From NCBI GenBank assembly GCA_021781795.1, contig JAJXWA010000001.1, positions 1 to 64,000 on the forward strand: a stretch of 64,000 bases of DNA, given 5' to 3'. Origin of the DNA: Acidobacteriota bacterium (GTDB lineage: Bacteria > Acidobacteriota > Terriglobia > Terriglobales > Acidobacteriaceae). Shown one piece after another: positions 1 to 64,000 of this stretch. A model generated the notes under the pieces. The model was not told where the DNA came from. It made no database searches and worked only from the letters and a program-made list of their open reading frames with translations. How positions within the stretch are numbered: the stretch's first letter is position 1; each line of letters opens with the position of its first letter. A program made the position numbers and the translations under genes.

Positions 1-1
1 A

Positions 2-1072
2 GCGCGGCTCCGGGAGATTCGCAAATATACATATCGAATGGACGTGCTGGATCGGGACCTATCTTACGAGGAAGTGACAGAGATATTTGTGCGGGTAAAC
101 TCTCTCGGAGCCAAACTTCGAAGTTCCGACCTCGCCTTGGCGCAGATCACCGCAAAGTGGAATAACTCCCTCGCAATATTCGAGGGGTTTCAGGAAAGCT
201 GCGCAAAGAAAGGTTTCTATCTCGATCATGGACTTCTACTTAAGAATCTTGTTGTATTTGCGACAGGGCAGTCGCGCTTTGTGACGGTCGGCGGCCTCAA
301 GGTAGAAGACTTAAAGACCGGTTGGAATGCAAGTCGCAAAGGAATGGAATTCGCCCTCAATTTTGTATCCAACAACGCCGGAATTGACAGCCCGGTCCTA
401 CTATCCTCTCCCTTCCTTCTGATCACGGTTGCGTACTTCGGCCACAAGCGCGGATTTCAGCTATCTCCTAGCGAATCAGACCGACTGCGCTATTGGGTAC
501 TCTTGGCAAATGCAAAGGGACGGTACTCCAGGGGATCAAGCGAGACGCTCCTAGACCAAGATATCGCGACGATTCGAGATGGGGGCAGAGCGAAGGGACT
601 GATTGACCGTCTTCGTCTACAGGTGGGCCGCCTCGATGTGCCCCCCGGAGAACTCGAGGGACGCAATCAGCGCAGCGCCCTCTTCAAAACTATGTTTCTT
701 GCTTTCCGCGCACGCGGAGCAAAGGATTGGAAATCACAGGTGTCGATCGCGCTCGATCACTCAGGAGCCGAGCATCGATTGCAGTTTCACCACATTTGTC
801 CCAAGGCAATTCTTAAGGGAAGCTGCACGGTCCGCGAAGCGGACGACATCTGTAATCTCTGCTTTATTGCAGGGAAGACAAACCGCCAGATAAGCGACAA
901 ATCTCCAGACTTGTATTTCCCTCAGAGTCTCGGTAAATCGGGCGAGATTGTATTCAAAGCTCAATGCATTCCTGTGGACAAGGCCCTCCTCGGAATCAAG
1001 AACTACAAGGCATTCCTTGAAAAGCGCAGGCAGCGGATTGCGAAGTGCCTTAACGAGTTTCTCAGTGGTTGA
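2..1072 (+). CDS. GmrSD-type DUF262/HNH protein, 5' end outside window
   Basis: The frame is open from the window edge, so the N-terminus is missing; the first ATG inside the window (38) is internal. The visible N-terminal part carries the DUF262 signature (EIFVRVNSLGAKLRSSDL). The C-terminal third has an HNH/DUF1524-like segment: HHICPKAIL, then a D/N-rich stretch (DDICNLCF) and GKTNRQISDKSP. DUF262 plus DUF1524/HNH is the architecture of GmrSD, the type IV restriction enzymes that cut modified DNA using NTP, and of related phage-defence nucleases. The usual DGxQR nucleotide motif of DUF262 would lie upstream and cannot be checked. Its position beside an integrase and a tRNA fits an acquired island. 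By eye the first 2 kb are less GC-rich than the rest. The specific substrate is not inferable. Confidence 0.75.
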   Translation, partial: ARLREIRKYTYRMDVLDRDLSYEEVTEIFVRVNSLGAKLRSSDLALAQITAKWNNSLAIFEGFQESCAKKGFYLDHGLLLKNLVVFATGQSRFVTVGGLKVEDLKTGWNASRKGMEFALNFVSNNAGIDSPVLLSSPFLLITVAYFGHKRGFQLSPSESDRLRYWVLLANAKGRYSRGSSETLLDQDIATIRDGGRAKGLIDRLRLQVGRLDVPPGELEGRNQRSALFKTMFLAFRARGAKDWKSQVSIALDHSGAEHRLQFHHICPKAILKGSCTVREADDICNLCFIAGKTNRQISDKSPDLYFPQSLGKSGEIVFKAQCIPVDKALLGIKNYKAFLEKRRQRIAKCLNEFLSG

Positions 1073-1159
1073 AAGCCAGGGCTTTTGCTAATCCTGACTC
1101 GAGCAAGTAGCTCACCTCGCTGCCGGTCTGTAGGGTGCTATGGAATCGAGTGCTACATT

Positions 1160-2008
1160 TCAATTAACGAACCGAACGGCATGACAGTGTTTATACTTCT
1201 TGCCACTTCCGCAAGGGCAGGGCGCGTTGCGACCAACTCTGGGAACGCTCGTAGGTGCGGTACTGTGTGCAAGCGGAACAGTGGAACCTGTTTTTCGGAC
1301 TTGTTCGATCGCGGCTCGGCGGCACTCAACTGAAGATATGCCGAATCGTTCTTCGACGAGAATCAATATGCGTCTTCCATATACTTGCGCATTGACGATC
1401 AGCGCAAAGCGGTACATCTCAGACGCCACCGATGTTGGCATGTTCACGAACCATGACGAAGGATGTACGAGCTTGGAATACAACTTATAAAACGCCTTGT
1501 ACTCCTCTTTGTACCCGGTGCCGTTAACAAGATCAGTCATCATCAATGGCCTAGGTCCTGGAGTAAGGCCACGAGCGACGGCTTCTCGCTTGATCCGCTC
1601 GACTTCTCCCTTAAGTACATGTTTCAAAATCTCAGGACCCGACAAGCCAAGCATTGTCTCGTGGATCTGTAGCAGGTCAGTAAATGCCTCGTTCCTCCAA
1701 GCCTGGAGATTCCCATTGTTTTCCAATATGTGCAAGAGCCTGAGTGAGATTTCGAATGTGTTCCTGACGGATAACCCCAAAAGTTCAATCGGTGTGTCCA
1801 GTCCCGCAAAACAGCCGAGTGAAAGTGCTCTTCCCGCCGCCAGGACCAACGGCGCGGCGACGACCTCAGGAGCAATAACCGTGTCAGAGGCTTTTGGCGC
1901 TTCCATTGGCGACAAACGGTATGCGGCTTGAGCTACAGAAAGCGCAAGAATCCGCAGTTCTTCGAGTTCAGCGCCTGGATCTCCGTAGATAATTGGGTCG
2001 TCTGACAT
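1160..2008 (-). CDS. DUF5677-like protein with C-terminal SEC-C zinc motif
   Basis: A 282-residue protein when started at the ATG at 2008, which has an AGG a few bases upstream; an in-frame ATG at 2026 adds six residues but has no ribosome site. The C-terminus is a textbook SEC-C metal-binding motif ([13 protein letters not shown]), found in SecA and in many accessory proteins. The middle is helical, with a conserved-looking [14 protein letters not shown] segment that resembles DUF5677-family proteins of unknown function. It has no signal peptide, so it is probably cytosolic. It lies convergent to the DUF262 gene and 41 bases from the end of the integrase gene, so it is probably island cargo. 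SEC-C proteins occur in several defence and stress contexts, but no function can be assigned from sequence. Confidence 0.75.
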
Positions 2009-2049
2009 GTTACCTATCGCCAGCATTTGGGATTATTGAAGCCTGCACC

Positions 2050-3378
2050 CTATTGTTTCAGAAGTTGCGAGACGAGATTGTCGTGCGCCTTTCGCATGTC
2101 GTCGGTCATGGGATATCCGTAGATATCCGACGTGGTGGACTCATCGGCATGGCGCAGCAGGCCCTTTTGTGTCGTCAGCGTAGCGCCGCCAGACGACAGC
2201 CACGCCCGGCACGCGTGGCGCAGGGCGTGCCAGGTGAGATCCGGCACACCGTGCTTGGCGGCGATCGGCTTTAATCCCTTCTGAAGCAGCATCGAACCGC
2301 TGCGGGGTCCGCCGGTACGTGAAGACGGAAATACCCATTCCGAATCGCCAATCTTTTTCTTCCAATCCATCAGGATGTGGAGCAGCCCGTCTGCGACGGG
2401 TAGCGTCGCACACGATGCCTTGGTCTTTGTCTTTCCAATCCGCCCACGAGTGAACTTACGCTGGATGAAAACCGTCTTTTTCGCGACGTCCAGGTCCTGC
2501 CATTGAAGGGCGAGCAATTCTGAAATGCGCAGACCGAATGCCGCATCAACGAGAACCATCATGTCGAGTACATCGGGGAGATCTGTACGGATGGCCTTGA
2601 ACTGATCGACCGTGATTTGCTGAATCTCTTTCTGCCGTTTTGAGACACCTTTTACCTCGATCAGTTGCATCGGATTGTGATCGAACGCCGAGATGAACTC
2701 GTGTTTAGCAGCAAGCTTGAAGCATTTGCTCAACAGGGTCCGAATCGACGCCTTCGTGGTCCCGGCGAGTGGCCGGCCCTTGGCGCCGCGCAAAGACAGA
2801 AGCCACTCGTCGATCATGAGAACCTTCATCTCGCGAATGGGCACATTGGCGAACCTGGGCTCAATGTAGTCATCGAGCAGGTACGCATGATGCTCTCGAG
2901 TCGAGAATTCAAGTTCCGGCGCGTTGGGGACCATTAGACGCTGAGCGAGCAGATTGATATTTTCAGGCGTGGCAGACGCTTTGAGCATGAGGGCGATTTC
3001 GTCGAGCTCATCTTCTCTCGCCACCGTGAAGGCATCGACCAGTGCGCCGAGGGAAGGGAACACCTTGTGCAGCTTTTTCTTGAGTTCGAGCAGACGGCTT
3101 TCGCTGGGAAGGAACTTCCGCCGGTAGAGCGTGATGATGGCACCAAACTTGGCGTCGGCCCTTTCGCCAGCGGTCCCGGAGTTGATCTGTGAGACGGTCA
3201 ACTCGATCGCTTTGCGGACATCTGCTTCTTTGGGATACTCGGTGCCCTGGAAGGTCATCGTGCGCTGGTAGCGCTTTCCGTTCAGCCATTCGGAGAAGCG
3301 AACCTCCCAGGCATAGCCCTTCGCTTTGCGCACCTTTCTGATGCTACCCTGTTGGTACTGTGATTTTTTCGTACTCAT
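2050..3378 (-). CDS. Tyrosine-type site-specific integrase
   Basis: A 442-residue phage/island integrase. The catalytic domain shows the expected residues: Arg in FGLRISEL (about 284), the H-x-x-R box in TWHALRHAC (about 384-387), His in LLRHADEST (about 410) and the nucleophile Tyr in SDIYGY (about 420). The N-terminal part (YQQGSIRKVRKAKGYAWEVR) looks like the AP2-like arm-binding domain of island integrases, followed by a SAM-like core-binding region. The ATG at 3378 is preferred over a GTG nine bases upstream. The start of the gene faces tRNA-Arg about 115 bases away, the usual arrangement for a tRNA-targeting integrase, with the attachment site expected between them. All catalytic residues are present, so it may be active. 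It is not related to the Xer pair at 37-39 kb in length or domain make-up. Confidence 0.93.
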   Translation of the reverse strand: MSTKKSQYQQGSIRKVRKAKGYAWEVRFSEWLNGKRYQRTMTFQGTEYPKEADVRKAIELTVSQINSGTAGERADAKFGAIITLYRRKFLPSESRLLELKKKLHKVFPSLGALVDAFTVAREDELDEIALMLKASATPENINLLAQRLMVPNAPELEFSTREHHAYLLDDYIEPRFANVPIREMKVLMIDEWLLSLRGAKGRPLAGTTKASIRTLLSKCFKLAAKHEFISAFDHNPMQLIEVKGVSKRQKEIQQITVDQFKAIRTDLPDVLDMMVLVDAAFGLRISELLALQWQDLDVAKKTVFIQRKFTRGRIGKTKTKASCATLPVADGLLHILMDWKKKIGDSEWVFPSSRTGGPRSGSMLLQKGLKPIAAKHGVPDLTWHALRHACRAWLSSGGATLTTQKGLLRHADESTTSDIYGYPMTDDMRKAHDNLVSQLLKQ

Positions 3379-3432
3379 GTCCCGCACTTTCTGAGTCCAC
3401 TTGGGTTATCGGCCCGGAGTGGATTTTATTAG

Positions 3433-3452
3433 CTGTGAGGGACTGTGAGGGA
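3433..3452. repeat. Tandem 10-bp direct repeat between integrase and tRNA
   Basis: CTGTGAGGGA occurs twice head-to-tail with no gap. It lies 55 bases upstream of the integrase start and 40 bases before tRNA-Arg, where integrase arm-type or excisionase sites usually lie. Exact repetition is seen; the binding role is inferred. Confidence 0.6.
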
Positions 3453-3492
3453 AAAAGTTTTCAACAGTCTGTAAGATGTTCATTTTAAAAGT

Positions 3493-3569
3493 GGCCCCGT
3501 AGCTCAGGTGGATAGAGCAGCAGTTTCCTAAACTGCGTGTCGGAAGTTCGAATCTTCCCGGGGTCACCA
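3493..3569 (+). tRNA. tRNA-Arg (anticodon CCT)
   Basis: A 77-base cloverleaf with acceptor GGCCCCG/CGGGGTC (one G-U pair), anticodon stem GCAGT/ACTGC around loop TTCCTAA (anticodon CCT), T arm GGAAG-TTCGAAT-CTTCC and an encoded CCA end. tRNA-Arg(CCU) genes are common integration targets, and a tyrosine integrase lies next to its 5' side. Confidence 0.97.
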
Positions 3570-3633
3570 TCGGTCTGAATACGACTTCCCGACAAAATCT
3601 GTTGCTGCAATGGAAATCTAGCGGCATTGGTTT

Positions 3634-3662
3634 TTGACTAAGGGCTTTCCCTCGTCTAGACT
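3634..3662 (+). promoter_or_regulatory. Probable promoter of the riboswitch-receptor transcript
   Basis: TTGACT, a 17-base spacer and TAGACT form a good sigma-70-like promoter about 70-100 bases upstream of the cobalamin aptamer. Two small hairpins (ATCGAA/TTCGAT and CTGCGG/CCGCAG) follow in the leader. It is predicted from consensus only. Confidence 0.55.
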
Positions 3663-3730
3663 TATTGATGTTATCGAAATTACTTCGATGGCGTCACTGC
3701 TGCGGTTAAATCCGCAGCGCAATCCATTAC

Positions 3731-3945
3731 GGCTATCGTCAGGATGTTCGGGAAGGCGGTGTAACTCCGCCACTGCCCCGCAACTGTGAGCGCCACCGCC
3801 GTCCGGCTGGATGCCGGCGGACGGGAGAACCAGCCAACTGCTCCAGCAGAAGTGAACTGGAGACGAGGGAACCACTGGATGCGGCCCGCAAGGCGCACAT
3901 CTGGGAAGGTGGCTGGATCGGGCGCAAGTCAGGAGACCGGTCCTT
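3731..3945 (+). ncRNA. Cobalamin riboswitch
   Basis: The core pattern of the cobalamin aptamer is present. GGGAAGGCGGTGTAA and the conserved CCCCGCAACTGTGAGCG (about 3750-3792) are followed by a GC-rich stem region and the downstream B12-box element AAGTCAGGAGACCGGTC (3926-3942). It is a cis-acting RNA that binds a cobalamin and lowers expression of the downstream gene. The gene that follows is a TonB-dependent receptor of the type that imports corrinoids, which agrees. The outer limits are approximate because the closing P1 stem was not folded. Whether it prefers adenosyl- or other cobalamins cannot be read from the sequence. Confidence 0.93.
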
Positions 3946-3965
3946 GACGCATCCCAACCCGCTTG

Positions 3966-3987
3966 CGTTCCGAGGGGAACGAAGGAG
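3966..3987 (+). promoter_or_regulatory. Hairpin abutting the ribosome site of the B12 receptor
   Basis: A perfect 6-bp stem CGTTCC-GAGG-GGAACG (3966-3981) ends directly against the Shine-Dalgarno sequence AAGGAG (3982-3987). Lying just 3' of the cobalamin aptamer, it fits a translational rather than terminator-type expression platform, because no U-run follows. The structure is seen; the mechanism is inferred. The ribosome site also decides the start: ATG 3994 at six bases, not TTG 3991. Confidence 0.5.
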
Positions 3988-3993
3988 CCATTG

Positions 3994-6471
3994 ATGCGTG
4001 TCTCTCGCCTGGAGCGTGTCCTTCTCGCGCTCGTCTTCGTAGGTGCCTGCTTCCTTTTACAAAATGAGCCTGTCCTGGCCGCCACGATTCATGGTGTTGT
4101 AACGGATCCCTCCGGCGCGAAGGTGCGGAACGCGGCGGTGGTGCTGATTCACAACGGGTCGATCATCGCATCGGCTGTCTCCGGCGCCGACGGCAGTTTC
4201 GAGATCGACACCGGAACCGCCGGGCGCTTCTTTCTGATGATCTCCGCGCCCACCTTTCGCCAGTTGGAGACGCCGGTGTTCTATGCCGCGCGCATGGACC
4301 GAATCGAGCGCAACCTGGTGATGGAGCCGGAGTGGGTGCGCCAGTCGATTGTGGTGACGGCGACGGGAACGCCCACGCCGCAGGCGCAGGTGGGAGCAGC
4401 CACGACAGTGCTGGAGCAGGATGAACTTGGGCTTCGCACGGACCTGGTGAGCTCATTGCGGATGATGGCTGGAACGTTTGTTGTACAGGCGGGCCAGCGC
4501 GGCGCACAGACTTCGCTATTCGTGCGCGGCGGCGATTCGGACGCGAACAAGATTCTGGTGGATGGAGTGGACGCGGGCGACCTGGGTGGGCGATTTGATT
4601 TCGGCCCCCTGTCGACGACGGCTCTGGAACGGGCCGAGGTGTATCGCGGACCGGATTCGAGCCTGTATGGAGCGGATGCGGCAAGCGGCGTGGTGAGCCT
4701 GACGACGCCACGGGGAACGACGAGTTTTCCCTCGCTGCTGTTTCATGGCGATTTCGGCAATTTTTCGACTTCGCAGGAGGATTTGCAGCTGGCGGGCGCA
4801 CACAACAAGCTGGATTATCTGGGCGAGTTCAACTGGCTGCAGACGAACAACGATCTACCGAGCGATGAGTATCATGTAGCGACGGCGGCCGGCAATTTTG
4901 GCTGGCAACCGAATGGGTCGACGCAGATTCGCGGAACGGTTTACTACGGGATTGACGGAACGGGCGTGCCTGGAGCGTATGGGTTCTATGGGTTGTCCAA
5001 CAGCGCGACGCAGAAGGATCAGGACCTGTATATAAGCGGGACGCTGGAGAACCAGACGACTGCGGATTTTCACAACCTGATTCGTTATGGGGCGACGCGG
5101 AAGCGTGAGCAGTATCACCTCTGGTCGCAGGTGGGTTCTGGCGTGTTTGATGTCTACGGAGACAGCTTTGGAGATCCGGTCACGATCACGGGGGCGAATG
5201 GCTATTCGGTGACGGGTCCGGCGCTGATGGATTATGCGGGAACCTATCCGCAGGGATATCAACTGGTGTCGAATCGCGATGCGCTGGTCTACCAGGGGGA
5301 CTACACGTTCACGCCGCACCTGGTCGGGCTGATCGGCTTCCAGTATGAAGATGAGCGGGGATCGGAGCCGGGAAGCACGTATTACACGCCGATCGAGAGG
5401 ACGAACTACGACTACCGCGCCGCCGTGCATGGTGATTTTAGAGACCGCTTTTTCTATACGCTCGGCGGGGATCTGGAACACTACTCGCTGTTCGGCACGC
5501 AGACGACGCCGCGGGCGGGCTTCTCAGTCTATGCGCTAAAGCCGCGGAGCGGGATTTTCAGCGGCACGCGCGTACTGTTCAACTTCGGTGATGCGGTTCG
5601 AGAGCCTTCACTGACCGACCAGTTCTACTCGTTGTATAGCTTTTTGGGGGCGAATGGCGGACAGACGACGATTCAACAGCTTCACATTGGGCCGCTTGCA
5701 GCGCCCGCGACGCGGACCTACGAGGGAGGCGTGGAGCAGTCGTTCTTCTCGCAGCGCCTGATCTTTCGAACGAGTTTCTTCCACAATGAGTTTGGACGCC
5801 AGATCGAGTACGTTGGGCTGGACCTGGTGCCGCAACTGCTGCCCGGACTCACTGCCGCTCAGCAAAACCAGCTTGAGCAGTTTCTGCAGGCAAACGGCGC
5901 GTATGAGCTGAGCCTGAATACCGAGGCGTATCGCGCGCTGGGCGTGGAGACGACCGTCGAGGGCGGCATTGGCGCTGGAATTTATCTTCGCGGCGGCTAT
6001 ACCTATCTCGATGGGGTGGTGCAACGGAGCTTTGCGAACAGCGACGTGGCGTTGCTGGGGCCGGTGCCGACGTTTAACGGAATTCCGATCGGTATCTACT
6101 CGCCGCTCGAAGGCGCGCGTCCTTTCCGGCGTCCTCCGCACACAGGCTTTGTGACGGCCACCTATACGCACAAGTCGCTCTCGGCGCTGCTGAATGCTGC
6201 CTTCACGAGCCGCTCAGACGATTCGGATTTTCTGGGGGGTGCGGATATCAATGGTGGCAACAGCTTGCTGCTCCCCAATCGCAATCTCGACTACGGGTAC
6301 GCAAAGGTCGATCTTGGCGCAAGCTATCAGCTTCGCCAGTGGATTGGGATTTACGGTATGGCGGATAATCTCACGAACAACCAGCACATTGCGCCAATTG
6401 GCTACGTGAGCCTGCCGCTGAGCGTGCGTGGGGGCCTGCGGCTGCAATGGGGCCGATCCACCAACCGCTAA
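3994..6471 (+). CDS. TonB-dependent receptor, probable corrinoid (BtuB-like) importer
   Basis: An 825-residue outer-membrane receptor. Residues 1-29 are a Sec signal peptide (cleavage near VLAA). About 31-110 is a carboxypeptidase-regulatory-like beta domain (IHGVVTDPSGAKVRNAAVVL), an N-terminal extra common in Acidobacteria and Bacteroidetes. It is followed by a TonB-box-like stretch (VVTATGT) and a plug domain with SLFVRGGDSDANKILVDG and RAEVYRGPDSSLYG. The remainder is a beta-barrel. The cobalamin riboswitch directly upstream indicates vitamin B12 or another corrinoid as substrate, repressed when cobalamin is plentiful. No BtuCDF permease genes are in the window, so the inner-membrane part must lie elsewhere. 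Start chosen by ribosome-site spacing. The symbol is withheld because substrate assignment rests on the riboswitch. Confidence 0.92.
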   Translation: MRVSRLERVLLALVFVGACFLLQNEPVLAATIHGVVTDPSGAKVRNAAVVLIHNGSIIASAVSGADGSFEIDTGTAGRFFLMISAPTFRQLETPVFYAARMDRIERNLVMEPEWVRQSIVVTATGTPTPQAQVGAATTVLEQDELGLRTDLVSSLRMMAGTFVVQAGQRGAQTSLFVRGGDSDANKILVDGVDAGDLGGRFDFGPLSTTALERAEVYRGPDSSLYGADAASGVVSLTTPRGTTSFPSLLFHGDFGNFSTSQEDLQLAGAHNKLDYLGEFNWLQTNNDLPSDEYHVATAAGNFGWQPNGSTQIRGTVYYGIDGTGVPGAYGFYGLSNSATQKDQDLYISGTLENQTTADFHNLIRYGATRKREQYHLWSQVGSGVFDVYGDSFGDPVTITGANGYSVTGPALMDYAGTYPQGYQLVSNRDALVYQGDYTFTPHLVGLIGFQYEDERGSEPGSTYYTPIERTNYDYRAAVHGDFRDRFFYTLGGDLEHYSLFGTQTTPRAGFSVYALKPRSGIFSGTRVLFNFGDAVREPSLTDQFYSLYSFLGANGGQTTIQQLHIGPLAAPATRTYEGGVEQSFFSQRLIFRTSFFHNEFGRQIEYVGLDLVPQLLPGLTAAQQNQLEQFLQANGAYELSLNTEAYRALGVETTVEGGIGAGIYLRGGYTYLDGVVQRSFANSDVALLGPVPTFNGIPIGIYSPLEGARPFRRPPHTGFVTATYTHKSLSALLNAAFTSRSDDSDFLGGADINGGNSLLLPNRNLDYGYAKVDLGASYQLRQWIGIYGMADNLTNNQHIAPIGYVSLPLSVRGGLRLQWGRSTNR

Positions 6472-6810
6472 ATCGGTTGCAATCGACCGATTGATGAAAA
6501 AGCAGAGACCCGTTGCGCCGTGTGAATGAGACATGAAAAGTCTGCGCACAACGGGTTTCTGCTGGATTTTCCACAGTTTTGCTTTCAGAACATCACTTCT
6601 CGCTGATTTTTCACTTGGGACTCGAGGCGCAAATAGCAGAAACTAGGGGAAGTTTCTACTTTTCAGCTTTTATTCTCTCCCAGCCGTCCATCGTCTGTTC
6701 AAGAAGAGCTGTCCAGTTTGAAGTTCCACGGGCAAGCCCGGGTTCCAACTCCAGCTTGCCTTCAAGCAGAGAGCCATGCCGGTTGATTGAGCCAACATCG
6801 CGAGGAGATT
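6472..6810 (+). other. Intergenic region with several hairpins
   Basis: There is no credible gene in this 339-base gap. It holds a small hairpin over the receptor stop codon (AATCGGT/ACCGATT, 6471-6492), the large hairpin listed separately, and a third hairpin (AGAAACT-agggga-AGTTTCT, 6638-6657). The ribosome site of the next receptor is GAGGAG at 6802-6807. I found no convincing promoter for the next gene. Confidence 0.6.
6501..6563 (+). terminator. Large inverted repeat downstream of the B12 receptor
   Basis: AGCAGAGACCCGTTG (6501-6515) pairs with CAACGGGTTTCTGCT (6549-6563) over 15 bases with one G-U. The loop is 33 bases and GGATTTT follows. It may act as a terminator. It starts with AAAAAGCAGA, shared with two other hairpins in the window, so it could instead be a dispersed extragenic element. 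Confidence 0.45.
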
Positions 6811-9800
6811 ATGAATCGATTCTTTTGGAGGAGTGCCAGCCAATGTTGCCTGTTCCTGTTGATTGCATGTTTCAGCGTGCTGTCGACGCAGGCCCAGCAA
6901 ACCCTTGGATCGGTGAACGGAACCGTTCTCGATCCTTCGGGCGCAGCGATTCCAGACGCCACCGTGACCGTGACCAACCCCGCCACGAGCCTGACGCGTT
7001 CGACCACGACGCAGGCGACGGGCTTTTTTCAGATTTTCAATCTGCCGATCGGCACCTATGTAGTGAGCGTCTCGCATGAAGGTTTTGAAAGGACGGAGCT
7101 GAAGGGGATTCGCGTGCAGGAGGCACGTGCGAGCACGGTGAATGTCTCGCTGAAGATGGGGCAGGTATCCCAGTCGGTCGAAGTGACTGCGAATCCACTG
7201 CTGAATGCAACCGACGCGACGAATGGCTACACGCTGGACTCGGCGCAGATTGACAGCACACCGCTCGCCACGGGCAGCTTTACGCAGGTCGCGGTTCTGT
7301 CTCCGGGCGTGAACGCGGAACTGCTGTCGAATCTTGATTCCAACTCCGGTCTCGGCAACCAGAACATCTGGGCGAACGGGCAGCGCGCGACCTCGAATAC
7401 CTTCCAGATGGACGGCGTGGATTCGACGAACCTGTTTAATGGAATGAGTTCGAGCGGCGACACCTCGCAACGCTACAACTTCAATATCGGTAGCACGGTC
7501 ACAGTGGGCGGTGCGTATTCAGTGGGCACGTCGGTCTACGGCTCGAACGGGAACAGCCTTCCCTCGCCGCCGCCGGAGTTTATGCAGGAACTGCGCGTGA
7601 ACGCGTCGATGTATGACGCACAGCAGGGCGCAACCAGCGGCGCGCAGATTGACGTGAGTACCGCGACGGGCACGAACAATTGGCACGGCCAGCTTTACGG
7701 CAGTTACGCCAACCAGTCGATGAACGCATCGCCTTACTTCTTTAGTCAGGCGTATCAGTTGGCGCAGCAGGGTGTGGGTGTGTTTCCGAGTTCGCTCGTC
7801 AATCCCTTCCTGCGACGCTGGGACACAGGCGCGACATTGGGCGGCCCGGTCCTCAAGAATAAGCTCTTCTTTTTTGTGGCCTACCAGCACCGCTCGAATG
7901 CCGACGAAGCAACAGGCATCTCCGAGCTGACAGTGCCCTCCGCACTCACCAACGATCGTTCGAACGCCGGTCTCGCGAACGCAGATGCGGTCTGGGGCGG
8001 ATCGACAACGGCGAGCCAGATTAATTCCATTGCCGCGGGCCTGCTGAATGCGAAGCTGCCCAACGGGCAATATATGATTCCCTCTGCGCAGTCTAATGCG
8101 CCATACCAGTTTGGCGTCCCGAACGTCGTGCTGATCGGCACTTCTGTGTTGACGTCCGACCAGGCAGCCGTTTCAGTGGACTACGACGCGACGAAGAACG
8201 ACCGAGTGTCGGCGAAGTACTTCTTCCAGAATGCGCCGGTTACCAAGCCTTATGGGTTCTCGCAGACTGGGGGGTTTCCGGTGACGCAGAACAACGGCTC
8301 GCAGGTGGCAGCCATCGATAACACGATTGCCATCGGCCAGCACTTGAACTGGGAGCAGCGTCTGGGTTTTGTGCGGATGGGTTCCTACAGCTACTTCACA
8401 CAGAGCGTAAGCGGCGGCAACTTCGGTGTGGGCGCGGCCGGCTCGGGCGGATTAAACGCAGGCCTGCCGGGCATTTCTATCAGCCAGTTTGCCAACAACG
8501 ACCAGTATGCGCCGGGACTCACGGTCGGCCCTTACAGCGCGTTTGTGGACATGGGCTACTATCAGAACCGCCTGAATCCCTCCACCAACGTGATCTTCAC
8601 CGCCGGTAAGCACACCATTGTGGCGGGCGGAGGCTACAGCTATACCCAGCTGAATCTGACCAATAACCGAACAGGCTTCGCCGAAGTCAACGTCAGCAGC
8701 TTTGACAATTTCCTGCTTGGCAAGGTGCACTCATCGAATGTGATTGAGAGCATCGACCCGGTCAGCAAGCGGAACAATGCGGATCGATACTACCGCTCGA
8801 ACGAGCTCTCGGGCTATGTGCAGGATAAGTGGCAGGTACTTCCAAACCTCAGCCTCACGGCCGGCGTTCGCTACGACTATCACGGCGGACTGACCGAAAA
8901 GTACGGCAACATGTTCAATTTCGATCCGTCGTTGTACAGCGTCACAGGTACTTCGACCACTGGCTTCACGGTCAATAACGCGGGCTTCATCGTCGCCGGC
9001 AATAATAAGTACAATCCAACGCACGGTGTGAGCAACTCGACACTGAACGGCCGTCAGTGGGGTATTTCGCCGCGTGTCGGCTTTGCCTACTCGCCCAAAT
9101 CGTTCCATGGCAATCTGGTCATCAACGGTGGGGCGGGCATCTACTACGATCGCGGCGAACTGGTCAGCTACCTCTCGCAGCCGGCAGGCGGATCGATTGG
9201 CGGTCCCTTTGGCGTGACGGAATCGGCGCCGCTGGTGAGCTATGCCAACGGTAACGGTGGAACCCTCGCCGATCCAATTGGTACAGGCTTGAAAGTGGCA
9301 AGCTACGTTCCGCCCAACTCGAATCCGGGCACGGTGACGCAGGCTCTGCAAAACCAGCTCAACATCATGACGGGGCCCGCATCGGATCCACAGTATGGTA
9401 ACGCTTGCGGCGCTATCGACAGCCAGGCTTTTCCCGGCTACCTCGATTGCACCCCAACGCTAAACTTTGGTACCTACGATCAGAACAACGTGCTGCCGTA
9501 CACGATCAACTACACCCTGAATGTTCAGTGGCAGCCTACCGGCAGCCTCGCCTTGACGATTGGTTACACAGGGAACCGCGGCCGCCACTCGGTGATTCCA
9601 TTGCCGCTGAACGAGCCGGGCATCGCCACCCCGGGCAATCCAATCTGGGGTGAGACGGCGACCTACGGTTTCGACGTGCTCAACCAGTACAATCTCTTCA
9701 CCGATTCGTACGGCTATCAGTATTATGAGCCGATCGCCGGGGAACCGTGGAACACCCTCGATGGTGGGAACACCGATTTTCGAGCGCCATATGTGGGCTA

Positions 9801-10923
9801 CAGCCCCAATGCGGCGGATTTCAAGAGCGTAGGCATCTCAGCGTACGATGCGTTGCAAGTGCACGTGGAGAAGCGGCTCTCGCACAACTTCCAGATCGGA
9901 GGGAGCTATACCTGGAGCCACGCGCTCGATGAGCAGAGCGACATCGGGCTGTTCTTCACCGGCAACGATCCGAAACACCTGCGCAACTCCTATGCATCGT
10001 CTGACTTCGATCGCACGCACGTCTTCAGCGGCAACTTCCTCGTGAATCTGCCTAAGTTTGCCAAGGAACAAACACTCGCTTCCTACGTGACGAACGGATG
10101 GCAGATTACGGGTATGGGCACGCTGCAGAGCGGACAGCCCTACTCGCTCTACGAATTCTACGGAGCGGTCGGCAGCGTGAACTTCGGCAACTTTCCAACT
10201 CTGATGAATCCGATCCTTGGCATCAAGGATCCGGCACATCCTAAGTCCGCTCTGACAGGAAACAATGGCGCGCATCGCGGAACGGGAGGCAACTACTTCC
10301 CGTACATCGACCCGTCGCAGATTGCGATCAATTACGTGACGCCTGGTCAGATGGGCGTGCCGGTCTCCACGGGCACAGACCCGCAGGACATCTACGAGAC
10401 TGCTTTCAATACAGGGCAGCGCAACATCTTCCGTCAGGGAGCGCAGAAGAGACTGGATCTTTCCGTTCGCAAGGTCTTTCACATCTCCGAACGGTTTGCG
10501 CTTGAATATGAGTTGAATGCCTTCAACGTTACCAACACCACGAGCCTGGATATTCCTCAGGATCAGGCGCAAATTCGTCAGAACTATGCCTGCTCGAACA
10601 GCGCGACCACGCAATCGATTGCCAACTTCCTGAATTGCACCCCTGGGTCTGTGTTCATCAACTACGGACAGATCGTCACCAGCCCGGATCCTGCCGATCA
10701 GCAATCGGCGCTTTCCAACCTGGACCAGCTACCGTATTCAACCGGCAGCGGGAAGGGCAGGCAGCTTCCAACGACGATTCCTGTCGGCACGGGAACGTGC
10801 GTTCAGGTGTACGCAATCAGCAATACGCAGGGCTGCCCGAACAACGCTGCGAATTTCGGATCAGCGACCAACACCATTGGAGGCAATCGCGCCTTTACGA
10901 TGGGGATTCACTTCACGTATTGA
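6811..10923 (+). CDS. Oar-like TonB-dependent receptor with regulatory-like N-domain
   Basis: A 1370-residue outer-membrane protein. A signal peptide (to about residue 28, STQAQQ) is followed by a carboxypeptidase-regulatory-like/CnaB-type domain (GSVNGTVLDPSGAAIPDATV), a plug region (VEVTANPLL, FQMDGVDSTNLF) and a very long barrel with repeated aromatic beta strands. The C-terminus ends in aromatic residues (FTMGIHFTY), a typical outer-membrane sorting end. This family is greatly expanded in Acidobacteria and is generally linked to uptake or sensing of oligosaccharides and other large nutrients; the substrate here is unknown. ATG 6811 with GAGGAG just upstream is preferred over TTG 6787. It probably has its own transcription unit: hairpins precede it and two terminators follow it. 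Confidence 0.93.
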   Translation: MNRFFWRSASQCCLFLLIACFSVLSTQAQQTLGSVNGTVLDPSGAAIPDATVTVTNPATSLTRSTTTQATGFFQIFNLPIGTYVVSVSHEGFERTELKGIRVQEARASTVNVSLKMGQVSQSVEVTANPLLNATDATNGYTLDSAQIDSTPLATGSFTQVAVLSPGVNAELLSNLDSNSGLGNQNIWANGQRATSNTFQMDGVDSTNLFNGMSSSGDTSQRYNFNIGSTVTVGGAYSVGTSVYGSNGNSLPSPPPEFMQELRVNASMYDAQQGATSGAQIDVSTATGTNNWHGQLYGSYANQSMNASPYFFSQAYQLAQQGVGVFPSSLVNPFLRRWDTGATLGGPVLKNKLFFFVAYQHRSNADEATGISELTVPSALTNDRSNAGLANADAVWGGSTTASQINSIAAGLLNAKLPNGQYMIPSAQSNAPYQFGVPNVVLIGTSVLTSDQAAVSVDYDATKNDRVSAKYFFQNAPVTKPYGFSQTGGFPVTQNNGSQVAAIDNTIAIGQHLNWEQRLGFVRMGSYSYFTQSVSGGNFGVGAAGSGGLNAGLPGISISQFANNDQYAPGLTVGPYSAFVDMGYYQNRLNPSTNVIFTAGKHTIVAGGGYSYTQLNLTNNRTGFAEVNVSSFDNFLLGKVHSSNVIESIDPVSKRNNADRYYRSNELSGYVQDKWQVLPNLSLTAGVRYDYHGGLTEKYGNMFNFDPSLYSVTGTSTTGFTVNNAGFIVAGNNKYNPTHGVSNSTLNGRQWGISPRVGFAYSPKSFHGNLVINGGAGIYYDRGELVSYLSQPAGGSIGGPFGVTESAPLVSYANGNGGTLADPIGTGLKVASYVPPNSNPGTVTQALQNQLNIMTGPASDPQYGNACGAIDSQAFPGYLDCTPTLNFGTYDQNNVLPYTINYTLNVQWQPTGSLALTIGYTGNRGRHSVIPLPLNEPGIATPGNPIWGETATYGFDVLNQYNLFTDSYGYQYYEPIAGEPWNTLDGGNTDFRAPYVGYSPNAADFKSVGISAYDALQVHVEKRLSHNFQIGGSYTWSHALDEQSDIGLFFTGNDPKHLRNSYASSDFDRTHVFSGNFLVNLPKFAKEQTLASYVTNGWQITGMGTLQSGQPYSLYEFYGAVGSVNFGNFPTLMNPILGIKDPAHPKSALTGNNGAHRGTGGNYFPYIDPSQIAINYVTPGQMGVPVSTGTDPQDIYETAFNTGQRNIFRQGAQKRLDLSVRKVFHISERFALEYELNAFNVTNTTSLDIPQDQAQIRQNYACSNSATTQSIANFLNCTPGSVFINYGQIVTSPDPADQQSALSNLDQLPYSTGSGKGRQLPTTIPVGTGTCVQVYAISNTQGCPNNAANFGSATNTIGGNRAFTMGIHFTY

Positions 10924-10940
10924 CAGTCTGACATTCGGCA

Positions 10941-10978
10941 TAACAGAGGCCGGGAGCCTAAGCTCCCGGCCTCTGTTA
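10941..10978 (+). terminator. Perfect 17-bp hairpin after the Oar-like gene
   Basis: TAACAGAGGCCGGGAGC, loop CTAA, and its exact complement. No U-run follows, so it may act with the next hairpin. It lies between convergent genes and reads the same on both strands. Confidence 0.75.
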
Positions 10979-10997
10979 CAGCACGTTGTGGGAATGA

Positions 10998-11030
10998 GAA
11001 AGCCCCTGGCCCGAGCCAGGGGCTTTCTTC
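10998..11030. terminator. Bidirectional terminator between Oar-like gene and groEL
   Basis: GAAAGCCCCTGGC, loop CCGA, GCCAGGGGCTTTC, followed by TTCTTCC on the plus strand. On the minus strand the hairpin is followed by TCATTCC. It is well placed to stop both the receptor transcript and the groESL transcript. Confidence 0.85.
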
Positions 11031-11064
11031 TTCCAGGCGACCAAGAAGATCGCCGTGGCGTTGT

Positions 11065-12738
<1,674 letters not shown>

Positions 12739-12818
12739 TCAACTCTCCTGAATCGATTGCAGTGTTTGTTAAGGATGCGAAAAGCCTCGCAGCCGATTGT
12801 GTTGCGGGCCGCGGCGGG

Positions 12819-13130
12819 CTACTTCTTGATGATGCCGAGGACTTCTTCCTCACGCATGATGAGGAACTCCTCGCCGTCTATCTTGATCTCGGTGCCCGAG
12901 TACTTGCCAAACAGAATGCGATCGCCTGCCTTGACATCGAGAGGGAAGACCTTGCCTTCATCGTTGGACTTACCCTTGCCCACGGAAATGACTTCGCCTT
13001 CCTGGGGCTTTTCCTTGGCACTGTCGGGAATAATGATGCCCCCGCGGACGGTCTCCGTCTCTTCGAGACGACGAACCAGAATCCGGTCATGCAGCGGGGT
13101 GAAGGTGGTGGTCACTGAGGTTGCTGCCAT
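12819..13130 (-). CDS. groES: Co-chaperonin GroES (10 kDa)
   Basis: A 103-residue co-chaperonin that caps the GroEL ring. The core is complete: [15 protein letters not shown], the mobile-loop region ([18 protein letters not shown]) and [19 protein letters not shown]. The start is the ATG at 13130, with AGGAG nine bases upstream; the frame stays open 15 codons further but that part is unlike GroES. It is the first gene of the operon with groL, preceded by a leader of about 160 bases that holds a promoter and a degenerate CIRCE operator. Confidence 0.98.
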
Positions 13131-13270
13131 GCTTCGCTTCTCCTTCACTCGCGGCCAGGCGATAGCCTGCGCCACGACCTTTACGTTGATGTGGATGAGA
13201 GATGTAGAGGTTTAAACCGCGCGCTTATCCGCGAGCACACTACCTGCCAAGCAGTTGGAGTGCCCGCGTG

Positions 13271-13297
13271 CTAGCAGTCCTGCCATCTAATTGCTAA
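13271..13297 (-). promoter_or_regulatory. Degenerate CIRCE operator (HrcA site) of groESL
   Basis: On the coding strand the sequence is TTAGCAATT, nine bases, GACTGCTAG. Against the CIRCE consensus TTAGCACTC-N9-GAGTGCTAA it keeps TTAGCA and TGCTA and the exact nine-base spacer, with four mismatches. It touches the -10 element, where HrcA normally blocks transcription. hrcA itself is not in the window. Confidence 0.65.
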
Positions 13298-13326
13298 AGA
13301 TAGGCCACCACATCGCGCCTTGTCAA
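13297..13326 (-). promoter_or_regulatory. groESL promoter
   Basis: Perfect -35 TTGACA (13321-13326), an 18-base spacer, and -10 TATCTT (13297-13302), reading towards groES. The CIRCE-like operator begins at the last base of the -10. Confidence 0.75.
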
Positions 13327-13338
13327 TAGCTTTGATGG

Positions 13339-13365
13339 ATATATGAGTGAATAGCGCTCATATAT
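13339..13365. repeat. 9-N9-9 inverted repeat upstream of groESL promoter
   Basis: ATATATGAG, nine bases, CTCATATAT: a perfect inverted repeat starting 13 bases upstream of the -35. Its spacing is the same as CIRCE but the sequence is unrelated. It could bind a second regulator. Between here and the small ORF ending at 13633 I see nothing further. Confidence 0.6.
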
Positions 13366-13632
13366 TATTGCTGCTCTATTGTCATATTAATCTCGGATGC
13401 CAAGAGGAGGAGACTAGTCCAAGGCGCCGAGAGGACGTGAACATCGAAGGGGGTATCGCCGAAATTGTAATTGCTCAATCTGCTGGATGGCCCTGGGGCT
13501 GTTCGAAGTGAGCCGTTTAAGGTGCTGGTTGACATGAACTTGCGCATGCCTGTGCTCAGCGAGCCGTGATTCTTCCTCAAGCCGTCCAGGTACGACGCGC
13601 GGACATCAACCGGAGAGTCCAGGAGCAGACCG

Positions 13633-13866
13633 TCAGGATAGGGAGTCTTGTGGCGGTTCGTAGCAGTTGCGGGCGGAAGTACAGCGCGAAAGATGCACGA
13701 AGTGGTCGTCTGGCCCTGCCGGGCCCATGGTGCGCAGACACCAGTAAGTTGAGCTGGTTGCAACGCCGGGCAGCCACGATTCGGGGTTTTGTGGCGTGGT
13801 GCCATAGGGATTCTTAGTACGCAGACACTGACAGGGCTTAGAAGGGCTTTCCGTGGGCAGACTCAT
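13633..13866 (-). CDS. Small Cys-containing hypothetical protein
   Basis: A 77-residue ORF with a good ribosome site (AAGGA seven bases before the ATG) and balanced codon usage. It contains YWCLRTMGPAGPDDHFVH and CTSARNCYEP, giving five cysteines in all and many prolines. There is no signal peptide or membrane segment and I do not recognise a family. Overlapping frames on both strands look like shadows. It lies between the groESL control region and the end of the aldehyde oxidoreductase operon. It may be a short real gene or the remnant of a longer one. Confidence 0.4.
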   Translation of the reverse strand: MSLPTESPSKPCQCLRTKNPYGTTPQNPESWLPGVATSSTYWCLRTMGPAGPDDHFVHLSRCTSARNCYEPPQDSLS

Positions 13867-13914
13867 CTTGGCATCCTTTCTGCGACCACCGTGCGGCGGG
13901 CGCGGTCGTAGCAG

Positions 13915-14916
13915 CTAACCGGCAGCGCTGGGATCGCGCTCCATCTGGCCCGCGGCCAGCAGAATGGTTCTGTAAATTGCGACCGGGAACAATTGCACTT
14001 TGTATCCATTCATCGAGAGAGGCATGGCTCCGGTCATGGAGGCCTGTCCGGCTGCCTTGGCTGTCTCCATTGAGATTGGCTTGCCGGCTAAGGCGGCTTC
14101 AGCTTCCGCAGAGCGCCGCACAACGGGAGAAGCTGCTCCCATGGCCACCACGGCGCGCTTGCAGATGTTGCCATCCATCTCCAGCAAAATACCTGCATCT
14201 GCGATGGCCCAGTCGTGGCTCTCTTTCTCGCCATACTTTTGATACGCAGAGCGGGTCCCAGCGGCGGGCTTGGGAATGTGAATAGCCGTCAGCAATTCGT
14301 CCTCTGCTTTCACATTGAATCGGTGAGGATTGGCGTCCGGCTGCACGTAGAAATCCTTAATTGCGACGTTACGTTTGCTACCAGAGGCAGACTTCAATTC
14401 GATGGTGGCATCGAGTGCCAGCAGAGCAACTGCGCCGGAAGATGGGGCTACAGAGGGACAGCCGCCGTAGTCCATGATTGCGTGGTACTGATTCAGTCCG
14501 GAGAAAGCAAAGCACTGGTCCTTGCCTTTGCGGATGCACTGAAACTCTGCCGAGCGGAAGTACCAGCACTGCAATTCCTGCAGTACATTTCCGCCAATCG
14601 TTGCCATGTTGCGGATGTGTGGAGTCGCCGCATGGCCGCAGGCATCCGCCAGTATTGTGTACTGAGAGCGAATCGCGGGGTTCTCGGCAATCTCAGCCAG
14701 CGTGGTGAGTGCGCCGATCGACAGGCCATCTGGCGTCTCATGAATTCCGCGCAATTCAGCAATGTTGCGAATATTGACGAGGCGTGTGGGCTGGTCGGTT
14801 CCATTTTTCATGCGGTCCAGCAGGTCCACGCCGCCGGCCTTGATTACAGCGCCGTTCTTTAGTTGCGAGAGTGCTGCTTCAACGGTGGTGCAATCGGCAA
14901 GGGAGAAGGAATTCAT
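13915..14916 (-). CDS. Aldehyde oxidoreductase FAD-binding subunit with extra 4Fe-4S site
   Basis: A 333-residue CoxM/PaoB-type medium subunit that passes electrons through FAD. It has the FAD-binding signature NMATIGGN (about 103-110). It also has four cysteines at about 117, 127, 135 and 153 (QELQCWYF, FQCIRKGKDQC, DYGGC), the pattern of the extra [4Fe-4S] cluster known in E. coli PaoB and 4-hydroxybenzoyl-CoA reductase. The start ATG 14916 has GGAGG four bases upstream and overlaps the stop of the Mo subunit gene as ATGA, so translation is coupled; upstream in-frame codons are not part of the gene. It is the third gene of the operon. The order 2Fe-2S, Mo, FAD differs from paoABC, where FAD comes second. 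Confidence 0.9.
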   Translation of the reverse strand: MNSFSLADCTTVEAALSQLKNGAVIKAGGVDLLDRMKNGTDQPTRLVNIRNIAELRGIHETPDGLSIGALTTLAEIAENPAIRSQYTILADACGHAATPHIRNMATIGGNVLQELQCWYFRSAEFQCIRKGKDQCFAFSGLNQYHAIMDYGGCPSVAPSSGAVALLALDATIELKSASGSKRNVAIKDFYVQPDANPHRFNVKAEDELLTAIHIPKPAAGTRSAYQKYGEKESHDWAIADAGILLEMDGNICKRAVVAMGAASPVVRRSAEAEAALAGKPISMETAKAAGQASMTGAMPLSMNGYKVQLFPVAIYRTILLAAGQMERDPSAAG

Positions 14917-17324
14917 AGCGCCTCCGATTGGGGCAGCGGCTGGTTGAGGGCGGCCAGAACCACTGCGGGTGTCATCGGTAATTGCCGGATGCGAACCCCG
15001 GTTGCATTGTAGAAAGCGTTTGCGATTGCGGCGCCGGTCGAGATAATTCCAGCGGCTTCTCCGATACCCGAAGCGTCCGTGGAACTCTGCCCGAGATAGC
15101 ATTCGGTCAGCACTACTTCGATCTTTGGAATTTCGAGGGCACCGACGGTCTTATACTTGTCTAGATTCGAGTTGACCATGATGCCATAGTTCGGATCGAG
15201 CAGCCGATGCTCGAACAGCGTATACGAGATGCCCTGAATCACGCCACCGTTAATCTGGCTGATCACCTGAGCCGGATTGATCGGGCGTCCGCAATCATGC
15301 ACTGAGTAGACATGTTTCACATGGATCCGGCCGGTCTCCGTATCGACAGCGACCTCGGCGACATCGATGCCGCCGTATGTGTCGTACTTCTTCGGATCGT
15401 AGTCCGGGATGCGGCGAGCTTGAGCAGAGACCTGATCGGTATTCATACGGGCAGCGGCGGCGCGAAATGCCATGGGCTGGAACTTGCCTGAGGCGCTGCG
15501 AACCATGCCGCCAGTCAGCGTCAGTTCGCCTGCTCCGACGCCCAGCGACGGAGCAATGCTTGCAAGGAACTTCTGCGAGGCCTGCCATGCCGCATCGCGA
15601 ACTGCGGGAGTGATGGAAAGCGTGGTCACGCTGCCGCCCGAGTTCGGTCCGACAGGATAGTTGGTATCGCCGATCTTGACTTCGACCTGAGCGGGTGCAA
15701 CACCGAACTGCTCGGCCAGAATCTGTGCGAACGCGGTCTTGATACCGCTGCCGATGTCCTGCACGGCCGAGAGCACTTCCAGCGATCCGTCCTTGTGGAC
15801 GCGCACTTCTGCCGCCGAGTTCATCGCCAACATGCGATACCACACAGACTGCGACAGGCCGATGCCGCGCTTAATTGGGCCCGTGTCAGCATTCGGTTTC
15901 GGGTTTCTTGACTTCCAGATTGCGCTTTCGCGAATGACCTGTCTCTGGACTCGCCGCACAGGATTTTCATCGATTCGATCGCGCAGGTCGAGTGGATCGA
16001 GCTTGAGCCGCTCTGCCAGCTCGTCGATGGATTGCTCCAGTGCGAAGGCGCCCTGCGGATGACCGGGTGCGCGGAATGCGGCTGCCGGGCCCGCGTTGAT
16101 GAAGACGTCGTTCTCTTCAGTGTGCAGGCTGCCGGATTTGTAGAGATTGGTTGCCGGACCGGCGCAGCCTGCTCCGGTGCCGCAGCCCGCCGTGCCATAG
16201 CTGATGAGCTGGATGGCGGTGATGGAGCCGTCACTTTTCGCTCCTATGCGCAGTCTCTGGTCGGAACTCGGGCGGTTGCCGACGGAAAGATGTTCTTCCT
16301 GGCGGTCCAGCATCAGGCGCACAGGCGCTCCCGTTTTGCGTGAAAGTGCAGCGGCCACTACGCCAGGATTGCCCGCACCGAACTTTGCTCCAAAGCCGCC
16401 GCCCATGAATTCGGTGATGACGCGGACCTTGGATATGGGCAGTTGAAAATATGCAGCGAGCTCTTCACGAACACTGGCTGTGCCCTGCGTTGAGGACCAG
16501 ACGGTCAGTAGATCCGGCTTCCAATCTGCGACTGCCCCGTGGGTCTCCAGCGCAGAATGGGTCTGTACCTGAGTGGTATAGCGCGCATCGATCACGACGT
16601 CAGCTTCCTTCAAACCCTGCTGCGCGTCGCCTCGCTTGTGCACAGCGGGACCATGGATATTGCCCGTTTGCGCGATGCCACTCGCACTACCCCCACCGCC
16701 CGCTGTTCCCGCCTGATCTGCCGCACCCGGAAAGACGAGCGGAGCGTTCGGCTGGCGGGCAAGATCCTGATCGACGACGAAGGGAAGGGTCTCGTAGCGA
16801 ACCTTAACCTTTGCCGCGGCGTCTACTGCAGCCTGCGGAGTGGTGGCCGCCACAGCAGCAACTGGCTGGCCGACATAACGTACCAGCGGATAACGGGACT
16901 GCTCGAGCGAGGGATCGCGGAGAACCGCGGAGCCGAGCAACTTCTCAATCACATGGACGCCCTTAACTCCCGGATGGCTCTCAGCTTCCGACGTGTCAAT
17001 CGAAAGAATCTTTGCGTGCGGCAGGGTTGCGCTAACGAAGCGGGCATACAACATGCCGGGCAGTTGCACGTCGGCGGTGTAGCGGGCGCGTCCGGTCACC
17101 TTGGCATGTCCATCCCAGCGTTCCACGGACTTGCCGATGTAATGTAAGTCCTTGTTGACTGGAAGCACCGGCGGCTCCGAGGCCGGAACGGTGCGCTCCT
17201 CTTCGTGCAGGGTGAAGCCGGGGACGCCTACCGGCATCCTCACTGTCTTAGTCGGCGCAGATGCCGCATCGTCTGCAGAGCCGAGCAGCGCATCGGGAAT
17301 CGCGTGTGGAATGCGTGTGGCCAT
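14913..17324 (-). CDS. Aldehyde oxidoreductase molybdenum-binding subunit
   Basis: An 803-residue xanthine-dehydrogenase-family large subunit (CoxL/PaoC type), which binds molybdopterin cofactor and oxidises aldehydes or similar compounds. The N-terminal a/b-hammerhead domain begins near GKSVERWDGHAKVTGRARYT. Later come the cofactor-binding segments, including EFMGGGFGAKFG, AFRAPGHPQGAFALEQ and the C-terminal EVKIGDTNYPVG, with the family's usual Glu in GIGEAAGI near the end. It has no signal peptide of its own; it is probably carried through Tat with the 2Fe-2S subunit. AGGAG lies nine bases before the ATG. The gene overlaps the FAD subunit gene by four bases and lies 21 bases after the 2Fe-2S gene. 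The true substrate is unknown. Confidence 0.93.
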   Translation of the reverse strand: MATRIPHAIPDALLGSADDAASAPTKTVRMPVGVPGFTLHEEERTVPASEPPVLPVNKDLHYIGKSVERWDGHAKVTGRARYTADVQLPGMLYARFVSATLPHAKILSIDTSEAESHPGVKGVHVIEKLLGSAVLRDPSLEQSRYPLVRYVGQPVAAVAATTPQAAVDAAAKVKVRYETLPFVVDQDLARQPNAPLVFPGAADQAGTAGGGGSASGIAQTGNIHGPAVHKRGDAQQGLKEADVVIDARYTTQVQTHSALETHGAVADWKPDLLTVWSSTQGTASVREELAAYFQLPISKVRVITEFMGGGFGAKFGAGNPGVVAAALSRKTGAPVRLMLDRQEEHLSVGNRPSSDQRLRIGAKSDGSITAIQLISYGTAGCGTGAGCAGPATNLYKSGSLHTEENDVFINAGPAAAFRAPGHPQGAFALEQSIDELAERLKLDPLDLRDRIDENPVRRVQRQVIRESAIWKSRNPKPNADTGPIKRGIGLSQSVWYRMLAMNSAAEVRVHKDGSLEVLSAVQDIGSGIKTAFAQILAEQFGVAPAQVEVKIGDTNYPVGPNSGGSVTTLSITPAVRDAAWQASQKFLASIAPSLGVGAGELTLTGGMVRSASGKFQPMAFRAAAARMNTDQVSAQARRIPDYDPKKYDTYGGIDVAEVAVDTETGRIHVKHVYSVHDCGRPINPAQVISQINGGVIQGISYTLFEHRLLDPNYGIMVNSNLDKYKTVGALEIPKIEVVLTECYLGQSSTDASGIGEAAGIISTGAAIANAFYNATGVRIRQLPMTPAVVLAALNQPLPQSEAL

Positions 17325-17345
17325 GGCCTACTTCTCCTGGGAATA

Positions 17346-18011
17346 TCAGGCGTGTCGGGTCGCGGCGTCCAGCGTTGCCGCGAATACCTTGGGATATGTA
17401 CCGCAACGGCAGTAATTGCCGCTGACCGCCATGCGAACGTCTGCTTCTGAGGGATTGGGGTTGTGTTCCAGCAACGCCGCGCAACTCATGACCATTCCGG
17501 GTGTACAGAAACCGCACTGCATCGCATCGTGCTTCACAAAGGCAGCCTGAACGGGATGCACTTCGCTGTCATTGGAGAGGCCTTCGATGGTCGTGATCTT
17601 GTGCCCGATGGCGTCGATGGCCAGCGTCATACAACTGTTCACCGGCATCTTGTCAAGCCACACTGTGCAACTTGAGCAGGCTCCACGATCGCATCCGATT
17701 TTGGTGCCCGTCATGCCGAGACCTACCCGCAGCGCATCGGCGAGCGTCGTCCGCGGTTCGATCCGGAGCGTATGCTCTCTGCCGTTGATGTGCAGAGCAA
17801 TCTCGGCTCCGGCTGCGCCATACTCCTTGATATTGTCGGGGCTCGAAGCGAACGCCTCATGCTGAATGCCCTGGACTCCATCGAGCAGCGCGGTTCCCGC
17901 AGCAGTCAACCCCGCGCCCCTGAGAAAACTGCGGCGCGAGATGCCTGTGCCCGAGTTGGCTCCGGCGTGAGGCGTCGAATCCGGAGATTTCGGTGGCAGA
18001 TTGTCCGACAT
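17346..18011 (-). CDS. Aldehyde oxidoreductase 2Fe-2S subunit, Tat-exported
   Basis: A 221-residue PaoA/CoxS-type small subunit. The N-terminus has a twin-arginine signal (ISRRSFLRGAG, 24-34), so the complex acts in the periplasm. The plant-type cluster is bound by C107, C112, C115 and C127 (CDRGACSSC), and the second by C166, C169, C201 and C203 (CGFC, CRCG). The start ATG 18011 has AAGGAGG five bases upstream; the 38 in-frame codons further upstream are excluded because they would place the Tat motif too far from the N-terminus. It is the first gene of the three-gene operon; a strong palindrome lies about 250 bases upstream. No XdhC-like maturation gene or cytochrome acceptor is adjacent. 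Confidence 0.93.
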   Translation of the reverse strand: MSDNLPPKSPDSTPHAGANSGTGISRRSFLRGAGLTAAGTALLDGVQGIQHEAFASSPDNIKEYGAAGAEIALHINGREHTLRIEPRTTLADALRVGLGMTGTKIGCDRGACSSCTVWLDKMPVNSCMTLAIDAIGHKITTIEGLSNDSEVHPVQAAFVKHDAMQCGFCTPGMVMSCAALLEHNPNPSEADVRMAVSGNYCRCGTYPKVFAATLDAATRHA

Positions 18012-18360
18012 TAGTTCCTCCTTGCCAGGAAGATGAAGACGAGAACAACTTTCATCCGATCCTGCGGTTCCAGCGATGGCGCAAACGCCTGTCAGCAATC
18101 CGCGACTGGCTGCAGGTCCACGCACAGCAAATGTCGTTTGCGTTGCGAGCGTAGTCTTATGCGGATCGGGCTACGAAATATCCGGGTCCGGAGAGCCGGA
18201 TTGAAAAACAAAATGAGTATAGACCTGCTGCTTTGCGATAGGGAAGCAGCCTTGTATTTATCAATCAAAAATTGATTGATAGAAGCCGATGGTTTGACCG
18301 CACTCGAAGAAGCTCGGGCCTTCTGATTTAAGAGATTTCAGTACTCTATAGGCCGGCAGG
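18012..18360 (-). other. Upstream region of the aldehyde oxidoreductase operon
   Basis: There is no credible gene in these 349 bases. They hold the ribosome site AAGGAGG at the operon start, an imperfect hairpin GCTGCTT-N10-AAGCAGC (18229-18250) and the palindrome listed separately. A TATACT that could be a -10 lies near 18215-18222 on the minus strand, without a clear -35. Confidence 0.5.
18259..18281. promoter_or_regulatory. Palindromic operator candidate upstream of the Pao-type operon
   Basis: TATCAATCAA, AAA, TTGATTGATA: a perfect 10-bp inverted repeat with a three-base centre, the size and form of TetR- or MarR-type operators. It lies between the end of the HAD gene and the start of the operon. 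No regulator gene is adjacent. Confidence 0.55.
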
Positions 18361-19110
18361 CTAAAAGATCTCAGCGAGCATCGCAAAGGCATCCAGCTCA
18401 ATCAATCGCTGCGGTGGCGCTGCTTGAGAGATTTCTGCGTGCTCAAGAACCCATGTGTCCTTATGGAAGAGAAACACAGCGTGAAGTCCCGCTGCGAGTG
18501 CGGGATTGATGTCGCTTTTCGGGCTATTGCCAATCATCCAGCTTGCATTTGGCGAAAGCCCGTGGCGCGCGATGACCGCGCGGTAGGTTTTGGGATCTTT
18601 CTCTGCGACGATTTCAACCGCAGAGAAATAATCTGCCAGACCAGACCGGGCAAACTTGTCCGCCTGCTCTGCATGATTGCCTTTTGTCATCAGAATCAGC
18701 CTGTGCCGGGCGGATAGCATCCCGAGGGTCTCCTCGACTTGAGGAAGCAGTTCAATCTCCTGATCTGCAATGGCCTGTGCGAATCCGAGGACGCGTCTGC
18801 GGGCATGGTCTGAGAGCGGTGAACCGCTGAGGCGCTCAAAGCAGGTCACAAGCGAATGGCTAAAGCTCTTCAAGCCATATCCATGGGAAAGAACCGTCTC
18901 CCTCTCCACTTCATTGAGGACTTTACGTACTTCGGCGGGCGTATAGGTGCGGTGGTTCAGATAGCCGATGAAGGCAGCGATGGCGCGTTCAAAGTAGACG
19001 TTGTTTTCCCAAAGGGTATCGTCGGCGTCAATAAGCAAAGTTTGTCCGGCAGGGAATCGCTGCATGCTGTCATCGTAACCGAGATTTCTGGCAGGCTGTG
19101 GACGATTCAC
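18361..19110 (-). CDS. HAD-superfamily hydrolase
   Basis: A 249-residue cytosolic phosphatase-like protein. HAD motif I is LLIDADDTLW (nucleophile D28, acid D30), motif II LMTKG, motif III lysine in EKDPKTY, and motif IV GNSPKSDINPALAAG, so all catalytic motifs are present. A helical cap lies between motifs I and II (about 40-125), as in subfamily I enzymes. The substrate cannot be predicted. The start is uncertain: the ATG at 19110 and another at 19065 both lack a clear ribosome site, and the shorter form begins nearer motif I. It is monocistronic, with about 400 bases to the aminopeptidase upstream and the Pao control region downstream. Confidence 0.85.
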   Translation of the reverse strand: MNRPQPARNLGYDDSMQRFPAGQTLLIDADDTLWENNVYFERAIAAFIGYLNHRTYTPAEVRKVLNEVERETVLSHGYGLKSFSHSLVTCFERLSGSPLSDHARRRVLGFAQAIADQEIELLPQVEETLGMLSARHRLILMTKGNHAEQADKFARSGLADYFSAVEIVAEKDPKTYRAVIARHGLSPNASWMIGNSPKSDINPALAAGLHAVFLFHKDTWVLEHAEISQAAPPQRLIELDAFAMLAEIF

Positions 19111-19386
19111 GGAAGCATTGAGGATTTGCGAAACTCTTTTCCACTTCGGATCTCAACGCCCTAAAACCTATCGTGAGCTTGACAGTGAATGCAGACGGAG
19201 AACCGCAAGCGTGAATCTCGTCAGGTAAGCGAATCCCACTGTGGATGTAACGGTCCCGGCGATCGTGCGCGACTTCCATTTCAAGCAGGCATGCTCGATG
19301 GCGAAGCCCTTCCGATGGACTTGAACCTGACTATCCAGTTTCAGGTTTCTCGCAAATAGCCGATCGGATTGCAAGTCGATCACTCG
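19111..19386 (-). other. Intergenic stretch between aminopeptidase and HAD genes
   Basis: About 276 bases, or 397 with the adjacent terminator. A minus-strand frame of 111 codons crosses it, but it contains the terminator hairpin and resembles no family, so I treat it as non-coding. I see no convincing promoter for the HAD gene. Confidence 0.5.
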
Positions 19387-19440
19387 AAAAAAGCAGACTC
19401 CCTCGTCTGGCCGTGCACGTCCGCCATGATGAGGGAGTCT
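19387..19440 (-). terminator. Rho-independent terminator of the aminopeptidase gene
   Basis: Reading on the minus strand, AGACTCCCTC pairs with GAGGGAGTCT across a 26-base loop and is followed by GCTTTTTT. It lies about 70 bases after the aminopeptidase stop codon. The A-side begins with the AAAAAGCAGA string shared by two other hairpins in the window. Confidence 0.75.
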
Positions 19441-19507
19441 CATATTGCTCGTGACCCGATTGTTTTGATGCCTAGTTGAACTCCGCGTCGAGGCATCCGG
19501 CATTGGT

Positions 19508-22123
19508 TCAAATGCCGAGTTGTCCCGCCAGCCAGGATTTCAACTGCGGCTCCTGTAATGAGCGAAGCTCGATGCAGCTATTGATTCGTTCCACTGCGTG
19601 CTTGACGCCCTGATCGGCCGATGCGACGGGATGCGCAGCGAAGAACGACCGCACCTGCCTGCTCGAGTCTTCTGTGCAGAAGCTGCCAGTGGATTCCACG
19701 AGAATATTGCCGAGTTCGGGAGTGAGCAGACTGTGAATCTTGTCCCAGTTGGACTGGACAAATTGCCACGCTCTGTCGCGCCGCTCGCCGCCCATAAACA
19801 TCGATATGGCAATCTGAATTGCGGCGTCCTGATTGCGGACCTTTCCGGATACAGCGTACTCGAGCGAGCGCTGTTCGAGTGCAGGGTTATCGAATTGAGC
19901 GAGAAGGCGCAGCGCGCCGATTTGAATCTCTGGGTTGGTCGATGTTTCGTAAACCTTCTGCAACTTATCGAAGAGCGCTTCGTCGCCATTGCGGGCTGCA
20001 ATGCCCAGAGCCGTCTGAGCCAATGTGGCATCAACCGATGTTGGATCGGCGATGTACTTTTCGCTGATTTCGCGAGCCTGCGCAAGCACTCCGGGGTCTT
20101 TGCCGAGTTCGCCGAGAATGGCAAACAAGTGCGCGCGCAGTTCACGGGTATTCGCAGAATCATCTGCTGCGGGAGCGGGAAGCTTCGCATACTCAGGCTC
20201 AAACGTCTTGCGAATCCATGCCGCGAGACCGTCCTTTTCTGTTTGCGTAGAGGCAATGCGCTCGTAGACCGCATCGAGGGAGCCGAAGCTTTGATTGATG
20301 ACGGCAGCATTCGGATCTGCCTTCGCCGCCGCCGCAAGGTTCAGATAGTCACCCACGGAGGCAGTATTGGCACGCACCTGAGCCCACTCATCGCCAAGCA
20401 GGCTGATTCGTTCCGTTGGCGTCAGGCCAGTTTCGACATGAGACACGATCTTTGCGTAAGCATCCGCCGGAACCTTGCTGCGGTAATACCCCTTGCCGCC
20501 GGCGTTGGTGAAGAAAAGCGTGCTGGACGGTGTTTTGAGCGATGAAGCATCCGGCGTGATTACGTCGCACGCAGGGGTGGCCGTATCAGATTTGAAACAG
20601 ACCGGAATGGTCCATTTCTGTTCCGGAGTGGATTGAATGCTCGGGCTGATGAAAAAGCGCCGCTGTGAGACCGACACATGGCCGTTCGATGGCTGGCCGA
20701 ATGTGAGCAGCGGTACACCTGGCTGCGAGATCAATGAGTCCATGATCTTGTCCACAGGCTTGTGGCTCGTCGCAGTTTGCGCATTCCAAAAGTCCTCGGC
20801 GGTGGCGTTGCCGTAGAGGTGCGCGGAAAGATACGCGTGTACGCCTTTGCGGAAGGTCTCTTCGCCCAGGTAGTTTTCCACCATCAGGAGGACGTCGCTC
20901 GCCTTGCCGTAGGAGATGCCATCGAACATCTGCTCGATTTCCTCACGCGTGTCTGCCTTGGCGCGAATGGTGCGAGTCGTGGGCTGCGCGTCGAGGTTGA
21001 GCGTGTTGTCCATCTCTGCTGCTACGTCCTGATCGATATTCCATTCCGGATGCATGGCTGCGACCGGCTTGTTCTCCATCCACGTAGCGAACCCTTCATT
21101 GAGCCAGACATTGTTCCACCACTGCATAGTCACGAGATCGCCAAACCACTGGTGCGCCATTTCGTGCGCAATGACCTCGGCTACTTCCTTTTTGGAGCCA
21201 ATGGAGGCTGTATTTGGATCGATGAGCAGCGCAGTTTCGCGATAGGTGATGGCGCCGAAGTTTTCCATCGCACCGGCTTCAAAGTCGGGCAGCCCGATCA
21301 GGTCGAGCTTCTTCAGAGGGTAGGGAATGCCAAAGTAGTTGTTGTAGTAGTGCAGCACATACTTGGCGACATCTAGGCCATAGGGTGTGAGTGCAACCTT
21401 GTCCGGCGTGGCGCAGACGCGAATGGCCACGCCATCCTGCTCGCCTGCGGTGCACTGGAAATCACCCACAAGGAACGCCACTAGGTAGGTGGACATCTTA
21501 GGCGTCGTCAGGAACCGGAGGGTGTGCTTGTCTGCGCCGGGGCCAGCGACATCGCTGACGATGGGGCCGTTGGAGATGGCGGTGTCACCCTTATCAACGA
21601 CGAGGGTCACGTCAAAGGTTGCCTTGAAGGCTGGTTCATCGAAGGATGGAAAGGCGCGGCGTGCGTCGGTGGATTCGAACTGCGTCACGGCATAATTGCG
21701 GCGAGCGGTCTTCGAAAGATAAAAGCCGCGCAGCTTGTCATTGAGGATGCCGGTGTAGTGAATCTGTATGATGGCTTTTCCGGCCGGAATCTCCTGAGGA
21801 ACGCTCAGCGTGACCTGCTCCTTGGCCGGGTCAAAAGAGACGGATGCGGGTTGCTCCTTCCCTTCCGCTTCAATGCTTGCTGACTGAATCTGAATGTCGG
21901 CGCAGTCCAGCGTGATGGCATGGACCGGAACACTGGCGCGTACATCAATCATTTCGGATCCGCCGAAGGTCGCCGTCTTCAGATCTGGAGTGAGAGTCAG
22001 CGCATAATGTTCCGGGGTCACATCCTTTGGCAGACGTTCCGCGGAAGCAGAGCTAACCGTCAAGCAAACGAGTGCGATTGCAGACAACATCCACAGGGTG
22101 TTGCATCTTTGCATGATTCTCAT
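19508..22123 (-). CDS. Exported M1-family aminopeptidase
   Basis: An 871-residue zinc metallopeptidase. A Sec signal peptide occupies residues 1-28 (ending SSASA). The aminopeptidase N signature GAMEN is at 284-288 and the zinc motif HEMAH at 320-324, with the third ligand Glu in WLNEGFATW about 19 residues later, so the active site is intact. The C-terminal half is the helical ERAP1-like domain. It removes N-terminal residues from peptides, here in the periplasm or outside. The start is ATG 22123 with GAGG five bases upstream; 98 upstream in-frame codons are Arg-rich and lack family similarity. A terminator follows the gene. It lies 230 bases after lspA on the same strand and may be transcribed separately. 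Confidence 0.95.
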   Translation of the reverse strand: MRIMQRCNTLWMLSAIALVCLTVSSASAERLPKDVTPEHYALTLTPDLKTATFGGSEMIDVRASVPVHAITLDCADIQIQSASIEAEGKEQPASVSFDPAKEQVTLSVPQEIPAGKAIIQIHYTGILNDKLRGFYLSKTARRNYAVTQFESTDARRAFPSFDEPAFKATFDVTLVVDKGDTAISNGPIVSDVAGPGADKHTLRFLTTPKMSTYLVAFLVGDFQCTAGEQDGVAIRVCATPDKVALTPYGLDVAKYVLHYYNNYFGIPYPLKKLDLIGLPDFEAGAMENFGAITYRETALLIDPNTASIGSKKEVAEVIAHEMAHQWFGDLVTMQWWNNVWLNEGFATWMENKPVAAMHPEWNIDQDVAAEMDNTLNLDAQPTTRTIRAKADTREEIEQMFDGISYGKASDVLLMVENYLGEETFRKGVHAYLSAHLYGNATAEDFWNAQTATSHKPVDKIMDSLISQPGVPLLTFGQPSNGHVSVSQRRFFISPSIQSTPEQKWTIPVCFKSDTATPACDVITPDASSLKTPSSTLFFTNAGGKGYYRSKVPADAYAKIVSHVETGLTPTERISLLGDEWAQVRANTASVGDYLNLAAAAKADPNAAVINQSFGSLDAVYERIASTQTEKDGLAAWIRKTFEPEYAKLPAPAADDSANTRELRAHLFAILGELGKDPGVLAQAREISEKYIADPTSVDATLAQTALGIAARNGDEALFDKLQKVYETSTNPEIQIGALRLLAQFDNPALEQRSLEYAVSGKVRNQDAAIQIAISMFMGGERRDRAWQFVQSNWDKIHSLLTPELGNILVESTGSFCTEDSSRQVRSFFAAHPVASADQGVKHAVERINSCIELRSLQEPQLKSWLAGQLGI

Positions 22124-22353
22124 CTCATCCTCAATTGGCGCATGCGCGACAGTGCTTCTGGCGCGCTTGTTGGTGTTGATTGAATGCCCTCGATGCCTGT
22201 ACCGGGCATGTACAAACTTGACTGTGCAATTGTAGGCGAACGATCGCCATTTGTGGATACGCAGAACATGTGCATTGGGTTCAGTCAAAAAATGGCAACC
22301 CATAGTCGTGGCGTGACATTGGCGCAGGCGGACATCTAAGATTGGCCCGCGCC

Positions 22354-22869
22354 TTAGTCGCTCTCGTCTTCGCCTTCGGACTCCCCATGCAGCATGGTGC
22401 CGAGGATGAGTAAGCATGCGCCGACGACAATCGCGCTATCTGCAACATTGAAATCCGGCCAGATGTAGTGAACGATGCGGACTTCAATAAAGTCGATCAC
22501 CGAGCCGTAAAGGACGCGATCGTGCAGATTGCCCAATGCTCCGCCGAAGATGAGAGCCAGCGCAATGGTGGCGAGGGAGAACTGGCTGCCCAGGCGGATC
22601 ATGCCAATCAACACAGCGATGGATGCAACCAGAGTGAAGGCAATTAGCGCCCATCGGACGGCATGAGGAGAGCTTGAATCGGCAAAAAGAGAGAACGCGG
22701 CTCCTTCATTGGTCCAGTGGGTGATGCGCAGGATCCCGGGAATGACGGGAATGGCTCCGCCAATGCGGATGTGGACGTCCACCCATACCTTCGTGGCGTG
22801 ATCCAGGACCACGACGAGAGTGGAGATGAGCAGTAGCCATGGAAGGCGCCGCGGCGGCTCATGCCTCAT
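22354..22869 (-). CDS. lspA: Lipoprotein signal peptidase (signal peptidase II)
   Basis: A 171-residue inner-membrane aspartyl protease that cleaves prolipoprotein signal peptides after lipidation. Four hydrophobic segments are visible. The catalytic aspartates are D117 in GNLHDR (usually GNLIDR) and D144 in FNVADSAI. The start codon overlaps the ileS stop as ATGA, so the two are translationally coupled; ileS-lspA is a widespread arrangement. The C-terminus is acidic (ESEGEDESD), slightly longer than usual. Pal, encoded at 55-56 kb, is one expected substrate. Confidence 0.97.
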   Translation of the reverse strand: MRHEPPRRLPWLLLISTLVVVLDHATKVWVDVHIRIGGAIPVIPGILRITHWTNEGAAFSLFADSSSPHAVRWALIAFTLVASIAVLIGMIRLGSQFSLATIALALIFGGALGNLHDRVLYGSVIDFIEVRIVHYIWPDFNVADSAIVVGACLLILGTMLHGESEGEDESD

Positions 22870-25787
22870 TGTGCAGCCTCCTGCCTGGGCGGATCGACTC
22901 CCATGGTCTTGAGCGACTCGCTGCAGCGGGTGCAGACGTTCTGCCAGATGCCGTAGTCGGATGTGTCGTTCGTATAGCGCCAGCAGCGATTACATTTGGC
23001 GCCATTTGCAGCGAACGCGACGGCTTTGGTTGGTGCCTCCGTCCCATCGTCATTCACTCCACGCGACGGGAGAATCTCCACAACAGAAACGTTCAAGAAT
23101 TCGGCGAGCGAATCCATCGAATACGAATCCAGCAGCGATGCGTCCGATGGAGTTGCATGGATCACGACTCTTGCGTCAAGGCCTTTCCCGATTTTGCCCT
23201 GCTTACGTTCGAGTTCGATCGCGCTAAACACTTCATCCCGGATCGTAAAGAGTTGTTTCCATTTCTCCAGAACAGGAGCAGGATTCTCCGAATAGAGTGA
23301 CTCAGGTTTTGGAAACCCCGCGAGATGCACGCTCGTCTCGCGGCCTTCTACGGCAGGCAGGTATTCCCACACTTCGTCCGCCGTGAAGCTGAGAATGGGC
23401 GCAACCAGGCGAACCAGCGCTTCTGTAATCTGCCAGAGCGCGGTCTGCGCAGAGCGCCTAGCCTGGCTGGTGGGCGCAAAGGTATACATGCGGTCTTTGA
23501 GCGCATCGAGGTAGAAGGCGCTGAGGTCGACGATGGCGAACTCATTGACGGCCTGATAGACGCGATGGAACTCAAAGGCCTCGTACCATGCGAGAATTTT
23601 CTCCGTCAGTTCGCGTGTGCGGGCAAGCATGTAGCGATCGAGTGGAAGCAGATCGGCTTCCGGCACGCGGTCGCGCGCCGGGTCGAATCCATGCAGGTTG
23701 CCCAGCAGAAAGCGGAAGGTGTTTCGGAGCTTGCGGTAGAGTTCCGCACAGCGCGCCATCAAGTTCTCGCTGGCGGCCATGTCTTCACGGAAGTCGACCG
23801 ACGCGACCCAGAGCCGCACAATCTCGCCGCCCATGCGGTTGGCGATATCCACCGGGTCTACTCCGTTACCGAGTGATTTCGACATGGCGCGGCCCTGTTC
23901 ATCAAGGGTCCAGCCAGCCGTTGCCACATGTGAGTATGGCGCGCAGCCACGCAGAGCGACCGACGTGAGTAAAGACGAATGGAACCAGCCGCGATGCTGA
24001 TCGCCGCCTTCAAGGTAGAGGCAGGCGACACTTCGGTCGCGCTGAAACGCGCGATACGGGGCCTGGAGTTCGCGGTCCGACTCGCACACGGCAAACCAAC
24101 TCGTGCCGGAATCGAACCAGACGTCAAGGATGTCGGTCTCTTTGCGGAACTCCTTGCCGCCGCAGTGCGCGCACGTCGCACCCGAGGGCAGAAGCGCGGC
24201 CGTTTCGGTGGTGTGCCATGCATCGGCGCCTTCGCGCTCAAAGAGATCGATAATCTTCCGGTTCAGACCCGGATCAAGGATGGGCTTGTTGCAGCTGTCG
24301 CAAAGAAAGACCGCGATCGGCACGCCCCAGATGCGCTGCCGGCTAATGCACCAGTCGGGCCGTGTGGCAATCATGTTGGTGATGCGCTCTTTGCCCCAGG
24401 CCGGATCCCACACGACCTTGTCGATTTCTTCTATCGTGAGCTGGCGGAATGTCGTCTCGGTGCCGTCTGCACGCTTCACCGGCGTCTCCAGCCCGATGAA
24501 CCACTGCTCGGTCGCGCGGAAGATCACCGGGTGGTGGCAGCGCCAGCAGTGTGGATAAGAGTGTTCCAGATCCTGCGTTGCCAGGAGCGCCCGGCGCTCT
24601 TCCAGCATAGCTATGATGATGGGATTCGCATCCCACACCTTCTTGCTTTCAAATGGCGGTGGAACAGCCAGCGACCATGCTGCAGGATCGACATGGATGC
24701 GGCCCGCTGCATCCACGCGGCAGGTTTGATCCAGGTTGTAGCGTTGGCCCGTATAGAAGTCGTCTGCGCCGTGCGAGGGGGCGGTGTGCACTGCACCTGT
24801 TCCTGTGTCCGCCGTGACGTAGGATGCCAGCACGCCGAGGATGCTGCGTTCGAGAAAGGGGTGCTGGAAGGTGGCATGCTCCAGCCTGCTGCCCTTGAAG
24901 CGAGCGAGTTCGGTTGTCGCGCCGAGCTTGCAGGAAGCTACCACCTGCGCCGCGAGCTCCGCAGCGACGATATACACCGGCCCGTCTTCCGTTGCCAACG
25001 CGACGTATTCAAAATCAGGATGGAACGCGACGGCCATCGACGCGGGCAGCGTCCACGGAGTCGTGGTCCAGATGATGGTGTACACCTCGCGTCCGGCCAG
25101 GCCCGCATCCAGGGAATCAGGCAGGGAAGTGAGCCGGTAGCGCACATAGACCGATGGGCTGGTGTGCATCTCGTATTCCACTTCGGCCTCGGCCAGGGCC
25201 GTGCGGTCGTGGATGCACCAGTAGACAGGTTTGAGCCCCCGGTAAACGAAGTTCTTCTCCAGGAAGCCGTAAAACGCCTCCAGCGTCCTCGCCTCATAAT
25301 CGCGGGACATTGTCTTGTAAGGGTCATCCCACCGGCCGAAACAGCCAATACGCTGAAACTGCGAGGTCTGCAGATCGACGTACTTTTGTGCGTAGGCCCG
25401 GCAGGCCTCAAGCACGGCGGGAGCCGGCATTTCGAGTTTTTTGCGGCCAAGGTGCTCGTCCACCTTAATTTCAATCGGAAGACCGTGGCAGTCGAAACCC
25501 GGCACGTAGGCTGCATCGAAGCCTGCCATTGTCTTGGACTTGACGACAAAATCCTTCAGTCCTTTGTTCAGCGCGTGACCCAAATGGATGGGGCCGTTGG
25601 CGTAGGGAGGGCCGTCGTGCAGCAGGTAGGCGGGGCGTCCCTTTCCGGCCTTGCGCAGCTCCTCGTACAGGCGCAGGGAGGCCCAACGAGCCAGCCGAAG
25701 TGGTTCATTCTGGGGCAGGTTTGCCTTCATCGGGAAGGCGGTTTGGGGCAAGGTTAAGGTCGCCTTCAACTCCGGCGCTGAGGACAT
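22866..25787 (-). CDS. ileS: Isoleucyl-tRNA synthetase
   Basis: A 973-residue class I aminoacyl-tRNA synthetase that charges tRNA-Ile and edits mischarged valine. The HIGH motif appears as HLGH at 68-71 (GPIHLGHALNK), and KMSKS as AMSKSLGN. The C-terminal zinc-finger cysteines are present (CNRCWRY, later CTRC), marking the bacterial type. The start ATG 25787 has AGGGAG five bases upstream; a TTG 11 codons earlier is less likely. It is the first gene of the ileS-lspA pair and is divergent from the TonB-like gene, with about 170 bases between. I did not find a T-box leader. A 592-codon frame on the opposite strand is a shadow. Confidence 0.98.
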   Translation of the reverse strand: MSSAPELKATLTLPQTAFPMKANLPQNEPLRLARWASLRLYEELRKAGKGRPAYLLHDGPPYANGPIHLGHALNKGLKDFVVKSKTMAGFDAAYVPGFDCHGLPIEIKVDEHLGRKKLEMPAPAVLEACRAYAQKYVDLQTSQFQRIGCFGRWDDPYKTMSRDYEARTLEAFYGFLEKNFVYRGLKPVYWCIHDRTALAEAEVEYEMHTSPSVYVRYRLTSLPDSLDAGLAGREVYTIIWTTTPWTLPASMAVAFHPDFEYVALATEDGPVYIVAAELAAQVVASCKLGATTELARFKGSRLEHATFQHPFLERSILGVLASYVTADTGTGAVHTAPSHGADDFYTGQRYNLDQTCRVDAAGRIHVDPAAWSLAVPPPFESKKVWDANPIIIAMLEERRALLATQDLEHSYPHCWRCHHPVIFRATEQWFIGLETPVKRADGTETTFRQLTIEEIDKVVWDPAWGKERITNMIATRPDWCISRQRIWGVPIAVFLCDSCNKPILDPGLNRKIIDLFEREGADAWHTTETAALLPSGATCAHCGGKEFRKETDILDVWFDSGTSWFAVCESDRELQAPYRAFQRDRSVACLYLEGGDQHRGWFHSSLLTSVALRGCAPYSHVATAGWTLDEQGRAMSKSLGNGVDPVDIANRMGGEIVRLWVASVDFREDMAASENLMARCAELYRKLRNTFRFLLGNLHGFDPARDRVPEADLLPLDRYMLARTRELTEKILAWYEAFEFHRVYQAVNEFAIVDLSAFYLDALKDRMYTFAPTSQARRSAQTALWQITEALVRLVAPILSFTADEVWEYLPAVEGRETSVHLAGFPKPESLYSENPAPVLEKWKQLFTIRDEVFSAIELERKQGKIGKGLDARVVIHATPSDASLLDSYSMDSLAEFLNVSVVEILPSRGVNDDGTEAPTKAVAFAANGAKCNRCWRYTNDTSDYGIWQNVCTRCSESLKTMGVDPPRQEAAQ

Positions 25788-25959
25788 CGTCACTCCCTGA
25801 TCTGGTGCTGAGTTGCTCAAAGGCTAGTGTAAATGGCGGGCAAGTTTTTCGGTAACTTCAACCCATCTGCAGCGTCTACTATTTACAGGAGCCTCATCCC
25901 CGGAAAAATATGAGACTCTGGATAGCAAAGGCTGCGAGGCAGACGAGCCGGAGACAAGG

Positions 25960-27066
25960 GTGGACGCTGTCAAGCATAATGGAGAGATGGACCTGCAAAA
26001 CGGCGATTCCCGCGTAGGGCAATCTGACGTTGCAGGGCCTGCTGCACATATGGCAAACGATCTTCTCATCCAGTCCGATTCTCAGACTGAAGCCGCAGTC
26101 GCGCTGTCGAGCGGTCACGAACTCGACGCTTTCCTGGGTAAGGCCTTCGAAGAGACCCCAATCTGGAAGACACTCTACGAGAACATCTGCGACGTCTTCT
26201 TTCCGCGCAAGCTGCCCCCGCTCCAACTGACATCGACTCCGATTCCCGTGCCGGACAGGTTGGCCGTGAAGCCGAACCCATGGGCCATCGGCATCTCCAC
26301 TGCGGTCAATCTTTCAATCCTCGCTGTTCTTCTCTTTTTTGTCGGGAAGAAGATTATTGAGGCTGTCAAGCCCCCTTTGACGGCGACAACGGTGGATGTC
26401 GGCACGTTTCAGTTGAAGGCGCCGAAGACCGGCTCGGCAGCCGGCGGCGGCGGTGGCGGCGGTTCGCACGACATCGTGAATCCGATTAAAGGCAAGCTGC
26501 CCAAGATCGAAGACAAGCCTATGACACCGCCGCAGGTTCCGGTGCTCGATAAACCGAAGATTCCGATTGAGTCTGCCATCGCCGTGCAGAAGAACATTAC
26601 TTTGCCCGATAATCCGACACTGCCCAACATCGGCGTGACCCAGTCGCCCAATGTGGCTTTGGCTTCCAACGGCCAGGGCGGGGGTGCCGGCATGGGGACA
26701 GGGTACGGTGGTGGTCTTGGCTCGGGCACTGGCAACGGATACGGGCCGGGGACAGGTGGCAACACCGGTGGTGGACTCTTCCGCATCGGCGGCGGCGTCT
26801 CCGCGCCGGTTCCCATCTATCAGCCTGAAGCAGAATTCAGCGATGAAGCGCGCCGGGCCAAGTATCAGGGCGTATGTATCGTTTCACTGATCGTCGATGC
26901 GCAGGGCAATCCACAGAATGTCCATGTCGTTCGGCCGCTCGGCATGGGACTTGATGAGAAGGCGCTTGAAGCGGTCCGGAAGTACAAGTTCAAGCCCGCG
27001 CTGAAGGATGGCAGGACACCGGTGCCCGTGATGATTTCCATTGAGGTGAACTTCAGGCTGTATTGA
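25960..27066 (+). CDS. TonB-family energy transducer with long cytoplasmic N-domain
   Basis: A 368-residue protein with a C-terminal TonB domain (about 280-368: SDEARRAKYQGVCIVSLIV and RKYKFKPALKDGRPV-like end) that should contact outer-membrane receptors. A single membrane helix lies at 108-128, after an unusually long N-terminal segment of about 107 residues, predicted cytoplasmic. A seven-glycine run and a Gly-rich linker (about 230-270) span the periplasm, with Pro/Lys-rich stretches. No exbB/exbD lies beside it. Start is GTG 25960, with GGAG six bases upstream; ATG 25987 is possible. It is divergent from ileS. It is a candidate partner for the two receptors at 4-11 kb. Confidence 0.85.
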   Translation: MDAVKHNGEMDLQNGDSRVGQSDVAGPAAHMANDLLIQSDSQTEAAVALSSGHELDAFLGKAFEETPIWKTLYENICDVFFPRKLPPLQLTSTPIPVPDRLAVKPNPWAIGISTAVNLSILAVLLFFVGKKIIEAVKPPLTATTVDVGTFQLKAPKTGSAAGGGGGGGSHDIVNPIKGKLPKIEDKPMTPPQVPVLDKPKIPIESAIAVQKNITLPDNPTLPNIGVTQSPNVALASNGQGGGAGMGTGYGGGLGSGTGNGYGPGTGGNTGGGLFRIGGGVSAPVPIYQPEAEFSDEARRAKYQGVCIVSLIVDAQGNPQNVHVVRPLGMGLDEKALEAVRKYKFKPALKDGRTPVPVMISIEVNFRLY

Positions 27067-27213
27067 TTGAGTCCGGAAGTCCAAATTGGGCGAGGCGCAG
27101 AGATTGCGCTTCGCCCTTTACTTTTTGCCGCTTCCTGCCTCAATCGATTTATCAGAGGGCAGTCGATGACTCCATGTGGTACTCTGCGGTGTTCCTTCAT
27201 GCGGAGGCAAATC

Positions 27214-29412
27214 ATGCGGATACGAAGTCTGGCGCGAATGGCCGCTCTGGCCCTGGGGGTCATTTATGCGCAGGCTGCGCGGGCTCAGGCGGACTTTCCG
27301 TTTCGGAACCCGGCGCTGAGTGATGATCAGCGCATTTCCGATTTGCTCGGCCGGCTTACGTTGCAAGAGAAGATTGACCTCATGTCGGACCACCCCAGCT
27401 TTCCGCGGATGGGGCTGATTTTTTCCGGTCAGGTCGAAGGCCTGCACGGGTTGGCACTTGGCGGCCCTGCAGGTTGGGGTGGTCGCGGACTACTGCCGGT
27501 TCCCACGACGACGTTTCCGCAGGAGAAGGGCCTCGGCGCAACCTGGGACCCAGCATTGCTCCACGAGATTGCCGCTCTCGAAGGCTACGAGGCTCGCTAT
27601 AACTACCAGAATCCGATCATCAATCGCGGTGGCGTGGTGGTGCGCGCGCCCAATGCCGACCTGAGCCGTGATCCGCGCTGGGGACGCACCGAGGAATCCT
27701 ACGGCGAAGACCCCTACCTTGTTGGCACGCTCACAGTGGCCTTCGCGCAGGGCCTTCAGGGACCCGACCCAAAACACTGGCAAGCAGCTTCCCTGATGAA
27801 GCACTTCCTCGCCAACGAGAATGAGGATGGAAGATCGCATTCCTCTTCCAATTTTGACGAGCGTCTCTTTCGCGAATACTATTCCGTTCCATTTCGCATG
27901 GGATTCGAGCAGGGCGGCTCGCGCGCCGTCATGGCGGCCTACAACGCCTGGAACGGCATTCCCATGATGATCAACCCTGTCCTCAAGAACGTGATGATCA
28001 AGGAGTGGGGCAACGACGGCCTCATCTGCACCGACGGGGGCGCACTGGGCCTTCTGATCACCGCGCACAAAAGCTTTCCAAACAAAGAGCAGGGATCGGC
28101 GGCCGCCATCAAGGCTGGCATCAATCACTTCCTCGACACCTACAAGGACGACCTTGGCAAGGCGGTCAAGGATGGGTACGTTACAGAAGCGGATATGGAT
28201 GCTGTCCTGAAGAACCTGCTTCGCGTCTATCTGCGGCTGGGCGAGATGGACCCGGCGGGCGTAGACCCGTATGAGCAGATTGGCCGCAAGAACGATGGAG
28301 AGCCGGCACCATGGGAGCGCACATCGAGTCGCTTACTCGCGCGCAAGGCAACGGATGAGTCCATTGTTCTGCTCAAGAATGACAACCACACGCTCCCGCT
28401 CGACAAGAACCGGCTCAAATCGATTGCGCTCATCGGCCCATGGACCGACCAGGTATTGCTCGACTGGTACAGCGGCACGCCGCCGTACGCTTTAACCGTT
28501 CTCGATGGCCTGCGCGAGGCCGTCGGCACCCATGTACGGATTCTTTCCGCGGATGGCTCGGACCCCGCCGCTGCGGCCGACCTCGCGCGCAAAGCTGACG
28601 TCGCCATCGTGGTTGTTGGCAATCATCCCGAGTGCAACGCCGGCTGGGACAAATGCCCCACGCCTTCGAACGGCAAGGAAGACGTAGACCGCAAGACCAT
28701 CGCGCTCGAACAGGAGTCGCTGGTCAAGCAGGTCTTCGCGGTCAACCCCCGCACCATCGAGGTGCTGCGCTCCAGCTTCCCGTACGCCATTGTCTGGAGC
28801 CAGCAGAACCTGCCCGCGATTGTGCACATGGTTCACAACAGTCAGGAGGAGGGCCACGGTCTCGCCGATGTACTCTTCGGGAACTACTCGCCTGCGGGTC
28901 GCCTGACGCAGACCTGGCCCACGGGCGACGCGCAATTGCTGCCGATCATGGATTACAACCTGCTCGACGGGCGCACCTACATGTACAGCAAAGAGAAGCC
29001 GCTCTATCCCTTCGGATTTGGCCTCAGCTATACGACCTTCACCTATGCAGGGCTGAAGACAAGTGCGACGACCATGCCTGCCGATGGTGAAGTCCATGTC
29101 ACAGTGACGGTCAAGAACACCGGCACGCGTGACAGCGATGAGGTCGTCCAGATGTACGTGCAGCACCTCGGCTCTGCCGTCACCCGGCCGCAGTTAGAGT
29201 TGAAGGGGTTCCGCCGGGTCCACATTGCGGCTGGCGCGGAGCAGAGTGTGACGCTGCCTCTGAGAGCCCGCGACCTGGCCTACTGGGACACGCCGAACCA
29301 TGCGTGGCGCGTCGAAAAGGAAAAGGTGCGCGTGCTGGCCGGTGGCTCCAGCGATGCGCTGCCCGTTCACGCGGACGTTGCCATCTCAAACACCGCAACC
29401 TTTGCACCGTAG
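27214..29412 (+). CDS. Exported GH3 beta-glucosidase/xylosidase
   Basis: A 732-residue glycoside hydrolase family 3 enzyme. A signal peptide (1-25, ending ARAQA) sends it out of the cytoplasm. The N-terminal TIM barrel contains KHFLANENE (about 196) and the nucleophile Asp about 274 in GLICTDGGALG. The alpha/beta sandwich domain follows, and the C-terminal fibronectin-III-like domain (VTVTVKNTGTRDSDEVVQMY) completes the BglX-like architecture. It releases terminal beta-linked sugars from oligosaccharides; glucose versus xylose or arabinose cannot be told apart. ATG 27214 is preferred because GGAGG lies six bases upstream; earlier in-frame ATGs would displace the signal peptide. It may be read with the TonB-like gene 147 bases upstream. 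Confidence 0.94.
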   Translation: MRIRSLARMAALALGVIYAQAARAQADFPFRNPALSDDQRISDLLGRLTLQEKIDLMSDHPSFPRMGLIFSGQVEGLHGLALGGPAGWGGRGLLPVPTTTFPQEKGLGATWDPALLHEIAALEGYEARYNYQNPIINRGGVVVRAPNADLSRDPRWGRTEESYGEDPYLVGTLTVAFAQGLQGPDPKHWQAASLMKHFLANENEDGRSHSSSNFDERLFREYYSVPFRMGFEQGGSRAVMAAYNAWNGIPMMINPVLKNVMIKEWGNDGLICTDGGALGLLITAHKSFPNKEQGSAAAIKAGINHFLDTYKDDLGKAVKDGYVTEADMDAVLKNLLRVYLRLGEMDPAGVDPYEQIGRKNDGEPAPWERTSSRLLARKATDESIVLLKNDNHTLPLDKNRLKSIALIGPWTDQVLLDWYSGTPPYALTVLDGLREAVGTHVRILSADGSDPAAAADLARKADVAIVVVGNHPECNAGWDKCPTPSNGKEDVDRKTIALEQESLVKQVFAVNPRTIEVLRSSFPYAIVWSQQNLPAIVHMVHNSQEEGHGLADVLFGNYSPAGRLTQTWPTGDAQLLPIMDYNLLDGRTYMYSKEKPLYPFGFGLSYTTFTYAGLKTSATTMPADGEVHVTVTVKNTGTRDSDEVVQMYVQHLGSAVTRPQLELKGFRRVHIAAGAEQSVTLPLRARDLAYWDTPNHAWRVEKEKVRVLAGGSSDALPVHADVAISNTATFAP

Positions 29413-29434
29413 AAATGCCTGCCGCGAGGATGCA

Positions 29435-29770
29435 TTAACTCGATGCATCCTCTTCTGCAAGCATTGCGCCCAACCGGTCGAGCCGGCGCTCCCAGAGCGT
29501 CCGATGCGTGCGAATCCACCGATCAAGAGCGTCAAAGCCCGTCGGTTCGATTCTGCAGGTGCGCACGCGGCCTGTCTTCTCCGTGCGCACCAGCGCACAG
29601 CTCTCCAGTATCTGAAGATGTTGGGCGACGGCGGTCAGCGTGATCCCCAGAGGCTCTGCGAGGGTGGAGACGGACATGGGGCCCTCGCAGAGCCGGTCAA
29701 GAATTGCGCGCCGTGTGGTGTCGCCCAGCGCGTGAAACAGGCGGTCGATGTCCACTGTATCTGCCTGCAT
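29435..29770 (-). CDS. ArsR-family transcriptional regulator
   Basis: A 111-residue winged-helix repressor. It opens with the typical FHALGDTTRRAILDRL helix, followed by the recognition helix region TLTAVAQHLQILE and the wing VRTEKTGRVRTCRIEP. No metal-binding cysteine pair (the CxC of ArsR/SmtB sensors) is present, so it belongs to the metal-independent members usually paired with AHSA1/SRPBCC proteins. It starts ten bases after the SRPBCC gene, so the two form an operon. A palindrome-rich promoter in front of the operon suggests self-control. Confidence 0.93.
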   Translation of the reverse strand: MQADTVDIDRLFHALGDTTRRAILDRLCEGPMSVSTLAEPLGITLTAVAQHLQILESCALVRTEKTGRVRTCRIEPTGFDALDRWIRTHRTLWERRLDRLGAMLAEEDASS

Positions 29771-29780
29771 GGAGCGCCCC

Positions 29781-30251
29781 CTACTGTGCCATGTAGTCCT
29801 TCAGGCGATCGAAGAGGGAACGCCAGCCGGCTTCTAGCATCTGCGCTCCGCCCGGCCACTCGATGAAGGTTCCCTGATGCGTGAACGAAAGAGCTGTGCC
29901 CGTCCCCGCAGCTTCCAACTCGATCGTTGCCACCATCGCCAAAATGGTTTTGCCATTCAGCGACATCGTTGATGTCCACACGATGCGGCTCTCCGGCGTA
30001 ATGTCGTGAAAGGTGCTTTCATTGGCGATCTCAGAACCCGCAATCGGGTGACCTGGTTTGAAGCGGTAGCGAAAGCGCTCGCTGCCGCCCACGCCGAACT
30101 CCATCTCAAATTCCTGAATCTCATGGTCGCCCTCGGCGTACCAGCGGCGCTTCCGCTCGGGCTGGGCAAAGGCTGCAAAGACCCTTTCCGGCGGTTGGGG
30201 ATAGCTGCGCTCGAGAACGAATGTGCTGTGAACAACTTCCTTGTCTTCCAT
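29781..30251 (-). CDS. SRPBCC/AHSA1-family protein
   Basis: A 156-residue single-domain START-like protein (RSYPQPPERVFAAFAQPE at the N-terminus, GWRSLFDRLKDYMAQ at the C-terminus) with the hydrophobic ligand cavity fold of the Aha1-C-like/AHSA1 group. Members bind small hydrophobic ligands; the biochemical role is unknown. The start ATG 30251 has GGGAGG a few bases upstream; nearly 100 upstream in-frame codons are not part of it. It is the first gene of a two-gene operon with the ArsR regulator, a very common pairing in soil bacteria. Confidence 0.9.
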   Translation of the reverse strand: MEDKEVVHSTFVLERSYPQPPERVFAAFAQPERKRRWYAEGDHEIQEFEMEFGVGGSERFRYRFKPGHPIAGSEIANESTFHDITPESRIVWTSTMSLNGKTILAMVATIELEAAGTGTALSFTHQGTFIEWPGGAQMLEAGWRSLFDRLKDYMAQ

Positions 30252-30296
30252 AGTTTCCTCCCTTGTAGAATCGCCAAAAAGTGAAGTGACGAATTC

Positions 30297-30335
30297 AGTA
30301 TTTAGCAGCACTGGAAAATAGTCAAGTAAATACTT
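30297..30335 (-). promoter_or_regulatory. Promoter and operator of the SRPBCC-arsR operon
   Basis: On the minus strand, TTGACT (30320-30325), a 17-base spacer and AATACT (30297-30302). Overlapping both boxes is an inverted repeat AGTATTTA (30297-30304) and TAAATACT (30327-30334). The distal arm is part of a 12-bp palindrome AAGTA-AA-TACTT (30324-30335). The placement suggests repression by the operon's own ArsR protein. Confidence 0.65.
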
Positions 30336-30529
30336 CAGTAATTCTTGAAGAAAGTTCAAGGGGACCCGACAGAGAATGCAGTGCAGTCTTGATCGACATC
30401 TCAAAGTGCCCCTCCAATACGCCGTTCTGGTGTGATGGCGCGCACTGATCCTTCTCCGGAACAGGCCGTCCAACCAAATGGTGGGTGGGGAGCAATCCGA
30501 AGCCCGGTTCTCCCCGGAAAGGAAGCGCC

Positions 30530-31171
30530 ATGAAACAAAATCTAGCGGCATTCTTAGCCATTGCCCTTGCGCTCTCTCCAGCGCTCATAGGGGCACAGCG
30601 TGGTGGCGGTGGCGGCGGTCAAGGACAGCGCCAGGCGCAGGGAAGCGGCGGACAGCAGAGAGGCCAGGGAGGGGCGAGCCAGACTCACAGTCAAGCGCGG
30701 AGCCAGGCGCAGAACCAGGCACAGACCAGGCAGCGTGAGCAGCTCCGCAATCAGGCCACAACGCAGCAACGAGACCAATACCGGACCTGCAATCAGGCCA
30801 TGCAGCAGACCCGCACGGCTGCCCGTGACATGACGCGGAACGCCGAGGGGCAGGGTTTCAATGCAGATCAGGCCCGTCAGCAGCAGCAGAGGCTCCAGGA
30901 GCACCTCCGCACCATGCAGCAGAATCGCGAGCAGTTGATGCAGGGGCTGAACCAACAGCAAAGGGACGCTGTCCAGGAGCGGACCCGCACGCTTGAGCAG
31001 ACCCATGAGCGCATTCAGAATCGACTCAAGAATATGGAGCGGGAACTTGCCGGAAGCACGCCGAATCAGAAGCGAGTAGCTGAGGAGGCGCGACTGACCG
31101 AGCGCGAGATGAGGTCGTATCAGAATGAGCTCAGGCGTGTAGGCGACGACCTTGGTCTGAAGACGGACTGA
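30530..31171 (+). CDS. Exported Gln/Arg-rich coiled-coil protein
   Basis: A 213-residue protein with a Sec signal peptide (1-22, ALSPALIGAQ). A Gly-rich start (RGGGGGGQGQ) and a long Gln/Arg/Thr-rich stretch are followed by heptad-like helices (about 100-200) predicted to form a coiled coil. It has one cysteine (RTCNQAM). The AAGGAA upstream of ATG 30530 sets the start; a frame 15 codons longer lacks a signal. No known domain was recognised. It is probably periplasmic or surface-associated. It stands alone between divergent and convergent neighbours. Low complexity makes homology judgement unreliable. Confidence 0.75.
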   Translation: MKQNLAAFLAIALALSPALIGAQRGGGGGGQGQRQAQGSGGQQRGQGGASQTHSQARSQAQNQAQTRQREQLRNQATTQQRDQYRTCNQAMQQTRTAARDMTRNAEGQGFNADQARQQQQRLQEHLRTMQQNREQLMQGLNQQQRDAVQERTRTLEQTHERIQNRLKNMERELAGSTPNQKRVAEEARLTEREMRSYQNELRRVGDDLGLKTD

Positions 31172-31201
31172 GGACGCATAACACGCCAAACTGTCTTGCG
31201 G

Positions 31202-32416
31202 TCATCGGGACGGAGGCGATGCCGGGCCTGCGCCTCCCACGCGATAGTTGCGCGGCACGCGATCCACAGGCTCCGGCAGAGCAGGAAAGGCAGCATGCGG
31301 CTCCGCCTGATACCAGTACGCCGTGGTGTAAAAGTTGTCGGACCGATGATTCGCGTGGCCATGCTCCATCGTCACGCGAATCGACTTCTCAAACGCAAGC
31401 GGGCTTTCCGTATGCCAGCGGTAGAGGCAATAGCGCCCACCGATGCGGCTCGGATTTGCAATGAACGGAACTCCATTGTGCTGGTACGCAAACGGCTGAT
31501 CGCCAAAGCTCCATGCGCCGTTGTAATAGTCTTCGGTCCCGGTGCCATTGATGGTCGGAGCAGCGTCGCCATCGATGAAGATCATGTCGTCGCCCTCGCC
31601 GAACCATCCATCTTGGTTCTGAAGCACGGAGTGTGTCACGCCCAGAAAATGGCCTCTGCCCGTCGCCTCAAGAAACACGTAATTGCCTTCGCCGCTCAAG
31701 TTCTTTCGATCATTGACGGCAGGGGTATATTCATTCGTCCAGTCGTTGATCTCCCCCTTGCACGGCGCCGCCTGGCGATATTGGGCGTGGAAGCGGCCCA
31801 GGCCTTCGGGCAGTTGGGGCAGCGTCACGTAATCCACCGCAAAGTAGAGACTGTCCGTACGAATCCTCCCCTCATTCGTCACCGTCATGCGTGCTGAGGT
31901 CGCGAAGGGCATCTTGAAGTACGCGTTGAGCGCCTTGATCGAGGCTACCGCCAGCAGCTCCGACTGATAGACGAAGTATTCGCCCAGTCCCAGCCCAAAG
32001 AAGTCCCCTATGGGCGCCTCTACGGAAGGGGTTGCCTCTCCATCCCACCAGGCCCGCAGGACGAGATTCTTCAGGTGCATGGGGTCGGACGAGTTGATCG
32101 TGAACCAGAGATGCGTCACCACGCCCGAGCCGCTTGCCTCAAGCACAACCGCCGACTTGCCCGGTTCCACTGGAACCGCGTCATTGTTGCCGCCGCTCCT
32201 GTCCCAACTCGACGACCGGCGCGCCTTACAGTCGCGCAGCCGCGCCGACGCAAAGAGTTGCTCGGGGGCTGGTACGGTGGGCAATCCCGGTGGCTCAGCG
32301 GCGACCAGCGGAGTCTCCGCGTTCAAATATGCAGCGGAGGCCCCCGCAATCGAAGCCATCGCGCCCAGCAGCCGGCGCCGGGTTGGTAAACTTCCACCTG
32401 TCTCGTCAGAACGCAT
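31202..32416 (-). CDS. GH172-family (DUF2961) glycoside hydrolase, Tat-exported
   Basis: A 404-residue DUF2961 protein, the family now named GH172, which includes difructose-dianhydride I synthase/hydrolase and D-arabinan-degrading alpha-arabinofuranosidases. Acidic motifs typical of the family are visible: GEGDDMIF (about 273-280) and GTGTEDYYNGAW (about 291-302), plus SSSWDRSGGNND near 68-79. The N-terminus carries a twin-arginine signal (PTRRRLLGAMA). A GGAGGG lies shortly before the ATG. It is divergent from the Nramp-like gene. Together with the exported GH3 and GH2 in this window it points to use of furanose- or galactose-containing polysaccharides, but the substrate is not determined. 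Confidence 0.9.
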   Translation of the reverse strand: MRSDETGGSLPTRRRLLGAMASIAGASAAYLNAETPLVAAEPPGLPTVPAPEQLFASARLRDCKARRSSSWDRSGGNNDAVPVEPGKSAVVLEASGSGVVTHLWFTINSSDPMHLKNLVLRAWWDGEATPSVEAPIGDFFGLGLGEYFVYQSELLAVASIKALNAYFKMPFATSARMTVTNEGRIRTDSLYFAVDYVTLPQLPEGLGRFHAQYRQAAPCKGEINDWTNEYTPAVNDRKNLSGEGNYVFLEATGRGHFLGVTHSVLQNQDGWFGEGDDMIFIDGDAAPTINGTGTEDYYNGAWSFGDQPFAYQHNGVPFIANPSRIGGRYCLYRWHTESPLAFEKSIRVTMEHGHANHRSDNFYTTAYWYQAEPHAAFPALPEPVDRVPRNYRVGGAGPASPPSR

Positions 32417-32587
32417 TGCGCACTCCCTCCTGTCTGTCTCAATCCAAATCAGCTTTGTAGTTGCGTCCCGTGGTACCTGTCAATTGCCTTTCAGCGACCA
32501 AAATACGACACAGTTGCGCGCCGGGGTGTCTGGCCTGTTATGGTCAGGGAGGCAATCAAGATGAATCCCCCTTAGGAACCCGCGGGC

Positions 32588-33838
32588 ATGTGGAAGCGTT
32601 GGCGAATCCGGATATTGCTGTTTTTGGCCGTCCTCGGCCCCGGATTCATTACAGCCAATGTCGACAACGATTCCGGCGGCATCCTCACCTACTCGCAGGC
32701 GGGCGCGCAGTACGGCTACACCCTCCTGTGGACCATGCTTCCCATCACCATCGCCCTGATCGTCGTGCAGGAGATGTGTGCGCGCATGGGTGTGGTCACG
32801 GGCAAGGGCCTGAGCGACCTCATCCGCGAAGAATTTGGTCTCAGGATCACGTTTATCCTGATGGTCTTGCTTGTCGTGGTGAACTACACCAATGTCGTGA
32901 CCGAGTTCATCGGCATAGCCGGCTCGATGCATCTGTTTCACGTCACCAAGTTCATCTCCGTGCCGTTGTGTGCCGCGCTGGTGTGGTTCATGGTGGTGAA
33001 GGGCAGTTACAAGAGCACCGAGAAGATCTTTCTGGTCGCGTCCCTTGTCTACATTGCCTATATCTTTGCTGGAGTGCTTTCACAGCCGAGCTGGCACGAC
33101 GCGCTGCTTGCTACCGTGCGGCTACCTCAACGCACTGTCTGGCGCGACAAAATGTACATCTACACGGCCATCGGCGTCGTAGGCACCACGATTGCACCTT
33201 GGATGCAGTTCTATCTTCAGTCTTCCATTGTGGAAAAGGGGATTCGCGTCAAGGACTACGCGGCTTCTCGGCTCGATGTGATTGTAGGCAGCTTTTTCAC
33301 CGACCTCGTTGCCTGGTTTATCGTGGTTGCCTGCGCCGCAACTCTTTTCGTGCATGGGATGGGAGCGATTCAGTTTGCCTCCGATGCGGCAGAAGCGATG
33401 CGCCCGCTCGCCGGCGATTATGCTTTCGTCCTGTTCGCATTCGGGCTGTTCAATGCCTCGGTTTTCGCTGCGTCCATTCTTCCCATCTCCACCGCATACA
33501 CGGTCTGCGAAGGCATGGGCTTCGAGTCAGGCGTGGACAAGAGTTTCCATGAGGCGCCGTTCTTCTACTGGCTCTACACATTGCTCATCGTCGGCGGTGC
33601 CGCCACTGTACTGGTTCTCCCCGACGCGCAACTGATCAACTTCGCGATTCTGTCGCAGGTGCTCAACGGCGTTCTGCTGCCGGTGGTGATCATACTCATG
33701 CTGTTGCTCATTAACCGCAAGGACCTGATGGGCGAGCATAAGAACTCGCGCCTGTGGAACCTGATTGCGTGGGGAACCAGTATCATCGTGATCGGTATGA
33801 CCATGGTGATGCTCTGGGGAATGCTGCCCGGTCACTAA
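32588..33838 (+). CDS. Nramp-related divalent cation transporter
   Basis: A 416-residue membrane protein with about 11 hydrophobic helices and the LeuT-type Nramp layout (GPGFITANVDNDSGGI in helix 1, 17-32). The canonical DPGN of helix 1 is altered around ANVDNDSGG, and the helix 6 metal motif MPH is replaced by GTTIAPWMQF (about 199-208). This resembles Nramp-related transporters not limited to Mn/Fe, such as the magnesium-transporting NRMT group, so Mn2+ should not be assumed. No MntR-type site or regulator is near. It ends overlapping the convergent Nudix gene by four bases. The start ATG has only weak ribosome-site support (GAACC/CGGGC). Confidence 0.87.
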   Translation: MWKRWRIRILLFLAVLGPGFITANVDNDSGGILTYSQAGAQYGYTLLWTMLPITIALIVVQEMCARMGVVTGKGLSDLIREEFGLRITFILMVLLVVVNYTNVVTEFIGIAGSMHLFHVTKFISVPLCAALVWFMVVKGSYKSTEKIFLVASLVYIAYIFAGVLSQPSWHDALLATVRLPQRTVWRDKMYIYTAIGVVGTTIAPWMQFYLQSSIVEKGIRVKDYAASRLDVIVGSFFTDLVAWFIVVACAATLFVHGMGAIQFASDAAEAMRPLAGDYAFVLFAFGLFNASVFAASILPISTAYTVCEGMGFESGVDKSFHEAPFFYWLYTLLIVGGAATVLVLPDAQLINFAILSQVLNGVLLPVVIILMLLLINRKDLMGEHKNSRLWNLIAWGTSIIVIGMTMVMLWGMLPGH

Positions 33839-34344
33839 AGCAGCTTGCCGGCGGCCAGGTCCTTAATCAGTCCTCGATCGGCAGCCAGAAACTCGTAGTT
33901 GGGCAACTCTTCCAGTCGCACCCACTTCACATCGTGGAAGATATGATTCTCAATCTCGCCTGTGTAGGACTGAACCACGAAGAACTGCAGATCCACCGCA
34001 CCGCCGTGGCGATAGTTATGGCGAATATGGGCAATGCGGTTCCCAATTGCGGCGTGGATTCCTAGTTCCTCCTGCAGCTCACGGACCAGTGCCTGCTCGG
34101 CGCTCTCGCCGGATTCGATCTTGCCGCCAGGGAACTCCCATTGCAATGCCATCGGCTGATCTGGCCGAAGTTGGCAGATGAGTATTTCTTCGCCGCGCAA
34201 GATCAGCGCCGCGACTACAAAGCGCAGTGCAGGTCCAGCGGGGCGGGCTGGAAGGCTGGAGTCGTTGGAGTCCACACTGTCAGTGTAAACGTCATCCAAG
34301 GGGTGAGCAGGATGTTCGTTGTGGAGAGGATTCAACGGAGTCAA
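33835..34344 (-). CDS. Nudix hydrolase, MutT-like
   Basis: A protein of up to 169 residues with a complete Nudix box at about 73-96 (GGKIESGESAEQALVREL then QEELGI), so the metal-binding glutamates are all present. FPGGK and the following ELQEELGIHAAIG match MutT-type (8-oxo-dGTP or nucleotide) hydrolases; the substrate is not certain. The start is doubtful: the frame opens at TTG 34344 without a ribosome site and the first 38 residues are unlike the family, so a GTG near 34275 is possible. It lies 37 bases after the SerB-like gene on the same strand and overlaps the stop of the Nramp-like gene. Confidence 0.9.
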   Translation of the reverse strand: MTPLNPLHNEHPAHPLDDVYTDSVDSNDSSLPARPAGPALRFVVAALILRGEEILICQLRPDQPMALQWEFPGGKIESGESAEQALVRELQEELGIHAAIGNRIAHIRHNYRHGGAVDLQFFVVQSYTGEIENHIFHDVKWVRLEELPNYEFLAADRGLIKDLAAGKLL

Positions 34345-34381
34345 CCACTTAGCGGATCATCCCTACCCCTTACTTTCGGCG

Positions 34382-35119
34382 CTATTCGCCGCTGGCCGTT
34401 GCATCGGTCACTTCTGCAGCCGCCGGTACGAAGTAGCCCCAGCTGCGTTGCATGGCAGCCTCGAGAAGCGCAGGCGAGGGGTTAATCGGGTACGCATGCG
34501 CTGCGATTTCGAGCATGGCGAGGTCGTGGATTGAGTTGCCGAAGACAGCATCGGGACGAGAAATACCCACGCGCCGTAGTGCTGCTGCTTTTCCCTCATC
34601 CGTGGGGACATCGACTAGCTTGCTGGTAATCACGCTCTGTTCAATCACAACCTCAGCGGCCAGCACGCGTGACCCTGGGATTCCCAATTCGCGCACTCCT
34701 TCGGTGACGACCCACTTGTTCGTTGAGCTGACCGCCCAGAGTTCCACGCCCTGTGCGTGCAATGCCGCGACGAGGCTTTCCATCTCTGGAAAGATTCGGT
34801 CCCGCACAAACCGACTTACATAGCGGGCAGCTGCAATTTGCAGCTCTTCCTCCCGCAGACCGGCGTAAATCTGCACCATTTCGCCGCAGATTTGAGCTTC
34901 GCTTACACTGCCCCCGAGGTAGCCCCTGTAGCGCGTGTCGATCCAGTCCGACGTAGATCGCGATACGAGGCCTTGCTCCAGAGACCACATCATGAAGCCA
35001 TAGCCGGAATCGCCCCCCCACAGCGTTCCGTCGCAATCAAACACGGCAACAAGAGGAGCGCTTCCGAGCACCAGCTTTTCGAATTCGCCTAGGGTCCAGC
35101 GAGGCACATCAGTCTGCAT
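34382..35119 (-). CDS. HAD-IB phosphatase, SerB-like
   Basis: A 245-residue cytosolic phosphatase. Motif I is AVFDCDGTLWGGD (D28/D30), motif II Ser in AVSSTNKW, motif IV VFGNSIHDLAML with the paired Asp. The cap insertion between motifs I and II is mostly helical. This is the subfamily of phosphoserine phosphatase and CicA-like enzymes; a tryptophan beside motif I and overall divergence make true SerB activity uncertain. ATG 35119 is used rather than a TTG two codons upstream; no strong ribosome site is seen. It is probably co-transcribed with the Nudix gene and divergent from the rhodanese gene. Confidence 0.83.
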   Translation of the reverse strand: MQTDVPRWTLGEFEKLVLGSAPLVAVFDCDGTLWGGDSGYGFMMWSLEQGLVSRSTSDWIDTRYRGYLGGSVSEAQICGEMVQIYAGLREEELQIAAARYVSRFVRDRIFPEMESLVAALHAQGVELWAVSSTNKWVVTEGVRELGIPGSRVLAAEVVIEQSVITSKLVDVPTDEGKAAALRRVGISRPDAVFGNSIHDLAMLEIAAHAYPINPSPALLEAAMQRSWGYFVPAAAEVTDATASGE

Positions 35120-35143
35120 CCACAACCATTCGTATCAGCAAAT

Positions 35144-35171
35144 TTGAATCCATGTTCACATGGTCTATTCT
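35144..35171 (+). promoter_or_regulatory. Possible promoter of the rhodanese-tlpA pair
   Basis: TTGAAT, a 16-base spacer and TATTCT, in the divergent gap upstream of the rhodanese gene. The spacer contains CCATG...CATGG, a small palindrome. Consensus match only. Confidence 0.4.
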
Positions 35172-35327
35172 CTCCGATGAGACCCACTGATTGCACCCTC
35201 ATCACGCTCTGGGTTGTGTTACCGTCAATCCGGGTGGAGTCTAACGATGGCAGTTAAGTCGTTTGCCTCAGACCTGCTGTGCCTGCTATATGTGCAGTGG
35301 AAGATAGGAGATTCCCGGGGGGGGCGC

Positions 35328-35831
35328 ATGTTGGAAGGGATGTATCGTCGTGTCGCATACGGGCTTTTGGTTGTGCTGATGTTGACTTTCGGCGGGACTT
35401 CTACCGCACGGGCTCAGCTTTCGGCGGATGGGACCGGCCAGAGTGCATTCTCGATTCCACAAAGCCAACTGATTCAGACCGATATTCTCGATAGTATGCT
35501 GCAGAAGCAGCCGAAGGCGCGTCCGGTTATTTTTCAGGTGGGTTCCCATCTGATGTATAGTCAGGCACATATCCCAGGCTCGATCTACGCAGGGCCGGGA
35601 TCGCAAGCGAGCGGTTTGACGTTGCTAGCAAGTAAAGTCAAGACGTTGCAGAAAAGCCAGTTGATTATTCTCTATTGCGGCTGCTGCCCATGGAGTCACT
35701 GCCCGAATATCGGCCCCGCATTCAAGAGGCTGCACGATCTCGGCTTCACGAATGTGAAGGCTCTCTACCTGGCGAACAATTTCGGAGATGACTGGGTCGG
35801 CAAAGGGTACCGCGTTGAGCAAGGCAACTAG
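35328..35831 (+). CDS. Exported rhodanese-like protein with CGCCPWSHC motif
   Basis: A 167-residue single rhodanese domain behind a signal peptide (1-30, ending STARAQ). The active-site loop LYCGCCPWSHCPN (cysteines at about 117, 119, 120 and 125) has four cysteines instead of the single one of classical rhodaneses, a variant I know from exported bacterial rhodanese-like proteins. It suggests thiol or persulfide exchange in the periplasm. A Cys-Pro-rich loop beside a thioredoxin-fold neighbour supports a redox role. The frame is open further upstream (from 35214); ATG 35328 sits behind a G-rich stretch and ATG 35340 is also possible. Its end overlaps the tlpA-like gene. Confidence 0.82.
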   Translation: MLEGMYRRVAYGLLVVLMLTFGGTSTARAQLSADGTGQSAFSIPQSQLIQTDILDSMLQKQPKARPVIFQVGSHLMYSQAHIPGSIYAGPGSQASGLTLLASKVKTLQKSQLIILYCGCCPWSHCPNIGPAFKRLHDLGFTNVKALYLANNFGDDWVGKGYRVEQGN

Positions 35832-36360
35832 CATTCCGAGTCAAACGGCGAGACACGCACAAGCTCGAGCTAGATGGCTGGTGGTTTTGCTGCTGATTTG
35901 TGGATTATTCGTCTTGCCGCTTCAGTCCCAGACCGCTCTGCTCCACAGGCTGGCGCCAGGCTTTGTACGAAGCGACCTGAACGGTCAGCGAGTCGATTTA
36001 AGGGCACTGCGCGGCAAGGTGGTGCTGCTGAATTTCTGGGCATCGTGGTGTGGGCCTTGCCAGGTTGAGCTGCCTGCGTTCCAATCCTGGCAGACCAAGT
36101 ATGGTTCTTCAGGCCTACAGGTCATCACCGTCGCAATGGACGATGACACCCAGCCCGTGACGGCAGTCGTTAAGAAATTGCAACTAAGATTCCCTGTTGT
36201 GATGGGGGACGACGAACTGGGCAAAAAATACGGTGGCATCCTCGGACTTCCGATTACCTTTCTCATCGCTCGAAACGGGATAATAGTCGAGCGTGTAAAC
36301 GGTGCGGCAGATCTTTCGCAGTTGGAGATGAAAGTCCACAGCCTTTTGTCCGATCGATGA
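35788..36360 (+). CDS. TlpA/ResA-like thiol-disulfide oxidoreductase
   Basis: A thioredoxin-fold protein of up to 190 residues with the redox site WASWCGPC (Cys pair at about 88 and 91), a membrane/signal segment at about 30-49 and the cis-Pro in GLPITF. It is likely a periplasmic reductant (cytochrome c maturation or disulfide repair type) anchored to the inner membrane. The start is uncertain: ATG 35788 overlaps the rhodanese gene by 44 bases but its GGAG abuts the codon; TTG 35812, with AAAGGG seven bases upstream, is a good alternative. The tight overlap with the rhodanese indicates coupling and a shared thiol pathway. Confidence 0.9.
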   Translation: MTGSAKGTALSKATSIPSQTARHAQARARWLVVLLLICGLFVLPLQSQTALLHRLAPGFVRSDLNGQRVDLRALRGKVVLLNFWASWCGPCQVELPAFQSWQTKYGSSGLQVITVAMDDDTQPVTAVVKKLQLRFPVVMGDDELGKKYGGILGLPITFLIARNGIIVERVNGAADLSQLEMKVHSLLSDR

Positions 36361-36580
36361 ACCCACAAAGTTCGTTGGGAAGGAATGATGGAATCGAAGA
36401 AGAAGCGAATTCTACGGAATCCACGCGTTTTCTTACCTTTCGGTGCTCTGATCGTCTAAATTCTGTCCGGGATCCCCCAGAAAAACACAGCCGGGCTAAT
36501 CCGCTTTTTGCGTCAGACCAGCAAGCCAGTCGGAATCCGGCGGCCTGAAGCTAGTGCAAAATCTGAAATGAAGGTGTTGA

Positions 36581-37258
36581 GTGAATCGAAAGCACGCACT
36601 TGCAGCGCTGTTGTGCGTCATGAGCGCAGCCACTTGCATGGGACAGGCGAAGGTTGATCCGACGTTGCCCGAAGCGCCTCTTCCGCATCGAAGAGTTCTC
36701 CTGCTCTTCCCGGGATATGAGACGATTCAGGATCCTACAACTCCTGTTGCGACGTTGAGGACCCGGCAAAAATTTGAAATGGCATATCGGAAGACATTTG
36801 ATCCTTCTTTCCTGATTGAATCGGCGATGTTTGCTGGCTTCGATCAGGTTGCAAACTATGGTCCGCAATATGGCCCTGGTGCCGGGCCGTTTGCTGAGAG
36901 GTTTGGTTACAACGCCGCGAATCTCGCCTCTACCTTTCTCTTCACGGATGCGGTTCTGCCTACGGTTTTCAAACAGGATCCGCGATACTTTCGGAAGGGT
37001 TCTGGATCATTTGCGTCGCGTCTTTGGTGGTGCTTCCGCAGCGAACTTGTCGCCTATAGCGACCAGGGGAAGCAGATGCCAAACGTAGCCAACATGCTTG
37101 GCTTTGGTATGTCTACAGCTCTGAGCAATGCTTATTCGCCCGACAGCAGCATTACATTTCCAAAGACGATGGAGCGATACGGGGTCAAGGTAGGGGTCAG
37201 CTTTGGATTGAACGTCATGCGTGAGTTCGGCGGAACGAATCGCGCAGAAAATTACTGA
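36581..37258 (+). CDS. Exported protein of unknown function
   Basis: A 225-residue protein with a signal peptide (about 1-21, ATCMGQA). It starts with GTG; GAAGGT lies several bases upstream. The sequence has repeated small/aromatic stretches (GYETIQDPTTPVATLR, QDPRYFRKGSGS, GFGMSTALSNAYSP) and Gly-rich amphipathic segments that could be membrane-associated helices or strands. I recall similar acidobacterial proteins annotated only as hypothetical, with the QDPRYF motif conserved. No catalytic motif is evident. It stands alone between the tlpA-like gene and the Xer pair, with 220 bases before and 123 after that hold nothing clear. Confidence 0.7.
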   Translation: MNRKHALAALLCVMSAATCMGQAKVDPTLPEAPLPHRRVLLLFPGYETIQDPTTPVATLRTRQKFEMAYRKTFDPSFLIESAMFAGFDQVANYGPQYGPGAGPFAERFGYNAANLASTFLFTDAVLPTVFKQDPRYFRKGSGSFASRLWWCFRSELVAYSDQGKQMPNVANMLGFGMSTALSNAYSPDSSITFPKTMERYGVKVGVSFGLNVMREFGGTNRAENY

Positions 37259-37382
37259 TGCTTACAGGATGAGGCTGGTTTTCCGCAAATCATCCGTGAC
37301 GATGTTGATTCCTTGATGAATAAGATACGGTCAGCACAGCGGTCGTGAAGCTCGCAGTACTAGCGCGCTGATAATCGAAGAT

Positions 37383-38363
37383 GTGGACCCGGCCATCAGA
37401 CCGCTCGCGCTCCGCGAGTATCGGAACTACCTAAGGGTAGAAAAGGGACTGCGCCCCTTGACGTGTGAAGCGTATGCCGGTGATTTGCATACGTTTGCTG
37501 AACTCATGGCACGGCGCGAAGTCCCCCTTGAAAAGGCCACACAGCAGGATGTGATTATGTTTCTGGAGCATCTCCACGGACTGGGGATGGATTCGCGTTC
37601 CTGCGCCCGGAAACTAAGCTCATTGAGGGGCTTTTACAAGTGGCTGTTGTTGGATGGAAGGATCCAACACGATCCGACCATCAATGTTGAGTCCCCGAAG
37701 ACCTGGAAGGTCCTTCCAAAGGCGCTTGCCGAACCGGAAGTCAATGAACTGCTAAATCGTGCTGCTCTTTCTGCAGCCCATCCCCAGGCCAGGGCAGCCG
37801 ATCTTCGCGACCGCGCAATTCTCGAGTTACTTTATGGGGGAGGTTTGCGCGTTTCAGAGCTCACCGCGCTTGCCGTCTCCGACATTGTGTTCGATCAAGG
37901 CAGAGTGCTGGTGAGGGGAAAAGGGGACAAAGAGCGGATTGTGCCCCTCGGGCGCGCAGCATTGGAGACCATGGAGGCCTATCTTCGCGAGGGACGCCCT
38001 CACCTGGCCAGGATCAGTTCTTCGCGCAAGAAATTGAATGCGCGCGCAGATGGGGCCATACTATTCTTGTCGCTCCGAGGCACTCCTCTCACACGGCAAT
38101 GGGTTTGGCGCTTGGTAAAGGCTGTGGATGCAAATGCCAGCCCGCACACGCTCCGCCATAGCTGCGCCACGCACATGGTCGAGCATGGAGCGGACTTGCG
38201 TAGCGTCCAGTTACTGCTTGGACATGCGGACATTGCAACGACGCAAATCTACACTCAGATTGCACTCGGACACTTGAAGTCTGTGCATCGCCTTCATCAT
38301 CCCCGCGCGAGGCTACGCGGAAATCCCCTGAAGATGGTCGAGGAAAGTCCAAAGAAGCCATGA
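37383..38363 (+). CDS. Xer-type tyrosine recombinase (first of tandem pair)
   Basis: A 326-residue recombinase of the XerC/XerD size class. An N-terminal core-binding SAM-like domain (about 8-95) is followed by a catalytic domain with R156 (GGLRVSEL), K180 ([12 protein letters not shown]), H255/R258 ([10 protein letters not shown]), H281 ([11 protein letters not shown]) and nucleophile Y290, so it is complete. It begins with GTG 37383; no strong ribosome site. Its stop overlaps the next Xer gene (ATGA), so both are made together. Xer proteins resolve chromosome dimers at dif with FtsK; here both partners seem to be encoded side by side, which is unusual. Assigning C or D by sequence alone is uncertain. 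Confidence 0.92.
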
Positions 38364-39340
38364 CAACACCGCAACCGGCAAGTGACTCCGCGGGCGCTCT
38401 CAGCCCACTCGTTGAAGAGTATCTTCGCGCCCTTCGCGTGGAGCGAGGGGCATCGGAGCACACATTGCGCGCGTACACGCGAGAAGTGAACGCATTCGCC
38501 TGCTTCGCCGTGGCCGAATGTAGCGGTTGTTCCGTGCCGGATCAGATCGATCACAAGCTCATACGCGCGTATCTATCCAGTCTCTTCGATCGTGGACTAT
38601 CCAAGACGTCGGCTGCCCGGTCTCTCGCGGCCGTGCGGAGCTGGTTCAAGTGGCTGGCTCGCATGGGATATGTGCAACAGAACGTTGCCGCTCTCGTGAC
38701 CACGCCGAAGCTGCCGCGCCATCTCCCCCGTGTGCCCTCGATCGAGCAGTTGAACCAAGTTGTGGATTCGGTTGGCAGCGAAGCATCGAGCTGGCCCTCA
38801 CGAGACCGAGCCATCATGGAATTGCTGTATGGCTGCGGGATGCGCAACGCTGAACTTACCGGACTGGATATCCCGGATATTCATTGGGCCAACGAGGTGA
38901 TCCTGGTGCGGGGCAAAGGGCGAAAGCAGAGATACGTTCCGCTGGGCGAAGCAGCAGCCGCAGCGCTCCGGGAATATCTGGAAGAGAGAAAGCTCCGCCT
39001 TGCCGCTATGCCAGATGCGGTAGGCCAGGGCCCGAAGGCCGTATTTCTGAATCTCAAGCTGCGAGGACTTCAGAAAGCTGACAAGCAGGCGCGTCTGACC
39101 ACGCGCAGCGTGGGGCGCATCGTCAAGCGGATCGCGATCATGGGAGGTCTCTCCGGTGATTTTCATCCGCATACGCTGCGCCATGCCTGCGGCACGCACC
39201 TGCTGGAGGAAGGAGCCGACTTACGGGCGATTCAGGAATTGCTGGGCCATGAGAGGCTCTCGACCACGCAGCGCTACACCCAGTTGACAGCAGCGCAACT
39301 CACGCAGGTGTATGACAAGTCACACCCGCGTGCACGGTAG
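38360..39340 (+). CDS. Xer-type tyrosine recombinase (second of tandem pair)
   Basis: A 326-residue tyrosine recombinase with intact active site: R162 (GCGMRNAEL), K186 ([12 protein letters not shown]), H271/R274 ([10 protein letters not shown]), H297 ([11 protein letters not shown]) and Y306. The N-terminal domain has SASHTLRAY-type Xer features ([16 protein letters not shown]). It overlaps the preceding recombinase by four bases (ATGA), giving equal expression. It is similar to, but clearly diverged from, the first one, as XerC and XerD are from each other. The alternative, a mobile-element recombinase pair, is less likely because no inverted repeats or cargo surround them. No dif-like site was recognised nearby. 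Confidence 0.92.
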
Positions 39341-39368
39341 GGACGTCAAATAGGTTATCTGGTGAGGA

Positions 39369-41183
39369 TTAGAAATCCACCTTGCGTGACGGAAACCAGG
39401 TGAGCTGAATGTTCGTGGTGGTCACGGTATGCTGTGGCGCAGGATAGGTCGGAGTTCCCGTGGGATAGATGGGAGCTTTCCAGTGTTCGAAGGTGAAGTT
39501 TCCATCGACTTCAAGATCTCGCTTGATACGCTTGACGGCGCGAAATGTCAGATCATCGATGGTTGTCCCGCCGGGGATGAAGTCCTTTGCAGCTTTTTGA
39601 TTGCGCGCGCTGACTTGCAGCCACTCATTGCCGCTGAGGTGATAAGTCATCCAGGCCTGACCGCCCTTATCTTCGCGTCCGATCCAGTCACCAAAAATCA
39701 TTCCCTTGTTGGTGTAGCCCTGGCGCTGGATTGCTTCGAAATACATAAAATGCCCGCCATTGCTGTTAGAGATGGAGGGGTCTGTAGAAACTGCTTCCAG
39801 CCGCGCATCTAGCTTGGGGATTCCAGGCACATGCGAGAGATAAATTCCGGGTCGAATTGCAGCGCGCCGGGGCGCATCGATTGGTGAGACATCGTCATGC
39901 ACTTCTGAGTCCGAATAGAGGGTCAGCCAGCGCCGAACGAATGGAAGCCGGTACGCAAAGTCGAACTGCCCAAATCGTGCTCCGGGATCCTTCGTGCTGT
40001 TTTTAACTGCGGCGGTTACGTTCTGGAAACTGAAGAAACTCTGCAGAAAGGTGTGCAGGGTGATGGGTTCATGACCCTTTCCGCCCCAGATTACCGTGCG
40101 TTCAAAACCAAATTCGAGATTCTGGGTTGGCTTGAAGCTTACCTTCTCAAAGTGCACCCAGGGCGAATTTGGATCCGTATGTCCTTTGAGCGATCCAACC
40201 ATGAAGTCATAGCGGAACGGGCCTGTGAGGGCTGAAAGCAGGGGGATGTGCAGCGGCTCGACTCTGTTGATGCGGAACGAATAGATGTTCTCCGCATTGT
40301 TTGAGTACGCAAATCCTCCGCCCATCGCAGTCCCTAGCCAGGCGTCCTGCTTACCTAGCGATATTTCATGATTTGCGAAAAGTGCGGAAATATAGGCTTC
40401 CATCCAACGACCATTTGCCAGGGACGAGATCGGTCCCTGTGGAATCGTTGCCTGATTATAAGGCAACCCGGTCGCGGGGTTGATGTAGGGGATCTGATCG
40501 AGATTAGAAAGGGTCTGCGACATTGCGCTAGAGTAACCCGCCGCAGAGGGAACTCCCTGAAACTCGCCGCGCGCATACAGCACAAAGCGGCCTGCGGAGG
40601 CATAGCCGCTCGCGCCGGAATAGTTATTGAATCCGCCCTCATAAGGGCGCCCGTAGTCGTTCACTATGGATTGACCGAGGTAGTAGCTATCCCGTAGAGG
40701 AGTTCCGGTGATTCCGCGCATGAGGGTATAAGCTGACTCTATCCGCGCCTTGCCCTGCATCCGAAGGCAGGGTCCTTCCATGTCCTTATCCAACTCCTCG
40801 CGGAGCGACTCGTAGATGCCCTGAGCCTCATCTGCTGCGGGGCTCTTGTCGTCATCTTCGAGGCGTGCAGCAGTTTCTTCGAGCATGTGGCTGAGGCTGG
40901 CGCGAGTCCATGGACGAAGGCCGAGGAAAACGCTGTCGACGTACCCGAGCGAGTAGAGGCGCATGACTTCTGGATACATCCAGTTGTCGACTGAGATGTA
41001 GGGCGAGCCCATCATGGACGGTTCGCAAACCGAATCCGGCGCCGCCGGGTGGGCAGTCTGCGCTGAGGCTGATAGCGGCAGAGCCACGAAGCCGAGAGCA
41101 GCAAGCAGGATCGCCGGGCAAGTTGCCACATAAAAACTGTGTCTGGAAGTGCGATTCGGACCCGGGGAATGACGAAGACTCAT
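39369..41183 (-). CDS. Wzi-family (capsule assembly) outer-membrane protein
   Basis: A 604-residue protein with a signal peptide (to about 42, LSASAQ) and a beta-barrel-like body rich in alternating aromatic strands (YYLGQSIVNDYGRPYEGGFN, FGFERTVIWGGKGHEP). The pattern matches the capsule assembly protein Wzi family, outer-membrane lectin-like barrels that help tether polysaccharide to the surface; in Acidobacteria members are numerous and their role is unproven. The C-terminus ends in LTWFPSRKVDF, plausible for barrel insertion. The N-terminal 140 residues are helical and acidic (LEDDDKSPAADEAQG). It begins three bases after the E1-alpha-like gene, so the two probably share a transcript. No other capsule genes are adjacent. 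Confidence 0.85.
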   Translation of the reverse strand: MSLRHSPGPNRTSRHSFYVATCPAILLAALGFVALPLSASAQTAHPAAPDSVCEPSMMGSPYISVDNWMYPEVMRLYSLGYVDSVFLGLRPWTRASLSHMLEETAARLEDDDKSPAADEAQGIYESLREELDKDMEGPCLRMQGKARIESAYTLMRGITGTPLRDSYYLGQSIVNDYGRPYEGGFNNYSGASGYASAGRFVLYARGEFQGVPSAAGYSSAMSQTLSNLDQIPYINPATGLPYNQATIPQGPISSLANGRWMEAYISALFANHEISLGKQDAWLGTAMGGGFAYSNNAENIYSFRINRVEPLHIPLLSALTGPFRYDFMVGSLKGHTDPNSPWVHFEKVSFKPTQNLEFGFERTVIWGGKGHEPITLHTFLQSFFSFQNVTAAVKNSTKDPGARFGQFDFAYRLPFVRRWLTLYSDSEVHDDVSPIDAPRRAAIRPGIYLSHVPGIPKLDARLEAVSTDPSISNSNGGHFMYFEAIQRQGYTNKGMIFGDWIGREDKGGQAWMTYHLSGNEWLQVSARNQKAAKDFIPGGTTIDDLTFRAVKRIKRDLEVDGNFTFEHWKAPIYPTGTPTYPAPQHTVTTTNIQLTWFPSRKVDF

Positions 41184-41186
41184 ACT

Positions 41187-42161
41187 TCAAACTGTATCAT
41201 TCTGCTCGGTGGCGAATAGCGAAATTGGACGCTTCATTTCACCTCCATCCCCCTTATTGCGCAGCGCTTTACTAGCTCTGCTCTTGGGGTTCGCGGCACG
41301 AAAGGACCTCAGAAACCTCTCTGCAGACCGGTGGCAGAGGTCCGGGTCAAACATACCGCGTTGGCGCAAGTATTCTTCCATGCGCCCCAATCCGTCCCGG
41401 CCTTTCGCGGTCGGCCGAGTCTTTTCGTTGCGGCAGACAATGAGTGTGGGGCCGCGGCCCTGCCGTGCACGGCTCAGAGACTCATAAACAACGCGATACA
41501 GCGCGACAGCGTCGAGTGCGTCCGTCAGGATGAGGGGAACGCCATGCACTCGCGCACTTCGCGCCATCCCTGCAAATTGGCCCAAACCCGGAGACGCTTC
41601 ATGGTTCATGAAAATCATCGGCAGACGGCATTTGCTGGCCAGGGTCAGTACCTCGCCCCAACAGGCCGACGTCGCGCCTGAGCCTGAGCAGAATACTGCA
41701 ACGACGCTTCCCGGAGCAGCATTCGCCCGTCCCAGGGCCAAGCCGCAAGCGAGATGGAGTTGCGTGGCTGTGGACTTCGCAGCAGGCGCGACATTTTCCT
41801 TCGACAAGCCGGTGAGCCGCGGCGAATGCGGTCCGTGACTTTTGCTCACAGGCAGCGCCATTTGCAGGATGGAGCGCAGTGGCTGTCCTTTCAGGAAGCC
41901 TGCCGCGGAGTCCACTGCCGGAAGACTCAACGCATCTTCCGCTTTTAAATCCGCAGTCAGAGACGCCAGCATTGCTTCGTGCCCCGCAACTGGTCCACAT
42001 ACCGCATGGCCACTCCCGACCTTCAACCTGCGAAGTTCATCCCGCAACAGGTGGCAATTCAGTATGGATTGGTAGATTGCGAGCAGTTTTTGCTCGGAGA
42101 TCAGTGAAAAAGCAGACGTTCCGTCTGAGGCAGCTTGCTGCCCTTTCCTCCTGGAAGTCAT
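41187..42161 (-). CDS. E1-alpha-like thiamine-diphosphate-fold protein, degenerate motif
   Basis: A 324-residue protein aligned by eye with the alpha subunit of 2-oxoacid dehydrogenase E1: LLAIYQSILNCHLLRDELRRL, then GPVAGHEAMLASL (GxEA motif), then HLACGLALGRANAAPGSVVA and GEVLTLASKCRLPMIF. The thiamine-diphosphate motif GDG-x(24-27)-N should be here, but reads SGSG (160-162) ... MNH (N186). The metal-binding Asp is Ser161, which argues against normal thiamine-diphosphate/Mg catalysis. The C-terminus is basic and lacks the usual phosphorylation loop. No E1-beta, E2 or E3 gene is nearby. It starts 44 bases after argJ; the start at 42161 has weak AAGG support. It may be a pseudoenzyme or have a different role, possibly linked to the Wzi-like gene that follows at once. 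Confidence 0.75.
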   Translation of the reverse strand: MTSRRKGQQAASDGTSAFSLISEQKLLAIYQSILNCHLLRDELRRLKVGSGHAVCGPVAGHEAMLASLTADLKAEDALSLPAVDSAAGFLKGQPLRSILQMALPVSKSHGPHSPRLTGLSKENVAPAAKSTATQLHLACGLALGRANAAPGSVVAVFCSGSGATSACWGEVLTLASKCRLPMIFMNHEASPGLGQFAGMARSARVHGVPLILTDALDAVALYRVVYESLSRARQGRGPTLIVCRNEKTRPTAKGRDGLGRMEEYLRQRGMFDPDLCHRSAERFLRSFRAANPKSRASKALRNKGDGGEMKRPISLFATEQNDTV

Positions 42162-42205
42162 TGGCCTTGGAACCTCATGCGACGAAAATACGGGACGCTC
42201 GCTGG

Positions 42206-43417
42206 CTAAGTGGAGTAGTCAGCATTGATGCGAATGTATTCATGTGTCAGGTCTGTGGTCCAGAACGTGCAGTTGCCCGTGCCCTGGTGTAATTGGATGC
42301 GAATGGAAAAATGCGACTGCTTGATGTACTCGTGTAAAGCGGCCTCGTTGAAGGCTGGAACGCGAGCGCCATCGCTGCATACCGGAAGCTCTCCGAACCA
42401 GATGTCGATTCGCTCCGGGGCGATCGAAGCGCCGGAATAGCCGATTGCAGCTATCAGCCGTCCCCAGTTGGGATCGCAGCCAGCCCAAGCGGTTTTGACG
42501 AGCGGGGAATGGGCAATCGCCTTGGCGATTCGCAGCGCATCGCCGTCGGAGGCTGCGCCTTCGATTCTGAGTTCCACGACATGCGTAATGCCTTCGCCGT
42601 CCGCCACAATTTGCTTTGCCAGCGAAGTACACACTTGTTTCAGTGCCCTGTAAAATTCGTTGTGGTTGGGTCCGACCTGCACGCCGCTCGCGCCGCTTGC
42701 CAGCAGGAGCACGGTGTCGTTCGTGGATGTGTCGCCATCCACTGAGATGCGGTTGAAGCTTAACTCCACAGCCTGCTGCAAATAGGCATTCAGGATAGCT
42801 GGCTCAACCGCCGCGTCCGTCATGATGTACACCAGCATGGTGGCGTGCGGAACGAGTTGCGGATGAATCATGCCGGCGCCCTTGCCGACCGCGGCGATGC
42901 GGACTTCCTTGCCGTCCATCTCCATGCGCGCGAATGCGGTCTTCTCCACTGTGTCCGTGGTCATCATCGCCTGCGCGACCTGCTGAAAGTGATCACTTTC
43001 CCGGCCGAGCGAAGCGGCGATTCCAGGAAGAACCGCGATCAGTTTCTCCGAGGGCAATGGCACTCCGATGATGCCGGTGGAAGAAGGGAAGACCTCGTCG
43101 GGGCTGCACGCGAATTGCGCGGCGGCTGCTGAGCAGGTTGCGCGCGCCGCGTCCAGTCCTGCCTGGCCTGCGGCGCAATTTGCATTACCTGCATTGATGG
43201 CGACAACCCGGATACGGCCGCTCGCTTTGCTCAAGTGCTCCTTGTCGACGATCAGCGGTGCGGCGGTCACTCGATTCGCCGTAAACATTGCCGCTGCAGA
43301 GGCGGGTGCATCTGCGACGATGAGCGCAAAATCCGTTCTGCCGCTTTGCTTCAGACCTGCACGGCCTGCACCAAAGCGAAAGCCCTTCGGGATGAAAAAT
43401 TGAGAGATTTCAGACAT
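42206..43417 (-). CDS. argJ: Bifunctional ornithine acetyltransferase/N-acetylglutamate synthase
   Basis: A 403-residue ArgJ, which moves the acetyl group from acetylornithine to glutamate in the arginine cyclic pathway. The self-cleavage site is HATML (Thr193), preceded by KGAGMIHPQ; cleavage before Thr gives the alpha and beta chains. INAGNANC (74-81), FPSSTGIIG (about 110-118) and the C-terminal CDPNWGRLIAAIGYSGA are as expected. Length is normal. It is the first gene on the minus strand, divergent from the ABC ATPase; no other arg gene is present. Whether it is mono- or bifunctional is not decided by sequence alone. No ARG-box-like site was recognised. Confidence 0.97.
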   Translation of the reverse strand: MSEISQFFIPKGFRFGAGRAGLKQSGRTDFALIVADAPASAAAMFTANRVTAAPLIVDKEHLSKASGRIRVVAINAGNANCAAGQAGLDAARATCSAAAAQFACSPDEVFPSSTGIIGVPLPSEKLIAVLPGIAASLGRESDHFQQVAQAMMTTDTVEKTAFARMEMDGKEVRIAAVGKGAGMIHPQLVPHATMLVYIMTDAAVEPAILNAYLQQAVELSFNRISVDGDTSTNDTVLLLASGASGVQVGPNHNEFYRALKQVCTSLAKQIVADGEGITHVVELRIEGAASDGDALRIAKAIAHSPLVKTAWAGCDPNWGRLIAAIGYSGASIAPERIDIWFGELPVCSDGARVPAFNEAALHEYIKQSHFSIRIQLHQGTGNCTFWTTDLTHEYIRINADYST

Positions 43418-43465
43418 TGTCCCAAGAGGAAGTTCCGCATTTAATCTAGCAGGTTAGGGGGCGGA

Positions 43466-44284
43466 ATGGCTGAAGCCGAAGACCTGTCTCATGCGAGTGA
43501 TTTTCTTGAACTGCAGAACGTGCGGGTGGCGCGGGGCGAGCGAGTTGTGCTCCATGACATCAACCTGATTATTCGTACTGGGGAGCATGTCGCAATCCTT
43601 GGTCCGAACGGATGCGGCAAGTCCACGCTAATTCTCACGATGACCTGCCAGATTTATCCGATCGTGAGGCCGGGCATGCAGGTCCGCATCTTTGGCCGCG
43701 AACGGTGGGATCTGACCCAGTTGCGCCGCCACTTTGGCGTGGTGAGTGCGAGTGTTGCCGGCGCCGAATTGCCGGGAGAGCGCACCGCGTTGACCACAGG
43801 ACTCGACGCGGTAATTGCAGGCTTTTTCTCCGCATCCACTCTGTGGCCCAATCTGCACGTGACGGAAGAGATGCGGGAACGGGCATGGGAGGCGCTGGAT
43901 CGGATCGAGGCGCGGCGGTTAGCCCTCCAACTCGTCGGTGAAATGTCGGCCGGGGAGAAGCGGCGCATCATGATTGCACGTGCGCTCGTTCATCGGCCTC
44001 GGCAATTGCTGCTCGACGAGCCCTCCAATGCGCTTGACCTGGCAGCGCAGCGAGACCTGCGCGAAACGCTGCGACGGCTTGCCGCAGAAGGTACGGGAAT
44101 GGTGATGGTGACCCATCATCTTGGAGATATTCTTCCTGAAATCGAACGCATCATTCTCATGCAGAACGGCAGAATTGTTGGTGACGGGTCACGACGCGAG
44201 CTGCTTTCGGAAGCCCGGCTCAGCGAACTGTTTCATACGCCAGTCCGCGTCGGCCACGATGAGGAATGGCTGCATAGCTGGTGA
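43466..44284 (+). CDS. Orphan ABC-type ATPase (YlmA/ModF-like)
   Basis: A 272-residue ATPase with Walker A GPNGCGKST (46-54), signature MSAGEKRR (160-167, in place of LSGGQ), Walker B LLLDEP (181-186) and the His switch VTHHLGDI. The order and the MSAGEKRRIMIARAL form resemble YlmA/ModF-type single-domain ATPases often grouped with molybdate or iron uptake. No permease or binding protein lies next to it, so a transport role is unproven; it may serve a distant permease or a non-transport function. The start ATG has GGGGG a few bases upstream. It is divergent from argJ with 48 bases between. Confidence 0.88.
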   Translation: MAEAEDLSHASDFLELQNVRVARGERVVLHDINLIIRTGEHVAILGPNGCGKSTLILTMTCQIYPIVRPGMQVRIFGRERWDLTQLRRHFGVVSASVAGAELPGERTALTTGLDAVIAGFFSASTLWPNLHVTEEMRERAWEALDRIEARRLALQLVGEMSAGEKRRIMIARALVHRPRQLLLDEPSNALDLAAQRDLRETLRRLAAEGTGMVMVTHHLGDILPEIERIILMQNGRIVGDGSRRELLSEARLSELFHTPVRVGHDEEWLHSW

Positions 44285-44400
44285 ATCTGAAGGAGGTGCA
44301 GACTCCTCGGCATTTCACCATCGCTAATCACTTGGATTCCTGATACAAATGGAGGCACACCGCGCATCTGCCCTATTTCGCGCGGATGAAGGAGGCGCAT

Positions 44401-45285
44401 ATGAGCCCACTATCTCGGCGCGAGTTTATCAAGTCATCACTGGTCGCCGGAACGCTGGCGAGCGTCAGCAATCTCCCGATGCATGCTGCGCAGCTGCCTG
44501 CCACCGAAGCGGTGACGCTGGGTAAATCGGGTATCAAGGTGACTCGCCTTGCCTTTGGAACCGGCAGCAACAATGGCTATGTGCAGGCGGCGTTAGGGCA
44601 GACACAGTTCACGGAGCTCGTGCATTATGCATACGATCGCGGCATTCGCTTCTTTGAAACAGCAGAGGCGTATGTCACTCCCGCCATGCTGGGAGAAGCC
44701 CTCAAAGGTATTCCAAGAGATAGCTATCAGTTGATGAGTAAGGTGACGACTGATCCTGGGGTCGATCCCGGGAAGCGTTTTGACGAGATGCGCCGCGTTT
44801 CTCAGACGGAGTACTTCGACATCATGTTGCTCCATTGGCAACACACGTCTGACTGGGTGGCAGAGACGCAGCGCTGGCAGGATGGCATTCTGGAGGCTCA
44901 GGCAAAGAAATCGATCCTGTCTCGGGGCGCGTCGGTGCATGGACTGCCGGCGCTCCGTCAGATGCCCGGCAACAAATGGCTGGAAGTCGCCATGATCCGG
45001 ATGAACCACAACGGAACACGGATGGATGGTCCAACATCTGCAGACAACAATAATCCGTCGAGCGTTTCGGAAGTCGTCCAGCACGTGAAGCAGGTTAAGC
45101 AGGAAGGAATGGGTGTGATCAGCATGAAGCTGGTCGGGAACGGGGCCTTCACAAAGCGAGAGGATCGCAAGGCTGCGATGCGCTTTGCGTTTCGCAATGC
45201 GGGTGTTGATTGCGTCACGGTCGGCTTCAAGAGCAAAAGTGAAGTTGATGAAGCAATCGAGAATCTGAACCTGGCTCTTGCCTAA
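44401..45285 (+). CDS. Tat-exported aldo/keto reductase-like protein
   Basis: A 294-residue aldo/keto reductase-fold protein. A twin-arginine signal (SRREFIKSSLVAG) precedes the barrel. The catalytic tetrad is visible: FFETAEAY (Glu in place of the usual Asp, and Tyr), Lys in LMSKVT, His in LLHWQ. The C-terminal NADPH-binding portion (MKLVGNGAF and GFKSKSEVDEAIENL) is typical of the Mocr/YqhD-like bacterial group. The Asp-to-Glu change may alter activity. Export through Tat implies that cofactor is bound before export. ATG 44401 is chosen because GGAGG lies five bases upstream; an in-frame ATG at 44386 is inferior. The 244 bases after the gene, up to tRNA-Ser, hold nothing that I recognise. 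Confidence 0.88.
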   Translation: MSPLSRREFIKSSLVAGTLASVSNLPMHAAQLPATEAVTLGKSGIKVTRLAFGTGSNNGYVQAALGQTQFTELVHYAYDRGIRFFETAEAYVTPAMLGEALKGIPRDSYQLMSKVTTDPGVDPGKRFDEMRRVSQTEYFDIMLLHWQHTSDWVAETQRWQDGILEAQAKKSILSRGASVHGLPALRQMPGNKWLEVAMIRMNHNGTRMDGPTSADNNNPSSVSEVVQHVKQVKQEGMGVISMKLVGNGAFTKREDRKAAMRFAFRNAGVDCVTVGFKSKSEVDEAIENLNLALA

Positions 45286-45529
45286 TTTGCGCAGGCACCC
45301 GGCCGAGGCTCAAGAGTTCGTGAGGCTCCAAGGCTTATCGGGCTTGGATAGCGGTTGACGCGAATCGGGATCAATCCTCGTGAAGGCAGATTTGAGAGTG
45401 TACTGTGAGATACCCGGAGTTCGTACTAGTTGGCAAGTGCGCAGAGTATGCGTAGGTTTAATGACCCTGCAAGGCCGCTTACCTAATCCCTCTATCTTTA
45501 TGATTCCAAGAAGCGCTTTTGGAATTTAA

Positions 45530-45619
45530 TGGCGGAGAGAGTGGGATTCGAACCCACGTTAGAGTTTCCCCTAAACACGCTTTCCAAGCGTGCGCCTTCA
45601 ACCACTCGGCCATCTCTCC
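45530..45619 (-). tRNA. tRNA-Ser (anticodon GGA)
   Basis: A 90-base tRNA with acceptor GGAGAGA/TCTCTCC, anticodon stem CACGC/GCGTG around loop TTGGAAA (anticodon GGA), a long variable arm (AGGGGAAACTCT) typical of serine tRNAs, T loop TTCGAAT and an encoded CCA. A plus-strand frame across it is a shadow. Confidence 0.97.
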
Positions 45620-45811
45620 TAGGCAGGGTTATGACTCTTTGAATTTATCACAGGCGATGCTCCTCTTGATGAAGCCGGCAGCTTCCCGCGTCGGCATTGC
45701 GCCTTTCAATGAAATCGTTTACTTTGCAGCGAGTACTCCTATATAGTTCAGCCGTGCGCTCGAGGGCACGCCTTGCGCGCCTGAAAAATTCTGCATGGAA
45801 CAGGGGACAAC

Positions 45812-48343
45812 ATGGCTGGCATCACACGTCGAGATCTGCTTGCATCGGGAGCCGCTTTCTCCGCTTCGACCTTGATCACGAAGCGAGCCTGGGCTCGTGC
45901 CGCTGCGGCGATGGCTGGTTCGTCTGCAGCGGAGAATGCAGCAGTTCAGACCGCGGTGGCTCCGCGCGAGAGGTTGCTTTTCGACTTTGGCTGGCGGTTC
46001 ACGATGGGCAATGGAGCCGATCCTGCGAAAGACCTTGGCTTCGGCATGGGAGAAGGTGACTTTGCCAAGACAGGCGAATTTGAATTCGCGAAGTCCAAGT
46101 TCGACGACTCCAAGTGGCGAGAGCTCAACCTACCCCATGACTGGGCGATCGAGTTGCCATTTGTGCACGACGAAGAGCAGAAATCGCACGGCTACAAGCC
46201 GCTGGGGCGGCGCTATCCAGACACAAGCGTTGGTTGGTATCGGCGCGTATTTGAAGTCCCAGAAAGCGACCGAGGCCGCCGCGTGTCCATTGAGTTCGAT
46301 GGCGTCTTTCGCAGCGTATTGGTCTTTGTGAATGGTTGTTTTGTCGGCCGCAATGACAACGGCTATGTGCCGTTTCGCTTTGACCTGACCGACTTTCTGG
46401 CGATCGGCGCCAAGAACTATATCGTCGTGCGCGTGGATGCGAGCTTCGGTGATGGATGGTTTTATGAAGGCGCGGGAATTTACCGGCATGTGTGGTTAAC
46501 CAAGACAGACGCTCTCCATCTGGGCGACTGCGAGAGCATCGTGCGCTCTGCGGTGAGCGGTTCTTCTGCGAAGCTTGACCTCATCGCACGAGTCGTCAAC
46601 GAAGGCAAGCAGGCAGAGCAAGCGCGCGTTACCTGGAAGATTCAGGACGCGAGCGGCAACACCGTTGCAACCGCGGAGGCGCCGGCTCAATCTGTGATTG
46701 CTGATGGAGCACAGACATTCTCATCGACAGCCCATCTTGCTGATGCGAAGCTGTGGTCCGTGGACGAGCCGAATCTCTACACTGCGGTCGTCGCTGTGGA
46801 GTCTGCGGGCACGGTCCGCGATGCGGAGCGCGTGCAATTTGGAGTGCGCACCGCTGTCTTCGATGCCGAAAAGGGATTCTTTCTGAATGGCAAATCGCTC
46901 AAGATCCAGGGCACCTGCAATCACCAGGATCACGCCGGTGTCGGTGCTGCGCTGCCTGACCGCCTGCAGACCTACCGACTTGGCGTGCTGCGCGAGATGG
47001 GTTGCAACGCTGTGCGCACCTCTCACAACATGCCGACCCCGGAGTGGGTGGATGCCTGCGATCGCATGGGCGTGATGATGATGTGCGAGACACGGCAGAT
47101 GAGTTCCAGCCCTGAGGGACTGGCCCAGTTGGACGGCATGGTCAAGCGGTATCGGAATTCGCCCTCGATCATTATCTGGTCAATTGGTAATGAGGAGTTC
47201 ATTCTGCAGTCGCCGATGGCGGAGCAGGGACAAAAGATCGCTGCGACGATGGTGCAAAGATGCCATGAACTTGACCCGACGCGCGTGGTTTCCGCCGCCG
47301 TGAATGGAGACAACCGGAAGGGAGTCTCCGTGCCACTAGACGTCATCGGATTCAACTACCAACTGCAACAACCGGACAAGTTTCACAAGGATTTTCCAAA
47401 GAGGGCACTGTACGGATCGGAGACCTCCAGCGCAATTTCAACGCGCGGCGTATACACCACCGATCCGTTGCGTAATACCGTGAACGCCTACAACGGAGTG
47501 GTGCGCTGGGGTGAAACCGCGGAAGAATGGTGGACCTTCTATGGAACCCGGGAGTGGGAAGCGGGCGGCTTTGCGTGGACCGGCTTCGACTATCGCGGAG
47601 AGCCTACACCCTACGGCTGGCCATCCATCAACTCGCAATTTGGCATCGTGGATATGTGCGGGTTCCCGAAGGACACTTTTTATTACTACAAGGCCTGGTG
47701 GGGCAAAGAGCCGGTCCTGCATCTGTTCCCGCACTGGAACTTCGAGGGCAAGGAGGGAGATGAGATTCCGGTGTGGGTCTACTCGAATGTCGATGAGGTT
47801 GAGCTTTTCGTCAATGGCGCGAGCATGGGCGGCAAGCAGGTGCCGCATCTCGGTCATGTGGAGTGGAAGGTGAAGTACGAACCGGGTGTGATTGAGGCGC
47901 GCGGGAGCAAAGGCGGCAAAGTAGTTCTCACGGAGAAGCGAGAAACGACAGGGCCGACAGTGGCGATCCGGCTGATTGCAGACCGCACGACCATCGACGC
48001 AGATGGCCAGGATCTCGCAATCCTGACCGTGGAGGCGCTGGATTCACAGGGTCGCGCGGTGCCAACTGCAGACAATCTGATTCGCTTCAATGTCTCTGGT
48101 GACGGTGCGTTGCTTGGAGTGGGCAACGGCGATCCCAATTGTCAGGAAAGCGACAAGGGACCGACACGCTCGCTCTTCAGTGGGCTGGCGCAGGTCATCA
48201 TCCAATCGACCAAGCGTCCTGGTCAGATTTTTATCGAGGCGGTGAAGGAAGGCTGGGATGGCCCTGAACTGACGCCGGCCAAGCTTTCGATTACAACAAG
48301 AACAGTGCCTCTTTCACCGTCCGTTCCGATTGTGCGTAGTTAA
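45812..48343 (+). CDS. Tat-exported GH2 beta-galactosidase-like enzyme
   Basis: An 843-residue glycoside hydrolase family 2 protein. A twin-arginine signal (ITRRDLLASGAAF) is at the N-terminus. The sugar-binding domain (about 55-230) contains LNLPHDWAI; the immunoglobulin-like domain follows; the TIM barrel holds the acid/base Glu461 in WSIGNEE and the nucleophile Glu537 in YGSETSS. The C-terminal beta domains (about 650-830, GLLGVGNGDPNCQESD) match DUF4982-type extensions of bacterial exported GH2 enzymes. It probably removes beta-galactosyl or related residues from plant or microbial glycans outside the cytoplasm. It stands alone; a terminator hairpin follows. A ribosome site is not strong (GGGGACA just before the ATG). 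Confidence 0.95.
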   Translation: MAGITRRDLLASGAAFSASTLITKRAWARAAAAMAGSSAAENAAVQTAVAPRERLLFDFGWRFTMGNGADPAKDLGFGMGEGDFAKTGEFEFAKSKFDDSKWRELNLPHDWAIELPFVHDEEQKSHGYKPLGRRYPDTSVGWYRRVFEVPESDRGRRVSIEFDGVFRSVLVFVNGCFVGRNDNGYVPFRFDLTDFLAIGAKNYIVVRVDASFGDGWFYEGAGIYRHVWLTKTDALHLGDCESIVRSAVSGSSAKLDLIARVVNEGKQAEQARVTWKIQDASGNTVATAEAPAQSVIADGAQTFSSTAHLADAKLWSVDEPNLYTAVVAVESAGTVRDAERVQFGVRTAVFDAEKGFFLNGKSLKIQGTCNHQDHAGVGAALPDRLQTYRLGVLREMGCNAVRTSHNMPTPEWVDACDRMGVMMMCETRQMSSSPEGLAQLDGMVKRYRNSPSIIIWSIGNEEFILQSPMAEQGQKIAATMVQRCHELDPTRVVSAAVNGDNRKGVSVPLDVIGFNYQLQQPDKFHKDFPKRALYGSETSSAISTRGVYTTDPLRNTVNAYNGVVRWGETAEEWWTFYGTREWEAGGFAWTGFDYRGEPTPYGWPSINSQFGIVDMCGFPKDTFYYYKAWWGKEPVLHLFPHWNFEGKEGDEIPVWVYSNVDEVELFVNGASMGGKQVPHLGHVEWKVKYEPGVIEARGSKGGKVVLTEKRETTGPTVAIRLIADRTTIDADGQDLAILTVEALDSQGRAVPTADNLIRFNVSGDGALLGVGNGDPNCQESDKGPTRSLFSGLAQVIIQSTKRPGQIFIEAVKEGWDGPELTPAKLSITTRTVPLSPSVPIVRS

Positions 48344-48372
48344 ACATCGTCCAGATAGAAGTCAGCTTAGTG

Positions 48373-48398
48373 TGAAGGCGGCCTAAAGGCCGCCTTCA
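48373..48398 (+). terminator. Terminator after the GH2 gene
   Basis: GAAGGCGGCC, loop TAAA, GGCCGCCTTC: a perfect 10-bp stem extended by one T-A pair, 30 bases after the stop codon. The tail is only ATTGTCC, so it may be a weak or factor-assisted terminator. Confidence 0.7.
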
Positions 48399-48445
48399 TT
48401 GTCCAACTGACCATGTAGTCTGGAGTTGGACCTGCAGCGAGCGGC

Positions 48446-49702
48446 ATGCACATCGGACACCTTCCCCTGATTCTTATCTGGGCCGTCGCACTGGCCAGCA
48501 TTTTGTGCATGCTGGTGCGTCCGCGATCGATGCCAGAGGCCTACTGGGCGTGCGGTGGCGCTGTCCTGCTGATGGCTTCCGGACTGATCCCATTGCGCCA
48601 AGCGGCCGCGGCGGCGATGGATGGCTGGGACGTCTATCTCTTTCTCACGGGCATGATGATTCTGGCAGAGCTGGCCCAGGAGCAGAAGGTTTTCGACTGG
48701 GTTGCTGATCTTGCCGCGCATCATGCAAGGGGATCATCGGCGCGGCTGTTCTTACTGGTGTACTGCGTCGGAATCGCGGTAACGGCGTTTTTGTCCAATG
48801 ATGCGACCGCTGTCGTGTTGACTCCCGCAGTGCTGGCCGTGGTGCGGCGTGCGCGCGTGAAGCCAAAGCCCTACCTACTGGCCTGCGCGTTTGTGGCGAA
48901 CGCGGCCAGTTTTGTCTTCCCTATTTCAAATCCAGCGAATCTGGTGGTCTTCGACCGGCATGTGCCTCCATTGGCGAGTTGGCTCGGCATCTTCCTATGG
49001 CCGTCTATCGCGTCCATCGCAGTGACCTACTTCGTTCTGCGCTGGAGCGCGGGGGATGCACTTTCCCTGCGGATCCATCACCGGCAGGACGCTGCACAGC
49101 TTTCGCCGGGGGGGAAACTGGCGCTCGCAGGGTTGCTCTTCTCGGCGGTTGCATTGATTGTGTCATCCGCTTTTGGCGTGCCGCTTGGCACACCCACCTG
49201 TGCCGCGGCCGTGGTGGCGATGGCCGCGGTCGCATTCAAGGATCGCGCAGTTGTGCAACGGGTCTTTCGTGGCGTGTCGTGGTCGGTGTTGCCGCTGGTC
49301 GCGGGTCTGTTCGTGATTGTAGAAGCAATGCAGAATGCAGGACTTCTGCAGCTGGGACTCGCCGCGTTGCGCGCGATGGCTCAATTGCCGGTTTTCGCTG
49401 CAAAGTTGATCGCCGCTTTTGCGGTGGCAATCGCTTCAAATGGGATGAATAACCTCCCCATCGGACTGATGAGCGGCGCGACGATTCGTCACGCGCAGGA
49501 GGCTGGTATCGTTGCACATGCGGTGCTCATCGGCGTGGATCTTGGGCCGAACCTCTCAGTGACGGGATCGCTGGCGACGATTCTATGGCTGATTGCATTG
49601 CGCCGCGAACGGGTCGAGATTACGGCATTGGAGTTTTTCAAGGTTGGACTGATTGCCATGCCGTTGGCTCTGCTTGCCAGCCTTCTTGTGCTGTGGGTTT
49701 GA
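48446..49702 (+). CDS. ArsB-like anion (arsenite/antimonite-type) permease
   Basis: A 418-residue inner-membrane protein with about 10-12 hydrophobic segments and the ArsB/IT-superfamily hallmarks: FLSNDATAVVLTPAV, FVFPISNPANLVVF and DLGPNLSVTGSLATILWL. Members move arsenite or other small anions outward with proton drive. No arsR, arsC or arsA is next to it (the ArsR-type regulator at 29.4 kb lacks metal-binding cysteines), so the substrate could be another anion. There is no good ribosome site before ATG 48446. It is followed 31 bases later by the MATE gene on the same strand, probably one transcript. Confidence 0.88.
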   Translation: MHIGHLPLILIWAVALASILCMLVRPRSMPEAYWACGGAVLLMASGLIPLRQAAAAAMDGWDVYLFLTGMMILAELAQEQKVFDWVADLAAHHARGSSARLFLLVYCVGIAVTAFLSNDATAVVLTPAVLAVVRRARVKPKPYLLACAFVANAASFVFPISNPANLVVFDRHVPPLASWLGIFLWPSIASIAVTYFVLRWSAGDALSLRIHHRQDAAQLSPGGKLALAGLLFSAVALIVSSAFGVPLGTPTCAAAVVAMAAVAFKDRAVVQRVFRGVSWSVLPLVAGLFVIVEAMQNAGLLQLGLAALRAMAQLPVFAAKLIAAFAVAIASNGMNNLPIGLMSGATIRHAQEAGIVAHAVLIGVDLGPNLSVTGSLATILWLIALRRERVEITALEFFKVGLIAMPLALLASLLVLWV

Positions 49703-49733
49703 TCGGCTCTGCAATGAACCTGGTCGAATCAGC

Positions 49734-51101
49734 ATGTACAGTAGAAAAGTGAATCGCCCCAGGTCCAAGTGGAGAGAGGAACTGCGCGCCATGGTGGCGC
49801 TGGCGGTGCCTGTTGTTCTCAGCGAGCTGGGCTGGATGGCGCAGGGCGTCGTCGATACCATCATGGTGGGCAAGCTTGGGCCTGCGGCAATTGGCGCGGT
49901 CGCCCTGGGCAACGCCGTCTATTACACGCCCTCGCTGTTTGGCATCGGGCTGCTTCTCGGGCTCGATACGCTGGTCTCGCAAGCCTACGGACGCAAAGAT
50001 CACGACGATTGCCATCGGTGGCTGGCTCAGGGTGTCTACCTCGGATTGATTCTGACGCTGCCGCTGATGGCGCTGGTGGCGCTGGCAAGCCTCAATCTCA
50101 CTCATTTTGGCATCACCCCCACGGTTGGCACACCGGCCCGAAGCTATTTGATGCTTCTCAATCTCGGCACCCTTCCGCTTCTGCTGTATGGTGGAACGCG
50201 CCGCTATCTGCAAGGCGTCGGTCAGGTACGCGTCATTACGGTGACCTATGTGCTGGCCAATCTGCTCAATTGGGCAGGAAACTGGGTGCTGATTTACGGC
50301 AAGCTGGGATTTCCTGCGCTTGGGGTGGACGGATCAGCCATTTCGACGTGCATTGCTCGCGTCGCCATGGCCCTGTCTCTGCTCGGCTTCGCATGGCGCT
50401 ACGAGCGGCAGCGGGGGCATCCACTGTTTCGCCACTGGGCCGCTCCTAGCTTGGAGCGGCTGCGGTCACTGGTGCGCATTGGTGCGCCGGCCGCGGGGCA
50501 GATTCTGCTTGAAGTTGGCGCATGGAACCTATCCACATTCGCGGCCGGCTACCTGACTCCTGTTGCTCTGGCCACCCACTCCATAGCGCTGAACTACGCC
50601 AGCATCTCCTACATGGTGCCCTTGGGCGTCTCAGCTGCAGCAGCCGTCAGCGTGGGGCATGCGGTTGGAGCGGGAGACCTGCAGCGCGCACGTCGCGCCG
50701 GCTGGCTGGCCCTTGGGCTGGGCACAGCCTTCATGCTGCTGGCCGCGGTGGTCTTTCTTGCCGCGCCCGTCCCGCTGATCCGGCTGTATACCAGCGATCC
50801 TCGCGTCCTCGCCGTAGGGCCGAGCCTGCTGTGGATCGCTGCGGCGTTTCAGGTCTTCGACGGCGTGCAGACCGTAACGACGGGTGCTCTGCGCGGCTTG
50901 GGCGAAACCCGCGTTCCCATGATTGCCAACCTGATTGGCTATTGGATTCTGGGCCTGCCCATCGGCCTGACTCTTTGTTTTGTTCTGCACCGGGGCATCT
51001 TTGGCCTTTGGCTGGGCCTGACCTCTGCGCTCGTCCTGATCGCTCTCATTTTGTTGCGGCGCTGGCAGAGAGACTCCATCCGGGCACAGGCACTGAGCTA
51101 A
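49734..51101 (+). CDS. MATE-family multidrug efflux transporter
   Basis: A 455-residue membrane protein with 12 helices and the MATE bilobed pattern (GWMAQGVVDTIMVGKLG in helix 1-2, QAYGRKDHDD in the first half, GHAVGAGDLQRARRAG in the second half). It exports cationic compounds using H+ or Na+. The start is uncertain: ATG 49734 has no ribosome site; GTG 49749 and ATG 49791 (AGAGGA ten bases before) are alternatives. It follows the ArsB-like gene, with 227 bases to korA that contain a promoter candidate. A long frame in another register runs through its 3' end into korA and is not a gene extension. Confidence 0.92.
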   Translation: MYSRKVNRPRSKWREELRAMVALAVPVVLSELGWMAQGVVDTIMVGKLGPAAIGAVALGNAVYYTPSLFGIGLLLGLDTLVSQAYGRKDHDDCHRWLAQGVYLGLILTLPLMALVALASLNLTHFGITPTVGTPARSYLMLLNLGTLPLLLYGGTRRYLQGVGQVRVITVTYVLANLLNWAGNWVLIYGKLGFPALGVDGSAISTCIARVAMALSLLGFAWRYERQRGHPLFRHWAAPSLERLRSLVRIGAPAAGQILLEVGAWNLSTFAAGYLTPVALATHSIALNYASISYMVPLGVSAAAAVSVGHAVGAGDLQRARRAGWLALGLGTAFMLLAAVVFLAAPVPLIRLYTSDPRVLAVGPSLLWIAAAFQVFDGVQTVTTGALRGLGETRVPMIANLIGYWILGLPIGLTLCFVLHRGIFGLWLGLTSALVLIALILLRRWQRDSIRAQALS

Positions 51102-51265
51102 AGTCTGCCTCTGCAACGCACTCACCGTTTCCTGCAGGGAATCCACTCCGCAGCGGCTATTCAGCGCCAGCTGCTTTTGAACAGATGAACAGGTGTTGTA
51201 CGATGCGACACCCTGGACACGTTACGACAGGACTACCAGCCGGGACGGTTGTTCGTCGGGATGAC

Positions 51266-51271
51266 TATAAT
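51266..51271 (+). promoter_or_regulatory. Probable korAB promoter -10 box
   Basis: A consensus TATAAT lies 58 bases before the korA start, preceded by TGAC. A matching -35 is not clear (GGACGG at 17 bases). The gap from the MATE stop supports an independent start here. Confidence 0.4.
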
Positions 51272-51328
51272 CACAAATGGCGAAAGATTGATTCTTTCCT
51301 GAATCTACCTCGAAGGGAATCCCGCCAA

Positions 51329-53170
51329 ATGGCGACTGGAGACCTGGCCCTGGGTCAAGAACAGGGCGCTTTGAATGCGCAAAAGCGCGTCGTGAATGAT
51401 TTCAGCATCAACGTAGCAACGGTGAACGGGTCCGGCTCGCAATCCGCCAATAGCGTGCTGCTGAAGAGCATCTTCGGAATGGGGGTTCCCGTCAGTGGCA
51501 AGAACCTCTTTCCCTCGAATATTGCCGGACTTCCCACCTGGTACACCATTCGTGCGAGCAAGGACGGGTACGTCGCCCGCAAGCGCGATGCAGAGATTCT
51601 GGTGGCGCTGAACGTAGAAACAGCCAAGCAGGACATCCTTAACCTTCCCGTCGGCGGAGTGGCCATCTATGAAGAGAGCCTGAATCTCAAGCAATACCGC
51701 GACGATGTGGCCTGCTATCCGGTTCCTTTTGACAAGATCACGGCCGCCGTATGCCCTGAAGCCAAGCTGCGCAAGCTGGTCAGGAACATGGTCTACGTAG
51801 GCGTGGTCGCCCAGTTACTCTCTATCGATCTTGCCGTCGTAGAACACGGGCTTAAGAAGCAGTTTGCTAAAAAGCAGAAGGTTTTCGACCTCAACTTTGG
51901 CGCGGTGAAGGCGGGCTTTGACTACGCTCAGGAGAAGCTGGTCAAGCACGACCCCTTCGTCCTGGAGCGGATGGACAAGAGCGCCGGCCAGATCATCATC
52001 GACGGCAACGCCGCCTGCGCAATGGGCGCGGTGTTCGCTGGCGTCACGGTCGTGGCCTGGTATCCCATCACACCTTCTACCTCGGTTGTTGAGGCGACCA
52101 CAGACCTGCTGAAGAAGCTGCGCGTGACGCCCGAAGGTAAGGCGACATTTGCCGTTGTACAGGCGGAGGACGAACTGGCGGCAATCGGGATGGTGCTCGG
52201 CGCGGGATGGGCCGGAGCACGCTCCATGACGGCGACTTCGGGACCCGGGATTTCGCTGATGGCGGAGTTCTCCGGCCTGGGCTATTTTGCCGAGCTGCCC
52301 GGAGTTATCTTCGATGTGCAGCGCTCCGGGCCTTCGACAGGCATGCCCACGCGCACCTCGCAGGCTGACCTGCTCTCAACCGCATTCCTGTCGCATGGCG
52401 ATACAAAGCACATCGTGCTGCTGCCCGGCTCCGTCAAGGAGTGCTTCGAGCATGGCCTCGCCGCATTCGATCTGGCTGAGCGCTTCCAGACCCCGGTCTT
52501 CGTGCTTACCGATCTTGATCTGGGCATGAATAACTGGATGTCGGAACCCTTCCAGTATCCTGACAAGCCGCTGGATCGCGGAAAGGTACTGACTGCAGAG
52601 GACCTCGAAAAGCTGGGCGGATTTGCTCGTTATCGTGATGTCGATGGCGACGCAATCGGCTGGCGCACCTTGCCGGGCACTCGCCACCCCAAGGCGGCGT
52701 ATTTCACGCGCGGCTCGGGGCACAACGATTCTGCCGGCTACACCGAGAAGCCTGAGGAATACCAGGCCATTATGGACCGGCTCAGCCGTAAATTTGAGAA
52801 CGCGCGGAAGGCTGTGCCCGCTCCGGTGATCGTGAAGAACGGCACGTCGAAGGTAGCTTTCATCGCGTATGGCACCACCGACTTCGCGCTTCAGGAAAGC
52901 CTGGATCAGATTAAGAAGGAACGCGGCGTGGATGTGGATTACCTGCGCGTGCGCGCCTATCCCTTCGCGCATGAGATTCATGACTTTGTGGCATCGCACG
53001 AGCGCGTGTATATCGTCGAACAGGATCGCGACGCGCAACTGGCAAGCCTGCTCAAGCTGGATTTGCCGGCCGAGCAGGTGACTAAGCTGCGCAGCATTCT
53101 GCACTACAACGGTCTGCCGCTCGACGCACGCACCATCACGGAAGAGTTTGTCGCCAAGGAGGGCCTGTAA
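51329..53170 (+). CDS. korA: 2-oxoacid:ferredoxin oxidoreductase, fused gamma-alpha subunit
   Basis: A 613-residue subunit of a CoA-dependent 2-oxoacid (most likely 2-oxoglutarate) oxidoreductase that transfers electrons to ferredoxin. Residues about 20-210 are the gamma domain (VATVNGSGSQSANSVLLKSIF), fused to the alpha part, with DGNAACAMGAVFAG, WYPITPSTSV and FDVQRSGPSTGMPTRTSQAD. This fused form equals the Mycobacterium KorA type. The start ATG 51329 lies about ten bases after AAGGGA; the open frame runs 269 codons further back through the MATE gene in another register and is not real. korB begins in the stop codon. No ferredoxin gene is adjacent. Confidence 0.93.
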   Translation: MATGDLALGQEQGALNAQKRVVNDFSINVATVNGSGSQSANSVLLKSIFGMGVPVSGKNLFPSNIAGLPTWYTIRASKDGYVARKRDAEILVALNVETAKQDILNLPVGGVAIYEESLNLKQYRDDVACYPVPFDKITAAVCPEAKLRKLVRNMVYVGVVAQLLSIDLAVVEHGLKKQFAKKQKVFDLNFGAVKAGFDYAQEKLVKHDPFVLERMDKSAGQIIIDGNAACAMGAVFAGVTVVAWYPITPSTSVVEATTDLLKKLRVTPEGKATFAVVQAEDELAAIGMVLGAGWAGARSMTATSGPGISLMAEFSGLGYFAELPGVIFDVQRSGPSTGMPTRTSQADLLSTAFLSHGDTKHIVLLPGSVKECFEHGLAAFDLAERFQTPVFVLTDLDLGMNNWMSEPFQYPDKPLDRGKVLTAEDLEKLGGFARYRDVDGDAIGWRTLPGTRHPKAAYFTRGSGHNDSAGYTEKPEEYQAIMDRLSRKFENARKAVPAPVIVKNGTSKVAFIAYGTTDFALQESLDQIKKERGVDVDYLRVRAYPFAHEIHDFVASHERVYIVEQDRDAQLASLLKLDLPAEQVTKLRSILHYNGLPLDARTITEEFVAKEGL

Positions 53171-54207
53171 TGGGAACCGCAACACCTGCACCGAAAGTCA
53201 ACCGGATTGGCCTTCCCATCGTCGATTATCGCGGCGGAAAATCCACGCTCTGCGCCGGCTGCGGCCACAACGCAATTTCGGAGCGCATCATCGATGCGAT
53301 GTTTGAGATGGGCGTCGAGCCGGAGCGCGTCATGAAGATGAGCGGAATCGGCTGCTCGTCGAAGAGCCCCGCATACTTCATGAGCCGTTCGCATAGCTTC
53401 AACAGCGTTCACGGGCGCATGCCATCCGTGTCGACGGGCGCGATTCTCGCAAACCACCAGATGATTACGCTGGGCGTCTCCGGCGATGGCGATACGGCTT
53501 CGATTGGCATGGGCCAGTTCGTTCACCTGCTGCGCCGTAATCTGCCGATGATTTACATCATCGAAGACAACGGAGTCTATGGGCTAACGAAAGGGCAATT
53601 CTCCGCAACCGCGGACATCGGATCGAAGCTGAAGACGGGTGTGATCAACGACCTTCCCGCCATCGATACCTGCGCCATGGCCATTCAGCTCGGCGCGACG
53701 TTCGTCGGGCGTTCCTTCTCGGGCGATAAGAAGCAGTTGCTCTCGATGCTCAAGGCGGCGATAGCGCACAAGGGCACCGTGATGCTGGATGTGATCAGCC
53801 CGTGCGTTACCTTCAACGATCACGAAGGATCGACCAAGAGCTACAAATTCATGCAGGAGTACGATGAGCCCATCAATGAAGTGGGCTTCATCGCCAGCTT
53901 TGAAGACATCGCGGTGGACTATGACTCGGGGCAGGTGCTGGACGTGGAGATGCATGATGGCTCCAGTCTGCGCTTGCGCAAGCTGCATGAAGATTACGAC
54001 CCGACGAACAAGGCCGAGGCCGTCAAAACGCTGATGCAGGCGCATGACAACAACGAGGTGCTGACCGGCGTCTTCTACATCGACACGCAGAAGCCCACCT
54101 TTACCGACCTTCTGAATCTGGTCGATACACCGCTGGCCACGCTGCCTGAGTCCGTGACTCGTCCCCCGAAGGCCGCTCTCGATACCCTTATGCACAATCT
54201 GCAGTAG
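53170..54207 (+). CDS. korB: 2-oxoacid:ferredoxin oxidoreductase beta subunit
   Basis: A 345-residue catalytic partner of KorA. The thiamine-diphosphate motif GDGDTASIG (105-113) leads to EDNG (N134), and the [4Fe-4S] cysteines are visible at 28 and 31 (CAGCGH), 62 (GIGCSS) and about 216 (ISPCVTF). Length matches KorB of Mycobacterium. The ATG shares one base with the korA stop (TAATG), so translation is coupled and subunits are made in equal amounts. A strong terminator follows 15 bases after the stop. 2-oxoglutarate is preferred over pyruvate from overall resemblance, but this is not proven. Confidence 0.94.
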   Translation: MGTATPAPKVNRIGLPIVDYRGGKSTLCAGCGHNAISERIIDAMFEMGVEPERVMKMSGIGCSSKSPAYFMSRSHSFNSVHGRMPSVSTGAILANHQMITLGVSGDGDTASIGMGQFVHLLRRNLPMIYIIEDNGVYGLTKGQFSATADIGSKLKTGVINDLPAIDTCAMAIQLGATFVGRSFSGDKKQLLSMLKAAIAHKGTVMLDVISPCVTFNDHEGSTKSYKFMQEYDEPINEVGFIASFEDIAVDYDSGQVLDVEMHDGSSLRLRKLHEDYDPTNKAEAVKTLMQAHDNNEVLTGVFYIDTQKPTFTDLLNLVDTPLATLPESVTRPPKAALDTLMHNLQ

Positions 54208-54222
54208 GGCAAGCCTGAAGCA

Positions 54223-54252
54223 AGAAAAGCCCCGCGCGAGCGGGGCTTTTCT
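54223..54252. terminator. Bidirectional terminator between korB and cpoB
   Basis: AGAAAAGCCCCGC, loop GCGA, GCGGGGCTTTTCT. A and T runs on both sides let it end the korAB and tol-pal transcripts, which converge here. Confidence 0.92.
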
Positions 54253-54282
54253 ATGTGCGGGTACGCTTCTTCAAATCCACAA

Positions 54283-55239
54283 CTATTCCTGCGTACGCGG
54301 ATTGATTCGAACACCCATGCCATTTAGTTTCGCGCGGGCCTGCGCTGCTTCCGGAGTCTGCGGGTGCCGCTGAATCAGCTCGCGCAGCTCGTGGATCCCG
54401 GCATCACGCCGCCCAACCTGCATAAGCGCCAACCCTTTGTGCAACTGGGCGGCTGCGGCCTTTGAGTTTCCGGAGAATCCTTCCAGCACTCCGTTGTAGG
54501 ACTTGATGGCCGATTCGTAGTCCTTCTGGCGATAGGCAATTTCTCCCAAATAGAACTGAGAGGTGCCCGCCATGTTGTCCAGCGGGTAGTAGTGGACTAC
54601 GTCCTGAAACTCACTCTTGGCAACGGAGTACTTGGCGGCGTTGAAGTCACGAACGGCCGCCTGATAGGTCTGCTCCAAAGGAGGAGCCAGAGCGGCAGAG
54701 CTCGCCGGTGCGGGCGCAGTGCCCATGCCCGGTGCGTTCGATGGCCCTCCCATCGGCGCCGGCTGTCCTGCATCGGGGGCTCCTGGGGCTGCCTGCGCGG
54801 TTCCCGCAGCCTGTGGCGGGTTCTGGATGTTTTGCAGTTGCGACTGCATATCCTGAACCGACTTGTCGAGCTTGGCAATGCGCGTCTTGAGTTCGTCCAC
54901 CGAATCGTTGAGCGACTGAATCTGGCCTGACGCTGTATCGACCTTGCCGCCCAGCGCTTCATTCTGGGCATTGATCTTTTGCTGCAGGGCGGTTACTGTG
55001 GCGCTCATCTGGGTTGCCTGGTCGGCAGTCTGCTGCGCCAGGTTCTGGAGTACGCCGAACTTGGTGTCGAGCGTGGACTGGATGCGCTGCACCATGTCCA
55101 GGAGCTGCTGCACCTGAGTCTGCAACTGGATAACTTCCTTCGACGCCGCGTGGGCGCGAACCGGCGTAAGTCCAAGGACCAAGGTGATCGTTGCTGCCGC
55201 TGTTAGAGCTTTGCGGATTGGACTGATTCTTTGCATCAT
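54283..55239 (-). CDS. cpoB: Tol-Pal accessory protein CpoB/YbgF
   Basis: A 318-residue periplasmic protein with signal peptide (1-31, ending AHAAS), an N-terminal Gln-rich coiled coil (about 32-140) that trimerises in E. coli, a Pro/Ala/Gly linker (140-195), and TPR-like repeats at the end (QTYQAAVRDFNAAKYSVAKS, YYPLDNMAGTSQFYLGEIAY). It connects Tol-Pal with peptidoglycan synthesis in model bacteria. It is the last gene of the tol-pal cluster, 103 bases after pal, and ends near the shared terminator. AGG lies four bases before the first ATG. Confidence 0.93.
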   Translation of the reverse strand: MMQRISPIRKALTAAATITLVLGLTPVRAHAASKEVIQLQTQVQQLLDMVQRIQSTLDTKFGVLQNLAQQTADQATQMSATVTALQQKINAQNEALGGKVDTASGQIQSLNDSVDELKTRIAKLDKSVQDMQSQLQNIQNPPQAAGTAQAAPGAPDAGQPAPMGGPSNAPGMGTAPAPASSAALAPPLEQTYQAAVRDFNAAKYSVAKSEFQDVVHYYPLDNMAGTSQFYLGEIAYRQKDYESAIKSYNGVLEGFSGNSKAAAAQLHKGLALMQVGRRDAGIHELRELIQRHPQTPEAAQARAKLNGMGVRINPRTQE

Positions 55240-55342
55240 TGCACCTGCTTCAACTCACGAATTTATCAGGGAGAGACTCGTTTCATCCGGACCATACGGG
55301 CAAGCCCAGCCTCCCTCCGATGCAGAGAGGCTGGTGCCATGC

Positions 55343-56083
55343 CTACTGATCCATTGAAAAGCCTGCGCGGCGATTTTGCTGCCAGCACTCTTCCGTAGAC
55401 TCGCTGCAGAACGGCTTTTCTTTTCCATAGCTGATCACGCGAATGCGATCCGCGGCGATCCCAGCAGAGACCAGGGCCTTCTTGGCAGCATCTGCCCTGT
55501 TCTGGCCGAGCGCGAGGTTATACTCGTCTGAGCCTCTTTCGTCACAGTATCCGCCAATCACAACCTTGATATTCGGATGAGAAGCGAGATAAGAGGCATC
55601 GTGCGAGAGCGTCGACTGCGCATCGCTGCGGATGTCATAGGTGTCGTAATCAAAGAAAATGTCCTGCACATTTGCTTTGAACTCTTCCTCCGCAGTCATG
55701 GTATTACTTGGCACAGCGACAGCCGGAGCCGTGGTGACCACGAGCCGGGCAGTCGCCTCGGCCGTGCCTCCCGGACCTTGCGCCACAAGATGGTACGTTG
55801 TGGACTCCGCCGGCGTCACGGTCTTCACGCCCGTCGTCGGCACTTTGCCGATTCCATCGATGGAAACGTCGGTGGCATCGGAAGTTTTCCAGCTCAGTGT
55901 CGCCTGGTCTCCAGCGGAGATGGTGCTGGGGCTTACGGCCATCTGAACCGTTGGCGCAGGAGATGATGCGGCCGACGGCGCGGTTTCCTGGCTCGGCACC
56001 GAAGCGTTCTTCTTCTTACATCCGGCGGCCACTAGAATGGCAAGCAATGCCACTGAAGTAACAACACTCTTGCGACGCGTCAA
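55343..56083 (-). CDS. pal: Peptidoglycan-associated lipoprotein Pal with inserted Ig-like domain
   Basis: A 246-residue lipoprotein; the lipobox LVAAGC puts the lipidated Cys at 22. After a Ser/Ala/Pro spacer there is a beta domain at about 46-115 (VSPSTISAGDQATLSWKTS), an immunoglobulin-like fold seldom present in Proteobacterial Pal. The OmpA-like C-terminal domain follows with FDYDTYDIRSDA and GYCDERGSDEYNLALGQNRA, which binds diaminopimelate in peptidoglycan, ending NRRAGFSM. It is anchored in the outer membrane and partnered with TolB. The start is TTG 56083, with AAGGAG seven bases upstream. It sits in the order expected for tol-pal. Confidence 0.95.
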   Translation of the reverse strand: MTRRKSVVTSVALLAILVAAGCKKKNASVPSQETAPSAASSPAPTVQMAVSPSTISAGDQATLSWKTSDATDVSIDGIGKVPTTGVKTVTPAESTTYHLVAQGPGGTAEATARLVVTTAPAVAVPSNTMTAEEEFKANVQDIFFDYDTYDIRSDAQSTLSHDASYLASHPNIKVVIGGYCDERGSDEYNLALGQNRADAAKKALVSAGIAADRIRVISYGKEKPFCSESTEECWQQNRRAGFSMDQ

Positions 56084-56196
56084 GGCGTAACTCCTTTTGT
56101 AGATCGGATCTCGACTTACGGCTCATCTCTATTCTATCTCTCGACTCCGCAGCGGCCCAAGCCTCAACTTCTCAGGCACGCGGAAGCGTTGCGCGG

Positions 56197-57555
56197 TTAC
56201 TTCCAACTCCAATTCGGCATCATGTTGGTCCCACCATGGGTCAGTTGCTGCTGCTGGGTCCCATCGGACAGCATGGACCAGATCTCGGTGTGGGAGCCCA
56301 TCTGGCGCTGAAACACAATATGGCGGCCGTCGGGTGACCATGAGGGAAAATCGTTGCTGCCTGCATCGTGTGTCAGTTGCAGCCATCGCTTGCTGGCAAT
56401 GTCCATCACATAAATGTCCTGCCCGCCCGGTGCTCCCGGACCATACTTTCGATTCCAACTGAAGGTGAGGAACTGCCCATTCGGCGCCCAGGAAGGCGAG
56501 ACCGCGTAGCCGCCGTCTGTCATGCGCTGAATGTTCGATCCATCCTGATCCATGATGTAGATCTGCGGAAGGCCAGTCCTTCCGCTCACCCAGGCAAGCT
56601 GTGTACCGGTCTTTGGGTTCCAGGTGGGCGAAACATCCGGCCCGGCAAAAAATGTCACGCGATGGGCATTTCCTCCGTCGGTATTGGCGATCCAGATCTC
56701 CGGGTCGCCTGAGCGAGACGAGGAGAACGCAATACGATTGCCGTCCGGCGCCCAGGAAGGGGACTGATTCGCTCCTCCCGTCGATCCGCCGGGAAAGGCA
56801 ACCATCCGGCCAAGTTCGAGCGAGTACATCCGGATACCCCAGCCTTCGCGGCCCAGCGAGGCACAGGCGATGCGCGTGTTATCGGGCGAGATGCGCGGAG
56901 AGATCGTGATGGCGCCAAGATGGGTAATCTGATGTTGGTTCTGGCCGTCGTAATCCATCGCCCATACTTCTTTGGACCCGCTGCGCGAGCTGATGAAGTA
57001 GATCTTCGTTTCGGCGATTCCGTTGATGCCGCCTCCGAGACGAAAGATGATCTCATCGGCAAACCGGTGCGCGATGGTGCGCGTCATGTCCTGGTTCGCT
57101 TCTTCGTTGTATTGCTTGCCCAGCACCTGCGGATTGGCGGTGTTGCGCGTGTCGAACAGCCATCCGTACACCACCACGCGCCCATTGGTTACCGACAGGT
57201 TGCCAAAGGCAACCATGGCTGCATTCGCCGGGGCTGCCGACCATTGCGCGAGATTGATCTCCTGCGGCGCGCCGGGCATGGCCTGTGGAGCAAAGCTCTT
57301 CGATACCAGATCGAAGATACCTGCATTCCCGAGGTCGCTGTAGAGCGTGGCGTCAAAGACGGCTTTGAGCGCAGGCGTCTGCGGGTCTGCGCTGCCTGGT
57401 TTGAAGTCTGCCGCAGCGAGCCGGATCTTCTCATTTCCCAGGTTGGTGCCGGTTCGAACCCAGTCCTGCGCCTGCACCCTCGCAAAGGAAAAGAACGCGA
57501 TAAGCAGAAAAGAAGAGACGTAGCTTCTGATTGGAACCCTCATGCCGTGGTCCAT
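56197..57555 (-). CDS. tolB: Tol-Pal periplasmic protein TolB
   Basis: A 452-residue TolB with signal peptide (about 1-28, ARVQA), an N-terminal alpha/beta domain (about 30-160) and a C-terminal six-blade beta-propeller made of PD40 repeats (WAPDGNRIAFSSSRSGDPEIW, WSPDGRHIVFQRQMGSHTEIW). It links TolA with Pal. The start is ambiguous: ATG 57555 and ATG 57543 follow AAGGAGG at about one and 13 bases; the longer open frame above has no family similarity. It lies 88 bases after the TolA/TonB gene in the operon. Confidence 0.95.
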   Translation of the reverse strand: MDHGMRVPIRSYVSSFLLIAFFSFARVQAQDWVRTGTNLGNEKIRLAAADFKPGSADPQTPALKAVFDATLYSDLGNAGIFDLVSKSFAPQAMPGAPQEINLAQWSAAPANAAMVAFGNLSVTNGRVVVYGWLFDTRNTANPQVLGKQYNEEANQDMTRTIAHRFADEIIFRLGGGINGIAETKIYFISSRSGSKEVWAMDYDGQNQHQITHLGAITISPRISPDNTRIACASLGREGWGIRMYSLELGRMVAFPGGSTGGANQSPSWAPDGNRIAFSSSRSGDPEIWIANTDGGNAHRVTFFAGPDVSPTWNPKTGTQLAWVSGRTGLPQIYIMDQDGSNIQRMTDGGYAVSPSWAPNGQFLTFSWNRKYGPGAPGGQDIYVMDIASKRWLQLTHDAGSNDFPSWSPDGRHIVFQRQMGSHTEIWSMLSDGTQQQQLTHGGTNMMPNWSWK

Positions 57556-57643
57556 TCCTCCTTGGCGAATCATTCGACGCAGAGCAATATGCTGCAGATA
57601 CAGCAATGATCGAGACTGTCTACTCCATCTTACCGATGGCGCT

Positions 57644-58471
57644 CTAGTATTCGCAGTAGTACGACACCTGCAGGTAGCTTCCTCGATACGCGCCCGGCAA
57701 AGGCTGAAAGTTGCCGATCCGCTGCGCTGCCCGCAGGCAGGAGCTGTCCAGTGTCGGGCTGCCGCTGCTTCGCTGCAATTGCACTTCGGCAACGGATCCG
57801 TCTCTGTAGATCTTGAAAAAGATATACGTCTGCGCTCCGCGTGGAGTGCGCGGGTCAACCTCGGGCTTGTACCAGTTGCTTGCCATCGTGCGATTCAGCT
57901 GATCCACATACCAGCCAAACTGGCTTCCGAAGTCCGTGTTCACTGCGGTCTGGCCGGAGGTAAACCCCTGCGGTTGCGTCACGCGCGGCATGGACGAGCC
58001 GGACTGCTCGCCGTAGTTGGCGCGGTTATTTTGCAGTGGCTGCTGCTGGCGTTGCGGAGAGCGCTGCACCGTTTCATGCTGCGGCTTTTTCTGCTTGCCA
58101 GGAATCGGGATGGCGGTCAGGTCTTCTGCCTGCTTGCTTTTGGGCTCGGGGGTTGCAGGCGCCTGGCTGGGTGTCTCCGTCGAGAGAACGTTTTGATTGA
58201 CCGGCTGATTGGATGGCAAGGGGAGCGCGCTGCTCACCAGGTTCACCTGGATCGCACCTCCAGCCGACGAACCGCCCCAGAGATTGTGCCGGAAGAATCC
58301 GCCCACGATGCCGTACAGAACAATTCCAGCCACCAGAGCCAGATGCAGACCGATAGCCCCGGCCGCTGGCGCCATCAAGGGCTCCGGCGTCAGTTCCTGT
58401 TCCAGTTGCTCGCTGCCTTCCAGCACACTGCTCATGGCATTGCCTTGCTTTCGATCGGTCGCGTCCGGCAC
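57644..58471 (-). CDS. TolA-position TonB-family protein
   Basis: A 275-residue protein in the place of tolA, with one membrane helix at about 38-60 (AIGLHLALVAGIVLYGIVGG), a Pro/Gln-rich periplasmic linker (about 90-185) and a C-terminal TonB/TolA-type domain (YIFFKIYRDGSVAEVQLQR, SSCLRAAQRIGNFQPLP). It most likely couples TolQR energy to TolB-Pal; a typical long helical TolA domain II is missing, as in other Acidobacteria. It could also serve receptors. The start is GTG 58471, with AGGA six bases upstream; ATG 58435 is an alternative. It lies 11 bases after tolR. Confidence 0.9.
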   Translation of the reverse strand: MPDATDRKQGNAMSSVLEGSEQLEQELTPEPLMAPAAGAIGLHLALVAGIVLYGIVGGFFRHNLWGGSSAGGAIQVNLVSSALPLPSNQPVNQNVLSTETPSQAPATPEPKSKQAEDLTAIPIPGKQKKPQHETVQRSPQRQQQPLQNNRANYGEQSGSSMPRVTQPQGFTSGQTAVNTDFGSQFGWYVDQLNRTMASNWYKPEVDPRTPRGAQTYIFFKIYRDGSVAEVQLQRSSGSPTLDSSCLRAAQRIGNFQPLPGAYRGSYLQVSYYCEY

Positions 58472-58482
58472 GGGATGTCCTG

Positions 58483-58917
58483 CTATTCGCCGCCAGCGCG
58501 TCCCTTCGTGTTCAGCGGTTGCGTCACGATAGAAATATTTGTGATGCCCGCCTGCTTCACTGCGTCCATTACGCTGGCAAAAGCGCCGAAGGGCACGCGC
58601 TCATCTGCGCGCAGATAGATGACCTTCTTCGCAGGATCGGCGCCGGGCATGGCCAGCTTCGCAGGAAGATCGTGCAAATTAACCGGCTTGTCGCCCAGGA
58701 AAACCTGCTGGTCGCGATCGATGGTGACCACGAGACGCTGTTCGGTGATTTCCTTCACCGTGCGCGTCTTGGGCACATTCACTTCAATCCCAGACTGCAG
58801 CACCGGCGCAGTGATCATGAAAATCACCAGCAGAACCAGCACAACGTCGACCAGCGGCGTGATGTTGATCTCTGCCAGAGAGGTCCGCGTCTGCCCCGAG
58901 CTAGTTGAAAAAGCCAC
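58483..58917 (-). CDS. tolR: Tol-Pal proton-channel subunit TolR (ExbD-like)
   Basis: A 144-residue ExbD/TolR protein with a short cytoplasmic start, one membrane helix (about 20-42, ITPLVDVVLVLLVIFMITAP) containing the essential Asp of the PLVDVVLVLL motif, and a periplasmic domain (RADERVPFGAFASVMDAV). It forms the proton-driven motor with TolQ. The start overlaps the tolQ end by 17 bases, so translation is coupled. A C-terminal Gly-Glu end is normal. Distinction from ExbD comes from the operon. Confidence 0.94.
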   Translation of the reverse strand: MAFSTSSGQTRTSLAEINITPLVDVVLVLLVIFMITAPVLQSGIEVNVPKTRTVKEITEQRLVVTIDRDQQVFLGDKPVNLHDLPAKLAMPGADPAKKVIYLRADERVPFGAFASVMDAVKQAGITNISIVTQPLNTKGRAGGE

Positions 58918-59662
58918 GCTCTACCTCTTGTGCCGCCTCCTGAGCGCGGCCCGCAGCGGCCCGGGTGGGAACCTCCTCGAGCGCATTCATCAACTCACGG
59001 GCGAAGTCATCGGTCGCCGAGGCGAAGATCCGGATGCGTGCGGTGAACTGGTTGTAGGCCACAACGGCCGGCACCGCAACAAACAAGCCCGCTGCCGTGG
59101 TGATGAGGGCTTCGCTGATGCCCGGCGCGACCGCGCGCAAAGTTGCTGCTCCCGCCGTGCCCAGGCCATGAAATGCATCCACGACGCCCATGACCGTGCC
59201 GAACAGGCCAACGAACGGACTTGTGGCGGCGATGGTGGCCAGCCACGTCATGCGACGCTCCAACGAAGTGATGGATTCGCTCGCCGCAGTTTGAGCAGAA
59301 CGCTCCAGCGGGGTGAGGTTGCGCGGAGGGCCGCTGCCCCCGGTCTGGCGTTTGTACGTCTCGTAGACCTCAATGAAGACCTGCGCGAGCGGGCTGACCT
59401 TATAGGTCTCCGCAAGGGCGGCAATCTCCTGCAGCCGGGTCGCCTTCCGGAACGCGCGAATGAATTTTTTGCTTTCGCTGGTCGCCTTGCGAAAGAGGGA
59501 GAGTTTTCCCAGGATGACCGTCCAGGAATAGAGACTGGCAAGCAGCAGCAGGGCGAGAACAAAAAGCGCAATCGAACCGATGTTGTGCAAGAGGTCCATC
59601 AGCGCGCCAGGGCCCTGCGCAAGCGTGGCGCTCACCGGCGCTCCGCCGTTATCAGCCTGCAT
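58901..59662 (-). CDS. tolQ: Tol-Pal proton-channel subunit TolQ (ExbB-like)
   Basis: A 253-residue MotA/TolQ/ExbB protein with three membrane helices (about 30-50, 140-165, 180-205). The conserved cytoplasmic and channel residues lie in TSPFVGLFGTVMGVVDAFHG and ALITTAAGLFVAVPAVVAYN. A Pro/Gly stretch (RQTGGSGPPRNLTP) sits in the cytoplasmic loop. It is the first gene of the tolQ-tolR-tolA-tolB-pal-cpoB operon; ybgC is missing. The start ATG 59662 lacks a clear ribosome site, so ATG 59599 is possible. It is divergent from recN. Confidence 0.94.
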   Translation of the reverse strand: MQADNGGAPVSATLAQGPGALMDLLHNIGSIALFVLALLLLASLYSWTVILGKLSLFRKATSESKKFIRAFRKATRLQEIAALAETYKVSPLAQVFIEVYETYKRQTGGSGPPRNLTPLERSAQTAASESITSLERRMTWLATIAATSPFVGLFGTVMGVVDAFHGLGTAGAATLRAVAPGISEALITTAAGLFVAVPAVVAYNQFTARIRIFASATDDFARELMNALEEVPTRAAAGRAQEAAQEVERGFFN

Positions 59663-59681
59663 GGCAAGTGCGATAGCTGCG

Positions 59682-59710
59682 TTGAAAATCAGAATTCACC
59701 TCAATATTCA
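59682..59710 (+). promoter_or_regulatory. Possible recN promoter
   Basis: TTGAAA, a 17-base spacer and TATTCA, in the divergent gap between tolQ and recN. Only three of six -10 bases match the consensus. No LexA box was recognised. Confidence 0.3.
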
Positions 59711-59827
59711 CGGTATCAGACGGATTGCGGCCCTCCAAGTTATCGATGTGGTGCAGGGTTGATGGTTCCGGCTCCCCGCCTCGAACAGGTCCGCCGTCTC
59801 GTGCTATGCTGCGCTCGGACCCGTCCC

Positions 59828-61507
59828 ATGCTCGTTGAACTCCGTGCAGAAAATTACGCCGTTATCGATCACGCCATTGCCGCCTTCGGCCCTGGACTCA
59901 ACCTGCTCACAGGCGAGACCGGCGCGGGTAAATCCATCCTTGTGGATGCTTTAGCGCTGCTGATGGGTGGCAAGGCATCGACCGAACTGGTCCGGCACGG
60001 TGCGGAAAAAGCAGTCGTGGCCTGTGTCTTTGAAGCCACACCTGGCGCAGAGGCGATTCTGGAAGAGAACGGCCTCGATTCCGAAGGCGCTGACATTATT
60101 CTTCGCCGCGAAATTCTCGCCAACGGAAAGGGCCGTGTTTTTGTGAATAATCAACCGGCCACGGTCTCGGTTCTACGGCAACTCGCGCCAGAACTCGCAC
60201 TCGTCCACGCACAATCCGAGACGCTGACGAGCTTTGACCAGGCGCAACAGCGCGTTCTTCTCGACCGTTTCGGCGGTGTCTCGGCCGAGCCAGCGAGTGA
60301 CGCCTTTGCGCTTTGGCGCGATGCACAATCCAAATTAAGCGATCTTCTGCAGGGCGAGCAGGACCGCCTTCGCATGGTGGATCTGTGGAGCTATCAGGCA
60401 AAGGAGATCGAAGCTGCGCGCCTCGAGCCGGGAGAGGATGAGCGGCTCGAAACAGACAAGCGCGTCCTGGCCAATGCAGAAAAGCTTTACGCTGCAGCGA
60501 TGGGCGCATTCGATCAGCTTTATGAGGGCGGCGCGTCTGCTGAAGCCGCACTTCGCACCGCACAGCGCAACGTCGAAGAACTGGCCCGCTACGATACACG
60601 ATTTACCGACGCGGCCCAGCAACTGGCTGCTGCTCGCGCAACAATAGGAGATCTCTCAGCCACGCTGCGCGACTACGCCGAGGGCATCAGCGCGTCTCCG
60701 GAGCGCCTTGCCGAAATCGAAGATAGACTCGCTGCCATCGACCGGCTCAAACGCAAGTACGGTCACACCGTTACAGAAGTCATTGCCTTCGGCGAGGATG
60801 TTGCACGCAAGCTTGCCGAGGTTGAGGATCGCGATGAGATTCTCAAGACTCTGCGAAAGGATCTGGACCATGCCGCAGCGGGGTATCGCAACGCCGCGGC
60901 GGCGCTCACCACTCAGCGGAAAGCAGCTGCCCAGAAACTGGCCAAAGTGGCGGCGCAACAGATCAACTCGCTGGCCATGAAGGTGCAGTTTGAAGTGGGA
61001 GTCGCCGCAAACGAGTCTGAATCCGCATGGACTTCCCAGGGGTGGGACACCGTCGAATATCGAATTGCCACCAACGCCGGCGAGCCGCTGAAGCCTCTCC
61101 ACGAAATCGCGTCGGGCGGCGAGATGTCGCGCGTGATGCTGGCCCTGAAAGTGGCAGTGGAAGAAGGCACGGCCAAGAGCAAGAGGAATCCGACGCCGCG
61201 CACGCTGGTCTTTGACGAAATTGATATCGGCATCGGAGGCCGTGCTGCCGAAGCGGTTGGACAGAAGCTCAAGGCGCTCAGTCGCGGACAGCAGGTTCTA
61301 TGCGTCACACACCTGCCTCAGATTGCCGCCTTTGCAGATCAGCACATCCTCATCGATAAGCGCGAAGAGCAGGGACGCACCAAAACCATGGTGCGTTTGC
61401 TCGATGACCGCGCTCGAACATACGAAGTTGCGCGCATGGTCTCCGGAGCCAAGGTCACGGACACGAGCCTGCAACATGCGGCCCAGATGATCGCCGCTAG
61501 CCGCTAA
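59828..61507 (+). CDS. recN: DNA repair ATPase RecN
   Basis: A 559-residue SMC-like ATPase for double-strand break repair. Walker A is GETGAGKS (29-36), the middle is coiled coil (about 180-350), and the C-terminus carries SGGEMSRVMLALK (signature), VFDEIDIGIGG (Walker B) and THLPQIAAFAD. Length is normal. ATG 59828 matches the usual RecN beginning (MLVELRAENYAVIDHA); the frame is open 403 codons upstream through the tolR/tolQ region on the other strand and that part is not real. There is no strong ribosome site. It is divergent from tolQ. Confidence 0.96.
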   Translation: MLVELRAENYAVIDHAIAAFGPGLNLLTGETGAGKSILVDALALLMGGKASTELVRHGAEKAVVACVFEATPGAEAILEENGLDSEGADIILRREILANGKGRVFVNNQPATVSVLRQLAPELALVHAQSETLTSFDQAQQRVLLDRFGGVSAEPASDAFALWRDAQSKLSDLLQGEQDRLRMVDLWSYQAKEIEAARLEPGEDERLETDKRVLANAEKLYAAAMGAFDQLYEGGASAEAALRTAQRNVEELARYDTRFTDAAQQLAAARATIGDLSATLRDYAEGISASPERLAEIEDRLAAIDRLKRKYGHTVTEVIAFGEDVARKLAEVEDRDEILKTLRKDLDHAAAGYRNAAAALTTQRKAAAQKLAKVAAQQINSLAMKVQFEVGVAANESESAWTSQGWDTVEYRIATNAGEPLKPLHEIASGGEMSRVMLALKVAVEEGTAKSKRNPTPRTLVFDEIDIGIGGRAAEAVGQKLKALSRGQQVLCVTHLPQIAAFADQHILIDKREEQGRTKTMVRLLDDRARTYEVARMVSGAKVTDTSLQHAAQMIAASR

Positions 61508-61586
61508 GATGCGGCCCTGAGATACAAAAAGACGCGCGGGAGAATGGGATTGCCCGCCGCGCAGCCAGACTCTACAATGCGAACTC

Positions 61587-63161
61587 ATGCGCAACTTCCT
61601 CGTTCGTCTCGTCACGCTGCTGCTTGTCGTGTCCGCCCTGCGGTTGCCGGCGCAGGTTCCTCACCACCTCTTCTTTCGCGTCACGCTGAGCCCGCACATG
61701 AGCGCGCCCGCCTCGGGCCGCATTCTCATCTTTTTGGCGCCGGGATCGGGCGACAAGAGCATTGATGAGAGTCCATTTCGCCCCACGAGCGTGTTCATCG
61801 CTGCGAAAGAAGTCCCAATTCTGCACCCCGGTGATTCATTGGATGTGGACACAGACAGCCTTGCGTTTCCAGATGGCTTCTCTTCGTTGAAACCCGGCGA
61901 TTACCAAGCTCAGGCAGTCCTGGATGTTGACCACACCTATAACTACCTTGGCCGCGCCCCCGGCGATCTCATCAGCCCTGTTGTGCCGCTTCCTGCCTTC
62001 GATCCAGTGCGCAGCCAAGAGCCTGCGCTGACGCTCGATTCGGTCGTGCCACCCAACCCCGCGCCCGCCAACCTTCCTGCTACGTTTCAACAGGATGTCC
62101 ATGAAGAGGATATGCAGAGTCAGGCGCTGACTGCATTCTTTGGCCGCCCCATTCACTTGCGCGCCTGGGTTGTACTTCCCCCTAAGTATGCTCCGCAGGC
62201 GAAGACACGCTATCCCACGGTCTATTGGACGCACGGGTTTGGTGGCAATCTGGAGCGGAGCGAGCGCACAGCCGGCCTTGTGGACAACCTGATGCAGACA
62301 GGCAAAATGCCGCCCATGATCTGGGTCTTTCTGGATGAGTCCTGCCCGACCGGGACGCACGAGTTCGCGGACTCGTTGAACAACGGCCCCTGGGGACATG
62401 CGCTGACAGCCGAATTTATTCCCTGGCTGGAGCAACGGTATCTCATGGATGCGCGGCCTAGTGGGCGATTTCTTCAGGGCCACTCCTCCGGGGGCTGGGC
62501 TACTCTTCAGTTGCAGGTGAACTATCCGCAGATCTTTGGTGGTACCTGGTCCACGTCACCCGACCCGAGCGACTTTCATGATTTCACCGGCGTCGATCTC
62601 TATGCTCCTCATGCCAATGCCTATCATCGGCCCGATGGCACGCCGTATCCGCTGGTGCGTGACCATGACAAGGTCCTCGGGACGTTTCAACAATTTGCGG
62701 AGACGGAACGGGTGCTGGGCTCCTATGGTGGCCAGCTTGCTTCGTTTGAGTGGGTCTTTTCGCCGCGCGGGGCGGATGGCAGACCCATGCAGATGTTTGA
62801 CCGTATCACCGGCGATGTTCACCCAGAGGTCGTCGCATACTGGCGCGATCACTACGATCTTGCCCATGTCGTTACCTCCACGTGGAAAGAACGTGGGCCA
62901 CAACTGAAGGGCAAAATTCATGTAATTGTTGGTACTGCGGACACGTTTTATCTCGATGGCGCGGCGCACCGCTTTGAAGCCGTTCTTCAGAGTCTCCAAG
63001 CCGGAGCCAGCTTTACCTACATAGCGAATCGAACCCACTTCGACCTGTACAAGACGCAAGAGGAGTCCGGTAAGCAGGACAACTGGGGGCTTCTTACGCA
63101 GATTTCCATGCAGATGTATGCGGTTGCCCGGCCTGGAAACCATTGGAAATCTGCAGAGTAG
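61587..63161 (+). CDS. Exported esterase D-type alpha/beta hydrolase
   Basis: A 524-residue protein with signal peptide (1-22, ALRLPAQ) and an N-terminal beta domain of about 140 residues (HHLFFRVTLSPHMSAPASGR). The C-terminal alpha/beta hydrolase of the putative-esterase family (PF00756) has GHSSGG (nucleophile Ser300), with acid Asp in GTADTFYLD and His in NRTHFDLY. It probably hydrolyses ester-linked groups on polysaccharides or small esters outside the cytoplasm; members include feruloyl esterases and the siderophore esterase type. No catalytic residue is lost. It follows recN with 79 bases between and has no strong ribosome site. Confidence 0.88.
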   Translation: MRNFLVRLVTLLLVVSALRLPAQVPHHLFFRVTLSPHMSAPASGRILIFLAPGSGDKSIDESPFRPTSVFIAAKEVPILHPGDSLDVDTDSLAFPDGFSSLKPGDYQAQAVLDVDHTYNYLGRAPGDLISPVVPLPAFDPVRSQEPALTLDSVVPPNPAPANLPATFQQDVHEEDMQSQALTAFFGRPIHLRAWVVLPPKYAPQAKTRYPTVYWTHGFGGNLERSERTAGLVDNLMQTGKMPPMIWVFLDESCPTGTHEFADSLNNGPWGHALTAEFIPWLEQRYLMDARPSGRFLQGHSSGGWATLQLQVNYPQIFGGTWSTSPDPSDFHDFTGVDLYAPHANAYHRPDGTPYPLVRDHDKVLGTFQQFAETERVLGSYGGQLASFEWVFSPRGADGRPMQMFDRITGDVHPEVVAYWRDHYDLAHVVTSTWKERGPQLKGKIHVIVGTADTFYLDGAAHRFEAVLQSLQAGASFTYIANRTHFDLYKTQEESGKQDNWGLLTQISMQMYAVARPGNHWKSAE

Positions 63162-63250
63162 TAAAGGGTGCAGTGGTTGAGAATGCTCAGCGAGAGGAGC
63201 GAGCACGGGAGTTTTGCCAGCGCCGGTTGTGGCTCTGAGCATGCGTCCTA

Positions 63251-63327
63251 TGGTCGGGGCGGAGGGATTCGAACCCCCGACCCTCTGCTCCCAAAGCAGA
63301 TGCGCTACCAGACTGCGCTACGCCCCG
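63251..63327 (-). tRNA. tRNA-Pro (anticodon TGG)
   Basis: A 77-base tRNA: acceptor CGGGGCG/CGCCCCG, anticodon stem TCTGC/GCAGA around loop TTTGGGA (anticodon TGG), T arm GGGGG-TTCGAAT-CCCTC-like, and an encoded CCA end. A plus-strand frame here is a shadow. Confidence 0.97.
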
Positions 63328-63376
63328 ACTCATTCCGATTGTATCGCGGATTGTGTGGCATACCCATCGCGCGTCG

Positions 63377-63928
63377 TCAGCGCCAATGGGGAGCAAGCCA
63401 CCAGAGCAAGAACAGGATGGCAACGATGGGAAGCAGGAACACCGCACCGAGTCCAGCCGCCAGAAGCCCGAGAAAGGCCCAGTCCCGCCATGTATGCTTG
63501 CGCGGAGCCTCAAGGTGGCGACGGAGCAGCGCATAGTTTCGCCGGTTTGTCTTCCACGCAATGTCAAATGCATCCCCAAGCAGAGGAACGGACCCCACCA
63601 GAACGCCAATCGCAAGGTTGACGCCCATTCGGACCAGAGCGATGTACGGCAGGCCGCGCATCCATGCCGCCAGCGGAATCACCAGCGAAAGCAACCCTGC
63701 TAGAACGTCTCCCAGGCCGGGAACCAACCCGATGATGCCGTCGAGTCCGAAGCGGATCTGCGTCCCCGGCACGCGAAAGGCCTCATCCAGAAGAATTTCA
63801 AGCCGCTGCAGTGTGCTGTCACGAAAGATCCATGCACCGCGCTCCCAGCGGTTCAACCCGGCCGGCGCATCTACATGTTCTGCGTGCGTGAGCGGCCCGG
63901 CAAGCCGATCTCGTTGCTTCTCAGTCAT
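63377..63928 (-). CDS. DUF4112-family membrane protein
   Basis: A 183-residue DUF4112 (PF13430) protein. It has the typical LLDEAFRVPGTQIRFGLDG, IIGLVPGLGDVLAGLLSL and VGSVPLLGDAFDIAWKTNRRN, with three to four hydrophobic stretches (about 70-90, 100-120, 150-180) and a Trp-rich C-terminus (LFLLWWLAPHWR). Its function is unknown in all members I know. The start ATG 63928 has GGAG seven bases upstream; a GTG two codons earlier is possible. It lies 49 bases upstream of tRNA-Pro on the same strand. The last 70 bases of the window hold no recognisable feature. Confidence 0.88.
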   Translation of the reverse strand: MTEKQRDRLAGPLTHAEHVDAPAGLNRWERGAWIFRDSTLQRLEILLDEAFRVPGTQIRFGLDGIIGLVPGLGDVLAGLLSLVIPLAAWMRGLPYIALVRMGVNLAIGVLVGSVPLLGDAFDIAWKTNRRNYALLRRHLEAPRKHTWRDWAFLGLLAAGLGAVFLLPIVAILFLLWWLAPHWR

Positions 63929-64000
63929 CTGCACACTCCGCGCGGCAGGCTTACGCAGCCTCTTTCGATGCTACAATCAAATGAGCAGATGGCGGCTATA

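Follow-up and report, generated by a model that had tools for sequence, protein, structure and literature searches.

Pseudoenzymes are generally encountered as ancient paralogues. One catalytically dead pseudo-subunit is the E3-binding protein of the pyruvate dehydrogenase complex. The S-adenosylmethionine decarboxylase prozyme is listed among pseudoenzymes in a table of PMC10211241. In Acidobacterium capsulatum, aceEF and por are transcribed, according to PMC11636273. The open-access literature searched returned no description of the protein reported here, a degenerate homologue of the pyruvate dehydrogenase E1-alpha subunit. Its gene lies in the 64,000-nucleotide stretch of DNA that was analysed (the window), in the following context:

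37383..38363, plus strand: second Xer-type recombinase, downstream flank (PF00589, E=3e-41)
38360..39340, plus strand: Xer-type recombinase, convergent, downstream flank (PF00589, E=4.7e-45)
39369..41183, minus strand: Wzi-family gene, inherited neighbour, 3 bases downstream (PF14052, E=2.7e-114)
41187..42161, minus strand: E1-alpha-derived pseudo-subunit, the subject of this analysis (324 aa; PF00676, E1-alpha fold, cofactor residues absent)
41433..41543, minus strand: conserved module VDGxDVVAVYRVxxE...GPTLIEC, residues 207-243 (invariant columns, dN/dS 0.07)
41676..41687, minus strand: place of the GDG/GEG metal motif, codons of residues 159-162 (SGSG), from the alignments
42206..43417, minus strand: argJ, upstream neighbour and usual locus marker (PF01960, E=2.2e-142; synteny)

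The original prediction had placed an E1-like and a Wzi-like ORF at these positions with three bases between them, and both are found as described, exactly three bases separating the TGA of the former from the ATG of wzi. On the other side, 44 bases separate it from argJ, also on the minus strand. The Wzi-like ORF encodes 604 residues, of which PF14052 (382.7 bits) covers 160-576 and thus most of the protein. The absence of an adjoining E1-beta, E2 or E3 gene, likewise predicted, is confirmed for the eight neighbour proteins scanned (37383-48340), and tblastn with nine E1-beta proteins returns no E1-beta relic within 3 kb of the locus. Scans for promoters (2 sites, shuffle mean 1.3) and terminators (5 sites, shuffle mean 4.2) stay close to the shuffled sequences. 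The two recombinase genes overlap and form a tandem (37383-39340), and the same pair lies downstream of the locus in many relatives. Elsewhere in the window, a POR_N domain (52025-52516, 1.8e-50) within an 885-residue open frame on the plus strand marks a gene of the 2-oxoacid:ferredoxin oxidoreductase type. The assembly from which the window is taken comprises 3.4 Mb and is 87.7% complete.

The 324-residue protein returns a hit with the Pfam E1_dh family (PF00676, E=1.5e-9, 37.7 bits for a cut-off of 22). Its predicted structure (mean pLDDT 84.8, pTM 0.83) has 3dv0_A as top Foldseek match (3.3e-14), and VIA-align superimposes it on 1w88_C with a Z of 27.8 over 263 residues (rmsd 2.9). According to this model, the protein keeps the fold of pyruvate dehydrogenase E1-alpha, chance resemblance being excluded, in line with the earlier claim that the rest of the fold is kept. 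For the Mg-TPP-binding residues and their catalytic roles, we assume the assignments of general family knowledge. The window protein has lost each of the four cofactor features examined. At the place of the metal motif G[DE]G it reads GSG when aligned to Thermus 1um9 and SGS in the family alignment, a one-residue gap difference with no Asp or Glu at the motif either way; the proposed change of GDG to GSG, with Ser161 replacing the Asp, therefore holds as the loss of the acidic residue. The companion claim that the Asn of the motif is kept does not, since the residue in question is Asn186, which is not the metal ligand, and the place of the NN pair is taken by Glu188-Ala189, the second metal ligand being gone. 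The Arg of the "HRD" is Val83, and the "YGHS" loop is missing together with its His, whose position is gapped. The three active-site loops measure 30, 22 and 15 residues in the window protein, compared with 32, 29 and 31 in the intact reference L175. It belongs to the E1-alpha superfamily by descent and fold, and we do not file it as an E1-alpha enzyme because the defining catalytic features fail. With the NCBIfam equivalog TIGR03181 it scores 64.9 bits for a cut-off of 411.35, which three intact relatives also fail to reach (~304 bits). PF00676 is matched by all 25 members scanned; such genes can pass for pyruvate dehydrogenase E1-alpha and would thereby mislead metabolic models.

Of 80 genomes of the window's genus, 77 contain a match to the family profile, as do 234 of 250 at family level; both totals include ordinary E1 genes. 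The locus survey started from 141 sequences (the window and 140 loci) and retained 120 distinct loci for counts once L188 and L189 (no match), 17 duplicates, L187 (the fused E1 of the window's own genome) and L113 (an archaeal MAG) had been dropped. The 80 named loci are those most similar to the query out of 167 and the others were hand-picked, so that the 120 are not a random sample; the "next gene" is the next recognised one in the reference set, with unrecognised ORFs possibly between. E1-beta lies directly downstream of 35 of the 37 intact E1-alphas versus 0 of the 83 non-intact copies, the two exceptions being L059, at a contig end, and L087, whose E1-beta is cut by one. Thirteen intact pairs directly follow argJ, as the pseudo-subunit gene does in the window, and two intact pairs, L043 and L082, come from the genus of the window itself. 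In six distinct loci (L043, L044, L051, L082, L219, L220), wzi comes after the intact pair. Because intact pairs follow argJ and intact pairs precede wzi in six loci, the ancestral order is taken as argJ - E1-alpha - E1-beta - wzi - xer. The sequences show that the window gene derives from a pyruvate dehydrogenase E1-alpha, of the α2β2 type, encoded after argJ. Acidicapsa dinghuensis has the intact pair, and the degenerate form occurs in Edaphobacter, Granulicella, Occallatibacter savannae and Paracidobacterium. The loci read include those of cultivated non-pathogens, namely Edaphobacter lichenicola, Granulicella sp., Acidobacterium sp. S8 and Occallatibacter savannae. Two wzi-family genes in tandem lie downstream of the pseudo-subunit in L179 (3891-7793), and two are also present in L065 and L073. 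The L113 contig, titled Desulfurococcales archaeon, carries E1-alpha and E1-beta genes 42% and 49% identical to those of Acidobacteriota, a possible case of misbinning or transfer.

GDG/GEG is kept in none of the 83 non-intact loci, and its loss is thus a family trait. None of the cofactor features remains in 60 of these copies, a single one in 20 (11 Arg, 6 Asn, 3 His), two in one, and three in L225 and L229, residues in the eroded stretches being placed by alignment only. At least one loop is short by three residues or more in 79 of the 83 non-intact versus 0 of the 37 intact copies. The idea of a pseudoenzyme, with catalytic residues absent and the fold kept, is therefore upheld and extends to many Acidobacteriaceae relatives.

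The transition itself is visible in genus g143, in which L230 and L231 encode intact pairs, while L229 and L225 carry E1-beta stubs of 26 and 18 residues that are 85% (E 2e-8) and 83% (E 0.002, a weak match) identical to the E1-beta of L231. Both stubs overlap the end of the E1-alpha frame (L229:8054-8131; 3' end of the E1 ORF in L225) and are the remains of a recent deletion. The L229 and L225 proteins display early active-site changes, including DEG for GEG, and L234, of the same genus, is more eroded with its frame still open. This tblastn search, which covered 3 kb around the loci without a called E1-beta with the same nine proteins, otherwise matched the contig-end-cut E1-beta of L087 and, at chance level, L112 (0.43) and L093 (0.47). 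The locus tree was built from ArgJ (78 rows, quick search), since long-branch attraction was feared in a tree of E1-alpha. It nests the intact loci within degenerate ones, and parsimony on it counts 4 changes. On the midpoint-rooted tree, a loss-only count, which presumes no transfer of the intact block, gives 7, 9, 12 and 20 degenerations at collapse thresholds of 95, 90, 80 and none. The comparison shows that E1-beta was deleted more than once in the family, and two separate degenerations are clearly supported, that of L225/L229/L234 with L230/L231 as intact relatives and that of L066/L107 with the Acidicapsa group.

Among pairs of loci with ArgJ 70-80% identical, the median E1 identity is 85% for intact copies (16 pairs) versus 33.5% for degenerate ones (403 pairs), and Wzi identity is 64-66% in both. 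Because E1 identity drops at equal ArgJ distance with Wzi unchanged, E1 evolution became much faster with degeneration. The reading frame has nevertheless been kept, 81 of the 83 non-intact ORFs forming one open frame that spans the family profile. Simple Nei-Gojobori estimates, made on relatives in pairs that share sequences and of which several have a high dS, give a median dN/dS of 0.226 (range 0.10-0.55) for 26 degenerate pairs with dS below 2 versus 0.169 for 249 intact pairs; the window protein, whose nearest relative is ~45% identical, is in none of them. Pooled over 16 degenerate pairs, dN/dS is 0.07 in residues 207-243, 0.17 in the N-terminal helix, 0.24 in the former cofactor strand and 0.22 in the C-terminal region, versus 0.033, 0.12, 0.057 and 0.098 in nine intact pairs, both sets being hand-chosen among close pairs that share sequences and the 16 including the early pair L225/L229. 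The latter reaches 0.46 overall and 0.78 in the former cofactor region, with 0 in the module. Five of the ten columns inspected, those of Asp214, Asp217, Arg223, Glu227 and Arg233, show no variation across all 48 degenerate rows, the window included, and the same residues occur in 22, 22, 17, 20 and 22 of 22 intact or early rows. As far as sequences can tell, strong purifying selection is shown on one strand-helix-strand module, residues 207-243, and selection appears to have moved to it from the cofactor site. Since this module is also constrained in active E1-alphas (0.033), its conservation could be mere fold maintenance.

Regarding the dehydrogenases that remain, AceE is present in 197 of 250 family genomes; the window's genus contributes 17 genomes to the sample, none with AceE and 16 with a match to the family profile. 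AceE is not a universal partner, because it is absent from all 17. It occurs in 25 of the 29 genomes that carry a non-intact copy versus 2 of the 12 whose argJ locus is intact (hand-chosen genomes, kinship uncorrected; 42 in the table, one of which, G110, has an intact pair elsewhere, and L222 being scored as an argJ locus with argJ off its contig); calling AceE absent here presumes that the same 250 genomes were sampled in the AceE and the family-profile searches. Outside the window's genus, loss of E1-beta mostly goes with the one-chain E1, AceE. Of the 83 non-intact loci, 18 have aceE adjoining the pseudo-subunit gene on its upstream side and 4 on its downstream side and, among the matches listed and read by eye, the two orders occur in at least 21 and at least 15 genomes, which argues for more than one arrangement event. 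In L256 (6824-7669), L257 and L233, the order is argJ - pseudo-subunit - aceE - wzi, with AceE at the former place of E1-beta.

In the window's own genome, the sole AceE match (1.6e-5) turned out to be a transketolase and was discarded. The only 2-oxoacid dehydrogenase E1 found there is a fused alpha-beta protein on contig C47, the other PF02779 matches being a transketolase (C20), DXS (C34) and a transketolase-like half (C75), and further PF00676 matches likewise being of transketolase or DXS type. An E1-beta partner for the window protein is thus neither adjoining nor found elsewhere in this 87.7% complete assembly, the C47 domain being fused to its own E1-alpha. Two adjacent frames on C75 (L188:5329-7328) match one transketolase half each, below the curated cut-offs, and form a split transketolase-like pair. 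The single E2 (C20) passes two succinyltransferase (SucB) model cut-offs and no pyruvate dehydrogenase model, and the genome encodes a full NifJ-type pyruvate:ferredoxin oxidoreductase over the curated cut-off. This oxidoreductase was considered as the E1 replacement in the window's genus and rejected, its presence across the 250 genomes being unlinked to E1 status. Three genomes of the genus are without both AceE and the NifJ-type enzyme at the thresholds used. The window's lineage may no longer have a dedicated pyruvate dehydrogenase complex.

The reading that we tentatively favour, and to which we give nearly an even chance, is that of a retained pseudo-subunit that would scaffold or regulate a 2-oxoacid dehydrogenase component. 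The sequences show the deletion of E1-beta downstream of E1-alpha at the argJ locus, the loss of the cofactor residues from the orphan alpha subunit and, in most copies, shortened active-site loops, together with the retention of the E1-alpha fold, of the reading frame, of the 207-243 module and, usually, of the genomic place. Through this module, the non-catalytic protein may bind a remaining component, possibly AceE or E2 in AceE-bearing relatives and the fused E1-alpha-beta (C47) or E2 (C20) in the window's organism. Several observations weigh against such a role: the lack of AceE in all 17 genomes sampled from the window's genus, the SucB-type E2 and the pyruvate:ferredoxin oxidoreductase of the window's own genome, the conservation of the module in active E1-alphas too, the small difference between the all-pair dN/dS medians, and counts uncorrected for kinship; besides, adjacency to aceE may just result from AceE having landed at the former E1 locus. 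We are doubtful of the more specific proposal that orphan E1-alphas were converted repeatedly and independently to prozyme-like partners of the replacement dehydrogenase (AceE, fused E1 or E2) via the VDG-helix module. A possibility of slightly more weight, still well short of even, is a neofunctionalised binding protein outside pyruvate metabolism, for which the E1-alpha scaffold would be reused with another ligand or partner, its position being merely historical. Its persistence in a genus devoid of AceE and, at the locus, of E1-beta, the rapid sequence change outside the module, the three genomes also devoid of the NifJ-type enzyme and the succinyltransferase label of the own E2 are consistent with it, but the recurrent closeness to aceE in both orders and the past of the locus as an E1 operon are not what it would suggest.

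Decay and residual catalysis account less well for the data. A relic in slow decay, with no function as a protein and swept along with the conserved argJ and wzi, would explain the lost cofactor residues, shortened loops, fast divergence and high dN/dS values of L225/L229, but is improbable in view of the almost general open frame, of dN/dS staying within 0.10-0.55 in all 26 degenerate pairs and of the five invariant columns. A TPP enzyme that is still active with relocated cofactor ligands would agree with the kept fold, and pseudoenzymes with migrated residues are known (PMC10211241); we consider it very improbable indeed, given that metal motif, second ligand, Arg and His are all lost in the window protein, that its loops 2 and 3 are shortened and that the E1-beta half of the active site is absent. 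Lastly, the original prediction saw a special pairing of a pseudoenzyme with the Wzi envelope protein, and a functional partnership would fit with the three bases between the genes and with the fact that in 57 of the 83 non-intact loci wzi, on the same strand, is the first recognised gene to follow. The orphan E1-alpha adjoins wzi because the E1-beta between them was deleted, wzi being inherited from the intact operon, as the six loci with wzi after an intact pair indicate; the next recognised gene is xer, without wzi between, in eight non-intact loci and aceE in four. The gap to wzi, estimated in 51 of the 57 loci with wzi next, the window not among them, has a median of 154 bp, the smallest values being -69 (L110, a truncated frame) and 17, which makes the three bases of the window atypical. 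Reading of the E1-like sequence by eye reveals no secretion signal. A partnership with Wzi is therefore quite unlikely. Presumably active, intact pairs occupy the same place in relatives, which refutes the special pairing and at the same time explains the pseudoenzyme.

Returning to the pseudo-subunit, one locus in one bacterial family displays the whole series from an active pair, through deletion of the partner and erosion of the active site, to a dead but conserved protein, and the existence of parallel cases and of named isolates makes it possible to test why the dead subunit of a replaced enzyme persists. With the E1-alpha of the α2β2 pyruvate and branched-chain 2-oxoacid dehydrogenases (PF00676; 1w85/1w88, 1um9/1umd), the window protein shares the fold, the GxEA motif and the VDGxD strand-helix module, and intact relatives hold the same place after argJ. 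In contrast to this enzyme, it lacks GDG/GEG, the second ligand Asn, the Arg, the His and an E1-beta, and the loops are shortened in most pseudo-subunit copies. In other Acidobacteriaceae genera, the gene of AceE, the homodimeric E1 (TIGR00759), is often a direct neighbour of the pseudo-subunit gene; AceE differs from the pseudo-subunit as a one-chain enzyme of ~890 residues, not found in the 17 genomes sampled from the window's genus. If the proposed function holds, the likeness extends to the S-adenosylmethionine decarboxylase prozyme and to the E3-binding protein, both dead homologues of a complex component kept by selection. These two have shown functions and an active homologue alongside, whereas here it is the active subunit of the locus itself that was converted.
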